Positions 1 through 64,000 of a DNA stretch of 64,000 bases are shown piece by piece. This DNA is from Labia minor (Eukaryota > Arthropoda > Insecta > Dermaptera > Spongiphoridae), in assembly GCA_963082975.1 (NCBI GenBank), contig OY720349.1:44435962-44499961 (forward strand), given 5' to 3'. The stretch's first letter is position 1. Every line of letters begins with the position of its first letter. The position numbers and the translations under genes were made by a program. The notes beneath the pieces were generated by a model. The model was not told the origin of the DNA and ran no database searches. It saw only the letters and a program-made list of their open reading frames with translations.

Positions 1-76
1 TTCAAAACGTATAAAAACATCAAAATCTCAACATCGAAAATTTTCGTGATCGCAATATTATCACTGGCGAGATAGT
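1..76 (+). mobile_element. Family A repeat, right end only
   Basis: This is the right-hand ~76 bp of a short dispersed repeat cut by the window edge. It matches the last part of the complete copy at 61620-62201 (shared words include cgaaaattttcgtgatcgca) and, reversed, the copies at 41423 and 41886. It ends gcgagatagt followed by an A-run, as the other copies do. Confidence 0.8.
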
Positions 77-1061
77 AACAAAAGTCGACCATAAAAATGC
101 TTAATTCTAATAACAATTCACCATAACGATTTTTCTAAGAATTTTCGGCAAATCAATTCAAATTCAATATTCACTTTTGTCTTTCGCCAATAAATTGTTA
201 ATTTATTCAGTCCAGTCACCTTAATTACGCTAATATATTTTCGAAAGATTACATTGGAAGAAATATTATTCGGATTCGATGTAAATTTAAAATAATTCTT
301 AATTTAAGTAAAAGTTTTACAATTCTATCCGCTTTAGGGCCCTGTTCGCTATAAGTGCAATTACTATATATACATATTATATATGTTCAATTTTCTCTAA
401 TGTTTCGATAAACCTGAGTTGGGGTAAGAGCCTGGAAACTTCTGAACAATTCATTATTTGTCTTCAAAGGCAAACTATGGCAACTATCCTTGGCTTCAAT
501 GATAATTAATTCAAAATATTTGTAGTGTAGATCGGAATAAATTATAGGCTAAGACGAGGATAATTTTTTTAAATTCTTAAACATATGTAAAAAAAATTTG
601 TAATCACATATTATAAATGAATAATATAAGATAGTTATAACAATAATCAAAATAATTTAAGGGGTCCAGCCCAAGATGTGTCAAAGTCATATAATATTAC
701 TGGGACTATGATCAATTTTATAAGAATTTGAGAACCACATGTTTTATTCTACGATTAAAAATTAATAAAAATGATGATTAATATGATAATATGACATTCT
801 ATATATCAAAAAATAATATATTAAATTATAATATTGGTTTGGAATAATTCTAATTAAATCACTAGATTAAATTATTATATACATATTAATTATATTAAAT
901 TTCAATTAAATTCAATTATTGTTTTAATTTGGGAATTTTTTAATAATACATACCTAGATCACATACTGGTATTTTAAATTTTTTTTTTTCCAAATGAGAA
1001 TATTGTTTTAAATATATTGCAATTAGTATCCGGGGATAATAAATTGCATAGGCAGAAATTA
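77..1061. other. A+T-rich stretch without recognised feature
   Basis: Short homopolymer runs and AT-rich words only. I see no coding frame, repeat end or RNA-like fold that I can support. Confidence 0.5.
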
Positions 1062-1324
1062 TCTATTATAATAAAAGCAAGTGGAATGTGTCTGTCTGTC
1101 TGACCGAACTCTCCAGCCAAATCTATCGCACGCAGGGACCTGGAATTTTTTACACGGAAGCACAAAGGGGCTGGCCACCAGACCTCGAAGCCCGATTTTC
1201 GATTTTTGAATTAGAAAAATTTTAAAAAAATTATAAAGAATATAGTATAGGCGGGTAGTGGAAATTATGTAGAACAAAAATATGACAATAGAGGCGCTGG
1301 TGACGATAAATTGGCGGTAATTTA

Positions 1325-1362
1325 AATTCTGAGCAATGTGCAGATAAAAATCTTTTTATATA
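1325..1362 (-). repeat. Family B end fragment
   Basis: The words aaattctgagcaatgtgcag and the following aaaaatcttttt are the reverse complement of the start of family B at 25207 and 47893. Only about 38 bp are recognisable. Confidence 0.55.
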
Positions 1363-1649
1363 TCTATTGATATTTACAATATCTCAATTGATCTTATTGG
1401 CCTTTTAAACTTTGAAAACATTCACATTACGGCTATAATTTAATACTATTAATTTTTAAGATTATGTGAGTAAATTATTTTAATTAAGAAAATTTGATCT
1501 CATAATTGGATTTTCATGTAAGATTTTAATATATATTTTTTAATATTATTTTTATAGTAGTTTAGTGTTATGCTAATTTTATATTTTATTTTTATTTTGT
1601 TTACTTTGATTTTTTTTTTAAATAAATTAATAACATTTAAAGTAGCATA

Positions 1650-2160
1650 AAAAAATCGAGGCAGGAAAATTGATGGGGTTTGAAATTAATAGTGATAAGA
1701 CAAAATAATTAGTATCAGAGAGAATAATATTTGCAAAGAATTTAAATCGAGGTTACAATCTGGAAATTATTATCAAAGGGGATCAAAATTATTAAATTAT
1801 TAATTGTATTATATGGGTGGGAGGCATGGTCTATAACCCTGGGAGATGAGAATAGATTCAGAGTATTTGAGAATAGGATTCTTCCCAGCATTTATGGACA
1901 AAAGAAAGATGAGGACACCGGGGAATGGCGGAGACTGCATAACAAGGAATTGCATGACCTCTATGCATCTCTAGATATAGGTCATAAAATAGAGAAGGCT
2001 GGGATCGGCAGGGCACATGGCTAGAATGGGAGAGGAAAAATATATTGGTGGGGAGTTCGATTGGAAAACTTCTGTGTGGAAGACCAATTGGGAACAGGGT
2101 GGACAATGTAGGAAGGAACGTGAGAGAGATGGGACAGGTTAGGAGTTAGATGGTTATAGC
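1650..2160 (+). pseudogene. LINE reverse transcriptase 3' relic
   Basis: This is the C-terminal end of a non-LTR retrotransposon ORF. Conceptual pieces in shifting frames include EAGKIMGFEINSDKTK (the strand after the YADD box), a YGWEAWS segment and an RLHNKELHDLYA segment. Downstream comes the degraded GRPR..W-type basic tail seen intact at 56815-57135. It carries several frameshifts and stops. The same family supplies the relics at 16860, 25819, 42358, 56815 and 58456. The 3' GATA tail found in sister copies is missing here, replaced by the Helitron-like end at 2190. Confidence 0.7.
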
Positions 2161-2599
2161 TCAGAATAGGGACACTCGGGGGGGGGGTACAGGGGGCGGA
2201 GCCCCCGTCTAGATGTGAAGAGCGACGAAGGAGCTCTGAGCAGCTAGTTATTAATATGTTCCATTTTATTTTTCATATCTTATAATACATATATTCGTAC
2301 ATGGCAAAAAGATGGTGAATAAATTTATTTTTTCAAACACATAGAAAATATTTTTTGGTATAAAACTCTTAATAAAATGTATATTTAGGCGCGCACTACT
2401 TATCAGATGACTACTACGGTGCAGAAAACGTCTAAACAAGTTTAAAAATGAAAACAAAATTAATGTTACATGTAATTCTAGCAATTCCCGTAATTATTAA
2501 AATATATACAATTTTATTTTAATTTCTAATGATAATGACAAAATAAATAAATAAATTGATTAATTAATCTTTGATACTAAAAGTCCTCAAAAAATTAAA

Positions 2600-3002
2600 T
2601 GAATAGGAAAATATTCAATAAATTCTTCACACAGTCTCATTCTTCAGCATATATGACAACGCGAGGCCGCACGTCGCTAAAGTTGTGGAAAAAAATATCT
2701 GGAGACACTGAAATGGGAGATCCTTTCCCACCCGCCGTATTCCCCAGACCTTGCCCTTTACGGTTACCACCTTACGGACCAGCACTTCTCTTCTTTTGAG
2801 GAATGCAAAAATTGGATCGATTATTGGATCGCGTCCAAAGACCAGGGGTTCTTCGAGCGTGGGGTCCGAATGCTGCCCGATAGATGGGAGAAGGTTGTGG
2901 CTAGTGTACAGGCCAATACTTTGAATGATATGAGTGTAACTATTTTTGTAATAAAGCGTTCATTTTCATAAAAAAAACAGCGAGAACTTATTTACACACC
3001 TA
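2600..3002 (+). pseudogene. mariner transposase C-terminal relic
   Basis: This is the tail of a mariner (Tc1/mariner superfamily) DDD transposase, a cut-and-paste enzyme acting on TIRs. Visible blocks are YDNARPHVAK (codons from 2652, second catalytic Asp), a 2-nt frame slip, WEILSHPPYSPDLA (from 2714), then TDQHFSSFEECKNW and RMLPDRWEKVVAS to a stop near 2970. The third catalytic Asp, which follows PDLAPS in this family, is Gly here (PDLALYGYH). About eight codons are deleted just after it. The 3' end gagaacttatttacaca up to TA looks like the mariner terminus. No N-terminal half is visible. Inactive. Confidence 0.85.
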
Positions 3003-3270
3003 ATATAATAAATAAAATTATTTTTATTAACCCACTGAGAAAGATTCGACAAAACTTTCAATTTAAAATGTTTTAAATTTTTTCTATCTTTCCTTTCCTC
3101 TCTCTTTTTCTCTTTCCTTCACTCAGTTTTCATCCCTTTGTAATTTAAAACGCATTGAACCTAAACAGGAAATCTAATATTAACCTCTAAAAATATAGAC
3201 CAATCAATATATTATAAATTTATTTAAATTTTTCATATTTATAGATAATAATAATAAATTAAAAAAATAA

Positions 3271-3310
<40 letters not shown>

Positions 3311-3739
3311 CGTAATACTCACAAACACATAGGAAAACGTTCTACTAGGATTGATCATTTAACTACAAATTTGAAATAAAATTAACAAGGGTAGATATTA
3401 CAATAAGTTCATGATACTAATTTATATATATATAACTATATATATATTTATATATCATATATAAATAAAAAGAATCTTTTTAATCTTTTAATCAAATTTT
3501 AGTTGAAACATTGAAAAGTTTATAAAGTATATAATATAATAGCTATATTTATTAATATATAAAGGACAAATATATATTTATAAATTAACACTTTTCGTCT
3601 CTTTTTGGATTATCCAAATATTTCCATTCGTTTTAAGTATATTAAACTTAATGAAAAATTCTAACTTTCCGTTTAATATCTTCTCTTGATTATTATTATT
3701 TTGATTATATTTATTTATAAGACTAGTTGCTCCGAGTTT
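3003..3739. other. A+T-rich stretch with (TA)n microsatellite
   Basis: Holds a (TA) run of about 26-30 bp around 3279-3307 and a pyrimidine-rich tract at 3080-3125 (tttccttcactc type). Nothing else recognised. Confidence 0.5.
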
Positions 3740-4086
3740 TTATTTTTAGTTTAATTAATCAATTATTAATTACTACTATATTTTAAGTGAAATATTTTGG
3801 GACAATGAATATAAAATTGTAAACTTTGTAAACTACCACTTCCGGTTTCCAAATATACACCAAAAGTTGATTAATTCATGTCACTGATGCATTAAGTAAA
3901 TATATGGAATTTTATCAGTGAGCCGTTCAAGCTATACACCTTTATACGGACACACAATGGAAAGACGGACGGATGGACAGACATCATGCTAAAAATACTT
4001 GTTTTTGTTAACAAAAAGCATATGTAAAAATCTCCACATGTCAAATTTGGTGTGAAAACAATACCTCCCTTTCTATCGCCGGTAAA
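3740..4086 (-). mobile_element. Family D repeat, inverted copy
   Basis: Reverse complement of the copies at 11626 and 19636. Shared words are ctaccacttccggtttcc, tgatgcattaagtaaatata, a ggacggatggacagacat GTCY core and the end caatacctccctttctatcg. No coding frame. The family appears as a short dispersed element with a GTCY microsatellite core. Confidence 0.75.
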
Positions 4087-4466
4087 AAATACAAATTAAA
4101 TATATTTATATAATAGTTATATTTAACAACATTTGTATCTTTAGAATACTGTTGATGGCTGCTTTTACCATTTACTATAACAAAAAAAATATAGGTATAA
4201 ATATGTAATCAAAACTTAAATCGAATATATAGATTTTAAATTATCAAATCCTTCATTTGTTCTTTAGGATAGGTAAGAAAAAAACTATTTTATGATAAAA
4301 ATCGATTTTATTATTCAACATAGTTGCATAGTACAACGATTTTAGCGTTCTTTTTCTATTTTCAGATACCATTTTTATAGTACGATTTGTCTTTTGCTTC
4401 AAATTAGAGAGTATTCTCTTGAGGTCTGCATACAATAGTCTCTAGAGACCAAGTCATAGTCTTATA
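4087..4466. other. No recognised feature
   Basis: A+T-rich. A short frame on the minus strand (4253-4435) is Lys/Asn-rich and has no recognisable motif. Confidence 0.45.
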
Positions 4467-5180
4467 ATGGGTCATCTAAAAAGTATTTTCCGATTTTTAC
4501 TAATAGATAATATTAGTGGCCCTGTATCGATAACCACTAAATCTCTTGGTACCAATTTTACGCGTGCTTGACATCTGAAATGTGACGTTTTATTTCTTGT
4601 GTTGACATTTTTGTTATTCTTTGCTTTTTGTGTGGTTAAAAGTTATAAACGTTTGAAAAAGAGTGACATTTCCGAAGAAATCCGTCGTGTTTTTCCCTTT
4701 AGAAAAGTCTATAATGCATCAAAAACATGCAGAGAAGTGGGTGCAATATACGGTAAGGATACTATAAATGATGTTCATTCAAAAAACCGACCAAATTTTA
4801 GACATGACCAAGATAAACCGGCATGCAAGCTGCCAGGACATTTGAGCAAAAAGTTTGTGGAATCATTTGAAAAGGGCTGACTACTCAAAAAACCTCGATG
4901 TTTAAATGTCAGATGAATTGATTATGCAAAATTTGATCAACCGTGTAGATATCTGCGAAACGTTGGTAAATCACAACAAAATGGTCCCAGTTTTCAAAAG
5001 ATTAAAACCATTTGTTTCGGTCTCTGCAAAACTCCCTTTTTGGAAAAAAATTCACTAACAAAAGTGCAGCCAAAAACTGCCAAGTTTTTCGTTGATAAAC
5101 TACAGAAATTCTACAATGATGGAATTATGAAGCTACAAAGAAAATGGGAAAAAATAATTGATAATAATTGACAATATGTA
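4467..5180 (+). pseudogene. mariner transposase deletion derivative
   Basis: A deleted mariner from a lineage different from its neighbours. The left end gggtcatctaaaaagtattt follows a TA. The N-terminal helix-turn-helix region is readable as EEIRRVFPFRKVYNASKTC and EVGAIYGKD (from about 4674). After a large internal deletion and stops, the C-terminal block reappears as KLQKFYNDGIMKLQRKWEKI and a final QYVLK-like end near 5185. The catalytic core (DE, HDNA, SPD segments) is absent. The right TIR was not located. Non-functional. Confidence 0.7.
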
Positions 5181-5763
5181 CTTAAATAAAATTTCTGTAT
5201 ATTTAATTTAAGATAATAATTAAATTAAATTAAAGTGTTTTTTTCTACTTAGTAATAAATAATAAAACCTATATAAATTTCTGCCTCTTAGGAGGAAGCT
5301 ATGTAACAGCTTAAAGTGGTTTTCAAAGTTGTTCTAGTCATTAACTTTATTATTCAATTTAGATTTAAAACCAATAAAATTGGGTTATTCATTTATTATC
5401 TATTTATTTATAATTCTTATATAAAAATGTTTATTAATATGCCGATTTGCTATAATACTATTATATAATTATATATATAATACTATTAATAATAGTAATT
5501 AATTTAATATTTATCCAATGAGTTTATTATTAGAATAAAGAAGGCAAAATATTAGATATGAATAAACATAAGTATATACTCTTATATTGAATATACCTAT
5601 GTATGTATGTTTATCCAAGTTACATTAGTAAAGCACATTGAATCATTGTCTTGTTTTGAGTTTGGTATCTTTTTCTATTTATTAACATCAATTATTAATT
5701 ACTCTTTAAAAAAAAAACAATTAAAGTGATAGTGTAAAAAATTAAGACATTCGTAGATACATA
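5181..5763. other. No recognised feature
   Basis: A+T-rich spacer between two mariners. AT dinucleotide runs near 5470 only. Confidence 0.45.
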
Positions 5764-6796
5764 CGAGGTCTGTTCAAAAGAAAAGGTGAATTTTGAATTT
5801 TCACGAGCTGTGTACATTCGATTATTGAATTTTTTTTTTTTGTTATGTTTCTCATATGTTGACATTATCAGCCTTTTTGGATTAGTAGTTTGTTTTTGAA
5901 AACTGAAAAAGTTAGTTACGTTTTTGTGTGTTCTTCGATATTTTACTTAAAAAAATGGATCAAAGAATCCGTATTAAATTTTGCGTTAAAAATGGAATAA
6001 AGTGCTCCAACGCACTTAAAATGTTGATTGTGGCATTCGGCGAGTTTACTGTGTCTCAAAAAAATGTTTATAAGTGGTACAAGCGCTTTAAGAAGGCCTA
6101 GATGGGCGTCCTAGAGTTGCAACAACATCATCAAACGAAGAAAACATCGAAACAGTGAAGAAAATGTTGTTTTTTTTTGGCCCAATCATTCCAATGAAAA
6201 CGGTCAGAAGAGCCAAGACGGAAAAAATACGCTAAGTTCGATCAAATGTGAAGGTTTTGTTCACTGTTTTCATCGATTCTAATGGCGTGGTGCATCATGA
6301 GTTCTTGCCAACAGGTCGTATTGTTAATAAGGAATACTACAAGGAAGTTATGCAACGTTTGCGTGTTTCAATACGGCTCAAAAGATCGGAATTGTGGAAA
6401 ATCAAATCATAGATTCTGCATCACGATAATGCACCAGCTCACACATCATTGCTTGTTCGTGATTCTTTGGCCAAAAACAACACCATAATCATTCCTCAAC
6501 CACCGTATTCACCATATTTGGCTCCCTGCAACTTTTTCCGATTCCCAAAATTGAAGAGACCAATGAAAGGAAAGCGTTTTGCCACAATGGATGAGATAAA
6601 GTCGGAATCGAAGAACGAGCTGATAGCCATATCAAAAAGCTCATTTGAGAAGTGCTTCGACGATTGAAAAAGGTACTACCATAAGTGCATTATATTTGAG
6701 GAGAATTACTTTGAAGGGGACAAAATGGATATTGATGAATAAATAAATACTATTCGAAATAATTCAAAATTCACCTTTACTTTTGAATAAATCTCG
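5764..6796 (+). mobile_element. mariner element with both TIRs
   Basis: About 33-bp imperfect terminal inverted repeats: left cgaggtctgttcaaaag..., right end, read inverted, cgagatttattcaaaag.... Both continue aaaggtgaattttgaat. TA dinucleotides at 5762-5763 and 6797-6798 are the target duplication. At about 1033 bp it is shorter than the usual ~1.3 kb because the transposase gene carries internal deletions. Confidence 0.88.
5955..6742 (+). pseudogene. mariner transposase, deleted
   Basis: Starts with ATG (MDQRIRIKFCVKNGIKCSNA) and an N-terminal DNA-binding region ending VYKWYKRFK, then a stop. The middle third, including the first catalytic Asp region, is deleted. The C-terminal half is readable from about 6270. 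It holds HHDNAPAHTS (second Asp, about 6419) and PQPPYSPYLAPCNFF, where the third catalytic Asp of the family's APCD is replaced by Asn and the SPD Asp by Tyr. Next come KRPMKGKRFATMDEIK and SKSSFEKCFDD, an in-frame stop where the family has Trp (6665), and the tail FEGDKMDIDE ending at 6742. Clearly dead. Confidence 0.88.
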
Positions 6797-6798
6797 TA

Positions 6799-8523
6799 CA
6801 TATCGAATCTATGTGATATGTAACCCTCAAAATCTTCCTATAAGATATCATAAAAAAAAATTCCTGATTGTAGAATTTTTCTAAAGTTTATTCATTCAAT
6901 TTGACATTAAGGACATTTTTTTCATTTTTTAAAACAGGCCGAAACTTCATACAAAAGTGTAGTTTTTTTTTACAAAAGAGATTTAAATTAATAAACCATA
7001 AGATTTAAGAAGATTATTTACAAGAAGGTAATTAATTTTGGTAAACTTTTAATTAATATTTTAAAATGAAAGAAAAAACATCGAGTTAAGGGAAAATTTC
7101 AATTTCTTCAAACTACATAGTAAAGTTAAATTTGGGAAGACCTCTTCTAATCATAAAGGATGGCTTATTGAGCGTTCAGTTTCTTAATTGCCTTAAAGGA
7201 GTACCATTATAATCTAACGATCTTGAAATTAAATGAAATATAAGAAGTGATTTTGAATAGATATAGATAAATAAAAATTCGAGCTTTTATAAATGATATA
7301 AATAAAATAGACAATAAATCGAGAATTAAAATTAATTTATTATTTTTTAAATTTTTAATTAATATTTATTTTTTATCGTGGTTGAAATTTGATACTCTCT
7401 CATTTGTAGGTTCTTACTGCTAGCTTTATAGACTGTGTAGATGGTACTCTTGGTAAATAAAAGAAAAGTGTTGAATGGAAAAATAATTTTAATGTAAATA
7501 AAATTATCTTCTTTAAAGACTTCACCAAAACAAAACAGGTTTATTTTTAATCTGTCTATTTTCTCTCTTTTCTCTCTTTTACTTTCTTTTTTTTTTTTTT
7601 ATTTAAATTCTTTAGTTTTTCTAAGCGACAAGGTTTTTTTTTTATTTTACTTCATTTACATTGAATAAATGAAATCTAATGAAAAGTATTAAGACTATTT
7701 TCAACAGGGAATTCATTTTAATATAAAAAACATAAACGTGAAAAGGTTTAATCAAAAAGTGAAGTAATGTAAATGAATTTAAGCAAGTTTTCAATGCAAT
7801 GAAGTTTTGAAAACATGAAGACTAAATGAAAATGGTTGAATGTTTTTATGTAAAATAATGATTATTGAAAATATAATTTAAAAAAATATAATATATGAAA
7901 AAAATACAAATGTTTGTTGTCGATGAAATTGATTTCAATTTGCATCTACAAAAAAATATATAAAAATCTTGAGTAATAATAAATATTTTGGTTATATATA
8001 ACAACAAAAGAACATAAAAAATTCAAATCTAGATACATAAATTTGTTTTTGTTTCGACTTTGACTAAAGTGGTCTATTGTCATGGAGGATCACTTTGATC
8101 TAACTAAGAGTCCTTCACGTAAACAACCAAAAACATATAGGTAATAAGACACATAACACAAGTTCTTAATTGCACAATTAGTGTAATGAATGTTTCCCGA
8201 TCATTTATACATATATAGTGAAAGAATGAAATCAAGAAATATGTTCTCAAAAAAGTCCTTAAACTTTTAAAATAAGACCTAGACCCGATTATAGAAATCC
8301 TAAAATCGATATTTTGGTCAAATTTGTATTTAATGATCATAATAGAAATTATTTACAATGTTACAATTAATAATGTTGATATTAGAAATAAGGGAATTGT
8401 TTAATAAAATTGAAATATAATTGAATTGTACATCAATTTTTTTTATAAATGTTTATTGTATGATTATAGTGAGAGAGATATCCTAAATCCAAACAAAATA
8501 AAATATAAATGTATATATATATA
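6799..8523. other. Long A+T-rich stretch without recognised feature
   Basis: Contains poly-T and TC tracts (7560-7600) and AT runs near 8510. Short frames on the minus strand (8104-8340) have no family signature. Nothing supportable. Confidence 0.5.
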
Positions 8524-8928
8524 TGTGGGAGTTGAAAATGAGGTCAAGGAATGTTAGCAACAAGGGTGTTTCAACCTCCTCACTTCTCTTCCTTGTCCCT
8601 GGTTATAAAATATAACCGAGGGAATGCCCCACCCTGATCAGGCCAGGAGAAATTCTCTCACCCCCTTCTCCCGACATGCTCAATAGTGGCGGAATTAATA
8701 TATAAATTGGATGGCGAACCCCCGCAAAAGATTCTACTCTATTCGTTTTGGATGCTAGTTAGATGCTTGATTGTTCGATTGCTTGGCTATGATGATGAGA
8801 GAGTGTATATTTGCCTATGTATATTTATTGTAAATAAACCATTTTATAGAAAAACCCAAACAAGTGTTGTTACTCTATCAAGATGAAATACCCCTAGACA
8901 CCGATCCAAGCCCTCGCGCATCACTACA
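8524..8928 (+). mobile_element. Probable solo LTR
   Basis: A 405-bp segment that starts TGTGGGAGTTGAAAATG and ends TCACTACA, flanked on both sides by tata (a possible 4-bp target duplication, though the left flank is an AT run). It is more G+C-rich than its surroundings. It has a TATA-like ttataaaatataa near 8605 and an AATAAA at about 8833 in the position expected for R-U5. No internal region or second LTR is nearby. Read as the leftover of LTR-LTR recombination. Confidence 0.6.
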
Positions 8929-9291
8929 TATAAATGGGAAATTTAGTGGCTCGATGATTGGGAATGACACTCCTGGCTGGTAGAGTTTAGAGTGTTGGCT
9001 AGTTTGGCCTCGTATTTAGGCTCATGTCCAGGCTTGTCTAGGCAGTTCGCAAATGGTACATTCCACTGTTGCCTTCTTGGTGACTTTTGCGACTAATGTG
9101 AATGTTGTTCTCGATTCGACTACTGTGACTACTCCGACTGAGCGACTGATGTGAATGCGACTGTGACTACTGCTCTACCGAATGATCTCTTGGCGGCAAG
9201 GCTCCCTTATGTATCCGCTAAGGACCCTGCTAGGGAATAATTGGAGTTGGGGGTCAAGCCTTTCTGTCCCGGATGTCGTCTAGGACCCGGC
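8929..9291. other. Relatively G+C-rich unassigned segment
   Basis: Contains short irregular repeats of a gactactgtgac/gcgactgatgtg type at 9110-9170. No long open frame or family motif. It may be transposon-derived, because it sits between a solo LTR and a piggyBac-like end. Confidence 0.35.
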
Positions 9292-9425
9292 TTAACCCTT
9301 TAACTACGGCGGTCGTCAATAAGCGATCTGCCTAGTCTGCCTCATATTCCGACGGTCGCCAATAGACGATTTGGAGTTTTAAAGCAATTTAAACTTAAGT
9401 TTGGTCGTCAATGAGCGATTTGAGA
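9292..9425 (+). mobile_element. piggyBac-like left end
   Basis: TTAA (9292-9295) directly followed by ccctttaactacggcgg resembles a piggyBac terminus, since the superfamily targets TTAA and many ends begin CCYTTT. Three imperfect copies of ggtcgtcaataagcgattt lie at about 9312, 9354 and 9402, as subterminal repeats might. A matching right end was not found. No transposase. Confidence 0.4.
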
Positions 9426-11625
9426 ATCCACCAAGTATTTCAATCATTTTTGCATGCGTTTTAATGGAAAATAATTTATGATTTCACTAATTACCCCTCA
9501 GAAAATGTCTTTCGACAAATGCACTTGCAGCTAAACTATCAATCAACTTCATCTACCTGTAAAAAATTTACACTATAATAAATAAATACTAACTTTTTGA
9601 TATAACTATAATTAATAATTTGCAGTTTGAAAACGAATAGGAGTTCATAACAACTAATAATTTCAAACAGATTAGAATATATTATCTCTCTCTCTCTCTC
9701 ACACACAATAATAAATAATAAAAATTATAAGAAAATAATATTTCAAGATGTGTGAACTAAGAAATAAGGATATGTCCAATTTGAATATAACTTGATTTGT
9801 ACTTGAAGTACAAAAAAATATTTCTAGAACGTTCAATATTTATTTAAATTTTATTCCATTATCTACTAAAAGTTTATTTTGAAATTTAAAACCCATTGAA
9901 CCAAAACGTTTTCATAAAATTATAATTTAATGATATTTAGTATGTATTAGTCAGTATAGTTCTTGTAAAAAGGTAATTTGTTTTTAAAGGGTGATTATTT
10001 TATTAATAATTAATCGATCTGAATATAGTAAATGATAATAGAAAAGTGAATTAAAGTTGTACCGAGTGAATAATTTTGTATATTGTACGTGAAATAAATA
10101 TATTATTGTATTATTGTTGTTATTAAAATATATATAGTTTATATAGAATATGTTTTATATTGATTTTGAAAGTCTGTATAAGATGTGTTAATGAATTTAA
10201 TGGTTATTTTAATTTATGTAAATATGTAGTTTATTTATTTAAATTATAAATATTTGTACATATTGATTATATTATATAAATACTTATATATAATAAGTGT
10301 ACAGCAAATACCATAACTACTTAAATAGATAAAATAAATAATATTTGTTTAGTTGTGTTAATAAATACAAAATTCATATATATTGTATATTCAAAACAAT
10401 TATATACAACTAAAAAAAGGACAAAAAAAATCATCAATTAATTTACCAGATGAAAGAAAACGAATAAGTAGAGAAGAATCGAAAACAAATCTCCCTTGAA
10501 ATGTTTTATGTTAGGTAGTATATATAATTAAAAAATAATTAGATTTGTTTTCATTAAAAATTTAATTATTTCTTAAATTACAAAGTTGATTTTCAAAACC
10601 TCAAGAAATTAATCTCAATGTCAAAGATTCTCATTTTTTTCATTTTTCATATTTTTCCACTATTCTATTTTTTACTTTAATTTTTTTTTTTTTTTTTTAT
10701 AATCCAACAGTTCACAGAGTTAATTTCAAATTTAATTTATTTCAGTCAATTAAGAAAGATACGATCATTTTTTTAAAAGAATTTATTATAAATTCAAATG
10801 GATATATTATTTTATAATTACTGATTAAAGTATTAATCTTTTGATTAACTATTTTTTCTCATCCAAAAATATTTGGGAAAGTATATTTAATTAAATTAAA
10901 TTTTAAATTTATTTATAAAATAAAATATAGGAGGGTATTAAAGAAATAATTGTAATATGAGAATATTAAGAAAGATAAAATTCATTAAATTACTCGAAAA
11001 TTACTTTTACTTTTTTTCTATTAAAATGAATAATTAAATTCTAATTTATTAAAATTGTTATTTTTTTTTCATTAAAATATTTATTGGAATTAGAAAAATA
11101 ATGATTATTTTATTGCTGATAAATATTAACATTTTCTTAATCAAATTAAATATATATATACCATAACATATATTGTATTTCTACTTCTGAATAGATACTT
11201 TGATTATTTAAGACATTTAATTAGAACAAGAAAATATACTTTAATTCATCTTATTCTGTCGTAACTGCCTATAATATACATTACATGTAGAACAATGGCC
11301 ATGAAAACATGACTAAAACTTGTTGAAATAAAAAGGGAATCAACAACAAAGGAACTATCTCGGAAGAGACAGCTAGGGAAATTGTTTCAACAAAACAAAG
11401 CACTAAAGATTCAGTGAAACTAATAAGATGGTAACCATAGACAAAAACAATGAATAAAGGATGCGACAGTAGAGAGAAGAAAATGGCATTAAGGTCAAAA
11501 GAAAATTAATCAGAAATTAGAGAGTAAAAATTATACTATTAAAATTCCAAACAAAAATGAAACATTTATTTTAAAGAAATTTAAACACACACACACACAA
11601 ATATTTATTATTTTAATTTTTATTA
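9426..11625. other. Long A+T-rich stretch without recognised feature
   Basis: Holds a (TC)n(AC)n tract at 9684-9707, poly-T at about 10680-10699 and an (AC)n run at 11585-11601. No coding frame or element end that I can support. Confidence 0.5.
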
Positions 11626-11982
11626 GCGACCGACGATAGGAAGGGAAGGTATTGTTTTCACACCAAATTTCACAAGTGGAGATTTTACATATCTCCACGA
11701 ATCATGCATTTTGTTAACGGAAAAAAGTATTTTTAGCAGGATGTCTGTCCGTCTGTCCGTCCGTTGTATGTCCGTATGAACGGCTCAACGGATTTTGATA
11801 AAATTTGGTATATTTACTTAATTCATCAGTAGCATGAATTCATTAACTATTAGTGTATATTCGGAAACCGGAAGTGGTAGTTTTCAGAGTATTAATTTTA
11901 TATTCATTGCCGGAAATTTTTCACTTAAAATATAGTAGTAATTAATAATTGAGTAATTAAATTAAAAATAAAATAATAAGTT
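11626..11982 (+). mobile_element. Family D repeat
   Basis: Runs from cgaccgacgataggaaggg through ggtattgttttcacacc, a gtctgtccgtctgtccgtcc core and aaatttggtatatttactta to ggaaaccggaagtggtag and a subterminal tract. It directly abuts the family H terminus at 11983. Other copies: 3740-4086 (inverted), 12250-12572 (inverted, inside H) and 19636-19968. Confidence 0.75.
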
Positions 11983-12156
11983 GACCTGTGGCCAGGCGCA
12001 GAACCGACCGACGGTTTGAAGTAAATTAATTTCCAGCTACAGAATCAATTTCAAATAATTTTAATATATCTATTAATGCAATAAAAAACAGATATGGATA
12101 TAACATAAATATTTTTAATTTTATTTTATTTATAATATATAAGTAAGAGCTGGTTG

Positions 12157-12184
12157 TGACGTCATGAAGTGCTGGGTGACGTCA
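12157..12184. promoter_or_regulatory. Paired TGACGTCA palindromes
   Basis: Two perfect 8-bp palindromes (12157-12164 and 12177-12184), identical to the CRE/ATF consensus and 20 bp apart. The same pair with the same spacing is kept in the sister copy at 18447-18454 and 18467-18474. Function is inference; they could simply be ancestral element sequence. Confidence 0.45.
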
Positions 12185-12249
12185 TATAATTTTAAATTAA
12201 GAAAAAACTAATGAAGATGATTTTTCTCGAGGATAAAACCAATACAAAG

Positions 12250-12572
12250 TGCATGATTCGTGGAGATATGTAAAAAATCTCCTCATGTGGAATTTGGTTT
12301 GAATAACCCTTCCCTTCCTATCCGGATTTGCACCAAAAGTTGATCAATTCATCATACTGCATCATGATGCATTAAGTAAATATACCAAATTTCATCAAAA
12401 TCCGTTGAGGCTTTCAAGCAGTACACATCTATACGAACGGACGGACGGACAGACACCATGCTAAAAATACTTTTTTCTGTTAAGAAAATGCATGATTCGT
12501 GGAGATATGTAAAAATCTCCACATGGGAAATTTGGTGTGAAAACAATACCTCCCTTACTATCGTCGGTCGGT
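12250..12572 (-). mobile_element. Family D segment inside family H
   Basis: Inverted D sequence with its end cctcccttactatcgtcggt and a cggacggacggacagacacc core. The word tgcatgattcgtggagatat occurs twice (12250 and 12488), so part of the D end is duplicated within H. Confidence 0.7.
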
Positions 12573-12733
12573 AATAAAAACCAAGATAATATAATTTAGT
12601 CATTTTAATTCAAGTTTTAAAAATATTTTTTTTATATATTATAAATAACATATATAATTTACATATAATGTTGTTTGGAAATTAATTTTTTTCAAGTCGT
12701 CGGTTGGTTCTGTGCCTGGCCACAGCTCCTATT

Positions 12734-13433
12734 TTTTAAATGAGAATCATTCATGTATGGTTTCATCTAAATACGAGACAAAGTTTCAGAAATGTTTAAT
12801 TGCATCCAAAGGTCGTATTTGCATTTAACAAAATTCTAGCGAAGTAAGCGAACTGTTTGTGGCTATTTGATATATCTAAGAAACTACGGCTAAATATTAA
12901 TTGGATTATTTCAATCTAGATCTTCGTTATGAATGAGATGCCTGGGCCAAAACCATTACCATTTGCAGTTATTATTTCCGTTTAGCCAACCCCCTCTATC
13001 GCTGACTATAATCAGCAAATATTTACTTATTTTCTATTAATATTCTTGTTAGTCTGTGCTTTACACTTTCATAATTTCCTATATAAACCAATAAACGAGA
13101 GATTATTAATAAATAATTTAATGTGTTTGCCAAATATGTTTGATTTTCTAAAATATGAACATTGCGTTCTTCAATATTTACTCTAAATTTTAAGTTTTTT
13201 TTTTTTTTTGTTTTTTTGTTATAATATTAGAAATGAATCAATAATTATACCTATTTTCACAAACTATTCACTCGAGTCGAATGACAATTGAAGCGTCACT
13301 GATCAAAATATTTTTAGGCTTTCATTAATATAGATTTGATATGATTTAGATATCTCATGTAGAAATAATCCTTTACACAAGGATATACATGGATTTATAT
13401 ATTTATTTTTTAATTTGTTTTCAAAATAAGATA
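12734..13433. other. No recognised feature
   Basis: Mostly unique A+T-rich sequence with a poly-T run at 13195-13210. Nothing supportable. Confidence 0.45.
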
Positions 13434-14044
13434 TCTTATCTTATTATGCTAGCTAAAATTGTTTGTATATATATATAGTCATGGGTTCTCAAAAACCGCT
13501 CTAACGATTTTTTTCAAATTCATACTAGATATAGTATTTATAAAGAAAAATTGATTTTTATTGATCACATCTCAGGAAAAATACATCTTAATTAGTTTTT
13601 TCTTAATTTAAATTTATATATGGAACACGACACAAATGACATCCATATTGAAATTTGACTCCCGCCTTTTTTTAAAGGTTATGGTATTAATATTTTTTTA
13701 TATTTAAAATATTTTAAAATTTTTAATTTAATTTCGAAATAAAATTAAAAATATAAATTTTAATAATATTTTATAATTATAAATTACGATATATATTTAT
13801 CATTCTTCCAATAAAAAAAATATTCATTCACTTAGAAACATATCTAATAATACATATTTATGTATTATTGAGGACACCAAGTTCCATTCATTTTATTCAG
13901 ATTGATGCATTGATGCAACATTTAATAATTGTAATAAATAATTAAAGAATTGTATCCCAAGTATTAATATTACCAACCAAACCCAATAATAATGAATTAT
14001 TTTTTTTAACTTAAGTACCGAGCCGAGGCTCGGGGTCCCGGTAC
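13434..14044 (+). mobile_element. Family E element, 611 bp copy E1
   Basis: Begins TCTTATCTTATTATGC after an A and ends in a G+C-rich hairpin finishing cccggtac before a T, so it lies between A and T without target duplication. Both ends match those of the 4.87-kb insertion at 34473-39340. The interior is noncoding and A+T-rich. The A|T placement and terminal hairpin resemble Helitron-type elements, but the CTRR end is lacking. Confidence 0.65.
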
Positions 14045-14045
14045 T
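14014..14045. repeat. Terminal stem-loop of family E
   Basis: agtaccg at the left pairs with cggtact at the right, enclosing an inner perfect inverted repeat ccgagcc/ggctcgg with a 2-nt loop. An identical copy lies at 39310-39341. The G+C-rich island stands out in its AT-rich setting. Confidence 0.75.
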
Positions 14046-14790
14046 AAAGATTATTTTACAATTTTTACTAATTATGTGAATAAGAAGATCTACTAAGAAA
14101 TTTATGAAAAGTCTTTTTTATAGATCATAAAAAGTTTTTAAATCAAAATTTCAAGATGTAAATTTGTTTCAATGATTAATGATACTTTTATGAATATCTC
14201 AACAATTAAGTATCTCTTTCTCATTTTTAATATTTGAAAAATTAAAATGTAAATTTGTATTTACTGATTTAGTTCTAAAATTCTTTTCTTTTTTTTTTCT
14301 TTGAAACTGTATTTTAAATATATATTAAAATTCAACTTTAATTTTTAATCTTGCACCTTCTTTGAACTTATTTATAAGTACATGAGGAAATGTTTTATTA
14401 AGTAACAAAGGTTTTTATAAAAGTGACTTTTAAGAATGTCATCAGGACAGACAAATTCATGATTTAAAAAGTGTAATTAATAAAGTTTATAATTAATGTA
14501 CCAGCATTCTACTATTCTAGTCATATAAACTTAAAAAAACTATGTTTTTAGAGAAGTAGAAACATTGAAATTCTTTGAATCAAGTTTAATGACTGTCATT
14601 GAAGTCAAAAGAATGTCATTGAAATAATTTACTTAGGAGTATTATTAGTGACAATAGGGTGGGGTAGCTAATATCAGAATATAAAAAAACTATAGTAAGA
14701 CCAATGTGTTCCTGAAGTCAAGAAACTTAGAAAAACTGAGCAAATAATAGCAGAGAAGTATATTCGGCAAAGTTTGTTAGAAAAGTACCC
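14045..14790. other. No recognised feature
   Basis: A+T-rich, with poly-T/A runs near 14285. Nothing supportable. Confidence 0.4.
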
Positions 14791-15581
14791 CCAGAGGGGT
14801 CGCAAGAAAAATTTTCAGGGTCGCCAAATTTATATAACAATAAAAAAAACCTCTAATAAAAGGAAATTCCAGAAATAGTTTCATTTTAACTACGTTGACG
14901 ATTAAAAAAACCTCTACTAGATAGTAGATACTTAGGGGTCACGACAAATTTTTTTAAAAAACTCGGGAGTGTCCTCCCCTAGACTTAAATAAATAGGTAA
15001 TTAGGTTATTATTATTATGTTTTAACAACAATAAAAATAAACAAACTAATTAATTTAAATTATAAAGTAAAATGGTTTAACACTATTATATATATTTATA
15101 ATTTACACCTAACGCTACTTGTATAGGTAAAATGCCACTTCCGGTAGTCAGATCATGATGAAATTTGGTATCTCAATTTTTTTCATATTTTTTAAATCTA
15201 TATACAAAATAGGAAGCAAATATCTCGAAGCAAACTGGTACTTTACTTGAAAGGTAAACGCAACCATTGTAGGTAAAGTACCACTTTATCCGATTTTGAC
15301 GAAATTTTGATAGAAATCTACAAACTGTGAATAAAATCGGTGTACCAAATTTCGAAGTCCTAGCTTGATTAGTTTCTGAGTAAATTCGCTCACTGACAAA
15401 CATTCCATACATCCATACATACACACACAGACATAATTCGAAAAATGGTATTTTCCGACTCAGGGAGGTCTAAAACGTCAAGATCTATCGAAATCTCGAG
15501 GCCGAAACTTTTGACGATTCCAATACTTCCCTTATACGAAGTATGCGGGAAAGTAAAAAATGGGGGTCGCAAATGAAGATT
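14791..15581 (+). mobile_element. hAT-like non-autonomous repeat, split by family C
   Basis: Two pieces (14791-about 14961 and about 15555-15581) reconstruct a repeat also present inverted at 55147-55346. Shared words are gggtcgcaagaaaaattttc, aaacctctactagatagtag, ggggtcacgacaaattt and ggggtcgcaaatgaag. The other copy begins cagtggtgctcaact, a hAT-type terminus. It is interrupted at an A-run by the family C element. Confidence 0.65.
14962..15559 (+). mobile_element. Family C element C1, nested
   Basis: Begins ctcgggagtgtcctccc and ends tatgcgggaaagtaaaaa. The interior has aaatttggtatct, a short (ca)n/gaca core and ggaggtctaaaacgtcaaga. The uninterrupted sister hAT-like copy gives the empty site: seven A there, against six A left of C1 plus one A after its AGTAAAAA end. 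Insertion without target duplication therefore fits. Confidence 0.8.
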
Positions 15582-15992
15582 CATTAATGTAGAATAATTC
15601 ATCAGAAAACTTATGGCAAAGACCAGTCTAAAAAAGAATATACCCTTTAAAGTTTAAAACTGCTCTAATCTACTTCATGTTGGAGTCGCACACTAATTTT
15701 TTGAAAGTTGCACATCCATTATTGTATTCTGATTTCAAAGAACATCCTTTTTCATTTTATAAAATAATAGCATCTAAAAATAGAAAATATCTAAAAAAAA
15801 TAATTAAAGTGCTTTAAAATGTTATATTTATTATAAAAATAATTTTACTTGAAACAGTCCCTTCGTGCACACATTTACATGCGTTTTGAATAATTTTGCT
15901 CAAACAAGAATTGCCAGGAAACATTAATGGAACATAATTCATCAGAAAACATAACAAAGACCAGTCTAGGAAAGAATATACCCTTTAAAGTT
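15582..15992 (+). repeat. 70-bp direct repeat flanking 270 bp
   Basis: Units 15582-15652 and 15922-15992 share attcatcagaaaac, aaagaccagtct and gaatataccctttaaagttt with a few substitutions. The spacer has a gttggagtcgcacacta word but no coding frame. It may be a local duplication or long flanking repeats of an unidentified element. Confidence 0.6.
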
Positions 15993-16361
15993 TTTTTCTG
16001 AGTATTAAACATATTTATAAAAATAATAATACAAGTATAATCCTAAATAAATAAACTTATGGATTAAGTTCACAAAGTGATAGATTATCAAATAAATGTG
16101 TAAACTAACTAAATTGGGCTTGAATTCTGCCCTAAAAAAATTTCATATTTTTGAAAAATAATTTTTTTGAATTTTTTTTTCATTTTGATTGTAATTTTAA
16201 GTGTAGATAAGAAAATAAGATATACATTTTTAATAATTATTGTTTTAAGTTGTTTTTATATAATATTTTATTTTATTATTGACTGATGAGGAATAAGAAA
16301 GAAAAGTCAACATTTGTTTGAATTCCTTTGATAAAAGCTCTTCACTATCGGTTTAGGAAGT

Positions 16362-16392
<31 letters not shown>

Positions 16393-16859
16393 AATGAGAG
16401 AGAGAAGAGATAAGGAGAAAGAGATAGGAAATATAAAAATTACCTTTTCTTCATATATCTACCTACATTTTTACAATTTGTTAATCAAAGTAAATTGTCT
16501 CTTTCTTTATGTCATCAAAGGAGACCTAATTACGTTTGCTTTCAACCTTCGTTTCTCTCTCAAGTTATTTTATAATTTTTCTTCAGATATATAGAATACA
16601 AAATTGTTTAGATCATTTAAAAATAGATTTCCCCTCATATTATTGATTGGTATATAAATACTTATACGTTTATAATCCGTAAACTTGAAATTTTGTATTT
16701 ATTATTATTATTTTTATTTATTATTTTTATTTATTATTTTTTTACATATGTGAGGTCACATTTTCCTTTGATCAAATTGAAATAATCATTGACATCACTG
16801 ATGCAAATCTTTCGGGAACGAAGCCTAAAAAATATTTTACTGATTATTTATTTATTTAT
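15993..16859. other. A+T-rich stretch with (TG)n(AG)n microsatellite
   Basis: (TG)n followed by a gagagagaagaga tract at 16364-16412, and tattatttt repeats at 16700-16740. The small plus-strand frame at 16394 is a product of the microsatellite and is not supported as a gene. Confidence 0.45.
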
Positions 16860-17695
16860 GCCATTAGAATGGCAGGAGGCAGTATTATCCCACTCTTTAA
16901 GAAAGGAAATAGAACCAACTGCAATAACTACAGGGGAATATCTCTTTTGACGACATCGTATAAGATTCTCTCGAAAATTATCTCAATGAAATTACGACCA
17001 TAAGGAGATACTAGAAGAATATTAATGCGGGTTTAGGCCAAATCGATCAACATTAGATCAGATATTTTCATTAAAGCATATATTAGAAAAAAAACGAGAA
17101 TTCAATATTACTGTTCACCAATTTTTTGTAGACTTTACAAAAGCATATGACTCAATAGACCGGGAAAAACTTTTTCAAATCTTGAACTTAATGGGAATTC
17201 CAAAAAAACTAGTACGTATGATTCAAATTTGTCTTGTCGGTAGTAAAGGAAGAGTAAGATTCGGGAATCAACAGTCAGAAATTTTCGAAATTTGGAATGG
17301 GTTAAAACAAGGAGACGCATTATCACCAATTTTATTTAATTTATTTCTGGAATATGTAATTAGATAAATTGGGAAGAAGTCAAACGAAATCGAGTTAAAC
17401 AAAAAAATTCAAGTATTAGGTTACGCAGACGACTTAAATATAATAGGTGATTCGGCAATTGCATTTATAGATTGCAATTGTAGAAAAATTTATCGAAGCA
17501 GGAAAAGAGGTGGGACTGGAAATAAATATTGCTAAGACAAAGTATTTAGTAACAGAGAGGAATAGTATTAACACACAAAATCTTAACATACAAGATATAG
17601 AATTTGAAAATGTAGAAAAAAATAAATACTTAGGTTCTGTATTAACGAAAGATAATAATATTCGAGAACAGTTTAAAGCGAGTTAGTTCAGTAGT
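16860..17695 (+). pseudogene. LINE reverse transcriptase relic
   Basis: Reverse transcriptase core of a non-LTR retrotransposon. In order, across frame slips: WQEAVIIPLFKKGNRT-like start, NNYRGISLLTT, GFRPNRSTLDQIF-like box (17030), FFVDFTKAYDSIDREKLFQI (17120-17180), NLMGIPKKLVRMIQICLVGS, WNGLKQGDALSPILFNLF (17296), a TAA at 17365, then VLGYADDLNIIGDSAIA with the catalytic YADD (about 17419) and KEVGLEINIAKTKYLVTERN. It is truncated at both ends: no endonuclease, and the frame ends near 17690. Sister copy at 58456 starts at the same codon region (cattagaatggcagga). Inactive. Confidence 0.85.
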
Positions 17696-18270
17696 AAATA
17701 TGTAATAACTATGTATGAAAATAAAAAAAAATGCTATGTTATTATTTATTACGAGTAATAATTAAGTATATCATAGTATTATATTGATTTAACAATTTAT
17801 TTACTTGCAGTTCGCCAAAATTTCAAGAACCGGACTGTACATCCCTGATTATACGCAATAGATTATTTATTTTTATTATTATTGTGGATGGATAACAACT
17901 TCAATAACCAGTAGTTTTAAAGTTGTTCGGGGTATTAACCTTATGAAATATTTATATTTTAAAGGATCAATGATTTTATGAATAATATAATATATATCAT
18001 AATAATTAAAAAAACTCTTTGCAAATATAAATTTTATTTATATTAAGACATATAAATATCGTAACATTTTCATTCTTTAGAAATGCGGAAACAATTCAAA
18101 TCAAATCAAAATAAGCTCCTCCAGTCCAAAAGAAACAATTCTAAGAACTATTCATGTCAATATTTGAATTTATTTTCCTCTAATGAAATTATAATTAAAA
18201 GAATACAATTTCTAATTTTAATCTTATAATATAAATCAATAACAACCTAGAATAAATATATAATATAATA
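17696..18270. other. No recognised feature
   Basis: A+T-rich sequence without supportable feature. Confidence 0.4.
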
Positions 18271-18556
18271 AGTTGACCTGTGGCCAGGTCCGAACCGACC
18301 GACGGTTTGAAGTAAATTAATTTCCAGCATCAGAAACAATTTCAAATAATTTTAAGATATCTATTAATGTAAAAAAAAGAGATATGAATATAACATAAAT
18401 ATTTTTAATTTTATTCTATTTATAATATATATGTGAGACCAGGCTGTGACGTCATGAATGGCTGGATGACGTCATATAATTTTAAATTAAGAAAAAACTA
18501 ATAAAGATGATTTTTCTCGAGGATAAAACCAATACAAAGTGCATGATTCGAGGTAA
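18271..18556 (+). mobile_element. Family H element, left part only
   Basis: Matches 11983-12260 from agttgacctgtggccagg to gtgcatgattcgagg, including the two TGACGTCA sites. The right half is missing. Confidence 0.75.
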
Positions 18557-19635
18557 AAACTAATTTTATTATAAAATGAATTTTCAATAAATTATAATTA
18601 AAATAATAGAAGTTTAATTAAAAGAGTGGTAATAATGAGATAAAGAATAATAATTTAACCGGAACAAAATTTTCAAAAAACTTAAAAAAAAAAAATATTC
18701 TCTACAAATATGAATTCATAACACTAGAATAAAAAATAAAAATGTAATTACAAAAAAAAAAAATATACTTACCTACATATTTTAATATCTTGTTGAAAGG
18801 GTTTGGAATTAATACTTCACGTTTACGAGTAATTTCTACTCTTAATAAATCCTTGGAAATTGGATTATTCTAATATTACGTTATCATCAATTTTATGATC
18901 TCACTTTTATCGGTCAGAATAATCAAGGTAGAAAGATAGTTTTAAATAAAATCCTGTCTGTTTTCTCTCGAAGAACTTCATAAATTTTGGGAGCTCATCA
19001 TTTGCTGGTTCTTAAGCAAGAATACTATTAAATTTAATTTATTACATGCATTATGTATTTCATAATTTGTTTTTTTATAATTCTCAAATAAAATATTCGG
19101 ATTTTATTATTTTAACCTTTATGTGTTACTCTATTAAATTTCAAAATAAATTAATAGTTCACCAACAATTTCCTATGTTAAGATTCATAAAAATATTTTC
19201 TAATTATGAATTTTATGAAATTAATATATTTTCTCTTTGAATTTAAAAAATATTTATTAGAAATGAATATAAAAATATAATTAAGTATATAATTAATAAT
19301 TCAATTTCCATCATTTATTTAGCAATTTTTTTAATAAAAATGATTTAAATTATCCTGATCTAACCTAAATAGAATAGTTTGATGATGAAGATGAAGACTA
19401 ATCTCCAAGGCAAGAAGGGGTCATGCTAATTAATGATAATTGGTTGTATAATGTTTAATATACATGTATTAAAACCCATTGGGGATAAATCATTGATTAT
19501 CTTCTAATAAAATTGTATAATAATTATAATCAAATTTTGAAGGTTGGCATTGAAAATTCATATAATTTTTTATAAAAATAAGTAAAATCAAATAGGAAAT
19601 AACCCAAATCATTTAAATTTCTTTGTAGTTGATCA
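18557..19635. other. No recognised feature
   Basis: A+T-rich sequence. The plus-strand frame at 19046-19240 has Phe/Ile/Asn-rich composition typical of random AT-rich DNA. Confidence 0.45.
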
Positions 19636-19968
19636 TTACCGACCGACGATAGGAAGGGAAGGTATTGTTTTCACACCAAATTTCACATGTGAAGATTTTT
19701 ACATAACTCCACAAATCATGCATTTTCTTAACAGAAAAAAGTATTTTTAGCATGATGTCTGTCCGACCGTCCGTGTGTCCATTGTGTGTCCGTTTAGACG
19801 TGTATTGCTTGAAGGGCTCAACGGATTTTGATAACATTTGGTATATTTACTTAACCGTAAGTGGTAGTTTACAAAATATTAATTTTATATTCATTGTCGG
19901 AAAATATTTCACTTAAGATATAATATTAATTAATAATTGAGAAATTAAACTAAAAATAAAAACCAAGA
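19636..19968 (+). mobile_element. Family D repeat
   Basis: Full-style copy: accgaccgacgataggaagg start, ggtattgttttcacaccaaa, a gtctgtccgaccgtccgtgt core, and a ccgttgag-type segment in the form ctcaacggattttgata. A deletion removes the region around the ggaaaccggaagtgg word. Confidence 0.75.
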
Positions 19969-20090
19969 TATTCATTTTAATTCAAGTTTTAAAAATATTT
20001 TTTTTTTTGATACTTTATATATATATATAATGTTGTTTGGAAATTAATTTATTTCACAAATCATCAGCTGGTTCTGTGCCTAGCCACAGC
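19969..20090 (+). mobile_element. Family H right end
   Basis: Matches 12573-12732: aaaccaagat, attttaattcaagtttt, ttgtttggaaattaattt and the terminus ggttctgtgcctagccacag. It follows a family D copy in direct orientation, whereas the D inside H at 12250 is inverted. Confidence 0.7.
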
Positions 20091-20975
20091 TCATTTTTTT
20101 GAGATACTTTACTATTTCATAATTATTTAGTTTCAACTTTACTGTCTTAATATTTCTTATACTAATCTCTAAGTATTTTAATATATTTAATAATTAATTT
20201 CGCATTAAAGGGGCATTTTTCAATTAATCACGATTATTATATTGTATGAAATAAAGATAATTATGACAGCTTAATAGGATTCTTTCATTTTACAAGAATG
20301 AACAGAAAATTATACTCAATGGTACATACAATTACAAACAACATGTATGTTTAAGATAAAATTAATTCAAAAAATTATCATTTGAATTAAATTCTCATTT
20401 GAAATTAATGATCTTTAATTCACAAATTAAATTTGTTTTGTTTTAAATTATAATTTATTTCTATTTTTGTATAAAATTTTGCATTAGGATTATTAAAACA
20501 ATTAAGACAATATGAGAGAAAATAATGACAAGGGGGTGAATGAGGCAATTAAAACATTTTATTTTGTTTGGATCCCCAGGGATAAGCAGGTGAGGCCTTA
20601 AAAAGATTGCATTCCCCCACCCAATAACTCCCACTTCCACCACTTTTCAACTCCCTTAAAGTTTAATAATACAACCAACATAAGGGACATGAAAAAGATA
20701 TAATACAATAAAATGAAATATTTATTTATTAAAAGGTTGGTCGATTATTTTCAATTATTTCTCTTAATAGAATTCTTGAAAAGATAATATATTACATGCA
20801 TTTCCATTGAGGCTTAATAAAAAAAAAGTAATCGAATAAAAGGGAAAGTAATTGAAAACATATATAATTGATTTATATACATGTGATTGTGAGAGTATAA
20901 AATAATAATGTTGAAAATAGAACAAAAGCATTGAATTTAATTTTATCCAAAAGAATCTTTAAATAAAATTAAATA

Positions 20976-21020
<45 letters not shown>

Positions 21021-21520
21021 CATATTTTAAATTCTTATCTGAAAATAACCAACAAATAAGTGTTTTGAAGGTGGAATGTTAAATGATCAATGATTTTATG
21101 ATGTAAATAAAAAGACACTTTAATCTACTAAAATAAAATACTTTATCGTTATTAGATAGTAAATTAAACGATATATAAATATTATATTGATCAGATTTAT
21201 TTGTTTGTAAAATAAAACAAATAAAAAATTATCATTCAACATTAGTATCCCGGTTATTTCAATCCCATTTGTGTTCCATTGAATTTGATTGGCAATTTTC
21301 TCTCCACAAAATTATCTAGTTTTTACGATTTAACACATTTAAAACATTGTTATATTACTGTTTAGAACAAATATTTCACAGTTTATGAATTGGTCTTGAT
21401 CATTAAGAATAATAATAGATCCGATATCTTATAAAATCAATTTTATATCTACATATAACATACAATTATGTCTATAGTCTATTTCTAATTAGGGAAGAGA
21501 GAGAGAGAGGAAGAAAAAAT
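20091..21520. other. A+T-rich stretch with (AT)n microsatellite
   Basis: (AT)n of about 36 bp at 20984-21019 and a (GA)n run at 21498-21510. Otherwise nothing supportable. Confidence 0.45.
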
Positions 21521-21634
21521 CTGGAGTGTTCTCCCCTAGACTTTCCCGCATATAAATAGGTAATTAGGTTATTATTATTATGTTTTAACAACAATAAAAA
21601 TAAACAAACTAATTAATTTAAATTATAAAGTAAA
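21521..21634 (+). mobile_element. Family C left-end fragment C2
   Basis: ctggagtgttctcccctaga followed by ctttcccgcatataaatagg and the internal gttattattattatgtttta word, identical in layout to the left ends at 14964 and 22883. It stops where the family F unit begins. Confidence 0.75.
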
Positions 21635-22882
21635 AAAATTCATCTTCAAATGTCGGAAGCTTATGAACACTCACCTCGTGATATCAAAGGGCTGAACTGG
21701 TTATTTTATTTTAATTTTAATCATTTATTTTATAATTATTAAGGAATTTTTATTAAAAAACCACATTGTATGTATACATTATTTATTAAATTAAAATTTG
21801 AATTTAATAATAAATATCAAAATAACCACAAAAGCTTTAATAAATACATTTATTTTATTTTATATTTTTCGTTGTTTCAATCATATTTGATACTAATAAC
21901 TCTCTGTTAAAAATTTATTTATTTTTTTTCTTTATCTTTGTTTGTAATCATCTCACCAGATGTAAGTTTTCATCGTTCTTTATTTTATACTAGCGAAACA
22001 ATATGCTCATCCCCACCAACAAATCAGGTGAGGAAATAATTTATACTTTCAATTAAACGAATTTTTAAAGTTATATATAATAAAATAAAGAATTTTTTTC
22101 TAATTCCAACCCTCATCTATTTCAACATGGTATATACTTATATTACTATATAAAGTTATGTTTTTTTAAAGAAATTGTTTTATTTAAAGTTTAAAGTTTA
22201 TAAATAAAATATAATATTTAGAGAATATTCAATTTTAATTAAAATATATATACAATTTCAGATCAGATTTGTTTTTAAAGTTTTCGTAGTTATCTTCCTT
22301 AATTATTATCTGATAATTAATTAAAAATGTAATTAATATATACTAAAAAGTCTCATGTTTGATTTTTTACAAACTTTTCTTTTAACTTTTCACAATGTCC
22401 CATAATTGTTAACAGCTTTGATTTTTTTTCTTTCAAGTTTTACCTAATGGAAGAATTTAATTTTAGGTAATAGAGTACTCACCAAAGTAAAAAAAAGAAA
22501 ATTGAATTTTCTTTTTTTTATTGTTGTATATATATATATTATATACTACTTATAGATCTATCTCGCTTTTCTTCTGCTTCAGTTCTTGATAACGTTTGCA
22601 ATTCAAATCTTTCAAAAGGTTACACCTTTAAGAATACATTTACTCCGGATAGATTTCTGAATATATTTTATATTCTTTGTAATATGATAACACTGCAGAA
22701 AACTTTAAGCTGTTATATGACTGAAATTCTCTTTTTTCCTTTTTTTAATTATTTCGCATAATGTTAATATAAATAAATAGATAAATAAATAAATTTCACC
22801 GAAATTAATTTCTTTTTTTGAGTTTACTGTTTATAATTATTGTTGATTGGTTATTATTTTAGTTACATACAAATAAAAAAAT
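21635..22882 (+). repeat. Family F unit, forward copy
   Basis: About 1.25 kb that recurs inverted at 34235-34472 plus 39341-40376. Shared landmarks are catcttcaaatgtcggaagc, cacctcgtgatatcaaaggg, gctcatccccaccaacaaat, gcttcagttcttgataacg and tggttattattttagttac. No coding frame. The uninterrupted junction at 22638/22639 is the empty site of the family E insertion. Confidence 0.8.
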
Positions 22883-23497
22883 CGGGAGTGTCCTCCCCTA
22901 GACTTTCCCGCATATAATTAGGTTATTATTATTATGTTTTAACAACAATAAAAATAAACAAACCAATTAATTTAAATTATAAAGTAAAATGGTTTAACAC
23001 TATTATATATATATATTTATAATTTACACCTAACGCTACTTGTATAGGTAAAATGTCACTTCCGGTAGTCAGATCATGATGAAATTTGGTATCTGAATTT
23101 TTTTCATATTTTTTAAATCTATATACAAAATATGAAGCAAATATCTCGAAGCAAACTGGTACTTTACTTGAAAGGTAAACGCATCCAGTGTAGGTAAAGT
23201 AGCACTTCCGGTTAACCGATTTTGACGAAATTTTGATAGAAATCTACAAACTGTGAATAAAATCGGTGTACCAAATTTCGAAGTCCTAGCTTGATTAGTT
23301 TCTGAGTAAATTCGCTCACTGACAAACATTCCATACATCCATACATCCATACATACACACACACACAGACATAATTCGAAAAATGGTATTTTCCGACTCA
23401 GGGAGGTCTAAAACGTCAAGATCTATCGAAATCTCGAAGTCGAAATTTTTGACGATTCCAATACTTCTCTTATACGAAGTATGCGGGAAAGTAAAAA
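22883..23497 (+). mobile_element. Family C element C3
   Basis: Complete: left cgggagtgtcctcccctaga plus ctttcccgca, right tatgcgggaaagtaaaaa. The core has a catacatccatacacacaca tract. It belongs to the duplicated unit, as its inverted equivalent C4 (33681-34234) sits at the same end of the inverted F copy. Confidence 0.82.
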
Positions 23498-25206
23498 AAA
23501 TTATTAAAAGCTCGGGTTGTGTTTTTAGAAACTTTTTCACTCCACCAAACATTATAAAAAAAGAATCTTTAATCTAAATATAATAAAATTCTCTATAAAT
23601 TGTTTTATATAAAATCTTCTATATTTTTTATAATTTAGAATGGGTATTTTATTTTTTATATTTATTTATTTATGAATGGATTTAAGCGATAAAGTTGACA
23701 GGTCGTTAGCTCCCCAAGAAAAGCTTAAATATTTATAAAATTTAATTATGCTTGGATTTACCGTTTGACTAGAACTTTGTTTATAAAATTTCAAGATTTA
23801 TTCAGATGAATTGTCTTGCAATAAGTGAATAAAATTTTAGTGATTTATTGGAAATCTTTACGAATTTATTTCTTGAAAAAATAGTTTTGAAATTATTTCA
23901 TAATAATTTTTTAAAAAAATATTTTTATTTTTCTTATTAAATTGAATGCTATTATGATATAATTTTTTTTATAAATTTTAAGAAATATTAAAAAAGAAAA
24001 AATACTAGAAATCCTTAAGAGAAAGTCACAAATTTCGAAATTGAATATAATAGTTTTAATTTCCTTTTTTTTCAATTAAACATTAGAATAATTATATATA
24101 AAAGTAAAAAAATAATACAATAGATTGATGATTGTCAATTTAAAAATATTTAATTTTTATTTGCGGAGAGAGAACTTCATTTAAGAGAAATCACAGTCTA
24201 TTAAACGGAATTTCTTTATAAATGAAAATTACTCTGCGTTTAATTGTCACCAATCAACGCCAGTACGGAACACAAATAATATTAAGTGTTGTGAATTGAA
24301 TAGATGTAAAGAGGCAACTCTCCTCAAATACAACATAATACTTGTATGTTGATTAAATGCAAGTGTAATTTTAAAGGAATGTGTCAGGAAAATAGATGAT
24401 TTGTAATTTAAATTAACTTTATTAAAATCAATAGAAAGATCATAATCCAATATCAAATATATACTAAATTACAAAAATTAATTTAAAAAGAGAAAATACC
24501 ATGATTTTTTACTAATTACGATTTTGTAATTTTATTTTTAACTTTTTCAATGAAAGGATTCAAAATTAAAGATTTAATCAGGCAGTTGTTTAATAATTTA
24601 ATATAATTTATGTTAAAATAAAATATAAATTGGGGTTATTTGAAATTGAAATTTGAAATTGTCAATATTTAAAAATTATTAGTTAAATATCATAAGGAAT
24701 TCTAATTGTACTGCTCAAGAATCTCGTGATATAACAAAAAGTTGACCAAAACTTGAGAATGTGAACAATTTTTTTTTCCAAAATTGTTCGACGGATTTAA
24801 GATTTGTAAAAAAAAGTAGATGATGTTACTTATTACTTATTAATTAACGTTCGCATTTATCTTTTCGAGTACTAAATCCTGAGTCAGCTGTTGTTTCTCA
24901 AAAAATGGAGTAAAGGAAGTAAAAAGAAGAATGATTGCCATGGAGCAAATAGCTTTAGTAATTTATCAAAAGCCAATTCTCAATGGGGACCTTTTCTCAG
25001 AAATAAAATAAAATCCAATAATTTTTTTTCATATCACATTGATTAAAAAAAAAATACTGTTTCTCTAATTCGTGTACAAAATTTTATAAAAAAAAATAAT
25101 TTTTATCAAAATAAACAAATAAATAAAGAATAAAAATAAAAATAATAATAAATATCTATCTACATATCTATATCTATCTATCTAACTATCTATCAATATA
25201 TATATA
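23498..25206. other. A+T-rich stretch without recognised feature
   Basis: Includes a tatctatc-type microsatellite just before 25207. No family signature in the short minus-strand frame at 24247-24456. Confidence 0.45.
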
Positions 25207-25480
25207 TAAGGTTTTTGTCTGCACATTGCTCAGAATTTAAAAATTTTTGCATGACTTCACAATCTAGAATCCAAAAGTGTCTGTCTTCTGAATGACTGAC
25301 TGAATGTCTATCCGGAAAATTGTGCCGTTATAGACTCAAAATTGTCTCAACCGATTACTAAGAAATTACATTACAATATTCCTCTATTTGAACATTTCAA
25401 CAATCAATAACGGAAATTAATTTTAAAAAATTTATATAATACTCCATGATGTTCATTCAGAGCCTCTCGTGGCTCAGTGA
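25207..25480 (+). mobile_element. Family B repeat
   Basis: Shares aaggtttttgt, cattgctcagaatttaaa, ctagaatccaaaagtg, a gtctgtct-type core, ttatagactcaaaattg and aaccgatt with the copy at 47884-48215. Noncoding. Confidence 0.7.
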
Positions 25481-25733
25481 AGGAGTCTATTCATTTCCGA
25501 CATATAAAATTATATCAATTTCCACTCAAAAGAATTATAATATTTAAATTTGTATTTTAATTTCTAATATTCAAATATTATTTCAATTATTTAATTTATT
25601 CTAAAAGTTCTCATTTTAATTAATTTAATAAAATATTTAGATTATATTTATCTTATATTTTTAAATTATTATTTTATTTACATATTCATTCATTTCATAG
25701 ACTATAAAATTTGTGTAAATCTAATGAAATAAT

Positions 25734-26390
25734 CTGGAGTGTCCGCACTCTACTATCTTGCAAATTTGAATTGGATTAATTAACATATATTATATTTAAA
25801 TAAGATTTATATAAAATCAAGAATGCTGCGATGGGCAGGCCACGTAGCTAGAATGGCGAAAAATATATTGGTGAGGAGACCGAGTAGGAACCGTCCGCTT
25901 GGAAGACCAAGGACGCGGTGGATGGATAATGTGAGAAGGGACGTGAGAGAGATGGGAGATGGTAGGGATTGGAGGGTTGTGACTCAGAATGGTTGTTGCG
26001 GTCAAAAACTTTCGAGTTTCGTAGAGCCACAGAGATAGATAGATAGATAAATTAAATTTAATTAAAATTATAAATTAAAATTAATAAATAATTTTTATTA
26101 AACCAGCGCGTGTTTGGCTCTTTGTTGATGGCACCAGGTCAAGTGCTGGCGCGTGATATGCAGTCGTGTTAAAAAATTAGCGATTTAATCAAGCTGAATT
26201 TTTATATATAGCAGTTTTATACAATTTTTAATAATGTGAAAAACTATCACATATATCTTTATTTTTACGGTCAGTTTCGAGGAAAAAAGTGAAAACGTGG
26301 TAGGTAATGACCCTCTCCCCGTTGAGCTACATTTCTCAAAAGTTGATAGAAAACTTTGAAATTTTGAATAATGTCCGTATACCAAATTAA
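25734..26390 (+). mobile_element. Family A element, interrupted by LINE fragment
   Basis: The left end ctggagtgtccgcactctac continues to about 25818. It resumes at about 26051 with aaccagcgcgtgtttggctc, gttgatggcaccaggtca, atatatagcagttttataca and gagctacatttctcaaaagt, and is lost near 26390 before the GTCY core. Order and spacing match 61620-62020. The interruption is a GATA-tailed LINE 3' fragment. Confidence 0.8.
25819..26050 (+). pseudogene. LINE 3' fragment with GATA tail, nested in family A
   Basis: The extreme C-terminus of a LINE ORF is open here: MLRWAGHVARMAKNILV, RPLGRPRTRWMDNVRRDV and REMGDGRDW, then 3' UTR words gtttcgtagagccacagaga and a (GATA)n tail at 26034-26049. The basic GRPRxRW segment is a hallmark of this LINE family's tail. 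Heavily 5'-truncated. Sister 3' ends: 28955, 42358 (inverted) and 56815. Confidence 0.82.
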
Positions 26391-26460
26391 AAAGAAGAGG
26401 CGGGCCGGAAATTACCAATTTGCAATATATTATTTTATAGATTTCAGGTATGAGGTATTA

Positions 26461-26885
26461 GGGTAACAGATACAGTTGTTACCACCCTTAATCGAAATTG
26501 ACCATTCATTTAGCAATATTAGGCGTTAAAATTGCATTTAACTCAATTACTCACAATGAATATCATTAACAGATCTACCTTCAGAATTTCTGAGAAGATT
26601 TATCAACTTGTTACACATATAAGCTGCAGAAAAGAGTATAAAAATAAAAATAGACTTATAACCCCTCTTATGACTGTTGCCATGTATTTCTCATAGTAAT
26701 GACCACTCAAAAAGAAAAAACTTATAAAAATCATCAGTCTTAATTATCTCGGGAATAGAGAAAACGTTCATCGCATTCACATCTCCTCAACCAAATTTGT
26801 TAACGTGAACCTTATATTTTAAATTTTAATGAAAAGGTGGTAATGACTAGTACCAGTACAGTGGCAACAACGGTTTCTGTTACCC
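26461..26885. mobile_element. 425-bp MITE with TA duplication
   Basis: Imperfect ~25-bp inverted ends: left gggtaacagatacagttgtt, right end read inverted gggtaacagaaaccgttgtt. Both are followed by accac/gccac. TA flanks both ends (26459-26460 and 26886-26887). No coding frame. Consistent with a Tc1/mariner-superfamily MITE. Confidence 0.7.
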
Positions 26886-28156
26886 TAATTTATATAAAAT
26901 TTCTCTAAAATTCAGACATTTTGGATATATGAACTCACTGTGAAGAGACTATTCCACTTTCTCTGACAATGTATACAAGCCATACAGGTTGATTGTGAGG
27001 ATTAGCATTGTGTTTGAAGACATTCAAATATATATATTACATACCACAATAGATTGCTCAACTCTACCAACAAAGTTTGTTCTTGAGATTAATAAAAGAT
27101 AATACCATCAAAGATGAAGGGCATCAAAGCAAATAAAATTTGATAATGTTAATTAATTAAAATTTAAAGGCAATTAAAATTCTTAAATGACAATTAATGA
27201 AATAATTTTCTTTCAATATAAATTCACTGAATTATAATATAATAACTGAGAAATTAAAAAATTATCTGTTTCGTCGACAATCGACCACAATAGCAATTCC
27301 TAATTTTTATTTAATTATCTGATACACTCATAATTTAATACTAAATCAATTTTTTGACAGAAGTGATCACTTCTTGTTTTAAAAATTTCATCATTTTATT
27401 TTAGAAGTATGAAAGGTTTTAAAAAATCCCACAAGGATCTTATTACTTGTCTATTATAAAAAGAGATTTCAATAATTGAAAAAAAAAATAACATTGGTTT
27501 ATACATTTTAAATCATTTTGAATCCAAAGTTTTAATCAGTTTAAAAATTATATAACTTAAAATTAAAAAAAAAAATATATCAATATATTCCTAAATATCC
27601 AAGAATTTATTGATATATATTTACGAAGAATAATGAATATCTTTTGGTTAAATTCTTTACAACACAGAAAAAGAATTCAATATAAGCCGAATAGGTAGGA
27701 AATTGGACAGCGTTAATTTTAGAAAAGAGAAAAGTAGAGAGGTAATTGAAGAATTTCGAGTTACGAGAGGAATTTATTGCTAGCTTGTTTCGAATTGACA
27801 ATTGGAGTATGTTGAGTGGTTACAAATGACTTTTTTGTTTGATTGAGGTTTTAGAGAGAATATTGATTTAATCATCATTAGTCATGAAAGTGTGATAGCA
27901 GCATGTATTAAAAACGAATGGCTTTGATCAGTTCAACATTTAAGATTGAACAAAAAAATAAAACATTCAAAAATATATGTGAACATCTTTAAATCTCTAT
28001 TCTTATTAAAATATTAAATTATATTTTTTGATATTATATTATTTTTTAAAGTTTGAATGCAATAAATGATTTTTATTTTTTTTTTTCAAATATAGAACTT
28101 ATTTATAGACAATAAAATGTTATTTTAGATATTTTTTAATAATTGTTTTATATATA
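26886..28156. other. No recognised feature
   Basis: A+T-rich. Short frames on the minus strand (27607-27801) show no family signature. Confidence 0.45.
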
Positions 28157-28653
28157 CCAAGGCAGGTCAATAAATCTGTGACTTTTTGAATTTCCATTCT
28201 CTTAAATGAAATAGCAACACTGCTCCTTTCAACAGACAACTATTAAATGACTTATCGAAATTTGAACCAGCTGGGTCTTTTAGTTTTAGTTTGACATCCA
28301 TTAATAGCTGACTATCTCGTGATTTGAGAAGAAAATGAGAAAAAGTGAATTTCGTGTGCTCATTCAGCATTTGCATTGGCGTTGTTTAACCGCAATATGG
28401 ACGAGTTTTTGCGCCGTTTCGTAACCGTAAATGAAACGTGGATTCACTACAACACACCAGAAACCAAACAGAAGTCAAAAGAGTGGGTTTTTCGGGGTGA
28501 ATCGACACCAAAGAAGGCCATGACAAATTCTTTTTTGGAAGAGATAAAAAAATTTGAGAAATGTTGGACGAAGTGTATAGAGCTCAAAGGAGAAAAATAA
28601 AATGATATTTTATCCAAAAACTTGTGTTGCATTCAAAAAGTTACCTGTCCTCG
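28157..28653 (+). mobile_element. mariner, internally deleted, 497 bp
   Basis: Ends are related inverted repeats: left ccaaggcaggtcaataaatc ... gactttttgaa, right read inverted cgaggacaggtaactttttg. TA flanks both sides (28155-28156, 28654-28655). It encodes only a deleted transposase. Confidence 0.78.
28376..28600 (+). pseudogene. mariner transposase fragment
   Basis: Open for 74 codons across a deletion junction. The first half matches the region around the first catalytic residue: RRFVTVNETWIHYNTPETK, with Asn where mariner transposases have Asp (TVDETW or TGDESW). Then comes KEWVFRGESTPKKAMT, a jump over the whole middle and C-terminal catalytic region, and the protein's tail CWTKCIELKGE. 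The first catalytic Asp is lost and the other two are deleted, so it cannot catalyse transposition. Confidence 0.82.
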
Positions 28654-28770
28654 TATATAGTAGTATTACTTTATGTATTATTAAACATTTATCTGAATTT
28701 ACCATACTTAAAAATCTTTTTAATTAATATCTCATGAAATAGTCTAAAAATTCATCACTTATTTGAATTA

Positions 28771-29273
28771 TCTATATATTTAATACGACAGTCTGTCCGT
28801 ACATACGCAAAAAATCCAGAGCCTAAAATACAAGGAGTAAGGTAACCAAATTTTTCTGAGGTGAAGGGTACCTCAAATGATGAAAAATAAAAAAGAAATT
28901 AGAATCTTAGGTAACTCCTGAGCTGAGCTGCGGGTGTTCCATTTTCCAGAAATATATATATGGTGGGATTGGGAAGAGTGGACAATGTAGGGACGTGGAC
29001 AGATGGGACAGGGTAGGAGTTAAGCTCCGGATTGGGATACTTGGAGAAATGGGGTTGCTTTCGAGATCCGTAGAGGCACAGAGATAGATAGATATAAAAA
29101 TACAATAGTAATATATAATTAATTTACTGATTAAATTAAAATATCTTAATGATAATATAATGTAATATACTGATTGAAACAAAATGGATGAAAACCTTTT
29201 ACATACAGACTTCCAACGAAATACTATGTATTACTTCGGTGAGAAGAGCGCCTTCGGCGCTCTGATCAGCTAG
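28771..29273 (+). mobile_element. Helitron-like non-autonomous element K2
   Basis: TC after an A at 28770, then a cgacagtctgtccgtac word. The right end has a perfect 7-bp-stem hairpin gagcgcc/ggcgctc (29246-29262), seven bases, then CTAG (29270-29273) before T, the same spacing as in K1. No Rep/helicase. The interior includes a LINE 3' fragment. Confidence 0.6.
28955..29095 (+). pseudogene. LINE 3' fragment with GATA tail inside K2
   Basis: Degenerate version of the family's last codons and UTR: gtggacaatgtagggacgtg, gatgggacagggtaggagtt, ggatacttggag, tccgtagaggcacagaga and a short (GATA)n at 29084-29095. No open frame. Confidence 0.65.
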
Positions 29274-29524
29274 TAATGATTTAATACTTTATTCTAGTTA
29301 TTTTTCGTATCTATATTTTAAACCAACTTACCCTTTAAATAATTCTATTAAATGCATGGGATTGGAAAGTAATTTCCATGAATAAATGAGAAATAATCTA
29401 CTGTGATAATAATAATTTAAGTGATATTGCATCTCAACAACCTCGCTCTTGAGAATGACTAATGGTTGATGAAACCCTTCAACGAAATCTATTTGTGAAT
29501 CAATTCAACGAAGGGAGGGTGTTG

Positions 29525-29761
29525 TTATAAAATACAGACCAGGGAGCAAGAAATCGCATTTAGATTATAACATGTATTCATGTGAACCATTCTATCCGTG
29601 ACAACAAGATCAATTTCAATGACGTACCATCCTTTTTGAATTGCAAGCATATTCATGGAATATTTATTAGAAATGTAACCATTTTGATTAATTTCTATAA
29701 GATGTCTAAGAATAGAATTAATTGAATCTGAGGTAACATCCCCGGAATAACAAAATATCAA
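29525..29761 (-). CDS. Unrecognised 78-codon open frame
   Basis: The frame reads MIFCYSGDVTSDSINSILR ... KGWYVIEIDLVVTDRMVHMN and ends at a stop in AT-rich sequence. Composition is more protein-like than most random frames here (mixed hydrophobic and charged residues, few Lys/Asn runs). I recognise no domain, and there is no paralogue in the window. It may be a remnant of an exon or transposon ORF, or chance. Function not assigned. Confidence 0.2.
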   Translation of the reverse strand: MIFCYSGDVTSDSINSILRHLIEINQNGYISNKYSMNMLAIQKGWYVIEIDLVVTDRMVHMNTCYNLNAISCSLVCIL

Positions 29762-31817
29762 AATCTCATTTCATTTTAATAATAATAAATTAGAAACAAG
29801 ATTGCAAACACACAAGATAAACGTAAATACTCATATAAAATATTAATAAAAGTAATGTTTTTTTTTTCAATTTATAATATTACAAATTTTTATGAATAAT
29901 TAAGTATTAAAAAACAAAAATAAGCTGAGAGAGATTTGAATTGATGATTCAGAAGATGATCATGAAGACAAAATAACTATTTCAAATGAGAGAAGATAAA
30001 CTTCAATTTAAAAGTAATATTAGAAAAAAGTAAATAGTGATAAAATTATACCTTCCTTTTTGTAGGTATTTATAAAGATATATTTTCCACAATAAAATGA
30101 ATTCCAAAATTGATATAATAATAGTATTTTTTCTTGTTATATATATTCTCCCATCTCTCATCGATAACTATACTAACTAACTTTTAGATATACTTTGTCA
30201 ATTTTAAATCAAATCAATTATTGTTTATACATATCTTTGATCGAAGCCGGATAAAAGGGCGGGTATACTGGGCGACTTCACGGAGCGCCAAATTTTGAGG
30301 GGCGCCGATATTTTTTTACATACATTATTTTTGCCTAATTTAGTATTTTTTTTTAAATTTGCATTAAACTTGTATAGTCTTGTATGAAAGGTCGTTAAAT
30401 TTTGTTTTGTACGGGGTTCTCTAAACCCTGTCTTTGATTATATCTGTGATGGGGTTTAAGAAGAAATAAATAAAAAAAAATTACATATTTTATTATTTTT
30501 TTAAGAAATAAAATCAAATTATATATTTCTGGCTCTTGAAATAGGAAATTTAGTATTTAAATTTAAAAGATGAAACAGGCAAAATTTATTTATTTTATTT
30601 AAATTATTATCATTGAATTTGGGGATTCTGCCATTTTGGCTTCTGTAGAGTGGTGCTCTAATGAGGCAACCCATTGTGGGATTCCCAAAATGCTATGAAC
30701 CGGTTCAGTCTCTGCCAACAAGAGAAAGTCGAAACCCAAATACTGTACGCTGTGAACCTTCATTTTATTCTGTAAATGATACTAATTCAAGTGTGAGTGA
30801 CTTATTTGTATAATTTAATAATAAGTTTTGTGAGATAATTCTATAATATTCCAATATTTTTATTAGGAAAACCGTAAAAAAAAACAATAAAAATAAAATA
30901 TTTTTTGTTATTCGAAATACAATTGATGTATATTGAATAACTAATGGAAAAGATGCACTGTATAAGATATAGGATTTTAATCTTTTAATATGTATTTGAT
31001 GTAAAATAATTTTATCATATGGGCATTATGATGAATATTTTAATAGTGAAAATGGCCTATATTCTCTAAAAACTTTCGAAGAAAATTCCAAAAACAGATT
31101 TTTACCCCTTTTTCTGCTATTTTTTAAGGTTAGAGCGTAAGCAATAATTAAAAAACTATTATTTATTTATTGACATCTACAATAGCTAATGTACAATGTT
31201 GGTGTTTGAGTTAGTACTTATCAGTGTTTCAGCCTATGTTTTGTATACCTCTTTAAAGTGAGATTATTTTGTATCGATAAACGGCACCTGGAGAGTCCCT
31301 GGACGCTTGTCCAATGTCTCCCATTGTCGCTTTGTGTCTTTAGCCTGTTGAAAATTTTGTATTTTGCAATTCAGCAGACCAGGTAAAATTGGTTAACCCT
31401 TTTAAATAGGGAAGGAGTCATTAACAAGTCCTTAACAATACTCTATTGGAAATTTATTTCTTTATGATTTTGTTTGGATCACAAATGAATTTATCGCGCG
31501 CGTTATAAGTAAGAAATATAATTACACACCATCTCAAAACCTTAATTCTTGGAAAAAATTGGCCATAGAAATTCAACCCTTTAAGAGAGGGTGGTTTCAA
31601 AAAGATACATCCCTCGCTTTAAGAAATAAGAGGCGGGCTTAGAATCTAACAAATGAAGTATTCTTCAGAGAAGTATTAAAGGCGAAAGCTGGAGAAATAA
31701 AATTTTTCGACAGTTGTACAAGCAACTTCCCCAGAGTTGAAAGATGTACAAACTGGATGTCTGCGGAGTGGTGAACTTGCTCCGGAACAAACACTGGCCA
31801 TCAGCAATTCAAACAAG
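29762..31817. other. Mixed stretch; no gene recognised
   Basis: Mostly A+T-rich. 30236-30330 is G+C-richer with ggcgacttcacggagcgcca and gaggggcgcc words that look transposon-derived, without a recognised terminus. 30610-30760 is also more complex but has no coding frame. At 31310 the word gtccaatgtctccc recurs at 32896, pointing to another unclassified repeat. Confidence 0.35.
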
Positions 31818-31829
31818 TGTTATCTATTA

Positions 31830-32800
31830 CTTTACTACTTTACTCCGAGGCTCTACAACCCTGGGTGGGTCTTGGCCTCATGGACAATTCTCCTCCAGTA
31901 GGTCCGGTCCTGAGCAGCACCCTCGACGTCCTGTATACCAAGGATTTTCAGGTCCTGGTATACTTGGTCCCTCCACCTAAGGCGAGGTCGTCCAAGGGGT
32001 CTTTTCCCGGCCGGAGTGCTCCTCCATACTTTCCCCAGGATGCTCTCGTCCCCAGATCTCAGCAGGTGACCCAGCCATTGCAGCCTTGCCGCTCTGATGA
32101 GACGGACGACGTCGGGATGTTTGTATAGTTCCCTGAGTTCCTGGTTGGACCTAATCCGGAAACGCCCCGTGTTAGGATCCATGACCGGCCCGTAGATCAT
32201 CCTCAGAATTTTTCTCTCACTACGTGCCAATTTATTTCTTTCATGTAGGGTCATGGTCCATGCCTCGCTGCCATAGGTCATCACTGGTCTTATAACCACC
32301 TGGTATACCCGCTCTTTCAGGCTTCTAATCAGTACCCGAGAGCAGAGAAGTTTTTTGACTGCGTACACACACCGCCATGCACTGTGGATTCTGGCATCAA
32401 TTTCCGACTGGATTGTGTTGTCGGATGTTACCATAGAGCCCAAGTACTTGAAATACGCCACTCTCTCGAAAGTACTGGTTCCCATGTTGACTCCAGTTGG
32501 CATAGTTATTCTTGAGAATCTGGACATGTGCATGTACTTCGTCTTGTTCACGTTCACCTGAAGGCCCACCTCTCTCGCCCCCCTCTCCAGTCTTCCAAAG
32601 ACTCCCTCCACGACACCAAAATCATCTCCAATCACGTCCAGATCGTCAGCATACCCCACCACCAGAGATGTTCTTGACGTCCCCAGGATCTCCTGTCCAG
32701 GCTTGGTGTCTCTGATGACCTTTTCAAGTGCGATGTTAAATAGGAGTGGGGACAGCGCATCTCCCTGTTTCAAACCGGTGTTGATTTCGAAAGAATAGTA
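31830..32800 (-). mobile_element. 5'-truncated LINE insertion with 12-bp TSD
   Basis: Target-site duplications tgttatctatta at 31818-31829 and 32801-32812 exactly bracket 971 bp. On the minus strand the element starts mid-ORF at 32800 and ends with an irregular tail of gtaaagtagtaaag type. It is markedly more G+C-rich than its surroundings, as a recent insertion would be. Confidence 0.88.
31853..32800 (-). CDS. LINE reverse transcriptase, C-terminal half, open
   Basis: Non-LTR retrotransposon polymerase that copies element RNA at the target site. The frame is open from the truncation point (no native start codon) for about 315 codons to a stop near the 3' end. Visible in order: INTGLKQGDALSPLLFN (RT box B), VVGYADDLDVIGD with catalytic YADD, GLQVNVNKTKYMHMSRF, FKYLGSMVTSD, YGSEAWTMT, LQWLGHLLRSGD and a basic GKRPLGRPRLRWRD tail. 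Missing: endonuclease, RT fingers and palm A. It is related to, but clearly diverged from, the GATA-tailed LINE family elsewhere in the window. The lack of stops suggests a young copy. It cannot be autonomous because it is 5'-truncated. Confidence 0.88.
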   Translation of the reverse strand, partial: YYSFEINTGLKQGDALSPLLFNIALEKVIRDTKPGQEILGTSRTSLVVGYADDLDVIGDDFGVVEGVFGRLERGAREVGLQVNVNKTKYMHMSRFSRITMPTGVNMGTSTFERVAYFKYLGSMVTSDNTIQSEIDARIHSAWRCVYAVKKLLCSRVLIRSLKERVYQVVIRPVMTYGSEAWTMTLHERNKLARSERKILRMIYGPVMDPNTGRFRIRSNQELRELYKHPDVVRLIRAARLQWLGHLLRSGDESILGKVWRSTPAGKRPLGRPRLRWRDQVYQDLKILGIQDVEGAAQDRTYWRRIVHEAKTHPGL

Positions 32801-32812
32801 TGTTATCTATTA

Positions 32813-33680
32813 GGTCTATATATCTAAATTTTCCTTGAAAAATTTGCATATCCAAAATCTCTACAATCATCTCTTGGATGTCTAGAACCTCCTTAAGTCC
32901 AATGTCTCCCTATGTCGATAAAAAAATGCACGTCGGCGACAAACGGGTTTTCTTGGAGACTTTTAAAAAATCTCGGATGAACATTAATCTTCAGGCTATT
33001 TAATGAAAAATGTTCTACTGTTTATAGTGACTTAGAAAAAAATTGAAAAACAAAAAGTGAACAGTCTCCCCGGTCTAATTAATTAATAATAATTATTTAT
33101 CCTGTTATTTATTAATGAGATCAGCCCACATTTATTAAATACATATTTTTTAACATCATATCATATAGTATAAATGTATTTTTTTTTATGTTAGATAAAT
33201 TATAATTATTATTAAATACATATTCTAATAGGATGGTAAGAGATTTACCTACAAGGATTCGCTATTTCACTTTAATGATCTAATCAGAAATTCGCTTGCT
33301 TTCAAAATAACACAGCATTTAACATACCAACAGACAGTTAATTAACAAATTCAATCATAATAAAATAGAATAAAATAATAAATAAAATCTACTTCCATGT
33401 GAAGAAAGAGCAAATGTAAACATTTTTTATAAAATATATTTATCTAGAGTCCTTAATTAGGGGTATAAAGAGCCCTAGGCAAATATATAACATTCACCCC
33501 ATCTCTCAACACTCATATTATTATGTAAAGTAAAAATTCAATTTTAGATTACATTTTTATTTATAGTAATTTTTTTTATACAATATTTTCTTACATGCCC
33601 CTATCGTCCCACGTATTTCGCGAGCGCTTTCTAATGGCATTCTTATTATTGCTACTCTTTACAATTATATATACATTTTT
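32813..33680. other. No recognised feature
   Basis: A+T-rich flank of the LINE insertion. ttaagtccaatgtctccc at about 32892 echoes 31310. Confidence 0.4.
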
Positions 33681-34234
33681 ACTTTCCCGTATACTTCGTA
33701 TAAGGGAAGTATTGGAATCGTCAAAAATTTCGACTTCGAGATTTCGATAGATCTTGACGTTTTAGACCTCCCTGAGTCGGAAAATACCATTTTTCGAATT
33801 ATGTCTGTGTGTGTGTGTATGTATGGATGTATGGATGTATGTAATGTTTGTCTGTGAGTAAATTTATTCAGAAACTACTCAATCTAGGACTTCGAAATTT
33901 GGTACACCGATATTATTCACAGTTTGTAGATTTCTATCAAAATTTCGTCAAAATCGGTTAACCGAAGGTGGTACTTTACCTACACTGGTTGCGTTTACCT
34001 TTCAAGTAAAGTACCAGTTTGCTTCGAGATATTTGCTTCATATTTTGTATATAGATTTAAAAATATGAAAAAAATTCAGATACCAAATTTCATCAAGATC
34101 TGACTACCGGAAGTGACCATTTTACTTTATAATTTAAATTAATTGGTTTGTTTATTTTTATTGTTGTTAAAACATAATAATAATAACCTAATTACCTATT
34201 TATATGCGGGAAAGTCTAGGGGAGGACACTCCCG
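33681..34234 (-). mobile_element. Family C element C4
   Basis: Inverted copy: starts actttcccgtatacttcgta and ends gcgggaaagtctaggggagg acactcccg. It lies at the outer end of the inverted F unit, matching C3. The core has a tgtgtgtgtgtatgtatgga tract. Confidence 0.82.
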
Positions 34235-34472
34235 ATTTTTTTATTTGTATGTAACTAAAATAATAACCAATCAACAATAATTATAAACAGTAAACTCAAA
34301 AAAAAAATTAATTTCGTTGAAATTTATTTATTTATTTATTTATATTAACATTATGCGAAAAATTAAAAAAAGGAAAAAAGAGAATTTCAGTCATATAACA
34401 GCTTAAAGTTTTCTGCAGGGTTATCATATTACAAAGAATATAAAATATATTCAGAAATCTATCCGGAGTAAA
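34235..34472 (-). repeat. Family F unit, inverted copy, part 1
   Basis: Reverse complement of about 22639-22882, including gtaactaaaataataacca and ttataacagcttaaagtttt... It stops at ccggagtaaa, where the family E insertion begins. Confidence 0.8.
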
Positions 34473-34741
34473 TCTTATCTTATTATGCTAGCTAAAATTG
34501 TATATATGTATTTATCTATATATCATGGTTCTCAAAAACCGCTCTAACGATTTTTTTCAAATTCACACTAGATATAGTATTTATAAAGAAAAATTAAGTT
34601 TTATTGATGATATCTCTTGAAACATACAGCTTCATTATTAATTTCTTAATTGAAAATTATATATTATATGGAAAACGTCAAAATTTTTAATACTGCCTGC
34701 TAAGACAGTAAAAAAATGACAATTTTTTATCTAAATACATA

Positions 34742-34808
34742 TAGTCCAGCGGTTGGACTGATGTTTTAACGAGTGGATTTCGTCGGTTCGAAACTCGCCG
34801 GGTGAATC
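34742..34808 (+). repeat. tRNA-like (SINE head or tRNA pseudogene)
   Basis: A pol III box A-like tagtccagcgg (34742-34752) and box B-like gttcgaaac (34786-34794) are 44 bp apart, the tRNA spacing. Flanks lack a clear acceptor stem and a SINE body was not identified. Not a credible functional tRNA. Confidence 0.45.
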
Positions 34809-35413
34809 GTTATTTAAAAATGAAAATAATGATTTTGTTATTTTTTTTTCTTTTTATCTATTGTTTACTTTTTAATAAATTACTATTCTATATTTATTTA
34901 TTCATTGTTCTTTTATTAATAAAGTTTTAGATAGTTTTATAAGTTTTAATATTTTTTCAATAAAATATTATTCAATATATTTATTAATATTATTTTATTT
35001 ATTATTATTGAGTACCCGAAGTTCCATTCATTTTAATCAGATTGATGCAATGATGCAACAGTTAATAATTGTAATATTGTAATAAATTTCTATCTTGAAA
35101 ATTGTTACATATTATTCAGGATATTTTAAAAACTATTTCTTTCTTTAATTAATATTCATTTTTTCTATAAGTCAGATATATTTCCAAATATTAAATAATT
35201 TTTGAAGTGAAAACTTCTTTAGCGGCGTTGAGCACTTTTGCGGGATGGGGAAAAAGTATAGAACTCGCGTGATCGTGACCAACACCATGAAACCATCTGC
35301 TTTCAAATTTCTTATAACAGAGCGCGAAATTTGAATTGTCATTAGAACTGTTTTATAAATTATCTCTAACATATAAATATATATTTATTATGTAAAGTTC
35401 ATTTCATATATAC

Positions 35414-36172
35414 TGTCGTATATAAAATATAAGGGGGTTGGTATTTTATAAGAAAAAATGGATTAAAAAATTAGTTTAATTAATTGGTAGCACTCTGGAT
35501 CGAATTTTGTATAATTAAAAGGGTTATTGAATCCGCGTAGGTTGATATGGGAAATATAAAATTGAATAGGTTCAATATGAAAAATGCTTATATAAAATTA
35601 CAACTAAAATTATTTATTTAATAAAACTATAAGAATTTAGGTTCCAATTGATAACAAAAGAAATTAAGATGAAATAGAATAATTGAATGGTACCGTAAAA
35701 AAAATATAAATATAAATTAAAAGAACTTTAATTTATATTTAAGCAATTGCAATGTTAATTAATTAATTGTTAAGTATAAAAGTGTTAACACTTAGCATGA
35801 AAGAAAGGAATGGAGAGTTCATTGGAGACTTTGAGTCTTGATTGTCTTCCTGCGGATTTAGCTGGAACACCTCGTATGCAACGGCATCTCTCAACAAAAG
35901 GGGTTGGCCGCGGATGTCCTTCCTGCCAGGAAAAATGTCTCACTTCTCTCAAACCTTGATCAAGACTAACTAAATATTCATTTTCACTAATAAGGAAAAC
36001 TTCGTTCCTTTCCCCCACCTTGAACACATGGATGGGTCTCTGTACATGTGCAGACACATGTCCCATGACCAATCGTCTTTTTCTTCAATTTAGCACGTGT
36101 TCAAAAATGAAAGTTCTAGCTTTCGAACCCTTATATACATAAAAAATGTATTTTTTATGATTATATATTACA
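35414..36172 (-). repeat. LTR (3' LTR in element orientation)
   Basis: 759 bp, TG...CA on the plus strand, identical by reading to 37922-38680. The flank atac before it and atac after the other LTR are a 4-bp target duplication. In element (minus) orientation this is the 3' LTR. Confidence 0.9.
35785..36072 (-). CDS. 95-codon ORF inside the LTR (3' LTR copy)
   Basis: The frame reads MVMGHVSAHVQRPIHVFKVG ... and RCRCIRGVPAKSAGR near its end, terminating HAKC. It lies wholly within the LTR on the element's coding strand and is markedly more G+C-rich than the rest of the LTR. I recognise no domain. Both LTRs carry the same frame without a stop, but identical young LTRs would show this even without selection. 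Alternatives are a fragment captured by the LTR or a leader peptide. Function unknown. Confidence 0.35.
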   Translation of the reverse strand: MVMGHVSAHVQRPIHVFKVGERNEVFLISENEYLVSLDQGLREVRHFSWQEGHPRPTPFVERCRCIRGVPAKSAGRQSRLKVSNELSIPFFHAKC

Positions 36173-36348
36173 TCCTTTAGTTTATGGAAAAAAAAAAAAA
36201 TTTAAATGAAATGCATAATTTTTTTTTTTTTTATATATAATTATTAAATACAATGTTTTTCACTTAAGTATCTTAGACAAAAATTATTATTTAATATCAC
36301 TGCACTGAACACAAACACTTAAATTTTCACGTAACAATAACAGTAATT

Positions 36349-36350
<2 letters not shown>

Positions 36351-36382
<32 letters not shown>
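36351..36382. repeat. Poly-T tract
   Basis: Uninterrupted T-run of about 32 bases within the LTR element, poly-A on its coding strand. Confidence 0.9.
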
Positions 36383-36385
<3 letters not shown>

Positions 36386-36720
36386 TTACATCGAATGGTT
36401 TAATTTTCTTATTTAATTTTTTGAAATTCTATTTCTTATAAATTTAAGCAAATTGTTTTTATTTTTATTTTTAATTTTTTTTTTTTATTAATTATCAAAT
36501 CGAATTTATTTGGATTACCTTTGTGGTCGGTGGATATCGAAAAGGAATTTATAACAATTAATACAATTTTGCACTCTTTCTAATTATTAAGGTACCTCCT
36601 AAAACTAATAGAGAAAAAAAAAAAAATAACTTATATTATAATATGCCGAAATAAAACAAATTTATACAATTTAAATTTAAATTTTGTCCACGCCCGTCTT
36701 AAATGATATTTCCATTTCTT

Positions 36721-37575
36721 TCATATCTTTCTCCTTATCTTATTAATGTGTGGAGAAAGTGACGGGGCTATTTGCCATGATCTAATATAATTTACTAACA
36801 CAATATGATATTTAATTTTGAATACCAATACGAATTGATTTATATAAAAAAATTTGGGAGGTTTGCATTGCTTCGAACGCCTCGAACCGTGCGACGTCAT
36901 GTTTCCATTATATATTTTTATTAAAAATTTCGTTGATTTTACGCCCGTGAATTTTTTAGAGGAGATTCTTAAGGAATTATAGTTGTTATTTACCCTAATA
37001 TAAATGGGCCTAAGGGGGGTGTGGGTTTTCACTTTATCAATTGCCTTATTTGCACTTTTTATTTTTAGTTTCTTTTGTATTTCTTTGCTGGACACTACTC
37101 CTACAATAACAATAGGCATATCCTTCCAATGGCTTACCTGTGCTGGCTCTATGGAAATTATCTTTAATGGGTCAACTAGCATCTTTTTCTTTGTAAATTC
37201 TTTTATCGGGACACTGGGAATTATTTTCATGCATGTGTCAATTTTTTCTTTCAATTTTCTCAACTCTGGTCCCTCCTCTATTGTTTCTATATTTTCTTTG
37301 TTATCCCTATTTGAACTTTTTGAAATTTGCATATTGCTAATAGACATTGCCTCCGGGGCCTGGTCAATGCTTTCTTTTAAATTTTGCCTATTTGCGCTTG
37401 CCTCCCCTGTTCGGTTTAAATTATCATCTTGTTTATGCATACATGCTATATCTCTCTGTTTACCCGCTTCTACGTTTGGATACATTAGGTCCAGAATTTG
37501 TTGGAGCATTTCCTTTGCACTAAGATCATTAACCGTTTCCATTTTATTATTATTATTATTATTACTTTTATTCAT
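36721..37575 (-). CDS. Possible Gag-like protein of the LTR element
   Basis: 284 codons, the only long frame in the internal region, starting about 346 bases after the 5' LTR, where gag normally begins. The N-terminus is an Asn run (MNKSNNNNNNK) encoded by a trinucleotide repeat. The middle is charged and helix-prone (ELRKLKEKIDTCMK). Next is a more hydrophobic VSHWKDMPIVIVGVVSSKEI segment, and the C-terminus is basic. I see no CCHC knuckle, no major homology region, and no protease or RT. The Gag role is inferred from position only. The opposite-strand frame (37004-37750) is hydrophobic and I treat it as its shadow. Such a protein could let the element use another element's polymerase. Confidence 0.5.
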   Translation of the reverse strand: MNKSNNNNNNKMETVNDLSAKEMLQQILDLMYPNVEAGKQRDIACMHKQDDNLNRTGEASANRQNLKESIDQAPEAMSISNMQISKSSNRDNKENIETIEEGPELRKLKEKIDTCMKIIPSVPIKEFTKKKMLVDPLKIISIEPAQVSHWKDMPIVIVGVVSSKEIQKKLKIKSANKAIDKVKTHTPLRPIYIRVNNNYNSLRISSKKFTGVKSTKFLIKIYNGNMTSHGSRRSKQCKPPKFFYINQFVLVFKIKYHIVLVNYIRSWQIAPSLSPHINKIRRKI

Positions 37576-37903
37576 TAATAATCAGAAAGGCATGAAAAAT
37601 TATATCAATTTTTTACTGCGACAAAAATTGAATATTATAAACACTAGGCAATTTGCTTTTAATTTTTCAGAAATAGAATCCCGCAAAATCAATTACTATA
37701 ATAAGTCAAAATCAAATAAATCCGACAAACATTCAATAAAACAGATATAAAAAAATTTTTTTTTTTTTTTAAAATAAAAAAAAATTAAATTGAATTTTTC
37801 ACAAAAAGAAAAAAAAATATTTCAAACTATCAAAAATAAGCTATAAACTGAACGTATCCAATTTTACCTTGCCAAACCAACCATTTCCAGTTTTAATTCA
37901 ATT

Positions 37904-37921
37904 CGAGGTGGAAGACCTCCA
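37904..37921 (-). promoter_or_regulatory. Putative tRNA primer-binding site
   Basis: TGGAGGTCTTCCACCTCG directly abuts the 5' LTR end in element orientation. It starts TGG, complementary to the CCA end of a tRNA. The matching tRNA was not identified. Confidence 0.6.
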
Positions 37922-38680
37922 TGTCGTATATAAAATATAAGGGGGTTGGTATTTTATAAGAAAAAATGGATTAAAAAATTAGTTTAATTAATTGGTAGCA
38001 CTCTGGATCGAATTTTGTATAATTAAAAGGGTTATTGAATCCGCGTAGGTTGATATGGGAAATATAAAATTGAATAGGTTCAATATGAAAAATGCTTATA
38101 TAAAATTACAACTAAAATTATTTATTTAATAAAACTATAAGAATTTAGGTTCCAATTGATAACAAAAGAAATTAAGATGAAATAGAATAATTGAATGGTA
38201 CCGTAAAAAAAATATAAATATAAATTAAAAGAACTTTAATTTATATTTAAGCAATTGCAATGTTAATTAATTAATTGTTAAGTATAAAAGTGTTAACACT
38301 TAGCATGAAAGAAAGGAATGGAGAGTTCATTGGAGACTTTGAGTCTTGATTGTCTTCCTGCGGATTTAGCTGGAACACCTCGTATGCAACGGCATCTCTC
38401 AACAAAAGGGGTTGGCCGCGGATGTCCTTCCTGCCAGGAAAAATGTCTCACTTCTCTCAAACCTTGATCAAGACTAACTAAATATTCATTTTCACTAATA
38501 AGGAAAACTTCGTTCCTTTCCCCCACCTTGAACACATGGATGGGTCTCTGTACATGTGCAGACACATGTCCCATGACCAATCGTCTTTTTCTTCAATTTA
38601 GCACGTGTTCAAAAATGAAAGTTCTAGCTTTCGAACCCTTATATACATAAAAAATGTATTTTTTATGATTATATATTACA
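37922..38680 (-). repeat. LTR (5' LTR in element orientation)
   Basis: 759 bp, identical by reading to 35414-36172. The right flank begins atac, the target duplication. Identical LTRs indicate recent insertion. Confidence 0.9.
38293..38580 (-). CDS. 95-codon ORF inside the LTR (5' LTR copy)
   Basis: Same frame as at 35785-36072. In this LTR it would be near the 5' end of the element transcript if transcription starts upstream of it. No recognised domain; six or so basic residues near RCRCIRGVPAKSAGRQSR. Unknown. Confidence 0.35.
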   Translation of the reverse strand: MVMGHVSAHVQRPIHVFKVGERNEVFLISENEYLVSLDQGLREVRHFSWQEGHPRPTPFVERCRCIRGVPAKSAGRQSRLKVSNELSIPFFHAKC

Positions 38681-39309
38681 ATACATATATAATCAAAATT
38701 ATACGAAATGAACTTCACATAATAAATATATATTTTATGTTAGAGATAAGAATTATAAAACAGTTCGTATTGCAATATTTTAAACAAAGTTGTGTATTTA
38801 TATATATATAAATATAAGTTACAAATTTGTTTAAAATATATGTTTAAAATAATATATAAGTTATATATATATACATGCATATGAAATTCATCTTTCTCGT
38901 GAAATAGCGCGAATTTCGTCTGTTTTAAAATTTCTTACGCAGAAGTTTTCACTTCTGTCGGCCAGTCCCACGACTGCCAATTTTGCTTTTTTAATTCCGA
39001 AAAGCTGCAAAGCACGTTTTTTTGTCTTTAGTTTGTTTTATAACCACTTGGGGCGCTAAACAGTTTTTCAAAAAAACACTATAGAAAAAAAATATATGTA
39101 CCTATATATTATATATTTATGTATTATTGAGGAGCACAAGTTCATTAATTTTAATCAGATTGATGCAAATGTGTAACATTTAATAATTGTAATAAATAAT
39201 TAAAGAATTGTGTATCAATATTTTTTAAAGGGTAGAGCGAGAGCTCGGTGTCCCAGGTATTAATATTACCAGCCAAATCCAATAATAATGAATCATTTTT
39301 TTTAACTTA

Positions 39310-39341
39310 AGTACCGAGCCGAGGCTCGGGGTCCCGGTACT
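39310..39341. repeat. Terminal stem-loop of family E (second copy)
   Basis: Same sequence as 14014-14045: outer agtaccg/cggtact and inner ccgagcc/ggctcgg. It closes the composite insertion. Confidence 0.75.
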
Positions 39342-40376
39342 GTATTCTTAAAGGTGTAACCTTTTGAAAGATTTGAATTGCAAACGTTATCAAGAACTGA
39401 AGCAGAAGAAAAGCGAGATAGATCTATAAGTAGTATATAATATATATATATATATATATACAACAATAAAAAAAAGAAAATTCAATTTTCTTTTTTTTAC
39501 TTTGGTGAGTACACATCTCTATTACCTAAAATTAAATTCTTATAAATATATCTACATATTCCATTAGGTAAAACTTGAAAGGAAAAAAATCAAAGCTGTT
39601 AAAAATTATGGGACATTGTGAAAATTTAAAAGAAAAGTTTTTAAAAAATCAAACATGAGACTTTTTAGTATATATTAATTACATTTTTAATTAATTATCA
39701 GTTAATAATTAAGGAAGATAACTACGAAAACTTTAAAAACAAATCTGATCTGAAATTGTATATATATTTTAATTAAAATTGAATATTCTCTAACTATTAT
39801 ATTTTATTTATAAACTTTAAATTAAAATAAAACAATTTCTTTAAAAAAAATAACTTTATATAGTAATATAAGTATATACCATGTTGAAATAGATGAGGGT
39901 TGGAATTAGAAAAAAAAATTTTATTTTATTATATATAACTTTAAAAATTCGTTTAATTGAAAGTATAAATTATTTCCTCACCTGATTTGTTGGTGGGGAT
40001 GAGCATATTGTTTCGCTAGTATAAAATAAAGAACGATGAAAACTTACATCTGGTGAGATGATTACAAACAAAGATGAAGAAAAAAAATAAATAAATTTTT
40101 AACAGAGAGTTATTAGTATCAAATATGATTGAAACAACGAAAAATATAAAATAAAATAAATGTATTTATTAAAGCTTTTGTGGTTATTTTGATATTTATC
40201 ATTAAATTCGAATTTTAATTTAATAAATAATGTATACATTCAATGTGGTCTTTTAATAAAAATTCCTTAATAATTATAAAATAAATGATTAAAATTAAAA
40301 TAAAATAACCAGTTCAGCCCTTTGATATCACGAGGTGAGTGTTCATAAGCTTCCGACATTTGAAGATGAATTTTAT
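39341..40376 (-). repeat. Family F unit, inverted copy, part 2
   Basis: Reverse complement of about 21638-22638. Landmarks are cgttatcaagaactgaagc, atttgttggtggggatgagc, ccctttgatatcacgaggtg and gcttccgacatttgaagatg. It ends at gatgaatttt, the same boundary as the forward copy at about 21637. Confidence 0.82.
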
Positions 40377-41422
40377 CCTGTTAACACCATTTGCGTTCAA
40401 AAATTAAATAACTTCGCACTTTGTGGTGGTGTTTAAGGTTAGCTCCAATTTAAATGAATGCCAAGAACATGACGGTAAACTGGTATGTCATGGGCAGTGT
40501 AAAACTGCCACAAAATGCATCAACCAAAATCATGACTATAGGTCTATAATATAGAAAAAGAAAGCATTTTTGAAACTTTAAAATGATGAGACTATCATAA
40601 AAAAAATGATTGTTAATATATCTAAAAATATAGTAAAACTTTTTTGAAATTTTTTTGTAAATTGCTTGATTGTAACAAATAATATAGAAAAGATGATATA
40701 TTTTTCAATTTCTCTAATAACAAAAATTATAATTAAATTAGATTTCAAAATATCATTAGTAAAATAACTATTAAAATTACGAAGTAGCGAGGTGAGTAAG
40801 TAGTTAGGGCATTAACAATAAATTAATTTGGCTATGTTGATTATTAAACAAGAAATGTCATATTCAATCGATGGTGATAATGCTATAAAAAATTTCCAAT
40901 AAATATTAATTTTGAAAATATATTTTATTTTATTTTTTTCTTTTATATTATATGAGCCTCGAAATTATGTTTTTTTTTGTAATCAAAATAATTTCAATTA
41001 TTATATCTATTGACTATTTTTTTTATTTTTAATTAAAATAAATAAATACTAATTTTTATCTAATTTATTCTTAATAAGAAATTTATATTAAATATTAATT
41101 TTTTTCAGTAAATAAGCCATTTATTTAACTTCGTAATAGTCATTAATTTAAATAATTTTTTTTATATTTTACAAGAAATATATATATATATATATATATA
41201 TTAATATTTTATATATTCGATATTAAATATTTCTTTTAAATTAAAGGTTGATTGGTTTATTGGTAAATTTTATTGAAAATTCATTGTGTGAATGGGCGAG
41301 GGAGCGACAAATATATCTCCAATAAGGGCAACAGAAACCTACGATACAATTAACTCTAGTTAAGTAACTTTATTTGTTTTTTTTCGCCTTTTTTCCTTAT
41401 TTCTTTATAGTTTTTTGTTTTT
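40377..41422. other. No recognised feature
   Basis: A+T-rich sequence with a (TA)n run at 41183-41201. A G+C-richer patch at 41290-41340 has no recognised motif. Confidence 0.45.
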
Positions 41423-41706
41423 ACTATCTTGTGAGATAGTATTGCGATCACGAAAATTTTCGATTTTGAGATTTTGATGTTTTTATAGGTTTTGAAGGTT
41501 CCTGAATCATTTTCACTAAGGTTGAGAAAAATGTATTAGTTATTTATTTTATATAATTTTGGATAAATTAATTTTGGATTTAACTACACTAAAACCTTCC
41601 CTGGGATGCCCACAACAATCCCTGAAAGTTTCACCGTAATCGGACGGGTAGTTTTTGAGTATTTGACAGACACACAGACAGTCATTGCCTTTTATATGTA
41701 TAGATG
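41423..41706 (-). mobile_element. Family A-related repeat with a different interior
   Basis: The right end matches family A (actatcttgtgagatagtat, gattttgatgtttttatag, ggttcctgaatcattttcac). Beyond about 41535 the sequence is new (cttccctgggatgcccacaa, gtttttgagtatttgacaga, cagacacacagacag). It is a chimera or subfamily keeping the A-type end and hairpin. Confidence 0.65.
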
Positions 41707-41885
41707 ATTTCTAATGCATTATGAACGATCAAAAAAATACTACATAAATGTTTATTTGTTAAAAATCATTCGACAAGTATTTTACGAATAATATTAAAAT
41801 AAATATTTAGATAAAACTTTTCACACCTACAGTTAGTATAATCAATTTTATAATTAATTTTTTTTTATTTAAATATAATTTTTAC

Positions 41886-42328
41886 TATCTCGCCAGAGAT
41901 AGTATTGCTATCACGAAAATTTTCGATGTTGAGATTTTGATGTTTTTATACGTTTTGAAGGTTCCTGAATCATTTTCACTAAGGTTGTAAAAATGTTGGA
42001 AGAGGGTCATAACTTACAACGTTTTGATTTTTTTTCCTCTAAAGTGACCGTAAAAATAAAGATATATGTTTGATAATTTTTCACATGATTAATAATTGTA
42101 TAAAACTGCTATATATAGAAAATCAGCTTGATTGAATTGCTGAAATTACCAGAATTAATTTTTTAACACTGCAAATCTCGCCATGGCGCCAACAACAAAA
42201 AGCCAAACATGCGCTGGTTTAATATTTATTATTTATAATTTATAATTAATTAAATTTAATTTAAATATAATATATTATGTTATTTAATCCAATTCAAATT
42301 GCGAGATAGTCGAGTGGAGACACTCCAG
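41886..42328 (-). mobile_element. Family A element, inverted, near-complete
   Basis: Both ends present: actatctcgccagagatagt at its right end and tcgagtggagacactccag at its left end. The interior matches 61620-62201 but lacks the GTCY/(ca)n segment. Confidence 0.85.
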
Positions 42329-42357
42329 CTAATTTTAAATATGTTTTCGAAATCATC

Positions 42358-42562
42358 CTATTTTTATATCTATCTATCTTTGTCGCTCTACGGAACTCTA
42401 AAGTTCTTGGCCGCAGCAACCACATTTCTCCAAGTATCCCTACCCTGAGATACACCCATCTACTCCTATTTTCTCCCACCTCTTTCATACTTTTTCCTAC
42501 ACCCACCGCATCCTTGGCCTTCCAAGTGAACGTTTCCCAATCGGGCTCCTCATCAATATTCA
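42358..42562 (-). pseudogene. LINE 3' fragment with GATA tail, inverted
   Basis: On the minus strand: a degraded GRPR-type tail, gggatacttggagaaatgtg, gttgctgcggccaagaactt, gttccgtagagcgacaaaga and then (GATA)n. Ends match 25819-26050 and 56815-57135. Broken frame. Confidence 0.75.
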
Positions 42563-43621
42563 AAAACCTTTTAAAAAAATCTCGCAGTGCCTCAAATTAC
42601 ATGTTAGTTTGTTTTTAGAAACCCTATAATTTTTCGAATTTTTTTAAATTAAAGTATATTATTTCCTCTTTACTAGTGCAAATGTATCAAAGACCATTAA
42701 GCCCAAAAACAAACCGTCCATTTTTATATATATGTAAAATAGAGATATAAATATGCCAATCCAATTTACGATTAGATCATGTACAAAGCTGACAGCGTAA
42801 TTCAGCTCCAGGATAGAAACATTTTTCTTTTCTGTCTATCCATCCATGGAAATTTGGCCATGTTTTTATTCAATTTTTATTGTAGAATATTCTAAGAGGG
42901 TTGCTTCACATAAATTTAATAACAATGCATCCGAGAGGGGGGGTGGGGGTGGAAAGAGGGGTTTTGCCTGAGAGAACAGATAGATTGATCCATACAAGGT
43001 GAAAAGTAGAAAACGATATCTCTAACATGTGACACATTGGATTAGGTTAAGTGGGGATGGGAGATTGCTCCCTGGATATCATGCCTGCCGCCAGACAGCA
43101 TGTCACGGTCCTCCCTCGGGAACGATCACCACGCATCCTAACGATGACCACCCCACCACCCCTTCCTCATCTCCTAACACCCTAAGCCCAACCAAATCAC
43201 CCCCAGCGCCTAGTGTATATTTCCCATTAAAAATTACTCTAAATTTTCAATATTGTTAAATCAAATGGAATATCTAATATTAGTATTCACTTTATATTTT
43301 GTATTATATGAACAATTAAATTTTCATTCATGATTAATATTATTAATATCCTTGAATTTAATTATTTTTCAAAAAAGAATATTGCAATATAAATTGTTTG
43401 AAAGAAAATTTCCAATAATTTTCAATTTCATTTGATCTATTATAAAAAAGGAGAAAATTAATTAAAATAATAACCAATTGATTTTGCAATATTTTTAAAT
43501 TTTTTAATATCAATATTCAGTTTCAGAGCGGGTCAAATTAAATGTTGCAGGTGTAATTTTGGAATTTCTTTATGCTTTTTAATTTTTGGCAATAAACGTT
43601 CACCAAGCCAATGATAAAAAT
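42563..43621. other. Unassigned; includes a G+C-rich island
   Basis: 42930-43215 is strikingly G+C-rich and C-rich at its right side (accaccccaccaccccttcc). An open frame at 43029-43259 yields a Pro/Ser/Thr-rich peptide (HPNDDHPTTPSSSPNTLSP) without a known domain. It could be a LINE 3' UTR or a transferred fragment. The rest is A+T-rich. Confidence 0.35.
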
Positions 43622-43855
43622 TTACGTAAAAAGAAATATTTTTAAAATACACACTTTACTTAAAATTGCACTAAAAAGTAAAAAATAAAATCACTGTGCG
43701 GAAGCAAATGTTTTACGGTGTTATTATAATTTGAGCGCACACACTTTACAGTGATTTTATTTTTTACTTTTTTAAGTAAAGTGTGTTTTTTAAAAAGATT
43801 TCTTTTTACTTACATTTATTTTATACTTTTTAGTCGTACGTAAATCAGCGTCTGT
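43622..43855. mobile_element. Fold-back element with ~70-bp arms
   Basis: The left arm (about 43627-43701: acgtaaaaagaaatattttt, cacactttacttaaaa, aagtaaaaaataaaatcact) is mirrored inverted at about 43741-43812, with a 7-bp indel and about 40 bp of loop. No coding frame. A transcript could form a long hairpin. Confidence 0.75.
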
Positions 43856-44790
43856 AGAACTGCTATCGCCATCTATGATTGAAATAGTGAACTATTCCAT
43901 ATTCCGCATATGCAAGTTTAGTTAATTAATTACCACTAATAGATAAATAATTCAGTGGATTTTTCAATTGATTCGTGTATTATTAGCAGGAGCAAGCGCG
44001 TATGCAAAATTTCAAGTTGATTGAATGACGGGAAGTTGTTGAAATATCGATTATAAAATGCCGCGGACAAACCGCGTACAAACATCAGACAACCTGACTG
44101 TGTGAGTTAAGTAAAGTTTATTAAAAATGGCTGTCCTGCAATTATCAGTAGAAGTGAGAAATGTCATTTCTGCATTTTCTCATAAATTTCTATTAATTTC
44201 TATTTAAGTTGCTTCATTGATCTTAAATGTCAATAATTTCAGTATATATATTTATTATCAAGAAATTTTTAACCATTTCGAATTGAATTTTCAAAATGTC
44301 TTCGCTTTGGATTTTATTTTTATGTTTTTTTACTTCAGATAACAAACGCTCTATCATTGTTAATAATAATAAAATATGTTAAAATACAATATGAATGAAT
44401 TTGACATTAATATCAGAAGAAAATAAAAAAATAGTCTAAAAGATGGAGTGGTAAGTGAAAGTTGTGTGATACTTGCCAGTTTTCAATCCATATACATATT
44501 TTTAAAAACAAGATGTTCAATTCAATTTCAACCTTTTCTTCTTTGCTTTTTATATGCTTTGCCAAAATTTAAAATATTTAACTCTTTAAATAGATAGCTC
44601 TCTATAAAGAGAATATTTGATAATAAGGTCCCGTGGGGACATCTGCATTGATTGGGTACCTGTCTGAATATTTGAATTTTCAATTCAGACATAAAAGGTG
44701 CGGTTATGGTGGCACAGGTGATGTGATTTTAATTTTATTCTATAATTTTTGAATATTCATATGATATCTTTGGAATTGTATTTATATATA
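43856..44790. other. No recognised feature
   Basis: Mostly A+T-rich. A short inverted repeat tgtctgaat/attcagaca lies near 44661-44693 and gtcccgtggggac near 44629. Not enough to assign an element. Confidence 0.4.
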
Positions 44791-45149
44791 GTGTAAAGCA
44801 TACAGTCGTTGTGTGTGGCCCCCTTAAGCAATTCCTGGCTGTTTTTAATGCATATCTAGGTAAATTGCGGAACAATCTGTGTCAAATTAGGTTTGCAGAA
44901 CATTGATACTATGAGCATTTTGATGAATAAAAAAAATCATTTTCTCATGACAGTTTCAAAAATCACGCAAAAATCGTAAAAATACAGTTATTGGCCTAGG
45001 CATTCTATAGTGATTATATTACCATACAACAAACGATTATATAACCATAGTTAATAGCGCAATTTTTTAAATAAAAATCTCTTATTATTTGTGTTTTAGT
45101 GATAGGGGGCCAATGACTGCCTCGGGACCAACGACTGTATACTTTACGC
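44791..45149. mobile_element. 359-bp MITE, Tc1/pogo-like
   Basis: Inverted ends gtgtaaagcatacagtcgtt (left) and gcgtaaagtatacagtcgtt (right, read inverted) with TATA on both outer flanks. ggcccccttaag / ggccccctatc words follow inside. No transposase. If the true end is the inner CAGTCGTTG, the TA before it would be the target duplication, as in pogo-type elements. Confidence 0.65.
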
Positions 45150-45161
45150 TATATATATAAT

Positions 45162-45710
45162 ATTTTAGAGAGCTGGCTTGGCTAAGAGTGTAGCGTGGCA
45201 ACCTTCTACACAAGAAGCCGGCGTTCGATTCTAACCAAGAACGGATTTTTCTAATAAATTCAATTTAACATCAGCTGCCTCCGGCTCCAGGAACTGACAA
45301 GCCCTGGTTCTATATAACCCTGCACGAGCAGGACTACCTCAAAAACAAGCAACCATAAGCAACAATGGATAGTTATGAGAATAACTCCAGTTGGTACCCA
45401 ATCCGCCCGTCTCCTGGAGGATCGGGATCTTCACGAGCCCTCAAAAAAAGAAGAATAAAACTTAACACCTAAAGAACATTCATATATGGGCACACTTAAC
45501 ATCAATACCCTTATTCAAGCAACAATGGTTCGTGATGAGAATAACACCGGATCTTCATGAGCACACAAAAAAAAAAAAAGAAGAATGAAGTTAACACCTA
45601 AAAAGAACATTCACATATGGGCACACTTAACATCAATACCCTTGTATATGGGAGCTTTGCGTGATCCTAGATGGTCCAGACGCAAATAATAATAATAATT
45701 TTAGAGAGCT
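45162..45710 (+). mobile_element. tRNA-derived SINE with 13-bp TSDs
   Basis: Direct repeats attttagagagct at 45162-45174 and 45698-45710 bracket the 523-bp body. The head has box A tggctaagagtg (45179-45190) and box B gttcgattc (45233-45241). The body contains a diverged internal tandem duplication: atgggcacacttaacatcaa and the gaagaat...aacacctaaa words occur twice (about 45416-45513 and 45548-45643). The 3' tail is (aat)n at 45685-45697. It would be transcribed by RNA polymerase III and mobilised by a LINE. Confidence 0.88.
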
Positions 45711-46639
45711 AGATAAATAAATTTAACATCTTATTTTTTCAATAAAAACAATGAATTTTAAAATTTAAATATTTTTATTAAAACTTTGCCTTATAATGAG
45801 ATTTATAAAAGAAAAAATGCGAATCTCTTTCTACAATAGCTTACATTTTTTCTCTTTCAATTTTATAACTTTTATATTTTTCAATCAAGTTCATAAGCTC
45901 GTTTTACCTCCCTTTTAATATTAAAATCCAAATCCCTCTTTTTCTTTCCGGGTTTAAGATTAAATTGACTTGATAAATCCCTGTTAGACTTTTAGATAAA
46001 AAATAACGTTATCTTCATAGAAATAATATATTCAACTGTGTAAATTAATAATTAAATTCACTTATATCAATTTAGGTAAATTTAATATAAATTATAACTT
46101 GTATTTTTAAATTATTTTGATTTATTTTAATAAATTTAATAGTTTTACAGAGAAACAATTTTATTTCAAAATATGTAGGCTATTTTATTGTTTTTTAATT
46201 CATTAAATTATTCATTTTAAAAACCATAAAATTGCGAATAATTTGTATTTTCTGATTACAAAGACTACGTATCATACCCTAAGTTTTCTTCGATTAGTTA
46301 AAAAGTATTTCTTTAAATATGTAAGTAGGATTCTTTTGTCTGAACAATTTCATCACCTGAAAGGTACAGCTCTGAATCTCTCTTATCCATCGATAATATT
46401 AGATCTATAATACTATTAGATTTTTTGTTTATCTTTTACAGAAACACTCCCTTTAACCTAGAATAAGAATTTGGATTACAATCTATGTTGGACATCTTCT
46501 TCACTTGGACTATTGGAATTATGTCATTTTGTTGCTTTATTTTTGGTTTTCCATTGCCAAAATATTTCGACGAAATCATTCGACCATAGAAAAAGTGCAC
46601 AGAGTTGCTAGGAAGATGATCTAGAAAATGTTCAGCTAT
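45711..46639. other. No recognised feature
   Basis: A+T-rich sequence without supportable feature. A few degraded codons just before 46640 may belong to the adjacent LINE relic. Confidence 0.4.
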
Positions 46640-47165
46640 TTTTCTTGATTTTGAAAAAGCGTCTCAAGGTTAACGAAAGTAAATCTATTCAAGTGACCTT
46701 TACAATAGGAAGAAAGACCTGTCCTCCAGTCTTCTTAAATGTCACTATAATTCCAACAAATGATGTAGTTAAATATCTGGGTATCCATTTGGACAGAAGA
46801 CTCACATGGACTGCACATATTAAGAAGAAGTAATTCAATTGGATCATTACTGGTATACAAATTAATTCTAAAACCGTTGTGGACATATGGTGCACAGATT
46901 TGGGCCACTGCAACTGAATCAAACTTAAAAAAAATCCAAAGTTCTCAGTTAAAAATTTTACCTTCAATTTATGCCCCATGGTGTGTGCCTAATAGATTAA
47001 TTCACAATGACTTATGTATACTAACAGTTGATGAAATCATTACAAAACTTACAACCAGATATCTATCAAGAATTAAATAATCATCCTAATACCTTGATAT
47101 CCCCCTCCTCAAGCCAGGACGTAGAAGACTAAAAAGCCTGGATATATTGGATAAAACTTCGAGAA
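46640..47165 (+). pseudogene. Jockey-type LINE RT C-terminal relic
   Basis: Post-catalytic RT/thumb region of a Jockey-like non-LTR retrotransposon: VNESKSIQVTFTIGRKTCPP, DVVKYLGIHLDRRLTWTAHI (to 46830), a stop and frame slip, LKPLWTYGAQIWATATESN, PWCVPNRLIHNDLCILTVDE and finally a degraded GRRRLKSLDI end. The YADD box is missing. Same family as the open copy at 63584-64000, whose residues align closely around KYL.MHLDRRLTW. Broken. Confidence 0.85.
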
Positions 47166-47883
47166 AATAAAGAAATAAAGTATTCTTAATATATATATAG
47201 ACTTAAGATATGCACACCTCATATATACACACTTAATGTGTACGTACATAATATACATATATAATAATTGTGGATATACCTAATTAAAAATTTAACTCAC
47301 TAATTGGCTATTTATCGAGTGAATACAATATATTCTCACAATCACACACATAAAAATACTACTTATTATACTATGTATAGATTGTATGTATATATTGATA
47401 ATAATAAAAAAAAATTTCCCAAAATACTATACAACTTATTATAGTCTCTCTTGATTTCCACTATGTTACTCTAGTCAGAATTTCCAAATTTTCTACTACT
47501 TTCTCTAATTATTTATTTAATGAGAAATTAAAAATTCATAAAGGATCCTTTCTGTTGAAACAGAATGCTTAAATCATCTCTTTAAATAATAAATAATAAT
47601 CAAACTCCACAGAAGAAGAAATTTAGAATGATCATTATCCTCGAATGATTTAATTATTCTTTTTTAAAGTGAAAAATATTATCATTTGTTACTTAAAAAG
47701 AATTAATAATAACATCTAATTTACATTAATTAATAAAGGTATTTTTAAATATTGAATAAAAATATTGCAAAATGGGAAATAATTTTTAATTATTCAAATA
47801 TCCATATATTTAAAAGACTAAGAGTGGTTATATTATTAAATTCGTTAAAACGACTTTACGGATTTAAACCATTCGTACTGACG
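47166..47883. other. No recognised feature
   Basis: A+T-rich stretch, nothing supportable. Confidence 0.45.
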
Positions 47884-48215
47884 AGATAGTAAAAAGGTTT
47901 TTGTATGCATATTGCTCAGAATTTAAAATTTTTTGCATATCTTCGCGTTTCACGACCTCTAGAATCCAAAAGTGACTTTAGAATTTTTCATGTCTGTCTG
48001 TCTGCCTGTTCGGAAATTCTGACGTTATAGACTCAAAATTGGCTAAACCGATTCCGATGAAATTACATCACAATATTAGTACATACCTCAATTTGAACAT
48101 AGGCTAAAGTTTTGATCGAAGTCTATACAATATCCGCAGAAATTAAATCTTTTTGTCCGGAAATTTTGACGTTATAGACTCAAAATTGGCTGAATCGATT
48201 TATTATTAATTTTTA
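47884..48215 (+). mobile_element. Family B repeat with family A-like edge
   Basis: Starts gagatagtaaaaaggttttt, i.e. a family A-type right end running straight into family B. The segment ttatagactcaaaattggct occurs twice (about 48025 and 48172), so the copy contains an internal duplication. gtctgtctgtctgcctgttc is its GTCY core. Confidence 0.7.
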
Positions 48216-50039
48216 AAAGCAAATATAATTCTCAATCAAATAATTATATTTATAATATAATCACCATTTATAAATTTAAAGCTTTTGAGTAAAAAAAAGT
48301 AAGATTAACTTAGAAACTATGGTAAAAAATTATTGAAAAGTTTATTTATAAGAAAATTAAGTAGTAAATGAGTAAACTATGATTGTTGGGAAATAATCAG
48401 ATATGAATTAGAAGAGAATGTCATTTTTATTTTAGATATACCTATACGTATATATATTTAAATATGAAAAAAAAGTCTTTGAGAAGCTATGATTAATTAC
48501 ATTTAAATTGTTCTTGAAAAGTCATCCATAAATTATTTATATATAAGTATATTTTAATACTAATTTATTTATTTTATTTATACTATAAAAATTCTAAAAA
48601 GTATCTTTCATCATTTTCCTCAATGAAACTTTCTTACAAATATTAATTACATCATTAAGACATCATATCAATAAATAAGTGACTTTCATTCTTATTACCT
48701 CCCTTTAAATAGCTGTAAAGTAATTTAACTTTCTTTTTGAAATTAATTTTAATAAAAAATATATAAAAATAAGGAAAAACATTCCATGAGATTGCTATAT
48801 CTTTAGAATTTAATATAATCAGTATTAAAACACAAGTCCCTTGATAAATAAAAATATAATAAAAATAAATAAAATTATATGAAAGTATCTTTTCTAAATA
48901 ATTTTAAGTGACAGTTAATTTAAAATCTTAATGTTTTCATAAATAAGATAAAAGTATTCTTATTCTTATTCTTTTTATGTAATGAAAAAAAAGGTTATAT
49001 ATTATTTCTCTTTATTCATTATTCTGTTTTAGATATCGTTAAATGAAGTTGACAAATGAAAATACGAGTGTTCAGTTTGTGTCCCTCAGGTGTCTCATTG
49101 ATTTGATTAAATGGAAATGGGTTGATGGTGGACACAAGAATTGATAAGCGTTTCTCTCTTTATAAAATTGTTCTCATGAGTCTACTTCTAAATGACAGAT
49201 ATGACATCCACTGTTTCTTGATAACAAACATCTCAATATCAAATAGCAGATGATTTTTCTGTCAGTAGTCATGTAGTCGTGTGCTATAGGCCACCTACTT
49301 CAAAAATTTACATACCTTTAATTTAAAATAATAATATATTCTAGATAGTCCTTAAAAATATAAATATATTTAATTAGATATTATTTTTAATCTTTAAAAC
49401 AATTTAAAAAAAAAATAATTTTAATGATTGGGATTGATCTTATTGATGGATTGGATTGAATTAGAATTTCATTTTCACAAGTTTTGTTCTAAAATAAAAT
49501 AAATATGATCTATTATATTTCAATAAAAAAAAAATTGAAACACTTAAAAGAGATTTAAACATTTTATTGTGTTTATTATAGTGATAATAAATTTTTTAAT
49601 AATATTTTTTTAAATGAGATTTAATATTTTTATAATGTTCAATATAAATATGAAAAATGGTTTAACCATCTCTCTTTATCACATTTACACAATAATAAAT
49701 TTAATAAATATATATTGAATAAGAGAGATTTTTTGAGGGATTTATTATCTAAAGAAGACAGTTTAACTTGAACCTTCATACAGTGCATATCGTATGGGAT
49801 AATCTCAGAGTTCAGAGTCGAAACTATTTTAAAAAGTGTATAATAGATATGTTTTTAGAAATAATTGATAATATATATATATATAGTATAAAATTACATA
49901 GAATTAATCTATTTTGACTTGGACGATATATAATCAGGACGGATCAACTTTCCAACTAAAAGTAGATAAGCTTTTTATTATTTTTTTTTTTTATTATTTT
50001 TTATATTACCTTTTATTTTTATCTTAAAAGGTAATTTTA
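48216..50039. other. Long A+T-rich stretch without recognised feature
   Basis: Simple AT runs only. No coding frame, element end or RNA-like structure that I can support. Confidence 0.5.
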
Positions 50040-52800
50040 TAAATCTTTACTGGATATAATTCGCCTACATAATGGAGTTCCCTGCCCCCCACCCTCAGGG
50101 GCATATTCTATTCCAATTAAGAATGAATATCGAATGGAGGACCGTGGTCCATACTTTGTATTTATCGAACAACACGTCAAATCCAACTCCGTTATTGACG
50201 ATAAGGGAGTTGAAATACTAATAGACGAAACTACGCATAATAAAAATGACATCGAAACCAACAATATTAAAAAAAATATTCATCCAATGCTATTTGGTAA
50301 ATTCATTTTTATATAAATGAATGATTATAACAAACAAATATTAGGCATTGTGGTGTCCCACACCACAGATAGATGGCGCCGCGCCAAAGTGCGCCAACAT
50401 AGTGGAGATATTGTATATAGTGTAGATAGTGTGAAACAATAAATTGAGTTATGACTCCAAATCTTCTGCAATGAATTATCTAGCCCTCTCCAACATCCTA
50501 CATCCACTACACATATATACATGTCCGCCACTGGCATTAAAAAAATCAATAAATTCAAAATTCGAATCGAATTTCATTCATCCTCATCTGCGAACAATTT
50601 TATCAAGGAATCTTTACTTACTAAGTATAATTATATTGCCTATATACCACTGTTCCTAACCACCAAAAAATAGGTATTATAAAACAATTCCCAAGAAAAT
50701 TAGATACTAACGATCTTTTCTCACCTAATTTTTGAACATCCCCATATAAAATTATTAAGGCTGAGAGAATGAATTGGACAATGATCGGGTCAGAAAACGA
50801 ATTTATTCCTACTAAATTTATTCCAATCTAATCCAACTAATATTATATTAATCTCAGAGAATTGGTTTAGACCAACCTTTACCTACAAATTTAAGAATTA
50901 TAATATTATCAGAAGTGACCGCTCTGATTCTTAAGGCGGAGTTTGTATTCTACTTAAAAAGTATTTCAAATTTAAAGAACTTCATATAAATAAAAATTCT
51001 CTGAACTTTGAAATATGTAGAATACAGGTATCTATATCCAAGACACTAAAAATTTATTTCTTATCCATTTATGTTCCTCCTGCAACACTTATTGAATATA
51101 ATAATTGAAAGACTATGTTAAGTCAAATAAATGATCCTATTATTATCGGAGGAGATTTCAATGCGCACTTCGCTTCTTGGGGCTCGGACTTCCAGGACTG
51201 TGCAGGCGAAATGTTAAATGATCATATAAATGATGAAGGTTTAGTTATTCTAAACAATGGGAAAAAGACCACAGTTCCAAGACTAGATCCTAACTCCTAC
51301 CCAATTGATCTTACTATAACCACCCGTGATATTGTTTGTGCTCCTTTCATCCAATGGGACGTTTCAGATGAATCCCTAGGTTCGGACCATTTTATCATTA
51401 ATATGGAATTATGTATAAGGTCAAACGGACCCTGGATGATAGAACAAGTAAATAAATATTATTTGAACTTGAACAATGTTGATTGGAACAAAATACTAAG
51501 TACATGTTCATGCTGATAGTGAATATCCCATTAAAGCATATGAAAATTTTGTAAATTCAATTAAATGGACAGCTAATTTGCCTGGTAACACAAAGTCTAA
51601 GATTAATAAAAGATCCATATTTAAGAGCCCCCCCCTGGTGGGATAAAGAGGCGACCGGTTTAATTAAAGAAAGGAAAGCTAAATCTAAAGAAATTAATTT
51701 TGAAAACTTTATGTCGTGCAAAATGTTTAATGCAAAAACCAAAAGAATTTTAAAAGAAAAAAAAGGACGCATTGGAAAAAATTTTGCTCTTCACTTAGTA
51801 AAGACATTCCAATAGAAACGATTTGAAATAAAATAAAAATATTAAAGAATGTGGCCTTTCCTAATCAGAAAACTAATTTGAATGATGAAACTATAGAAAA
51901 TAACTCTCAACTGATAGCTCCACCATTTGTTCCGAAAAAACCGTTTTTTTATTCTGACCCTGTGGGAATACCAATCAAATTGGTTGACCAATCCATATTC
52001 GCTTAAGGAATTCCAAATTGCGATTGATTCTAAAAAGGATAATGCGCCTGGTGTTGATCAAGTTAGTTATTCAATGATAAAACATCTACCGAAATTCGCT
52101 AAAATTTACCTATTGAATTTATATAATAATTTTTCCATCTTAATTTGTTTCCTGAATCTTGGAATTCTCAATCGATAATTCCAATCCACAAACAAAATAA
52201 AGATCCTCAACTAGCAAGTTCTTATAGACCGATAACTCTATCGTCAATAATGGTTAAAATATTTGAAATTTTAATTAAAAATCGTTTAGAATGGTGGTGT
52301 GAATCAAATAATATTTTTGATGAGGAACAGTATGGATTCAGAACTCAAATAAGGACTATGGATAACTTAATAATATTATCCAATGAAATATATAATACTT
52401 TTGCCAGCCAAGAATATCTCACAAATTTCTTCCTAGATATAAAATCGGCTTATGATAATGTCCTTTTAGAAACTCACAGTTTAATGTTAATATCCCTAGT
52501 CAAATGATTAATTGTATTATTAATTTAAATTATTCTAGAACAATCTACATAAAGTATAACAATAAATTATTCGGCCCACGATTATTATTTAAAGGTTTAG
52601 CCCAAGGTTCAGCTCTTTCCCCATTACTATTCAATTTGTTGATGTCAAATATTAACAAAGTTATAGATCCTCAAACGAAGATATTACAATTTGCTGATTT
52701 GATATGTATATTTACTTCATCCAAAAATATTCTAGAAAATTCTGAAAACTTAATTAATTCCATTGGATTGATGAATAAATGGTTGGATGAACATGGACTT
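50040..52800 (+). pseudogene. I/Jockey-type LINE: gag, endonuclease and RT relic
   Basis: Three regions in element order. Gag-like ORF1 (50060-50740): RMEDRGPYFVFIEQHVKSNS, then after a solo-LTR insertion INKFKIRIEFHSSSSANNFI. An APE-type endonuclease (about 50830-51430): ISENWFRPTF, GGDFNAHFASWGS (catalytic Asp/Asn; 51149), SDHFIINME. A PPWWDKEA-like linker near 51630. RT (51990-52800): DNAPGVDQVSYSMI, SSYRPITLSSIMVKIFE, EEQYGFRT, FFLDIKSAYDNV, GLAQGSALSPLLFNLL and LQFADLICIF, where the second catalytic Asp of FADD is Leu. Several frameshifts and stops. It is cut at 52800 by an inverted family A fragment. Dead. Confidence 0.88.
50349..50532 (+). mobile_element. Short solo LTR-like insertion in gag
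   Basis: 184 bp bracketed by ggcat (50344-50348 and 50533-50537). It starts TGTGGTGTCCCACACCAC (a perfect 7-bp stem), has caataaa near 50439 and pol II-like features. Removing it with one ggcat restores the gag reading frame across the site. It ends ccact rather than CA, so LTR identity is tentative. Confidence 0.6.
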
Positions 52801-52957
52801 AATCTCACGCGCCAACACGTGACCAAACATGCGCTGGTTCAATAAATGTTATTTGTTAATTTTAATTTATAATTTAATTAATTTAATTTAATTTAAATTA
52901 ATATATGTTAAATAATGCAATTCAAATTTGCGAGATAGACGAGTGGAGACACTCCAG
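52801..52957 (-). mobile_element. Family A left-end fragment, inverted
   Basis: aatctcacgcgccaacacgt, catgcgctggttcaataaat, and the terminus gagtggagacactccag before an A/T run. About 22 bp are deleted near its start relative to 61620-62201. Confidence 0.8.
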
Positions 52958-54169
52958 ATTTTTTTTCCTTTTTCTTGTTCTTGTTGTAATAAATAAATAA
53001 ATAAAAAGAAAGGAAAAGGAAAAAAAATTATCTAAAGTAAATATATCTCTCTCTGAATTTGAATTGAAAAGACCTAAAAGTCTTTTTGGTTATCACATAA
53101 ATTATTATTATTCATGAAAAAGCAGCGATAAAGTTAAATAATAGCATAATAAATGTATATAATGTGTAATAATATAAATGTAAAAAATCTTTGAAATATT
53201 TTAATGACTTCTTGATACAATCATTATGCTATTATATTTCAGTTTAATTTAAATAATATTCCATCTTACTTGAAAATATATAACAACACATATAATAATA
53301 ATATAAATAAAATTTATCTTCCTTAATATAATATTTGAAAATACATATTTATAGCTATTTATATGAATATTCATATAATTTCCTTCCTTCTACTAATGAA
53401 TTACTTAATTTATTAAAATCGAAATTAAATATTTTGAAATACTAGTAATAAATGAAATGACTATCATTTTTATATATTTATATTTTTTAAAAATCTAATC
53501 ATTTTTATTAATTAAATTCTTTCTGGGGAGATAGTAAAAATTAGAAAACTTGTTTAATTCAAATTTTCTATTATTGTAACTATTGTAGATGTTAATTTAC
53601 ACTAGATAAATTTGTAAAAATATTATTAGTTCTTGGAGCTGTGTGTGTTTTACCTAGCAAACAACCTTAAATTATAAAATTCATTCAAATTAATGGCAAA
53701 CCTATTTGTTTTCAGAGAACCCGAGATATCAAATTTAATCAAGACACTGGTGAGTGGCTAAAATTTTACATTTTCATTTGTCATTACATTTAAATAATTA
53801 ATTATTTTTATAAATTATATAATTTTATTTTTAAAATAACTCTCTTTTCCCTTAATCTATTTAATACTATAATTTGTAAAAAAAAAAAAATCAAATTCAG
53901 ATGAAAATCTTTGATTAAATATCATGCGCTACAACGAAAGATTTTATCATTTAATTTAAAGAAATAAGAGAATTGAAATGAAAAAGAAAATAACTCAAAT
54001 AAAGATAACAATAATTGAGTCAGCCATTGAATCATATATTAATATATAATGTTGATCCTCAAATAGAAATTCAAAGATTGAAAAATATCTTTTTCTTGAA
54101 AAGGTGTCCACCTTATGGGTTTTTCTAATTTAATACCAATTAGGTAATCCATATTTTTCGATAGCAAAA
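52958..54169. other. No recognised feature
   Basis: A+T-rich. A 16-bp family A-type end word ggggagatagtaaaaa stands alone at 53524-53539. Confidence 0.45.
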
Positions 54170-54359
54170 AATCGCCGAGCACGCAAAACACTTATAACCT
54201 TTACGCCCCTCACAACCAAACAAAAAATGCTATACACTTGAAACTTGGTACAGATGTTCGGGAAGAGTGTACCAACATAACAAAACAAAAAAAATCGATA
54301 ATCGAAAATACGTGGCCCGCGAAATTTGAAAAGTCACCTTACTTTTCGAACACACCTCG
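54170..54359 (-). mobile_element. mariner end fragment
   Basis: On the minus strand the sequence begins after TA with cgaggtgtgttcgaaaagta, a typical mariner terminus, followed by ttttcaaatttcgcgggcca and about 150 bp of untranslated leader-like sequence. No transposase codons are recognised and the other end is missing. Confidence 0.65.
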
Positions 54360-54625
54360 TATTATAGTGATATATGCCAGATGCATATACGTATCTATTG
54401 GTTATATTATAATAAAAACCTAAAAGTTACTTTTCTAAATTGACGAATAACTTTTACAGAAATTTACTAATTTATTTTAAACATAAATATTACTTTATTA
54501 AAATATTTAAAAGATTAATTTAAAATCTGTGTAGATATTATTTAGTAAATATATAAAATATAAGCGACAATATAAAGGTTGGATATAATTTTTAGTTTTA
54601 TATCAATATAATTTATATAAGATAC

Positions 54626-54662
54626 TTTTTACCGACCGACAATAGTAAGGGAAGTATTGTTT
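54626..54662 (+). repeat. Family D terminal fragment
   Basis: accgaccgacaatagtaagg followed by gaagtattgttt, 36 bp of the D end only. Confidence 0.6.
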
Positions 54663-54849
54663 AATAATGACTTCATATAATAATGATATATATAAAGTTG
54701 ATGGTATAACATAATAATATTCTACCTAGATTGAAAAGGTTAGAAAGACTAAAATTTTTATTATAATATTTAAAAAATCTATAATTTTTATTTTATACAT
54801 TTTTATACGAGAGTTGTCTTTTAAGTTTTTAAAAAAAGTGAAACAGAAA

Positions 54850-55920
54850 CGAACAAGTTCGAAACAAAGTGTTTATTTACTCTCTATACATTTTTGCCTA
54901 CGCTCAAACCAATTCCACTCTGAAGACTTTCGTAGTAAAATGGTTTTGAAAGTCTTCAACAGCTTCTTGAAGTGATGAAAACCGCCATCCGCCCATCTTT
55001 TGTTTGACAGTAATGAATAAAAAGTCATTAGGCGATAAATCGGGTGGATACGGGGTAATGAGACATTAATTCAATGTTTTTTTCATTCAAATATTCAGTT
55101 GTTTCACGTGCTTTATGTGAGCTGGTATTGTCGTGATGGTGCGCAACCTAACTTCATTTGCGACCCCATTTTTTTGAAAGAATTTGTCACGACCCCAGAC
55201 TAGATAGTAGAGGTTTTTTTTAATCGTCAACTTAATTAAAATGCAACTATTTCTGAATTTCCTTTTTTTATTGTTATATAAAGTTCTTCAAATTTGGCGA
55301 TCCTGAAAATTTTTCTCGCGATCCCCAGAGGAGTTGAGCACCACTGCTCTAATGGAATGGTTGCGACCTGTCCAGTACAACCGAAGAAACAAGCGATCAG
55401 TTTCTTAGAAGTGCTCATTGAACAAATAACTTTAGTGGGATTGGGTTCATCGTTAAACACCCAAGCAATAGACTGTTTTTTGCTTTCAGGATCATTCGAA
55501 TATATCCAAGTTTTGAATTTTTTCTACATTTCCTGACACCAATCAATACGACTCTTTTTTTGAGCTTCGGTTAAATTATGCGGAACAAATCTTTCTCACA
55601 TCTAACTGTTCATGCAAATTGATTGTATTGCAGCCTGTGATATCTTAAGAGACGCTTCTATCTATTTGTAAATCATATGCCGATCTTTAATCATGTTACT
55701 TGCGCACAGCATCGATGTTTCTCGGAATGACAACCGATTTTTTCCGACCTTCTAGAGGTCCATCACTAACGGAAACCCGGGCATGACGAAATTCTGCATA
55801 CCAAATGTAAATAGCCTGATGATGCTTTATTACCAAAAGTTGCACGAAGCGATACTATGTATTGTTGTTGAATAAGGCCTATTTTGAAATCATAAAAAAT
55901 CATTTTCATTTTTGAACAAA
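54850..55920 (-). pseudogene. mariner transposase, interrupted and deleted
   Basis: Read on the minus strand. The N-terminus starts near 55905 (MIFYDFKIGLIQQQ), followed by stops. The mid-region is FNDEPNPTKVICSMSTSKKL and GCTGQVATIPLEQ (55460-55360). The hAT-like repeat comes next, and beyond it HHHDNTSSHKARETTEYLNE (second catalytic Asp; about 55135), where the block up to the DN motif is missing. The third catalytic region is garbled (SPD not readable), and the C-terminal half follows in shifted frames. Non-functional. A lineage distinct from the mariner at 5764. Confidence 0.75.
55147..55346 (-). mobile_element. hAT-like non-autonomous repeat inside mariner
   Basis: On the minus strand: cagtggtgctcaactcctct start, gatcgcgagaaaaattttca, aaacctctactatctagtct, ggggtcgtgacaaattcttt and ggggtcgcaaatgaag. 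Same repeat as 14791-15581, but without the family C insertion, so it is the empty site. An 8-bp duplication could not be shown. Confidence 0.65.
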
Positions 55921-56085
55921 CTTGTTTCTTTTAAACGTTCACTATCATCAACTTACTCAGTTAATTTCTAAATTGTCACTGGCTTCGCAATAATAAACGC
56001 GTATCTTTACAAATACAGTGCTGCTACAAGTCATTAACTCCACCTATTGTTCGATTGTAAAACCTTAAAAGGCAACCATCGTGCA

Positions 56086-56804
56086 TAAATTTTTACATAA
56101 ACTTACATAAACTTTTTTAAAAAAGGTATCCAACCCCTATTCTAATTAGCTCATAGCAGATAATTAGAACTAGATTAGAATGATTAAAATGTATTTTTAT
56201 TAAGTTTATAAAAAAATTAAATTCATAATCAAATATATTTATACATACATACAATTACCATTACACTTATATTTTCCCAGTGATGTATTGGTAAAATAAG
56301 AAGTAAGGGTAAGTGCGAGCAAAAAAAAGTCCTGTTTTCAGCAAACTATTTCTTTTTATATAAGTTATTTTTTCTAATTCTTACTTTACAAAAAATTAAC
56401 GAACACATAAAAACAAATTCTAACAGTAGATTTAGGTAAAAGTTGTCGGGACATGAAAAAGTACTGGAACGCATTCCGGTTCTGAAAAAAGATAAGGGAA
56501 CGTCGTTCCCCTTCCAATATACCACTGCAATTGCCATTACAATTACTTAAAAGTTCTCATTTTAATTAATTTAATAAAATTTAGATCAATAAATTATTAT
56601 GATTTAAAGTTTTTAGATAAATTTGTATGGAATTTGCTAGAATTAATATTAATATTTTAATGTTCATTGTGGAACATGTATAGACAGGCTCTCAAAACTG
56701 AAAGACTTCAGATGAACAGAGCTAGATTTTACATAAATTCTTATCAAGGGTTTTATACCAAATCACTATTTCTGAGTCTTTAAAAAAAAATTGTATAATG
56801 GTCT
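56086..56804. other. No recognised feature
   Basis: A+T-rich. The patch 56460-56530 (ggaacgcattccggttctga) is more complex but unassigned. Confidence 0.4.
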
Positions 56805-56814
56805 ATTTGTTATA

Positions 56815-57135
56815 ACGAGGAATTGCATGACCTCTATGTATGTCCAGATATAGTTAGAATTATAAAATCGAGAAGGCTTTGGTGGGCAGGACACGTGGCT
56901 AGAATGGGAGAAGAAAGAATGGCGAAAAATATATTGGTAGGGAGACCGAGTGGGAAACGTCCATTTGGAAGACCAAGGACGCGCTGGATGGATAATGTGG
57001 GAAAGGACGTGAGAGAGATGGGAGAGGATAAAGACTAGGAGGGTTGGGGCTCAGAATAGGAATACTTGGAGGGGTGTGGTTGCTGCGGCCAAGAACTTTC
57101 GAGTTTCATAGAGCCACAGAGATAGATAGAGATAG
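56815..57135 (+). pseudogene. LINE 3' fragment with GATA tail and 10-bp TSD
   Basis: Target duplications atttgttata at 56805-56814 and 57136-57145. One frame is open from the truncation point: ELHDLYVCPDIVRIIKSRRL, WWAGHVARMGEERMAKNILV, PSGKRPFGRPRTRWMDNVGK, then a stop near 57036. The 3' UTR has gttgctgcggccaagaactt and gtttcatagagccacagaga, then (GATA)n. This is the best-preserved 3' end of the family. 5'-truncated, so it cannot move itself. Confidence 0.88.
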
Positions 57136-57145
57136 ATTTGTTATA

Positions 57146-58455
57146 GAACTATAAAGAGAGGTAGATTTATAACAAAAGTAGAATGGAGAATATTAATAAT
57201 AGCAGGCTCAGTCAATTTTATTATTATCCTTATTATAAATCCGCAATATTCTTAAATCAATGTTCTCAGAAGAGAATAAATTTTTAAATTCCGAGGTTGA
57301 TGAACCAAATACTATAAAATATATGGGTATATAAAATATATGGGCAACATATAAAAATTATATTTCCGTTTTAGTAGGATATGTGTGAATTTTATTTTAT
57401 TTTTTAAAACTTTTTTAATTGGTTCTTATTATTCAAAATTTAACCAATTCCTATAAATAAATTTATCACAGGGAAAAATAAAATTTTCTTTATCATTATC
57501 AATCTTTAAAAGAGAAAAAAAATTTTGTTTTAATATTTAGGTAATTTAGTTTATTATTTCTGTGTAAAAATTATTATACTTTAGATATTTTTCAAAAATC
57601 TATACATAATCTTTAAGAAAGAATAAATGATGTCATAGATAATGTGATTTTTTTTTTTATATAAAGAAAAAAAATCATTCAACAAGTTTTCCTTAAATGG
57701 ACTATCAAATTAAAAATTCCCTTGAAGATTGAAAATGGCATTTGTGTGCTAAAAGGGGGACTGGAGGCAGTGAATTCAAGAGCCAAGAAGCAATTTATTC
57801 AGTTGATGCCTTCGTAAAAAAGGAAAAGAAAAGAAAAAAAAAATTAAATAAAAAAAAAAATGAGAGCTCAGAGCTATACCAATTGAATAAATCATCAGCT
57901 CCATAGAGATAGGAACCACAATTGAAGGCCAGAAAATCGAGCTCCGCTTTGACAAGAAATGTCAATACAATTAAAAAAATTCATTAAATTTGATTTATTA
58001 TAATCAATCAATAAAAGGTCCTTTTGAATTATATATATATATATATATATATATATTTAAATTTATCAGAGAGTTGGAATGATGTTGTTTGCATAGAGAT
58101 ATCAAATTGTCAAACAGAAGAAATTTAAAAAATAATTGATTGAAAGTCCACAATACGAATATTTACTATTGAGTTTGTAAATTTCTTTGTCAGTGTACCT
58201 CAATGATCATCTTATTCTTTTTCTTTTTCTAATACATTGACACTTTCTAATTTATTAAAAGATATGAATAAATATAGATTTTTAAATGAAATGTTGGAAT
58301 ATTATGTTTTAAATAGAAAATATAATAATAATAAGAAATTTTAGATTTTCTAAATATAGTTTTCAGAACAAAGGAATTCATAACTAATCAAATATAGTAG
58401 AAAACCTAACCAGTATGCTCAAATTAGTTTTTTCGATCTGGCATAAGGAAAAGAT
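57146..58455. other. No recognised feature
   Basis: A+T-rich with (AT)n at 58030-58056. 57720-57960 is of more mixed composition but has no frame or motif I recognise. Confidence 0.45.
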
Positions 58456-59265
58456 CTCATTAGAATGGCAGGAGACAATTATTACCTCACTTTTTAAGAA
58501 GAAAAATACGACGGACTTCAGTAACATTGGGGCAATTTCTCTTTTGACTATAAGATTCTCTCGAATATTATTTTATTAAAATTACGACCATAGGAAGAGG
58601 AAATATTAGGAGAATTCAGATTCGGATTCAGGCCAAATCGATCAGCATTAGATCCAATATTTTCATTAAAGCAGATATTAGAAAACAAACACGAATTCAA
58701 TATTTCTGTTCACCAATTATTTGTAGACTTTAGTAAAGTATAAATATTACTTTTTCAAATTTTAATCTTAATGGAAATTCCGAAAAAACTAGTATGTATG
58801 ATTCAAATTTTTCTTGAAGGAAGTAAAGGAGGTGTAGAATGCGACAATCAATTATCAGAAACTTTCGAGATTCGGAATGGGTTAAAACAAGTATACACAC
58901 TATCACCAATTTTATTTAATTTAGTACTTGAATATGCGAATTGATAAATTGTGGCAAAATCAAAGAGAATCCAATTAAACAAAAAATTCAAGTATTAAGT
59001 TATGCAGATGACTTAAATATAATTGGAGACTCAGCAATTGCAGTTAAAGATAGCGCTGAAAAAATTAATCGAAGCAAGAAAAGAGGTGGGGTTGGAAATT
59101 TAAGAACAAAGTATTTAGTAACAGAGAGGAACAGTATTAACACACAAAGTCGTAACATACAAAACGTATAAAATGTAAATGTAGAAAAATTTAAATACTT
59201 AGGTTCTGTAATCAGGAAGAATAATAATATTCGAAAATAATTTAAATCAAGGTTGGAATCTCAGG
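58456..59265 (+). pseudogene. LINE reverse transcriptase relic
   Basis: Second copy of the RT core seen at 16860-17695 and starting at the same place (cattagaatggcagga). Pieces in shifting frames: ISLLTI-like motif, FGFRPNRSALDPIFSLKQ (about 58618), VHQLFVDFSK (58708), ILMEIPKKLVCMIQIFLEGS (58768), NGLKQVYTLSPILFNL (58878; the QGD Gly/Asp changed to Val/Tyr), VLSYADDLNIIGDSAIAVKD with intact YADD (58995) and TKYLVTERNSINTQ. It ends near 59265, where family G begins. Inactive. Confidence 0.85.
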
Positions 59266-59490
59266 TAGTTAGTTACTAAAAGTAATTAATCGCTAATTAA
59301 TTACGATTAATTAATTATAATTCAATTATATTTCTTCTATACCTTTTAGAGATCGATTGGAATATCTATAAAAATTTTAAAAAGTCTATCTCAATAAAAA
59401 GTCGATGAAAAATCGATTTCAATTTGTTAAAAGAGCGAACAGACAGAGAGACAGACGCCAAGTGAAGTTAAGAAAAACGTTATAAAAAAA
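59266..59490 (+). mobile_element. Family G repeat
   Basis: Reappears inverted at 63120-63350. Shared words: agttactaaaagtaattaat, ttataattcaattatatttc, aaagtcgatgaaaaatcgat and acagacagagagacagacgc. Noncoding with a gaca/GTCY-type core. It abuts the LINE relic. Confidence 0.75.
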
Positions 59491-60600
59491 AGATTTCATA
59501 ATTACCAACATTTATAAAGAAATAAATCAAAACATGATTTGTCATATTTTCAAGATATCTTATCATTAATTATATCTTTCTAAAAGTGTAAATAAATTAA
59601 ATTAAATTAATTCCTTATAAAATACGCTAATAAATTAATTAGAATAGATTTTATTTTTGATTAAATAAGAAAGAAAATTAAATTTTATAATAGACAATTA
59701 ATAAAAATGTCAAAGGATTCAAATTCTCTTCCGGAAGATAATTAAGATTTTAGATTAATTATAAATTAACTCATTAATAATTGATCTGTTGAAGTTGATT
59801 GATAAAAGTGGGGATTTCTAGGTTAGCGATAGGAGACCGACACAAATGAATGATAAAAAGTACTCCAGGATAACTAACCATTTTCCTTATAGATCCATTT
59901 TTTTAAAATTAATTAAATAAAATAATTAATATAACGACTATTTTTTGTAAGCTTGATGCACACTAAAAAAGTGATTTTGAGAGGAGAAGAAATAGACGGA
60001 ATTGTAGAAAGCATTTTGAACAAAGCTTTATATTTTTTCTTTATACTCTTCTCTAAAGTAATTATTTTGTTTCATTCTTTTAAATGTGTATCACTATAAT
60101 TAAAATAGTCTTTATATTTATTTTTATTTTATTTAATATATAAAATAATATTTCTTTTTGATTAATAAAAAAAAAATATTGCGAGTATCAAAATTTTCTT
60201 TTGTCTCATCCATGCCCTAGAGTTTAATTCCTGATAAACTTGTTTTAAATTAATTAAATTAATTAAATATCGAATTTTTAAAAATCTTTTTTTAATAATA
60301 TCATTTGATTGGAGGAGGAGACGAAATTTGTGTAACTGTAAAGAGGGCAGCCTATCCAACGTTTTTTATTATTTTTATTTCCTTACCTCTATTATCATTA
60401 TAATTTTGTCACATTAGCATTAAGACAGGAAGATAGAATTTTATTAATATATTCTTTGTGATAAAATAATTCTTTAATAAATATATTATTTCTTTCAATG
60501 TAAAATATTTAAAAGTTTATCAAATGAGTTGAATAAAAGTGGAGAAATTTTTTAAAGTAAAAAAATAAAAAACTTGAATTTCGTGTAAAATTTAATTAAA

Positions 60601-60644
<44 letters not shown>

Positions 60645-61619
60645 TTATATATGATCTGGATAAAGAGAAATAAATAGAAGATACTATATACAGGTACCTT
60701 TCATTGAATTGAAGCCTCGTTTGTATTTGTCTCTTTATCTAATGAAAATCGATAGATAATATAAAGACAGTAAAGTTGAAGGGTTAAGAAAACAAAGCTT
60801 AGTGCAAAGGAATTCACTAATTGTTAGAAAACACAATTATTTGTTTTTTAAACAAAAATATCAGAAAGGAGTGAGCAAAAGGGTATGTTTTCCAATATTA
60901 AATAAAAAAAAAAGAGAGAAAGAATTATAATGGATAAATGTGAAAGGGTGTTAAGAAAAATAAATAAATCAATAGATTTTTTTTTTCAATATAATTTCTT
61001 CAATTATATTTAAAGAAAAATAAGAATAACTAATGTAAAATAAGTAAAGACAAGTTATCTTAAAGAAAGCACGTCTGTTTATCGGTGTGGAACCAATTTA
61101 ATTTTTAATTTTTTTTTTTTTTTTTTTTTTGAGAAAGTAAAATTAGAATTTAAAGTGAAATTCATATAATGTCATATATATTATAAAATAATAAAATCAA
61201 AATGAAGATTTTATCTTCTAATATACATAAATGTAATGTTGTATGTTAAATATTAAATAGGCAAATATACCCTACCATATCAATAATTTATTGTTCAATA
61301 GAATTTTATATATGTACGGTTTTTTTTATTTTTGTTAGAGATTTTCCAAATATTTAATTGAAGCTCATTATAAAAGTTTCATAGTTAAGATAATTAAAAC
61401 AAACTCATTTTTTCCATCACGTAAAGTTTTTGAACTCATTAATTAAATTAAAAATTATTTCAATCTTTGTTAATTATCGCACTTTTTAATTATATCCCCT
61501 CTTCTTTTTAATACTTGAACAAAGAATGTAAGACGCCATTGAACCCGTTTATTCTTCTTTCAATTTACTTTGATTATAAATAAGACAATCGTTGATTGAA
61601 TGTATGTAAACGTAATAAG
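59491..61619. other. Long A+T-rich stretch without recognised feature
   Basis: (AT)n at 60608-60641 and poly-T at about 61109-61131. No supportable gene or element. Confidence 0.5.
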
Positions 61620-62201
61620 CTGGAGTGTCTCCACTCGACTATCTCGCAATTTGAATAGGATTAAATAACATAATATATTATATTTAAATTAAATTTAATT
61701 AATTATAAATTATGAATAATAAATATTAAACCAGCGCATGTTTGGCTTTTTGTTGATGGCACCACGTCACGTGTTGGCGCGTGAGATTTGCAGTGTTAAT
61801 TCTGGTAATTTCAGCGAATCAATCAAGCTGAAATTCTATATATAGCAGTTTTATACAATTATTAATCATGTGGAAAATTATCCAACCTATATCTTTATTT
61901 TTACGGTCACTTTAGAGGAAAAAAAATCAAAACGTTGTAGGTAATGACCCTCTTTCGGTTGAGCTACATTTCTCAAAAGTTGATACAAAACTACGAATTT
62001 TGAATAATGCTCATGTACCAATTTTCATCATTCTAGCTCAAACCGTTTTTGGGTAATCTTGGTTACATACACACACACACACACAGACATTTTTCTCAAC
62101 CTTAGTGAAAATGATTCAGGAACCTTCAAAACGTATAAAAACATCAAAATCTCAACATCGAAAATTTTCGTGATCGCAATACAATCTCTTACGAGATAGT
62201 A
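61620..62201 (+). mobile_element. Family A element, complete copy (582 bp)
   Basis: Left end: ctggagtgtctccactcg (hairpin gagtg/cactc) then actatctcgc. Right end: a related sequence finishing gagatagt plus aaaaa. The interior in order: aaccagcgcatgtttggctt, gttgatggcaccacgtcacg, tatatatagcagttttatac, gagctacatttctcaaaagt, gctcaaaccgtttttgggta, an (ac)n tract (62068-62088) and gaaaatgattcaggaacctt. No coding frame. No obvious target duplication. Confidence 0.85.
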
Positions 62202-62985
62202 AAAAGAGCAAAATATAAGCCAATGAATTCAAAGAAAATTACACATTTCGATTTTTATTTATTTTATTTATTTATTTATTTATTTACAACAATTATTCTC
62301 TCTCCTATTTGGAGTTTGAGATGTTTATACACATTTTTCTAGTTTATTTGATTTTTATTTAACATTATTTATACTAAATAAAACTCGCCTTGTTTATCGA
62401 TTTATTAATGTTAATGTTAATGAAAGAAATATAATCTGTAATTAATTTTTATTCTTCTTTTTTTTTATTGAAATAAATTACAAAGAGAGAATATTACCTA
62501 TATAATCACAAGTATACGTATAATATAATTCCTATATATAATTTGGTAATTATATATTAAAATATTAAAATATCTTTTTTAATTGTATTTATTAAATATA
62601 TTATGCGAGTCAAACAAGATAGAAACGGATATAGAAAAATGAGGATGGAGAGATTCAGGTTATGAGAGGTGAGTCGTTTAAAATAGATAGTATTCTGTAA
62701 ACATAAACGACAAGGCATTAAAAATAAACACTGATCAAATGTAAAAAAACAATTCACGTAATATTCTGTTAAATTCAAGAAGATGATCTAAAATGAAATA
62801 TTTTTAAACAAATCTAATTGAAATTATTTTTTTTTTATATTGTTATTCAAGTATTGGTCTCATTATTTATTTTTCTTTCTCTAGACATTAACATGAAATG
62901 TTCTTATATTAGATTTACGAAAAAAACAACATATAAAATACATATGTTTTTAAATTCGGGGAAATATAAAGATAATCGAATAAGC
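62202..62985. other. No recognised feature
   Basis: A+T-rich with a (ttta)n tract near 62262-62285. Nothing else supportable. Confidence 0.45.
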
Positions 62986-63060
62986 CAGTGATTCCCAACA
63001 GGGTCCAGGAGGTCTATGGAGCTATGATTAGAGTCAACATAACCTACGGGTGTCGATAGC
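62986..63060 (+). mobile_element. Possible hAT-like terminus
   Basis: cagtgattcccaacagggtc resembles hAT ends of the cagtggttcccaacc type. No partner end or duplication was found before family G begins at 63120. Confidence 0.35.
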
Positions 63061-63119
63061 GAAATTTCCTCTTTCAATTACTATAAAAAAAGTAAAAACT
63101 AATTTTTTTTTATTTAATC

Positions 63120-63350
63120 CATTATTATAACGTTTTTCTTAACTTCACATGGCGTCTTTCTCTATGTCTCTCTGTCTGTTCCCTCTTTTGACAAATTGAA
63201 ATCGATTTTTCATCGACTTTTTATTGAGATAGACTTTTGAAAATTTTTATAGATATTTCAATTGATCCCTAGAAGGTATATAAGAAATATAATTGAATTA
63301 TAATTAATTAATTGTAATTAATTAGCGATTAATTACTTTTAGTAACTAAC
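63120..63350 (-). mobile_element. Family G repeat, inverted copy
   Basis: Reverse complement of 59266-59490: aacttcacatggcgtctttc, a ctctgtctgttcc core, atcgatttttcatcgacttt and attaattacttttagtaact. Confidence 0.75.
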
Positions 63351-63583
63351 TCCTTTTGTATTGCTCCGATTAATTTTTTTTCAACGGATTTTGAAACATA
63401 AATATTGATTTCAGGATAGATTTTCATTTTGAACGTATTTAAAAATATTTCATAGCATTAAAATTAATGATGAATTCTTATTAATCAGTTGTATTATAGT
63501 TTTTAAAATTTATATTCAAGTTACTTAATAATATTAAAATAAGTGATAATTTATCTTTAATAGCTTATATAATATATTAATAG

Positions 63584-64000
63584 GGTAGTGTTTTGGGGCC
63601 TGTTTTGTATTTACTTTTTACAGCTGACTTGCCGACTAACCCGAACATAACCACAGCGTCCTTTGCTGACGACACCGCTTTGCTCGCTTCACATAAAGAC
63701 CCAATCGTGGCTTCTGCTATGCTCCAGGAAAGTTCAGACCAATTAAGGCCTTGGCTTGAGAAATGGAGGATAGCAGTTAACGAAGACAAATCTGCACACT
63801 TGACTTTTACTTTGAATCGACAGACCTGCCCCGGCGTAAATTTAGACAAACCCATTCCGACTAAAAGTACTGTAAAGTACCTCGATATGCACCTTGACAG
63901 ACGCCTAACGTGGGAGATGCACATCAAGTCAAAAAAGAAACAACTGAGACTTAAATTTAACAAATTATACTGGCTGCTCCGACAAAAATCTCAACTGACG
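63584..64000 (+). CDS. Jockey-type LINE reverse transcriptase, partial, open to window edge
   Basis: Begins at RT box B without a native start: GSVLGPVLYLLFTADLPTNP. Catalytic SFADDTALLASHKDP follows (Asp pair at residues 29-30), then ESSDQLRPWLEKWRIAVNED, SAHLTFTLNRQTCPG, TVKYLDMHLDRRLTWEMHIK and KLYWLLRQKSQLT, still open at base 64000. No stop in 139 codons, and visibly more G+C-rich than its surroundings, so a relatively young, 5'-truncated copy. The minus-strand frame over it is a shadow. Same family as the relic at 46640-47165. Confidence 0.9.

Follow-up and report, generated by a model that had tools for sequence, protein, structure and literature searches.

Short non-coding elements of three related families in the Labia minor genome resemble DINE-1-like non-autonomous Helentrons

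Results

Family A, C and E elements in the window

The window, by which we mean the whole 64-kb stretch of DNA analysed (C6:44435962-44499961; G+C about 27%), is drawn from a genome of 604 Mb in 71 contigs. It contains short non-coding elements of two families, A and C, both of which proved to be real, and of a third relative, E, together amounting to 17 pieces and 5,325 of the 64,000 bases (Table 1). The motifs and hairpins reported in the initial annotation were present at the places it named, with the end at 61620 that had been called "left" being the 3', hairpin-bearing end of an element on the minus strand, so that left and right had been swapped; three copies (41886, 52801 and 33681) have the opposite orientation to this one. 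The motif was also described as recurring inverted at the other end of each family, and it was found at the places given, except that the C copy at 14963 is without the 3' ACTTTCCCGC. By eye, the window also holds open reading frames resembling non-LTR retrotransposons, as well as two stretches (13952-14045 and 39248-39341) with common ends, AGTACCGAGCC...GGGGTCCCGGTACT, that are like the side of the Helitron-like locus L027 on which the hairpin lies.

Table 1. Family A, C and E copies in the window, with the parts of the full-length family A element at 61614-62205.
Feature	Position	Strand	Remarks
Family A, full length	61614..62205	-	5' end (T-run) at 62205, 3' end (hairpin) at 61614
61614 element: 5' subTIR ACTATCTCGT after T-run	62191..62200	-	
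61614 element: inner arm of 5' inverted repeat	62181..62188	-	one mismatch here
61614 element: microsatellite GTCTGTGTGT...	62067..62088	-	
61614 element: 3' subTIR (GCGAGATAGT, element strand)	61638..61647	-	
61614 element: 3' hairpin	61621..61636	-	overlapping registers GAGTG/CACTC (61623-61636) and TGGAG/CTCCA (61621-61633)
Family A, internal deletion	41880..42331	+	
Family A, 5' part alone	41420..41534	+	
Family A, split by other sequence	25733..26388	-	
Family A, 3' part	52801..52957	+	
Family A, 5' end running past window edge	1..78	-	
Family C, 3' subTIR deleted	14963..15558	-	empty site 55152-55247
Family C, 3' part	21521..21637	-	
Family C, full length	22882..23496	-	
Family C, full length	33677..34235	+	
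Family E element	11976..12574	-	subTIR ACCGACCGAC, GTCY microsatellite; 3' stem down to 4 bp
Family E, 3' part	18268..18551	-	
Family E relative, 5' part	19636..19864	+	related 3' end at about 20038-20100
Family E relative, 5' part	11623..11884	+	
Family E relative, 5' part	3831..4083	-	

The elements are built in one order: a T-run, the subTIR, an inner arm, ATTG, a conserved block and a microsatellite make up the 5' side, and an AT-rich interior leads to the inverted subTIR, the hairpin and a short tail that adjoins T-rich DNA. The subTIR reads ACTATCTCG in A, ACTTTCCCGCATA in C and ACCGACCGACG in E, and its length, judged by eye from copies and consensus, is 13 bp in C, 11 bp in E and only 9-10 bp in A, as against the roughly 11-15 bp that characterise HINE subTIRs. 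The microsatellite of the 5' block is GTCTGTGTGT in A and C and GTCYGTCY, (GTCY)n, in E. The 5' end is the T-run followed by ACT or ACC; at the 3' terminus C ends in CGA and E in CTTATT, and the A end holds CTAA. Family E, as in L061, L068 and further copies, also carries an internal repeat of its own 5' block, some 300 bp into the element.

The consensus sequences of A and C could be aligned end to end (613 bp, 60.5%, E-value 2e-33), which overturns the earlier statement that the interiors beyond about 100 bp differ. Those of C and E aligned over 280 bp (61%, E-value 6e-14) and those of A and E over 143 bp (E-value 1e-6). The three families are diverged lineages of one element, and as such they are not independent witnesses to its architecture.

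Copy sampling, boundaries and empty sites

A first look across the whole genome gave 4654 A, 1466 C and 1973 E candidates, and the best 40 per family were scored; copy numbers are therefore rough, and diverged copies of all three families are under-sampled. For the same reason the divergence of the sampled copies from their consensus (1.7% in A and 1.1% in C) understates the age of the families. Within-family divergence was considered as a sign of constraint on the ends and rejected, the ends of A and C being no more conserved than the remainder. About 20 of the 44 E copies in the divergence and flank analysis were second readings starting at the internal repeat of the 5' block, so figures from that set were left unused. 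A structural scan for a T-run plus subTIR, an inverted subTIR and then a hairpin of at least 5 bp with a GNNA loop recovered four elements in the window, two A and two C, and none in five shuffled windows (single-base shuffles, 500-base blocks); the scan is blind to truncated or mutated copies and to every E copy. When viral contigs were scanned with the A and C end patterns, each gave zero matches.

The boundaries recur from copy to copy. Among 20 further A copies, the alignment began at the T-run's first T in 18 and extended to the final 3' base of the query in 18, and at 16 C loci, the window's own included, the 5' end was present in all 16, with an exact-pattern 3' end in 12 and a mutated one in four. 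Directly after the 3' end, 17 of 18 full-length C copies have a T; in A, each of the three positions following the end is a T in 22 of 24 copies. Same-direction tandems were also observed, in which 7 of 80 3' ends had the 5' start of another element at most 38 nt further on (L003, L004, L020, L062, L065, L068 and L072; cross-family pairs C to E, C to A and A to C); an opposite-strand neighbour within 80 nt was seen once.

Empty sites were sought with 66 flank joins, and the results given here come from the readable part of the output. Besides that of the C element at 14963-15558 (Table 1), they were found for an E element in L082 (window 17003-17168 and 58597-58737), for the E element at 11976-12574 (L074, L063 and window 19877-20030) and for a C element in L074 that is itself nested inside an E-type element. 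The matches were about 77-90% identical, and L074 alone reached the 90% identity that Thomas 2014 describes as the standard for an empty site (PMC4067079). No clear target duplication was present at four empty sites, where a few A/T bases were ambiguous; for the E copy at 11976-12574 the join was three A/T bases longer than the empty site, and a short A/T duplication is possible there. Insertion was thus into T-rich (TT) DNA without clear target duplication, the exact TT phase being ambiguous inside T-runs.

Hairpin stems and covariation

The 3' stem-loop is GAGTG-GAGA-CACTC or TGGAG-ACA-CTCCA in A, GGGAG-GACA-CTCCC in C and GACCTG-GCCA-CAGGTC in E. The A stem GAGTG/CACTC and the C stem GGGAG/CTCCC had been placed at the same position by the initial annotation and read as a stem kept while its bases changed. 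We found that these two are not homologous and that, column by column, GAGTG/CACTC has no compensated change; the A counterpart of GGGAG/CTCCC is TGGAG/CTCCA. In an alignment of nine A and seven C ends (14 distinct rows), this homologous register was paired in 93.7% of cells. One of its five pairs differed on both sides, and that pair is disrupted in 2 of the 14 rows; the count of one two-sided pair compares with 1.0 in shuffled alignments and was reached by 495 of 500 shuffles. The GAGTG/CACTC register was paired in 77.1% of cells and had no two-sided pair, two of its five pairs being unpaired in 7 of the 14 rows.

At the 5' inverted repeat (seven A and seven C rows, 11 distinct), 93.2% of cells were paired, compared with 38-55% in slid versions. 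Two of eight pairs had changed on both sides (A-T to T-A and T-A to C-G), one had become T-G and one was unpaired across all distinct C rows. Two-sided pairs numbered 2 as against 1.8 in shuffles, a count reached by 396 of 500, and the paired-cell share together with the covariation score was reached by none of the 500. Both end alignments exceeded their shuffles in paired-cell share and covariation score; the two-sided counts equal the shuffles because the comparison is of two families only. The 5' inverted repeat of E, read by eye, is partial, with five of seven pairs formed, a third pair that is C-G and not T-A, and two G-A mismatches.

Within families, 75 of 80 3' ends (30 A, 20 C and 25 E copies) fitted an ungapped register. 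Nine stem pairs had changed (three in A, six in C and none in E), of which one became G-T and none was compensated. Such uncompensated changes are the behaviour of dead copies, and are compatible both with selection on the source elements and with its absence. DNA fold energies separate the two A registers weakly (-3.6 and -2.9 kcal/mol), and in the lowest-energy DNA fold of the C 3' end the subTIR pairs with the right stem arm, not as a simple hairpin. By chance, about 4% of shuffled 25-mers from each family's 3' end form a 5-bp hairpin. A subfamily of E (window about 12736 and 20100, and L074) has its hairpin in a further register, CTGTG(CCTGGC)CACAG.

A stem kept in different registers mimics covariation without amounting to column-wise compensation. 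The hairpins do show genuine co-changes, but in small number: three homologous pairs between the related families A and C, along with register changes. Structure-based recognition of both ends, which covariation had been taken to suggest, is no more than hinted at by those three pairs; the 3' example that had prompted it is a register slip, and compensation within families is 0 of 9. The titles and abstract openings that we searched announced no formal covariation test of Helentron ends, which is not proof that there is none.

Autonomous relatives in the genome

The PF14214 profile had 104 matches in the genome. One Helentron is present in two copies on contig C1 (L104+L106 and L057+L075) that are 98.7% identical over 6,364 bp and 99.2% identical over their last 249 bp, with similarity ending at most 5 bases from the family A 3' end. 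At this 3' end the Helentron matched family A in 41 of 41 bp and at 97.8% of 45 bp. These last 41-45 bp are the only sequence common to the two, so that what is established as common is the 3' end. In L104+L106 the family A match starts about 220 bp past the last stop, and L057 has about 1 kb extra in between. L057 holds a single open frame of 2181 aa (L057:3394-9936, minus) with DUF6570, Helitron_like_N and PIF1 domains; in this frame and in L104/L106 an endonuclease-like region is followed by a weakly Ulp1-like (Peptidase_C48) C-terminus, both the Exo_endo_phos_2 and the Peptidase_C48 matches being weak and under the Pfam cut-offs. As the Rep frame runs toward the hairpin end, we assigned that end as 3'. 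Over 3.5 kb upstream of the L057 frame, no family A 5' end (T-run plus ACTATCTCGC) occurred; the proposed search for a Rep/helicase element with the same ends thus yielded the 3' end and, within this span, not the 5' end.

Among Rep loci L021-L058, convincing A, C or E ends were found only at L057, with its family A 3' end, and at L045, where E and C 3' ends lie upstream of a decayed Rep; the rest were AT-rich or interior pieces. Neither the L027, L023 and L047/L049 types of Rep locus nor L099, L103 and L105 had A, C or E ends nearby, and no Helentron with C or E ends was found among the Rep loci read. The L027 type is like a canonical Helitron, with no endonuclease seen and, by eye, a hairpin plus CTAA on one side; the L023 type is canonical-Helitron-like as judged by protein alone; and the L047/L049 type has DUF6570, Helitron_like_N and PIF1 (in L047), its own ends not having been found. 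A further Helentron, L100, at about C2:16278764-16286300, carries DUF6570, Helitron_like_N, PIF1 and Exo_endo_phos in broken frames, flanked by a 15-bp subTIR pair that is palindromic by eye. Its ends are unlike those of A, C and E, and a C copy sits upstream of it in the opposite direction. Elsewhere, a series of Helitron_like_N matches, several with stops, lies at G000:C5:46739897-46792979, regularly spaced by 9,817 and about 5,690 bp. At L053+L047+L054 an LTR retrotransposon interrupts the Rep gene; its 1,033-bp LTRs are identical, so this insertion is probably recent.

Discussion

With a probability of about 0.93, we regard A, C and E as three related HINE families, that is, short non-autonomous Helentrons that are DINE-1-like. 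The identity, proposed at the outset by inference, is supported by the layout, the T-rich targets, the empty sites and a Rep/helicase element with the family A 3' end. Elements that are short, non-coding and multi-copy, with inverted motifs at their ends, could also be MITE-like products of cut-and-paste transposition, the motifs then being the terminal inverted repeats of a DDE transposon, and DINE-1 was itself formerly classed there. At the hairpin end, however, the inverted motif is internal and the hairpin lies outside it, the empty sites have no clear target duplication, and the same 3' end is borne by a Rep/PIF1 element, all of which makes a MITE-like origin extremely improbable. It is also very improbable that these are canonical Helitrons (5' TC, 3' CTRR, A-T insertion), given a 5' end of T-run plus ACT/ACC and not TC, C and E termini of other sequence, T-rich insertion sites and the presence of subTIRs, even though a hairpin lies near the 3' end, CTAA happens to occur in the end of family A, and look-alikes of canonical Helitrons exist in the genome (L027 type).

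How the hairpins came to differ is a separate matter within the HINE reading. Register slips or template-switch events could have re-created the palindromes at once, in place of stepwise compensatory selection; palindrome re-creation by template switch is an idea reportedly put forward in an earlier paper. The different registers of the A and C stems, the replacement of GACCTG(GCCA)CAGGTC by another hairpin in the E subfamily, and the failure of any changed pair within families to be compensated all point this way. Three homologous pairs are nevertheless two-sided between A and C, and with three families single-base intermediates cannot be ordered. We consider slips or template switches a real possibility, somewhat short of even odds.

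The mechanism can be carried over, mostly by inference, from Helentrons. The Helentron Rep (an HUH nuclease) and the PIF1 helicase would nick at the T-run/subTIR 5' end, and a single strand would be peeled off from 5' to 3'. The inverted subTIR at the 3' end, with the hairpin, may then mark termination, and the strand would next be joined to T-rich DNA, leaving the target unduplicated. A bolder proposal, which we think unlikely, is that the Helentron 3' signal consists in having a hairpin, short (about 5 bp) and with a mostly GNNA loop, directly after the subTIR and not in specific bases, that it outlives family divergence by register slip or wholesale replacement, as in A, C, E and the E subfamily, and that a single Helentron machinery could therefore mobilise, within one genome, several families whose subTIR sequences differ.

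The class is known, and families A, C and E themselves are new. This 604-Mb genome contributes three HINE families that are abundant and rich in near-identical copies, plus two kinds of Helentron, and the co-occurrence of families that differ in subTIR and stem provides a test bed for what the Helentron Rep reads at the ends.

The closest comparison is with DINE-1/INE-1 of Drosophila, for which Yang and Barbash 2008 describe subTIRs, a partial inverted repeat on the 5' subTIR, a GTCY microsatellite, no ORF, T-rich (TT) insertion without duplication, and a stem-loop 3' of the 3' subTIR whose stem differs between species (PMC2374699), features shared by the elements reported here. In their view the differences between stems suggest compensatory mutation, and the loop may serve to end rolling-circle replication. 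Unlike DINE-1, our families have other subTIR sequences and 3' stems of 5-6 bp as against 7-11, several diverged families occur in one genome, and no large central repeats were seen, although E repeats its 5' block. Elements of this sort were linked to Helentrons by Thomas, Vadnagara and Pritham 2014, who also mention distinct Helitrons that directly adjoin each other (PMC4067079). The likeness to their HINEs and Helentrons extends to a Rep/helicase that has an endonuclease region, to non-autonomous elements of short length, to a 3' palindrome and to T-run ends. The L104/L057 element differs in its added, weakly Ulp1-like C-terminus and its weak endonuclease match, and is known from its 3' end alone; the other Helentron, L100, has palindromic subTIRs, as in mite Helentrons. 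Hel-2/MITE01 of Lepidoptera (Coates 2015) has a comparable 5' inverted repeat, subterminal inverted repeats, 3' hairpin and microsatellite, but it is classed there as a Helitron, with TC/CTRR ends and flanking A/T (PMC4344730), whereas A, C and E are without these.
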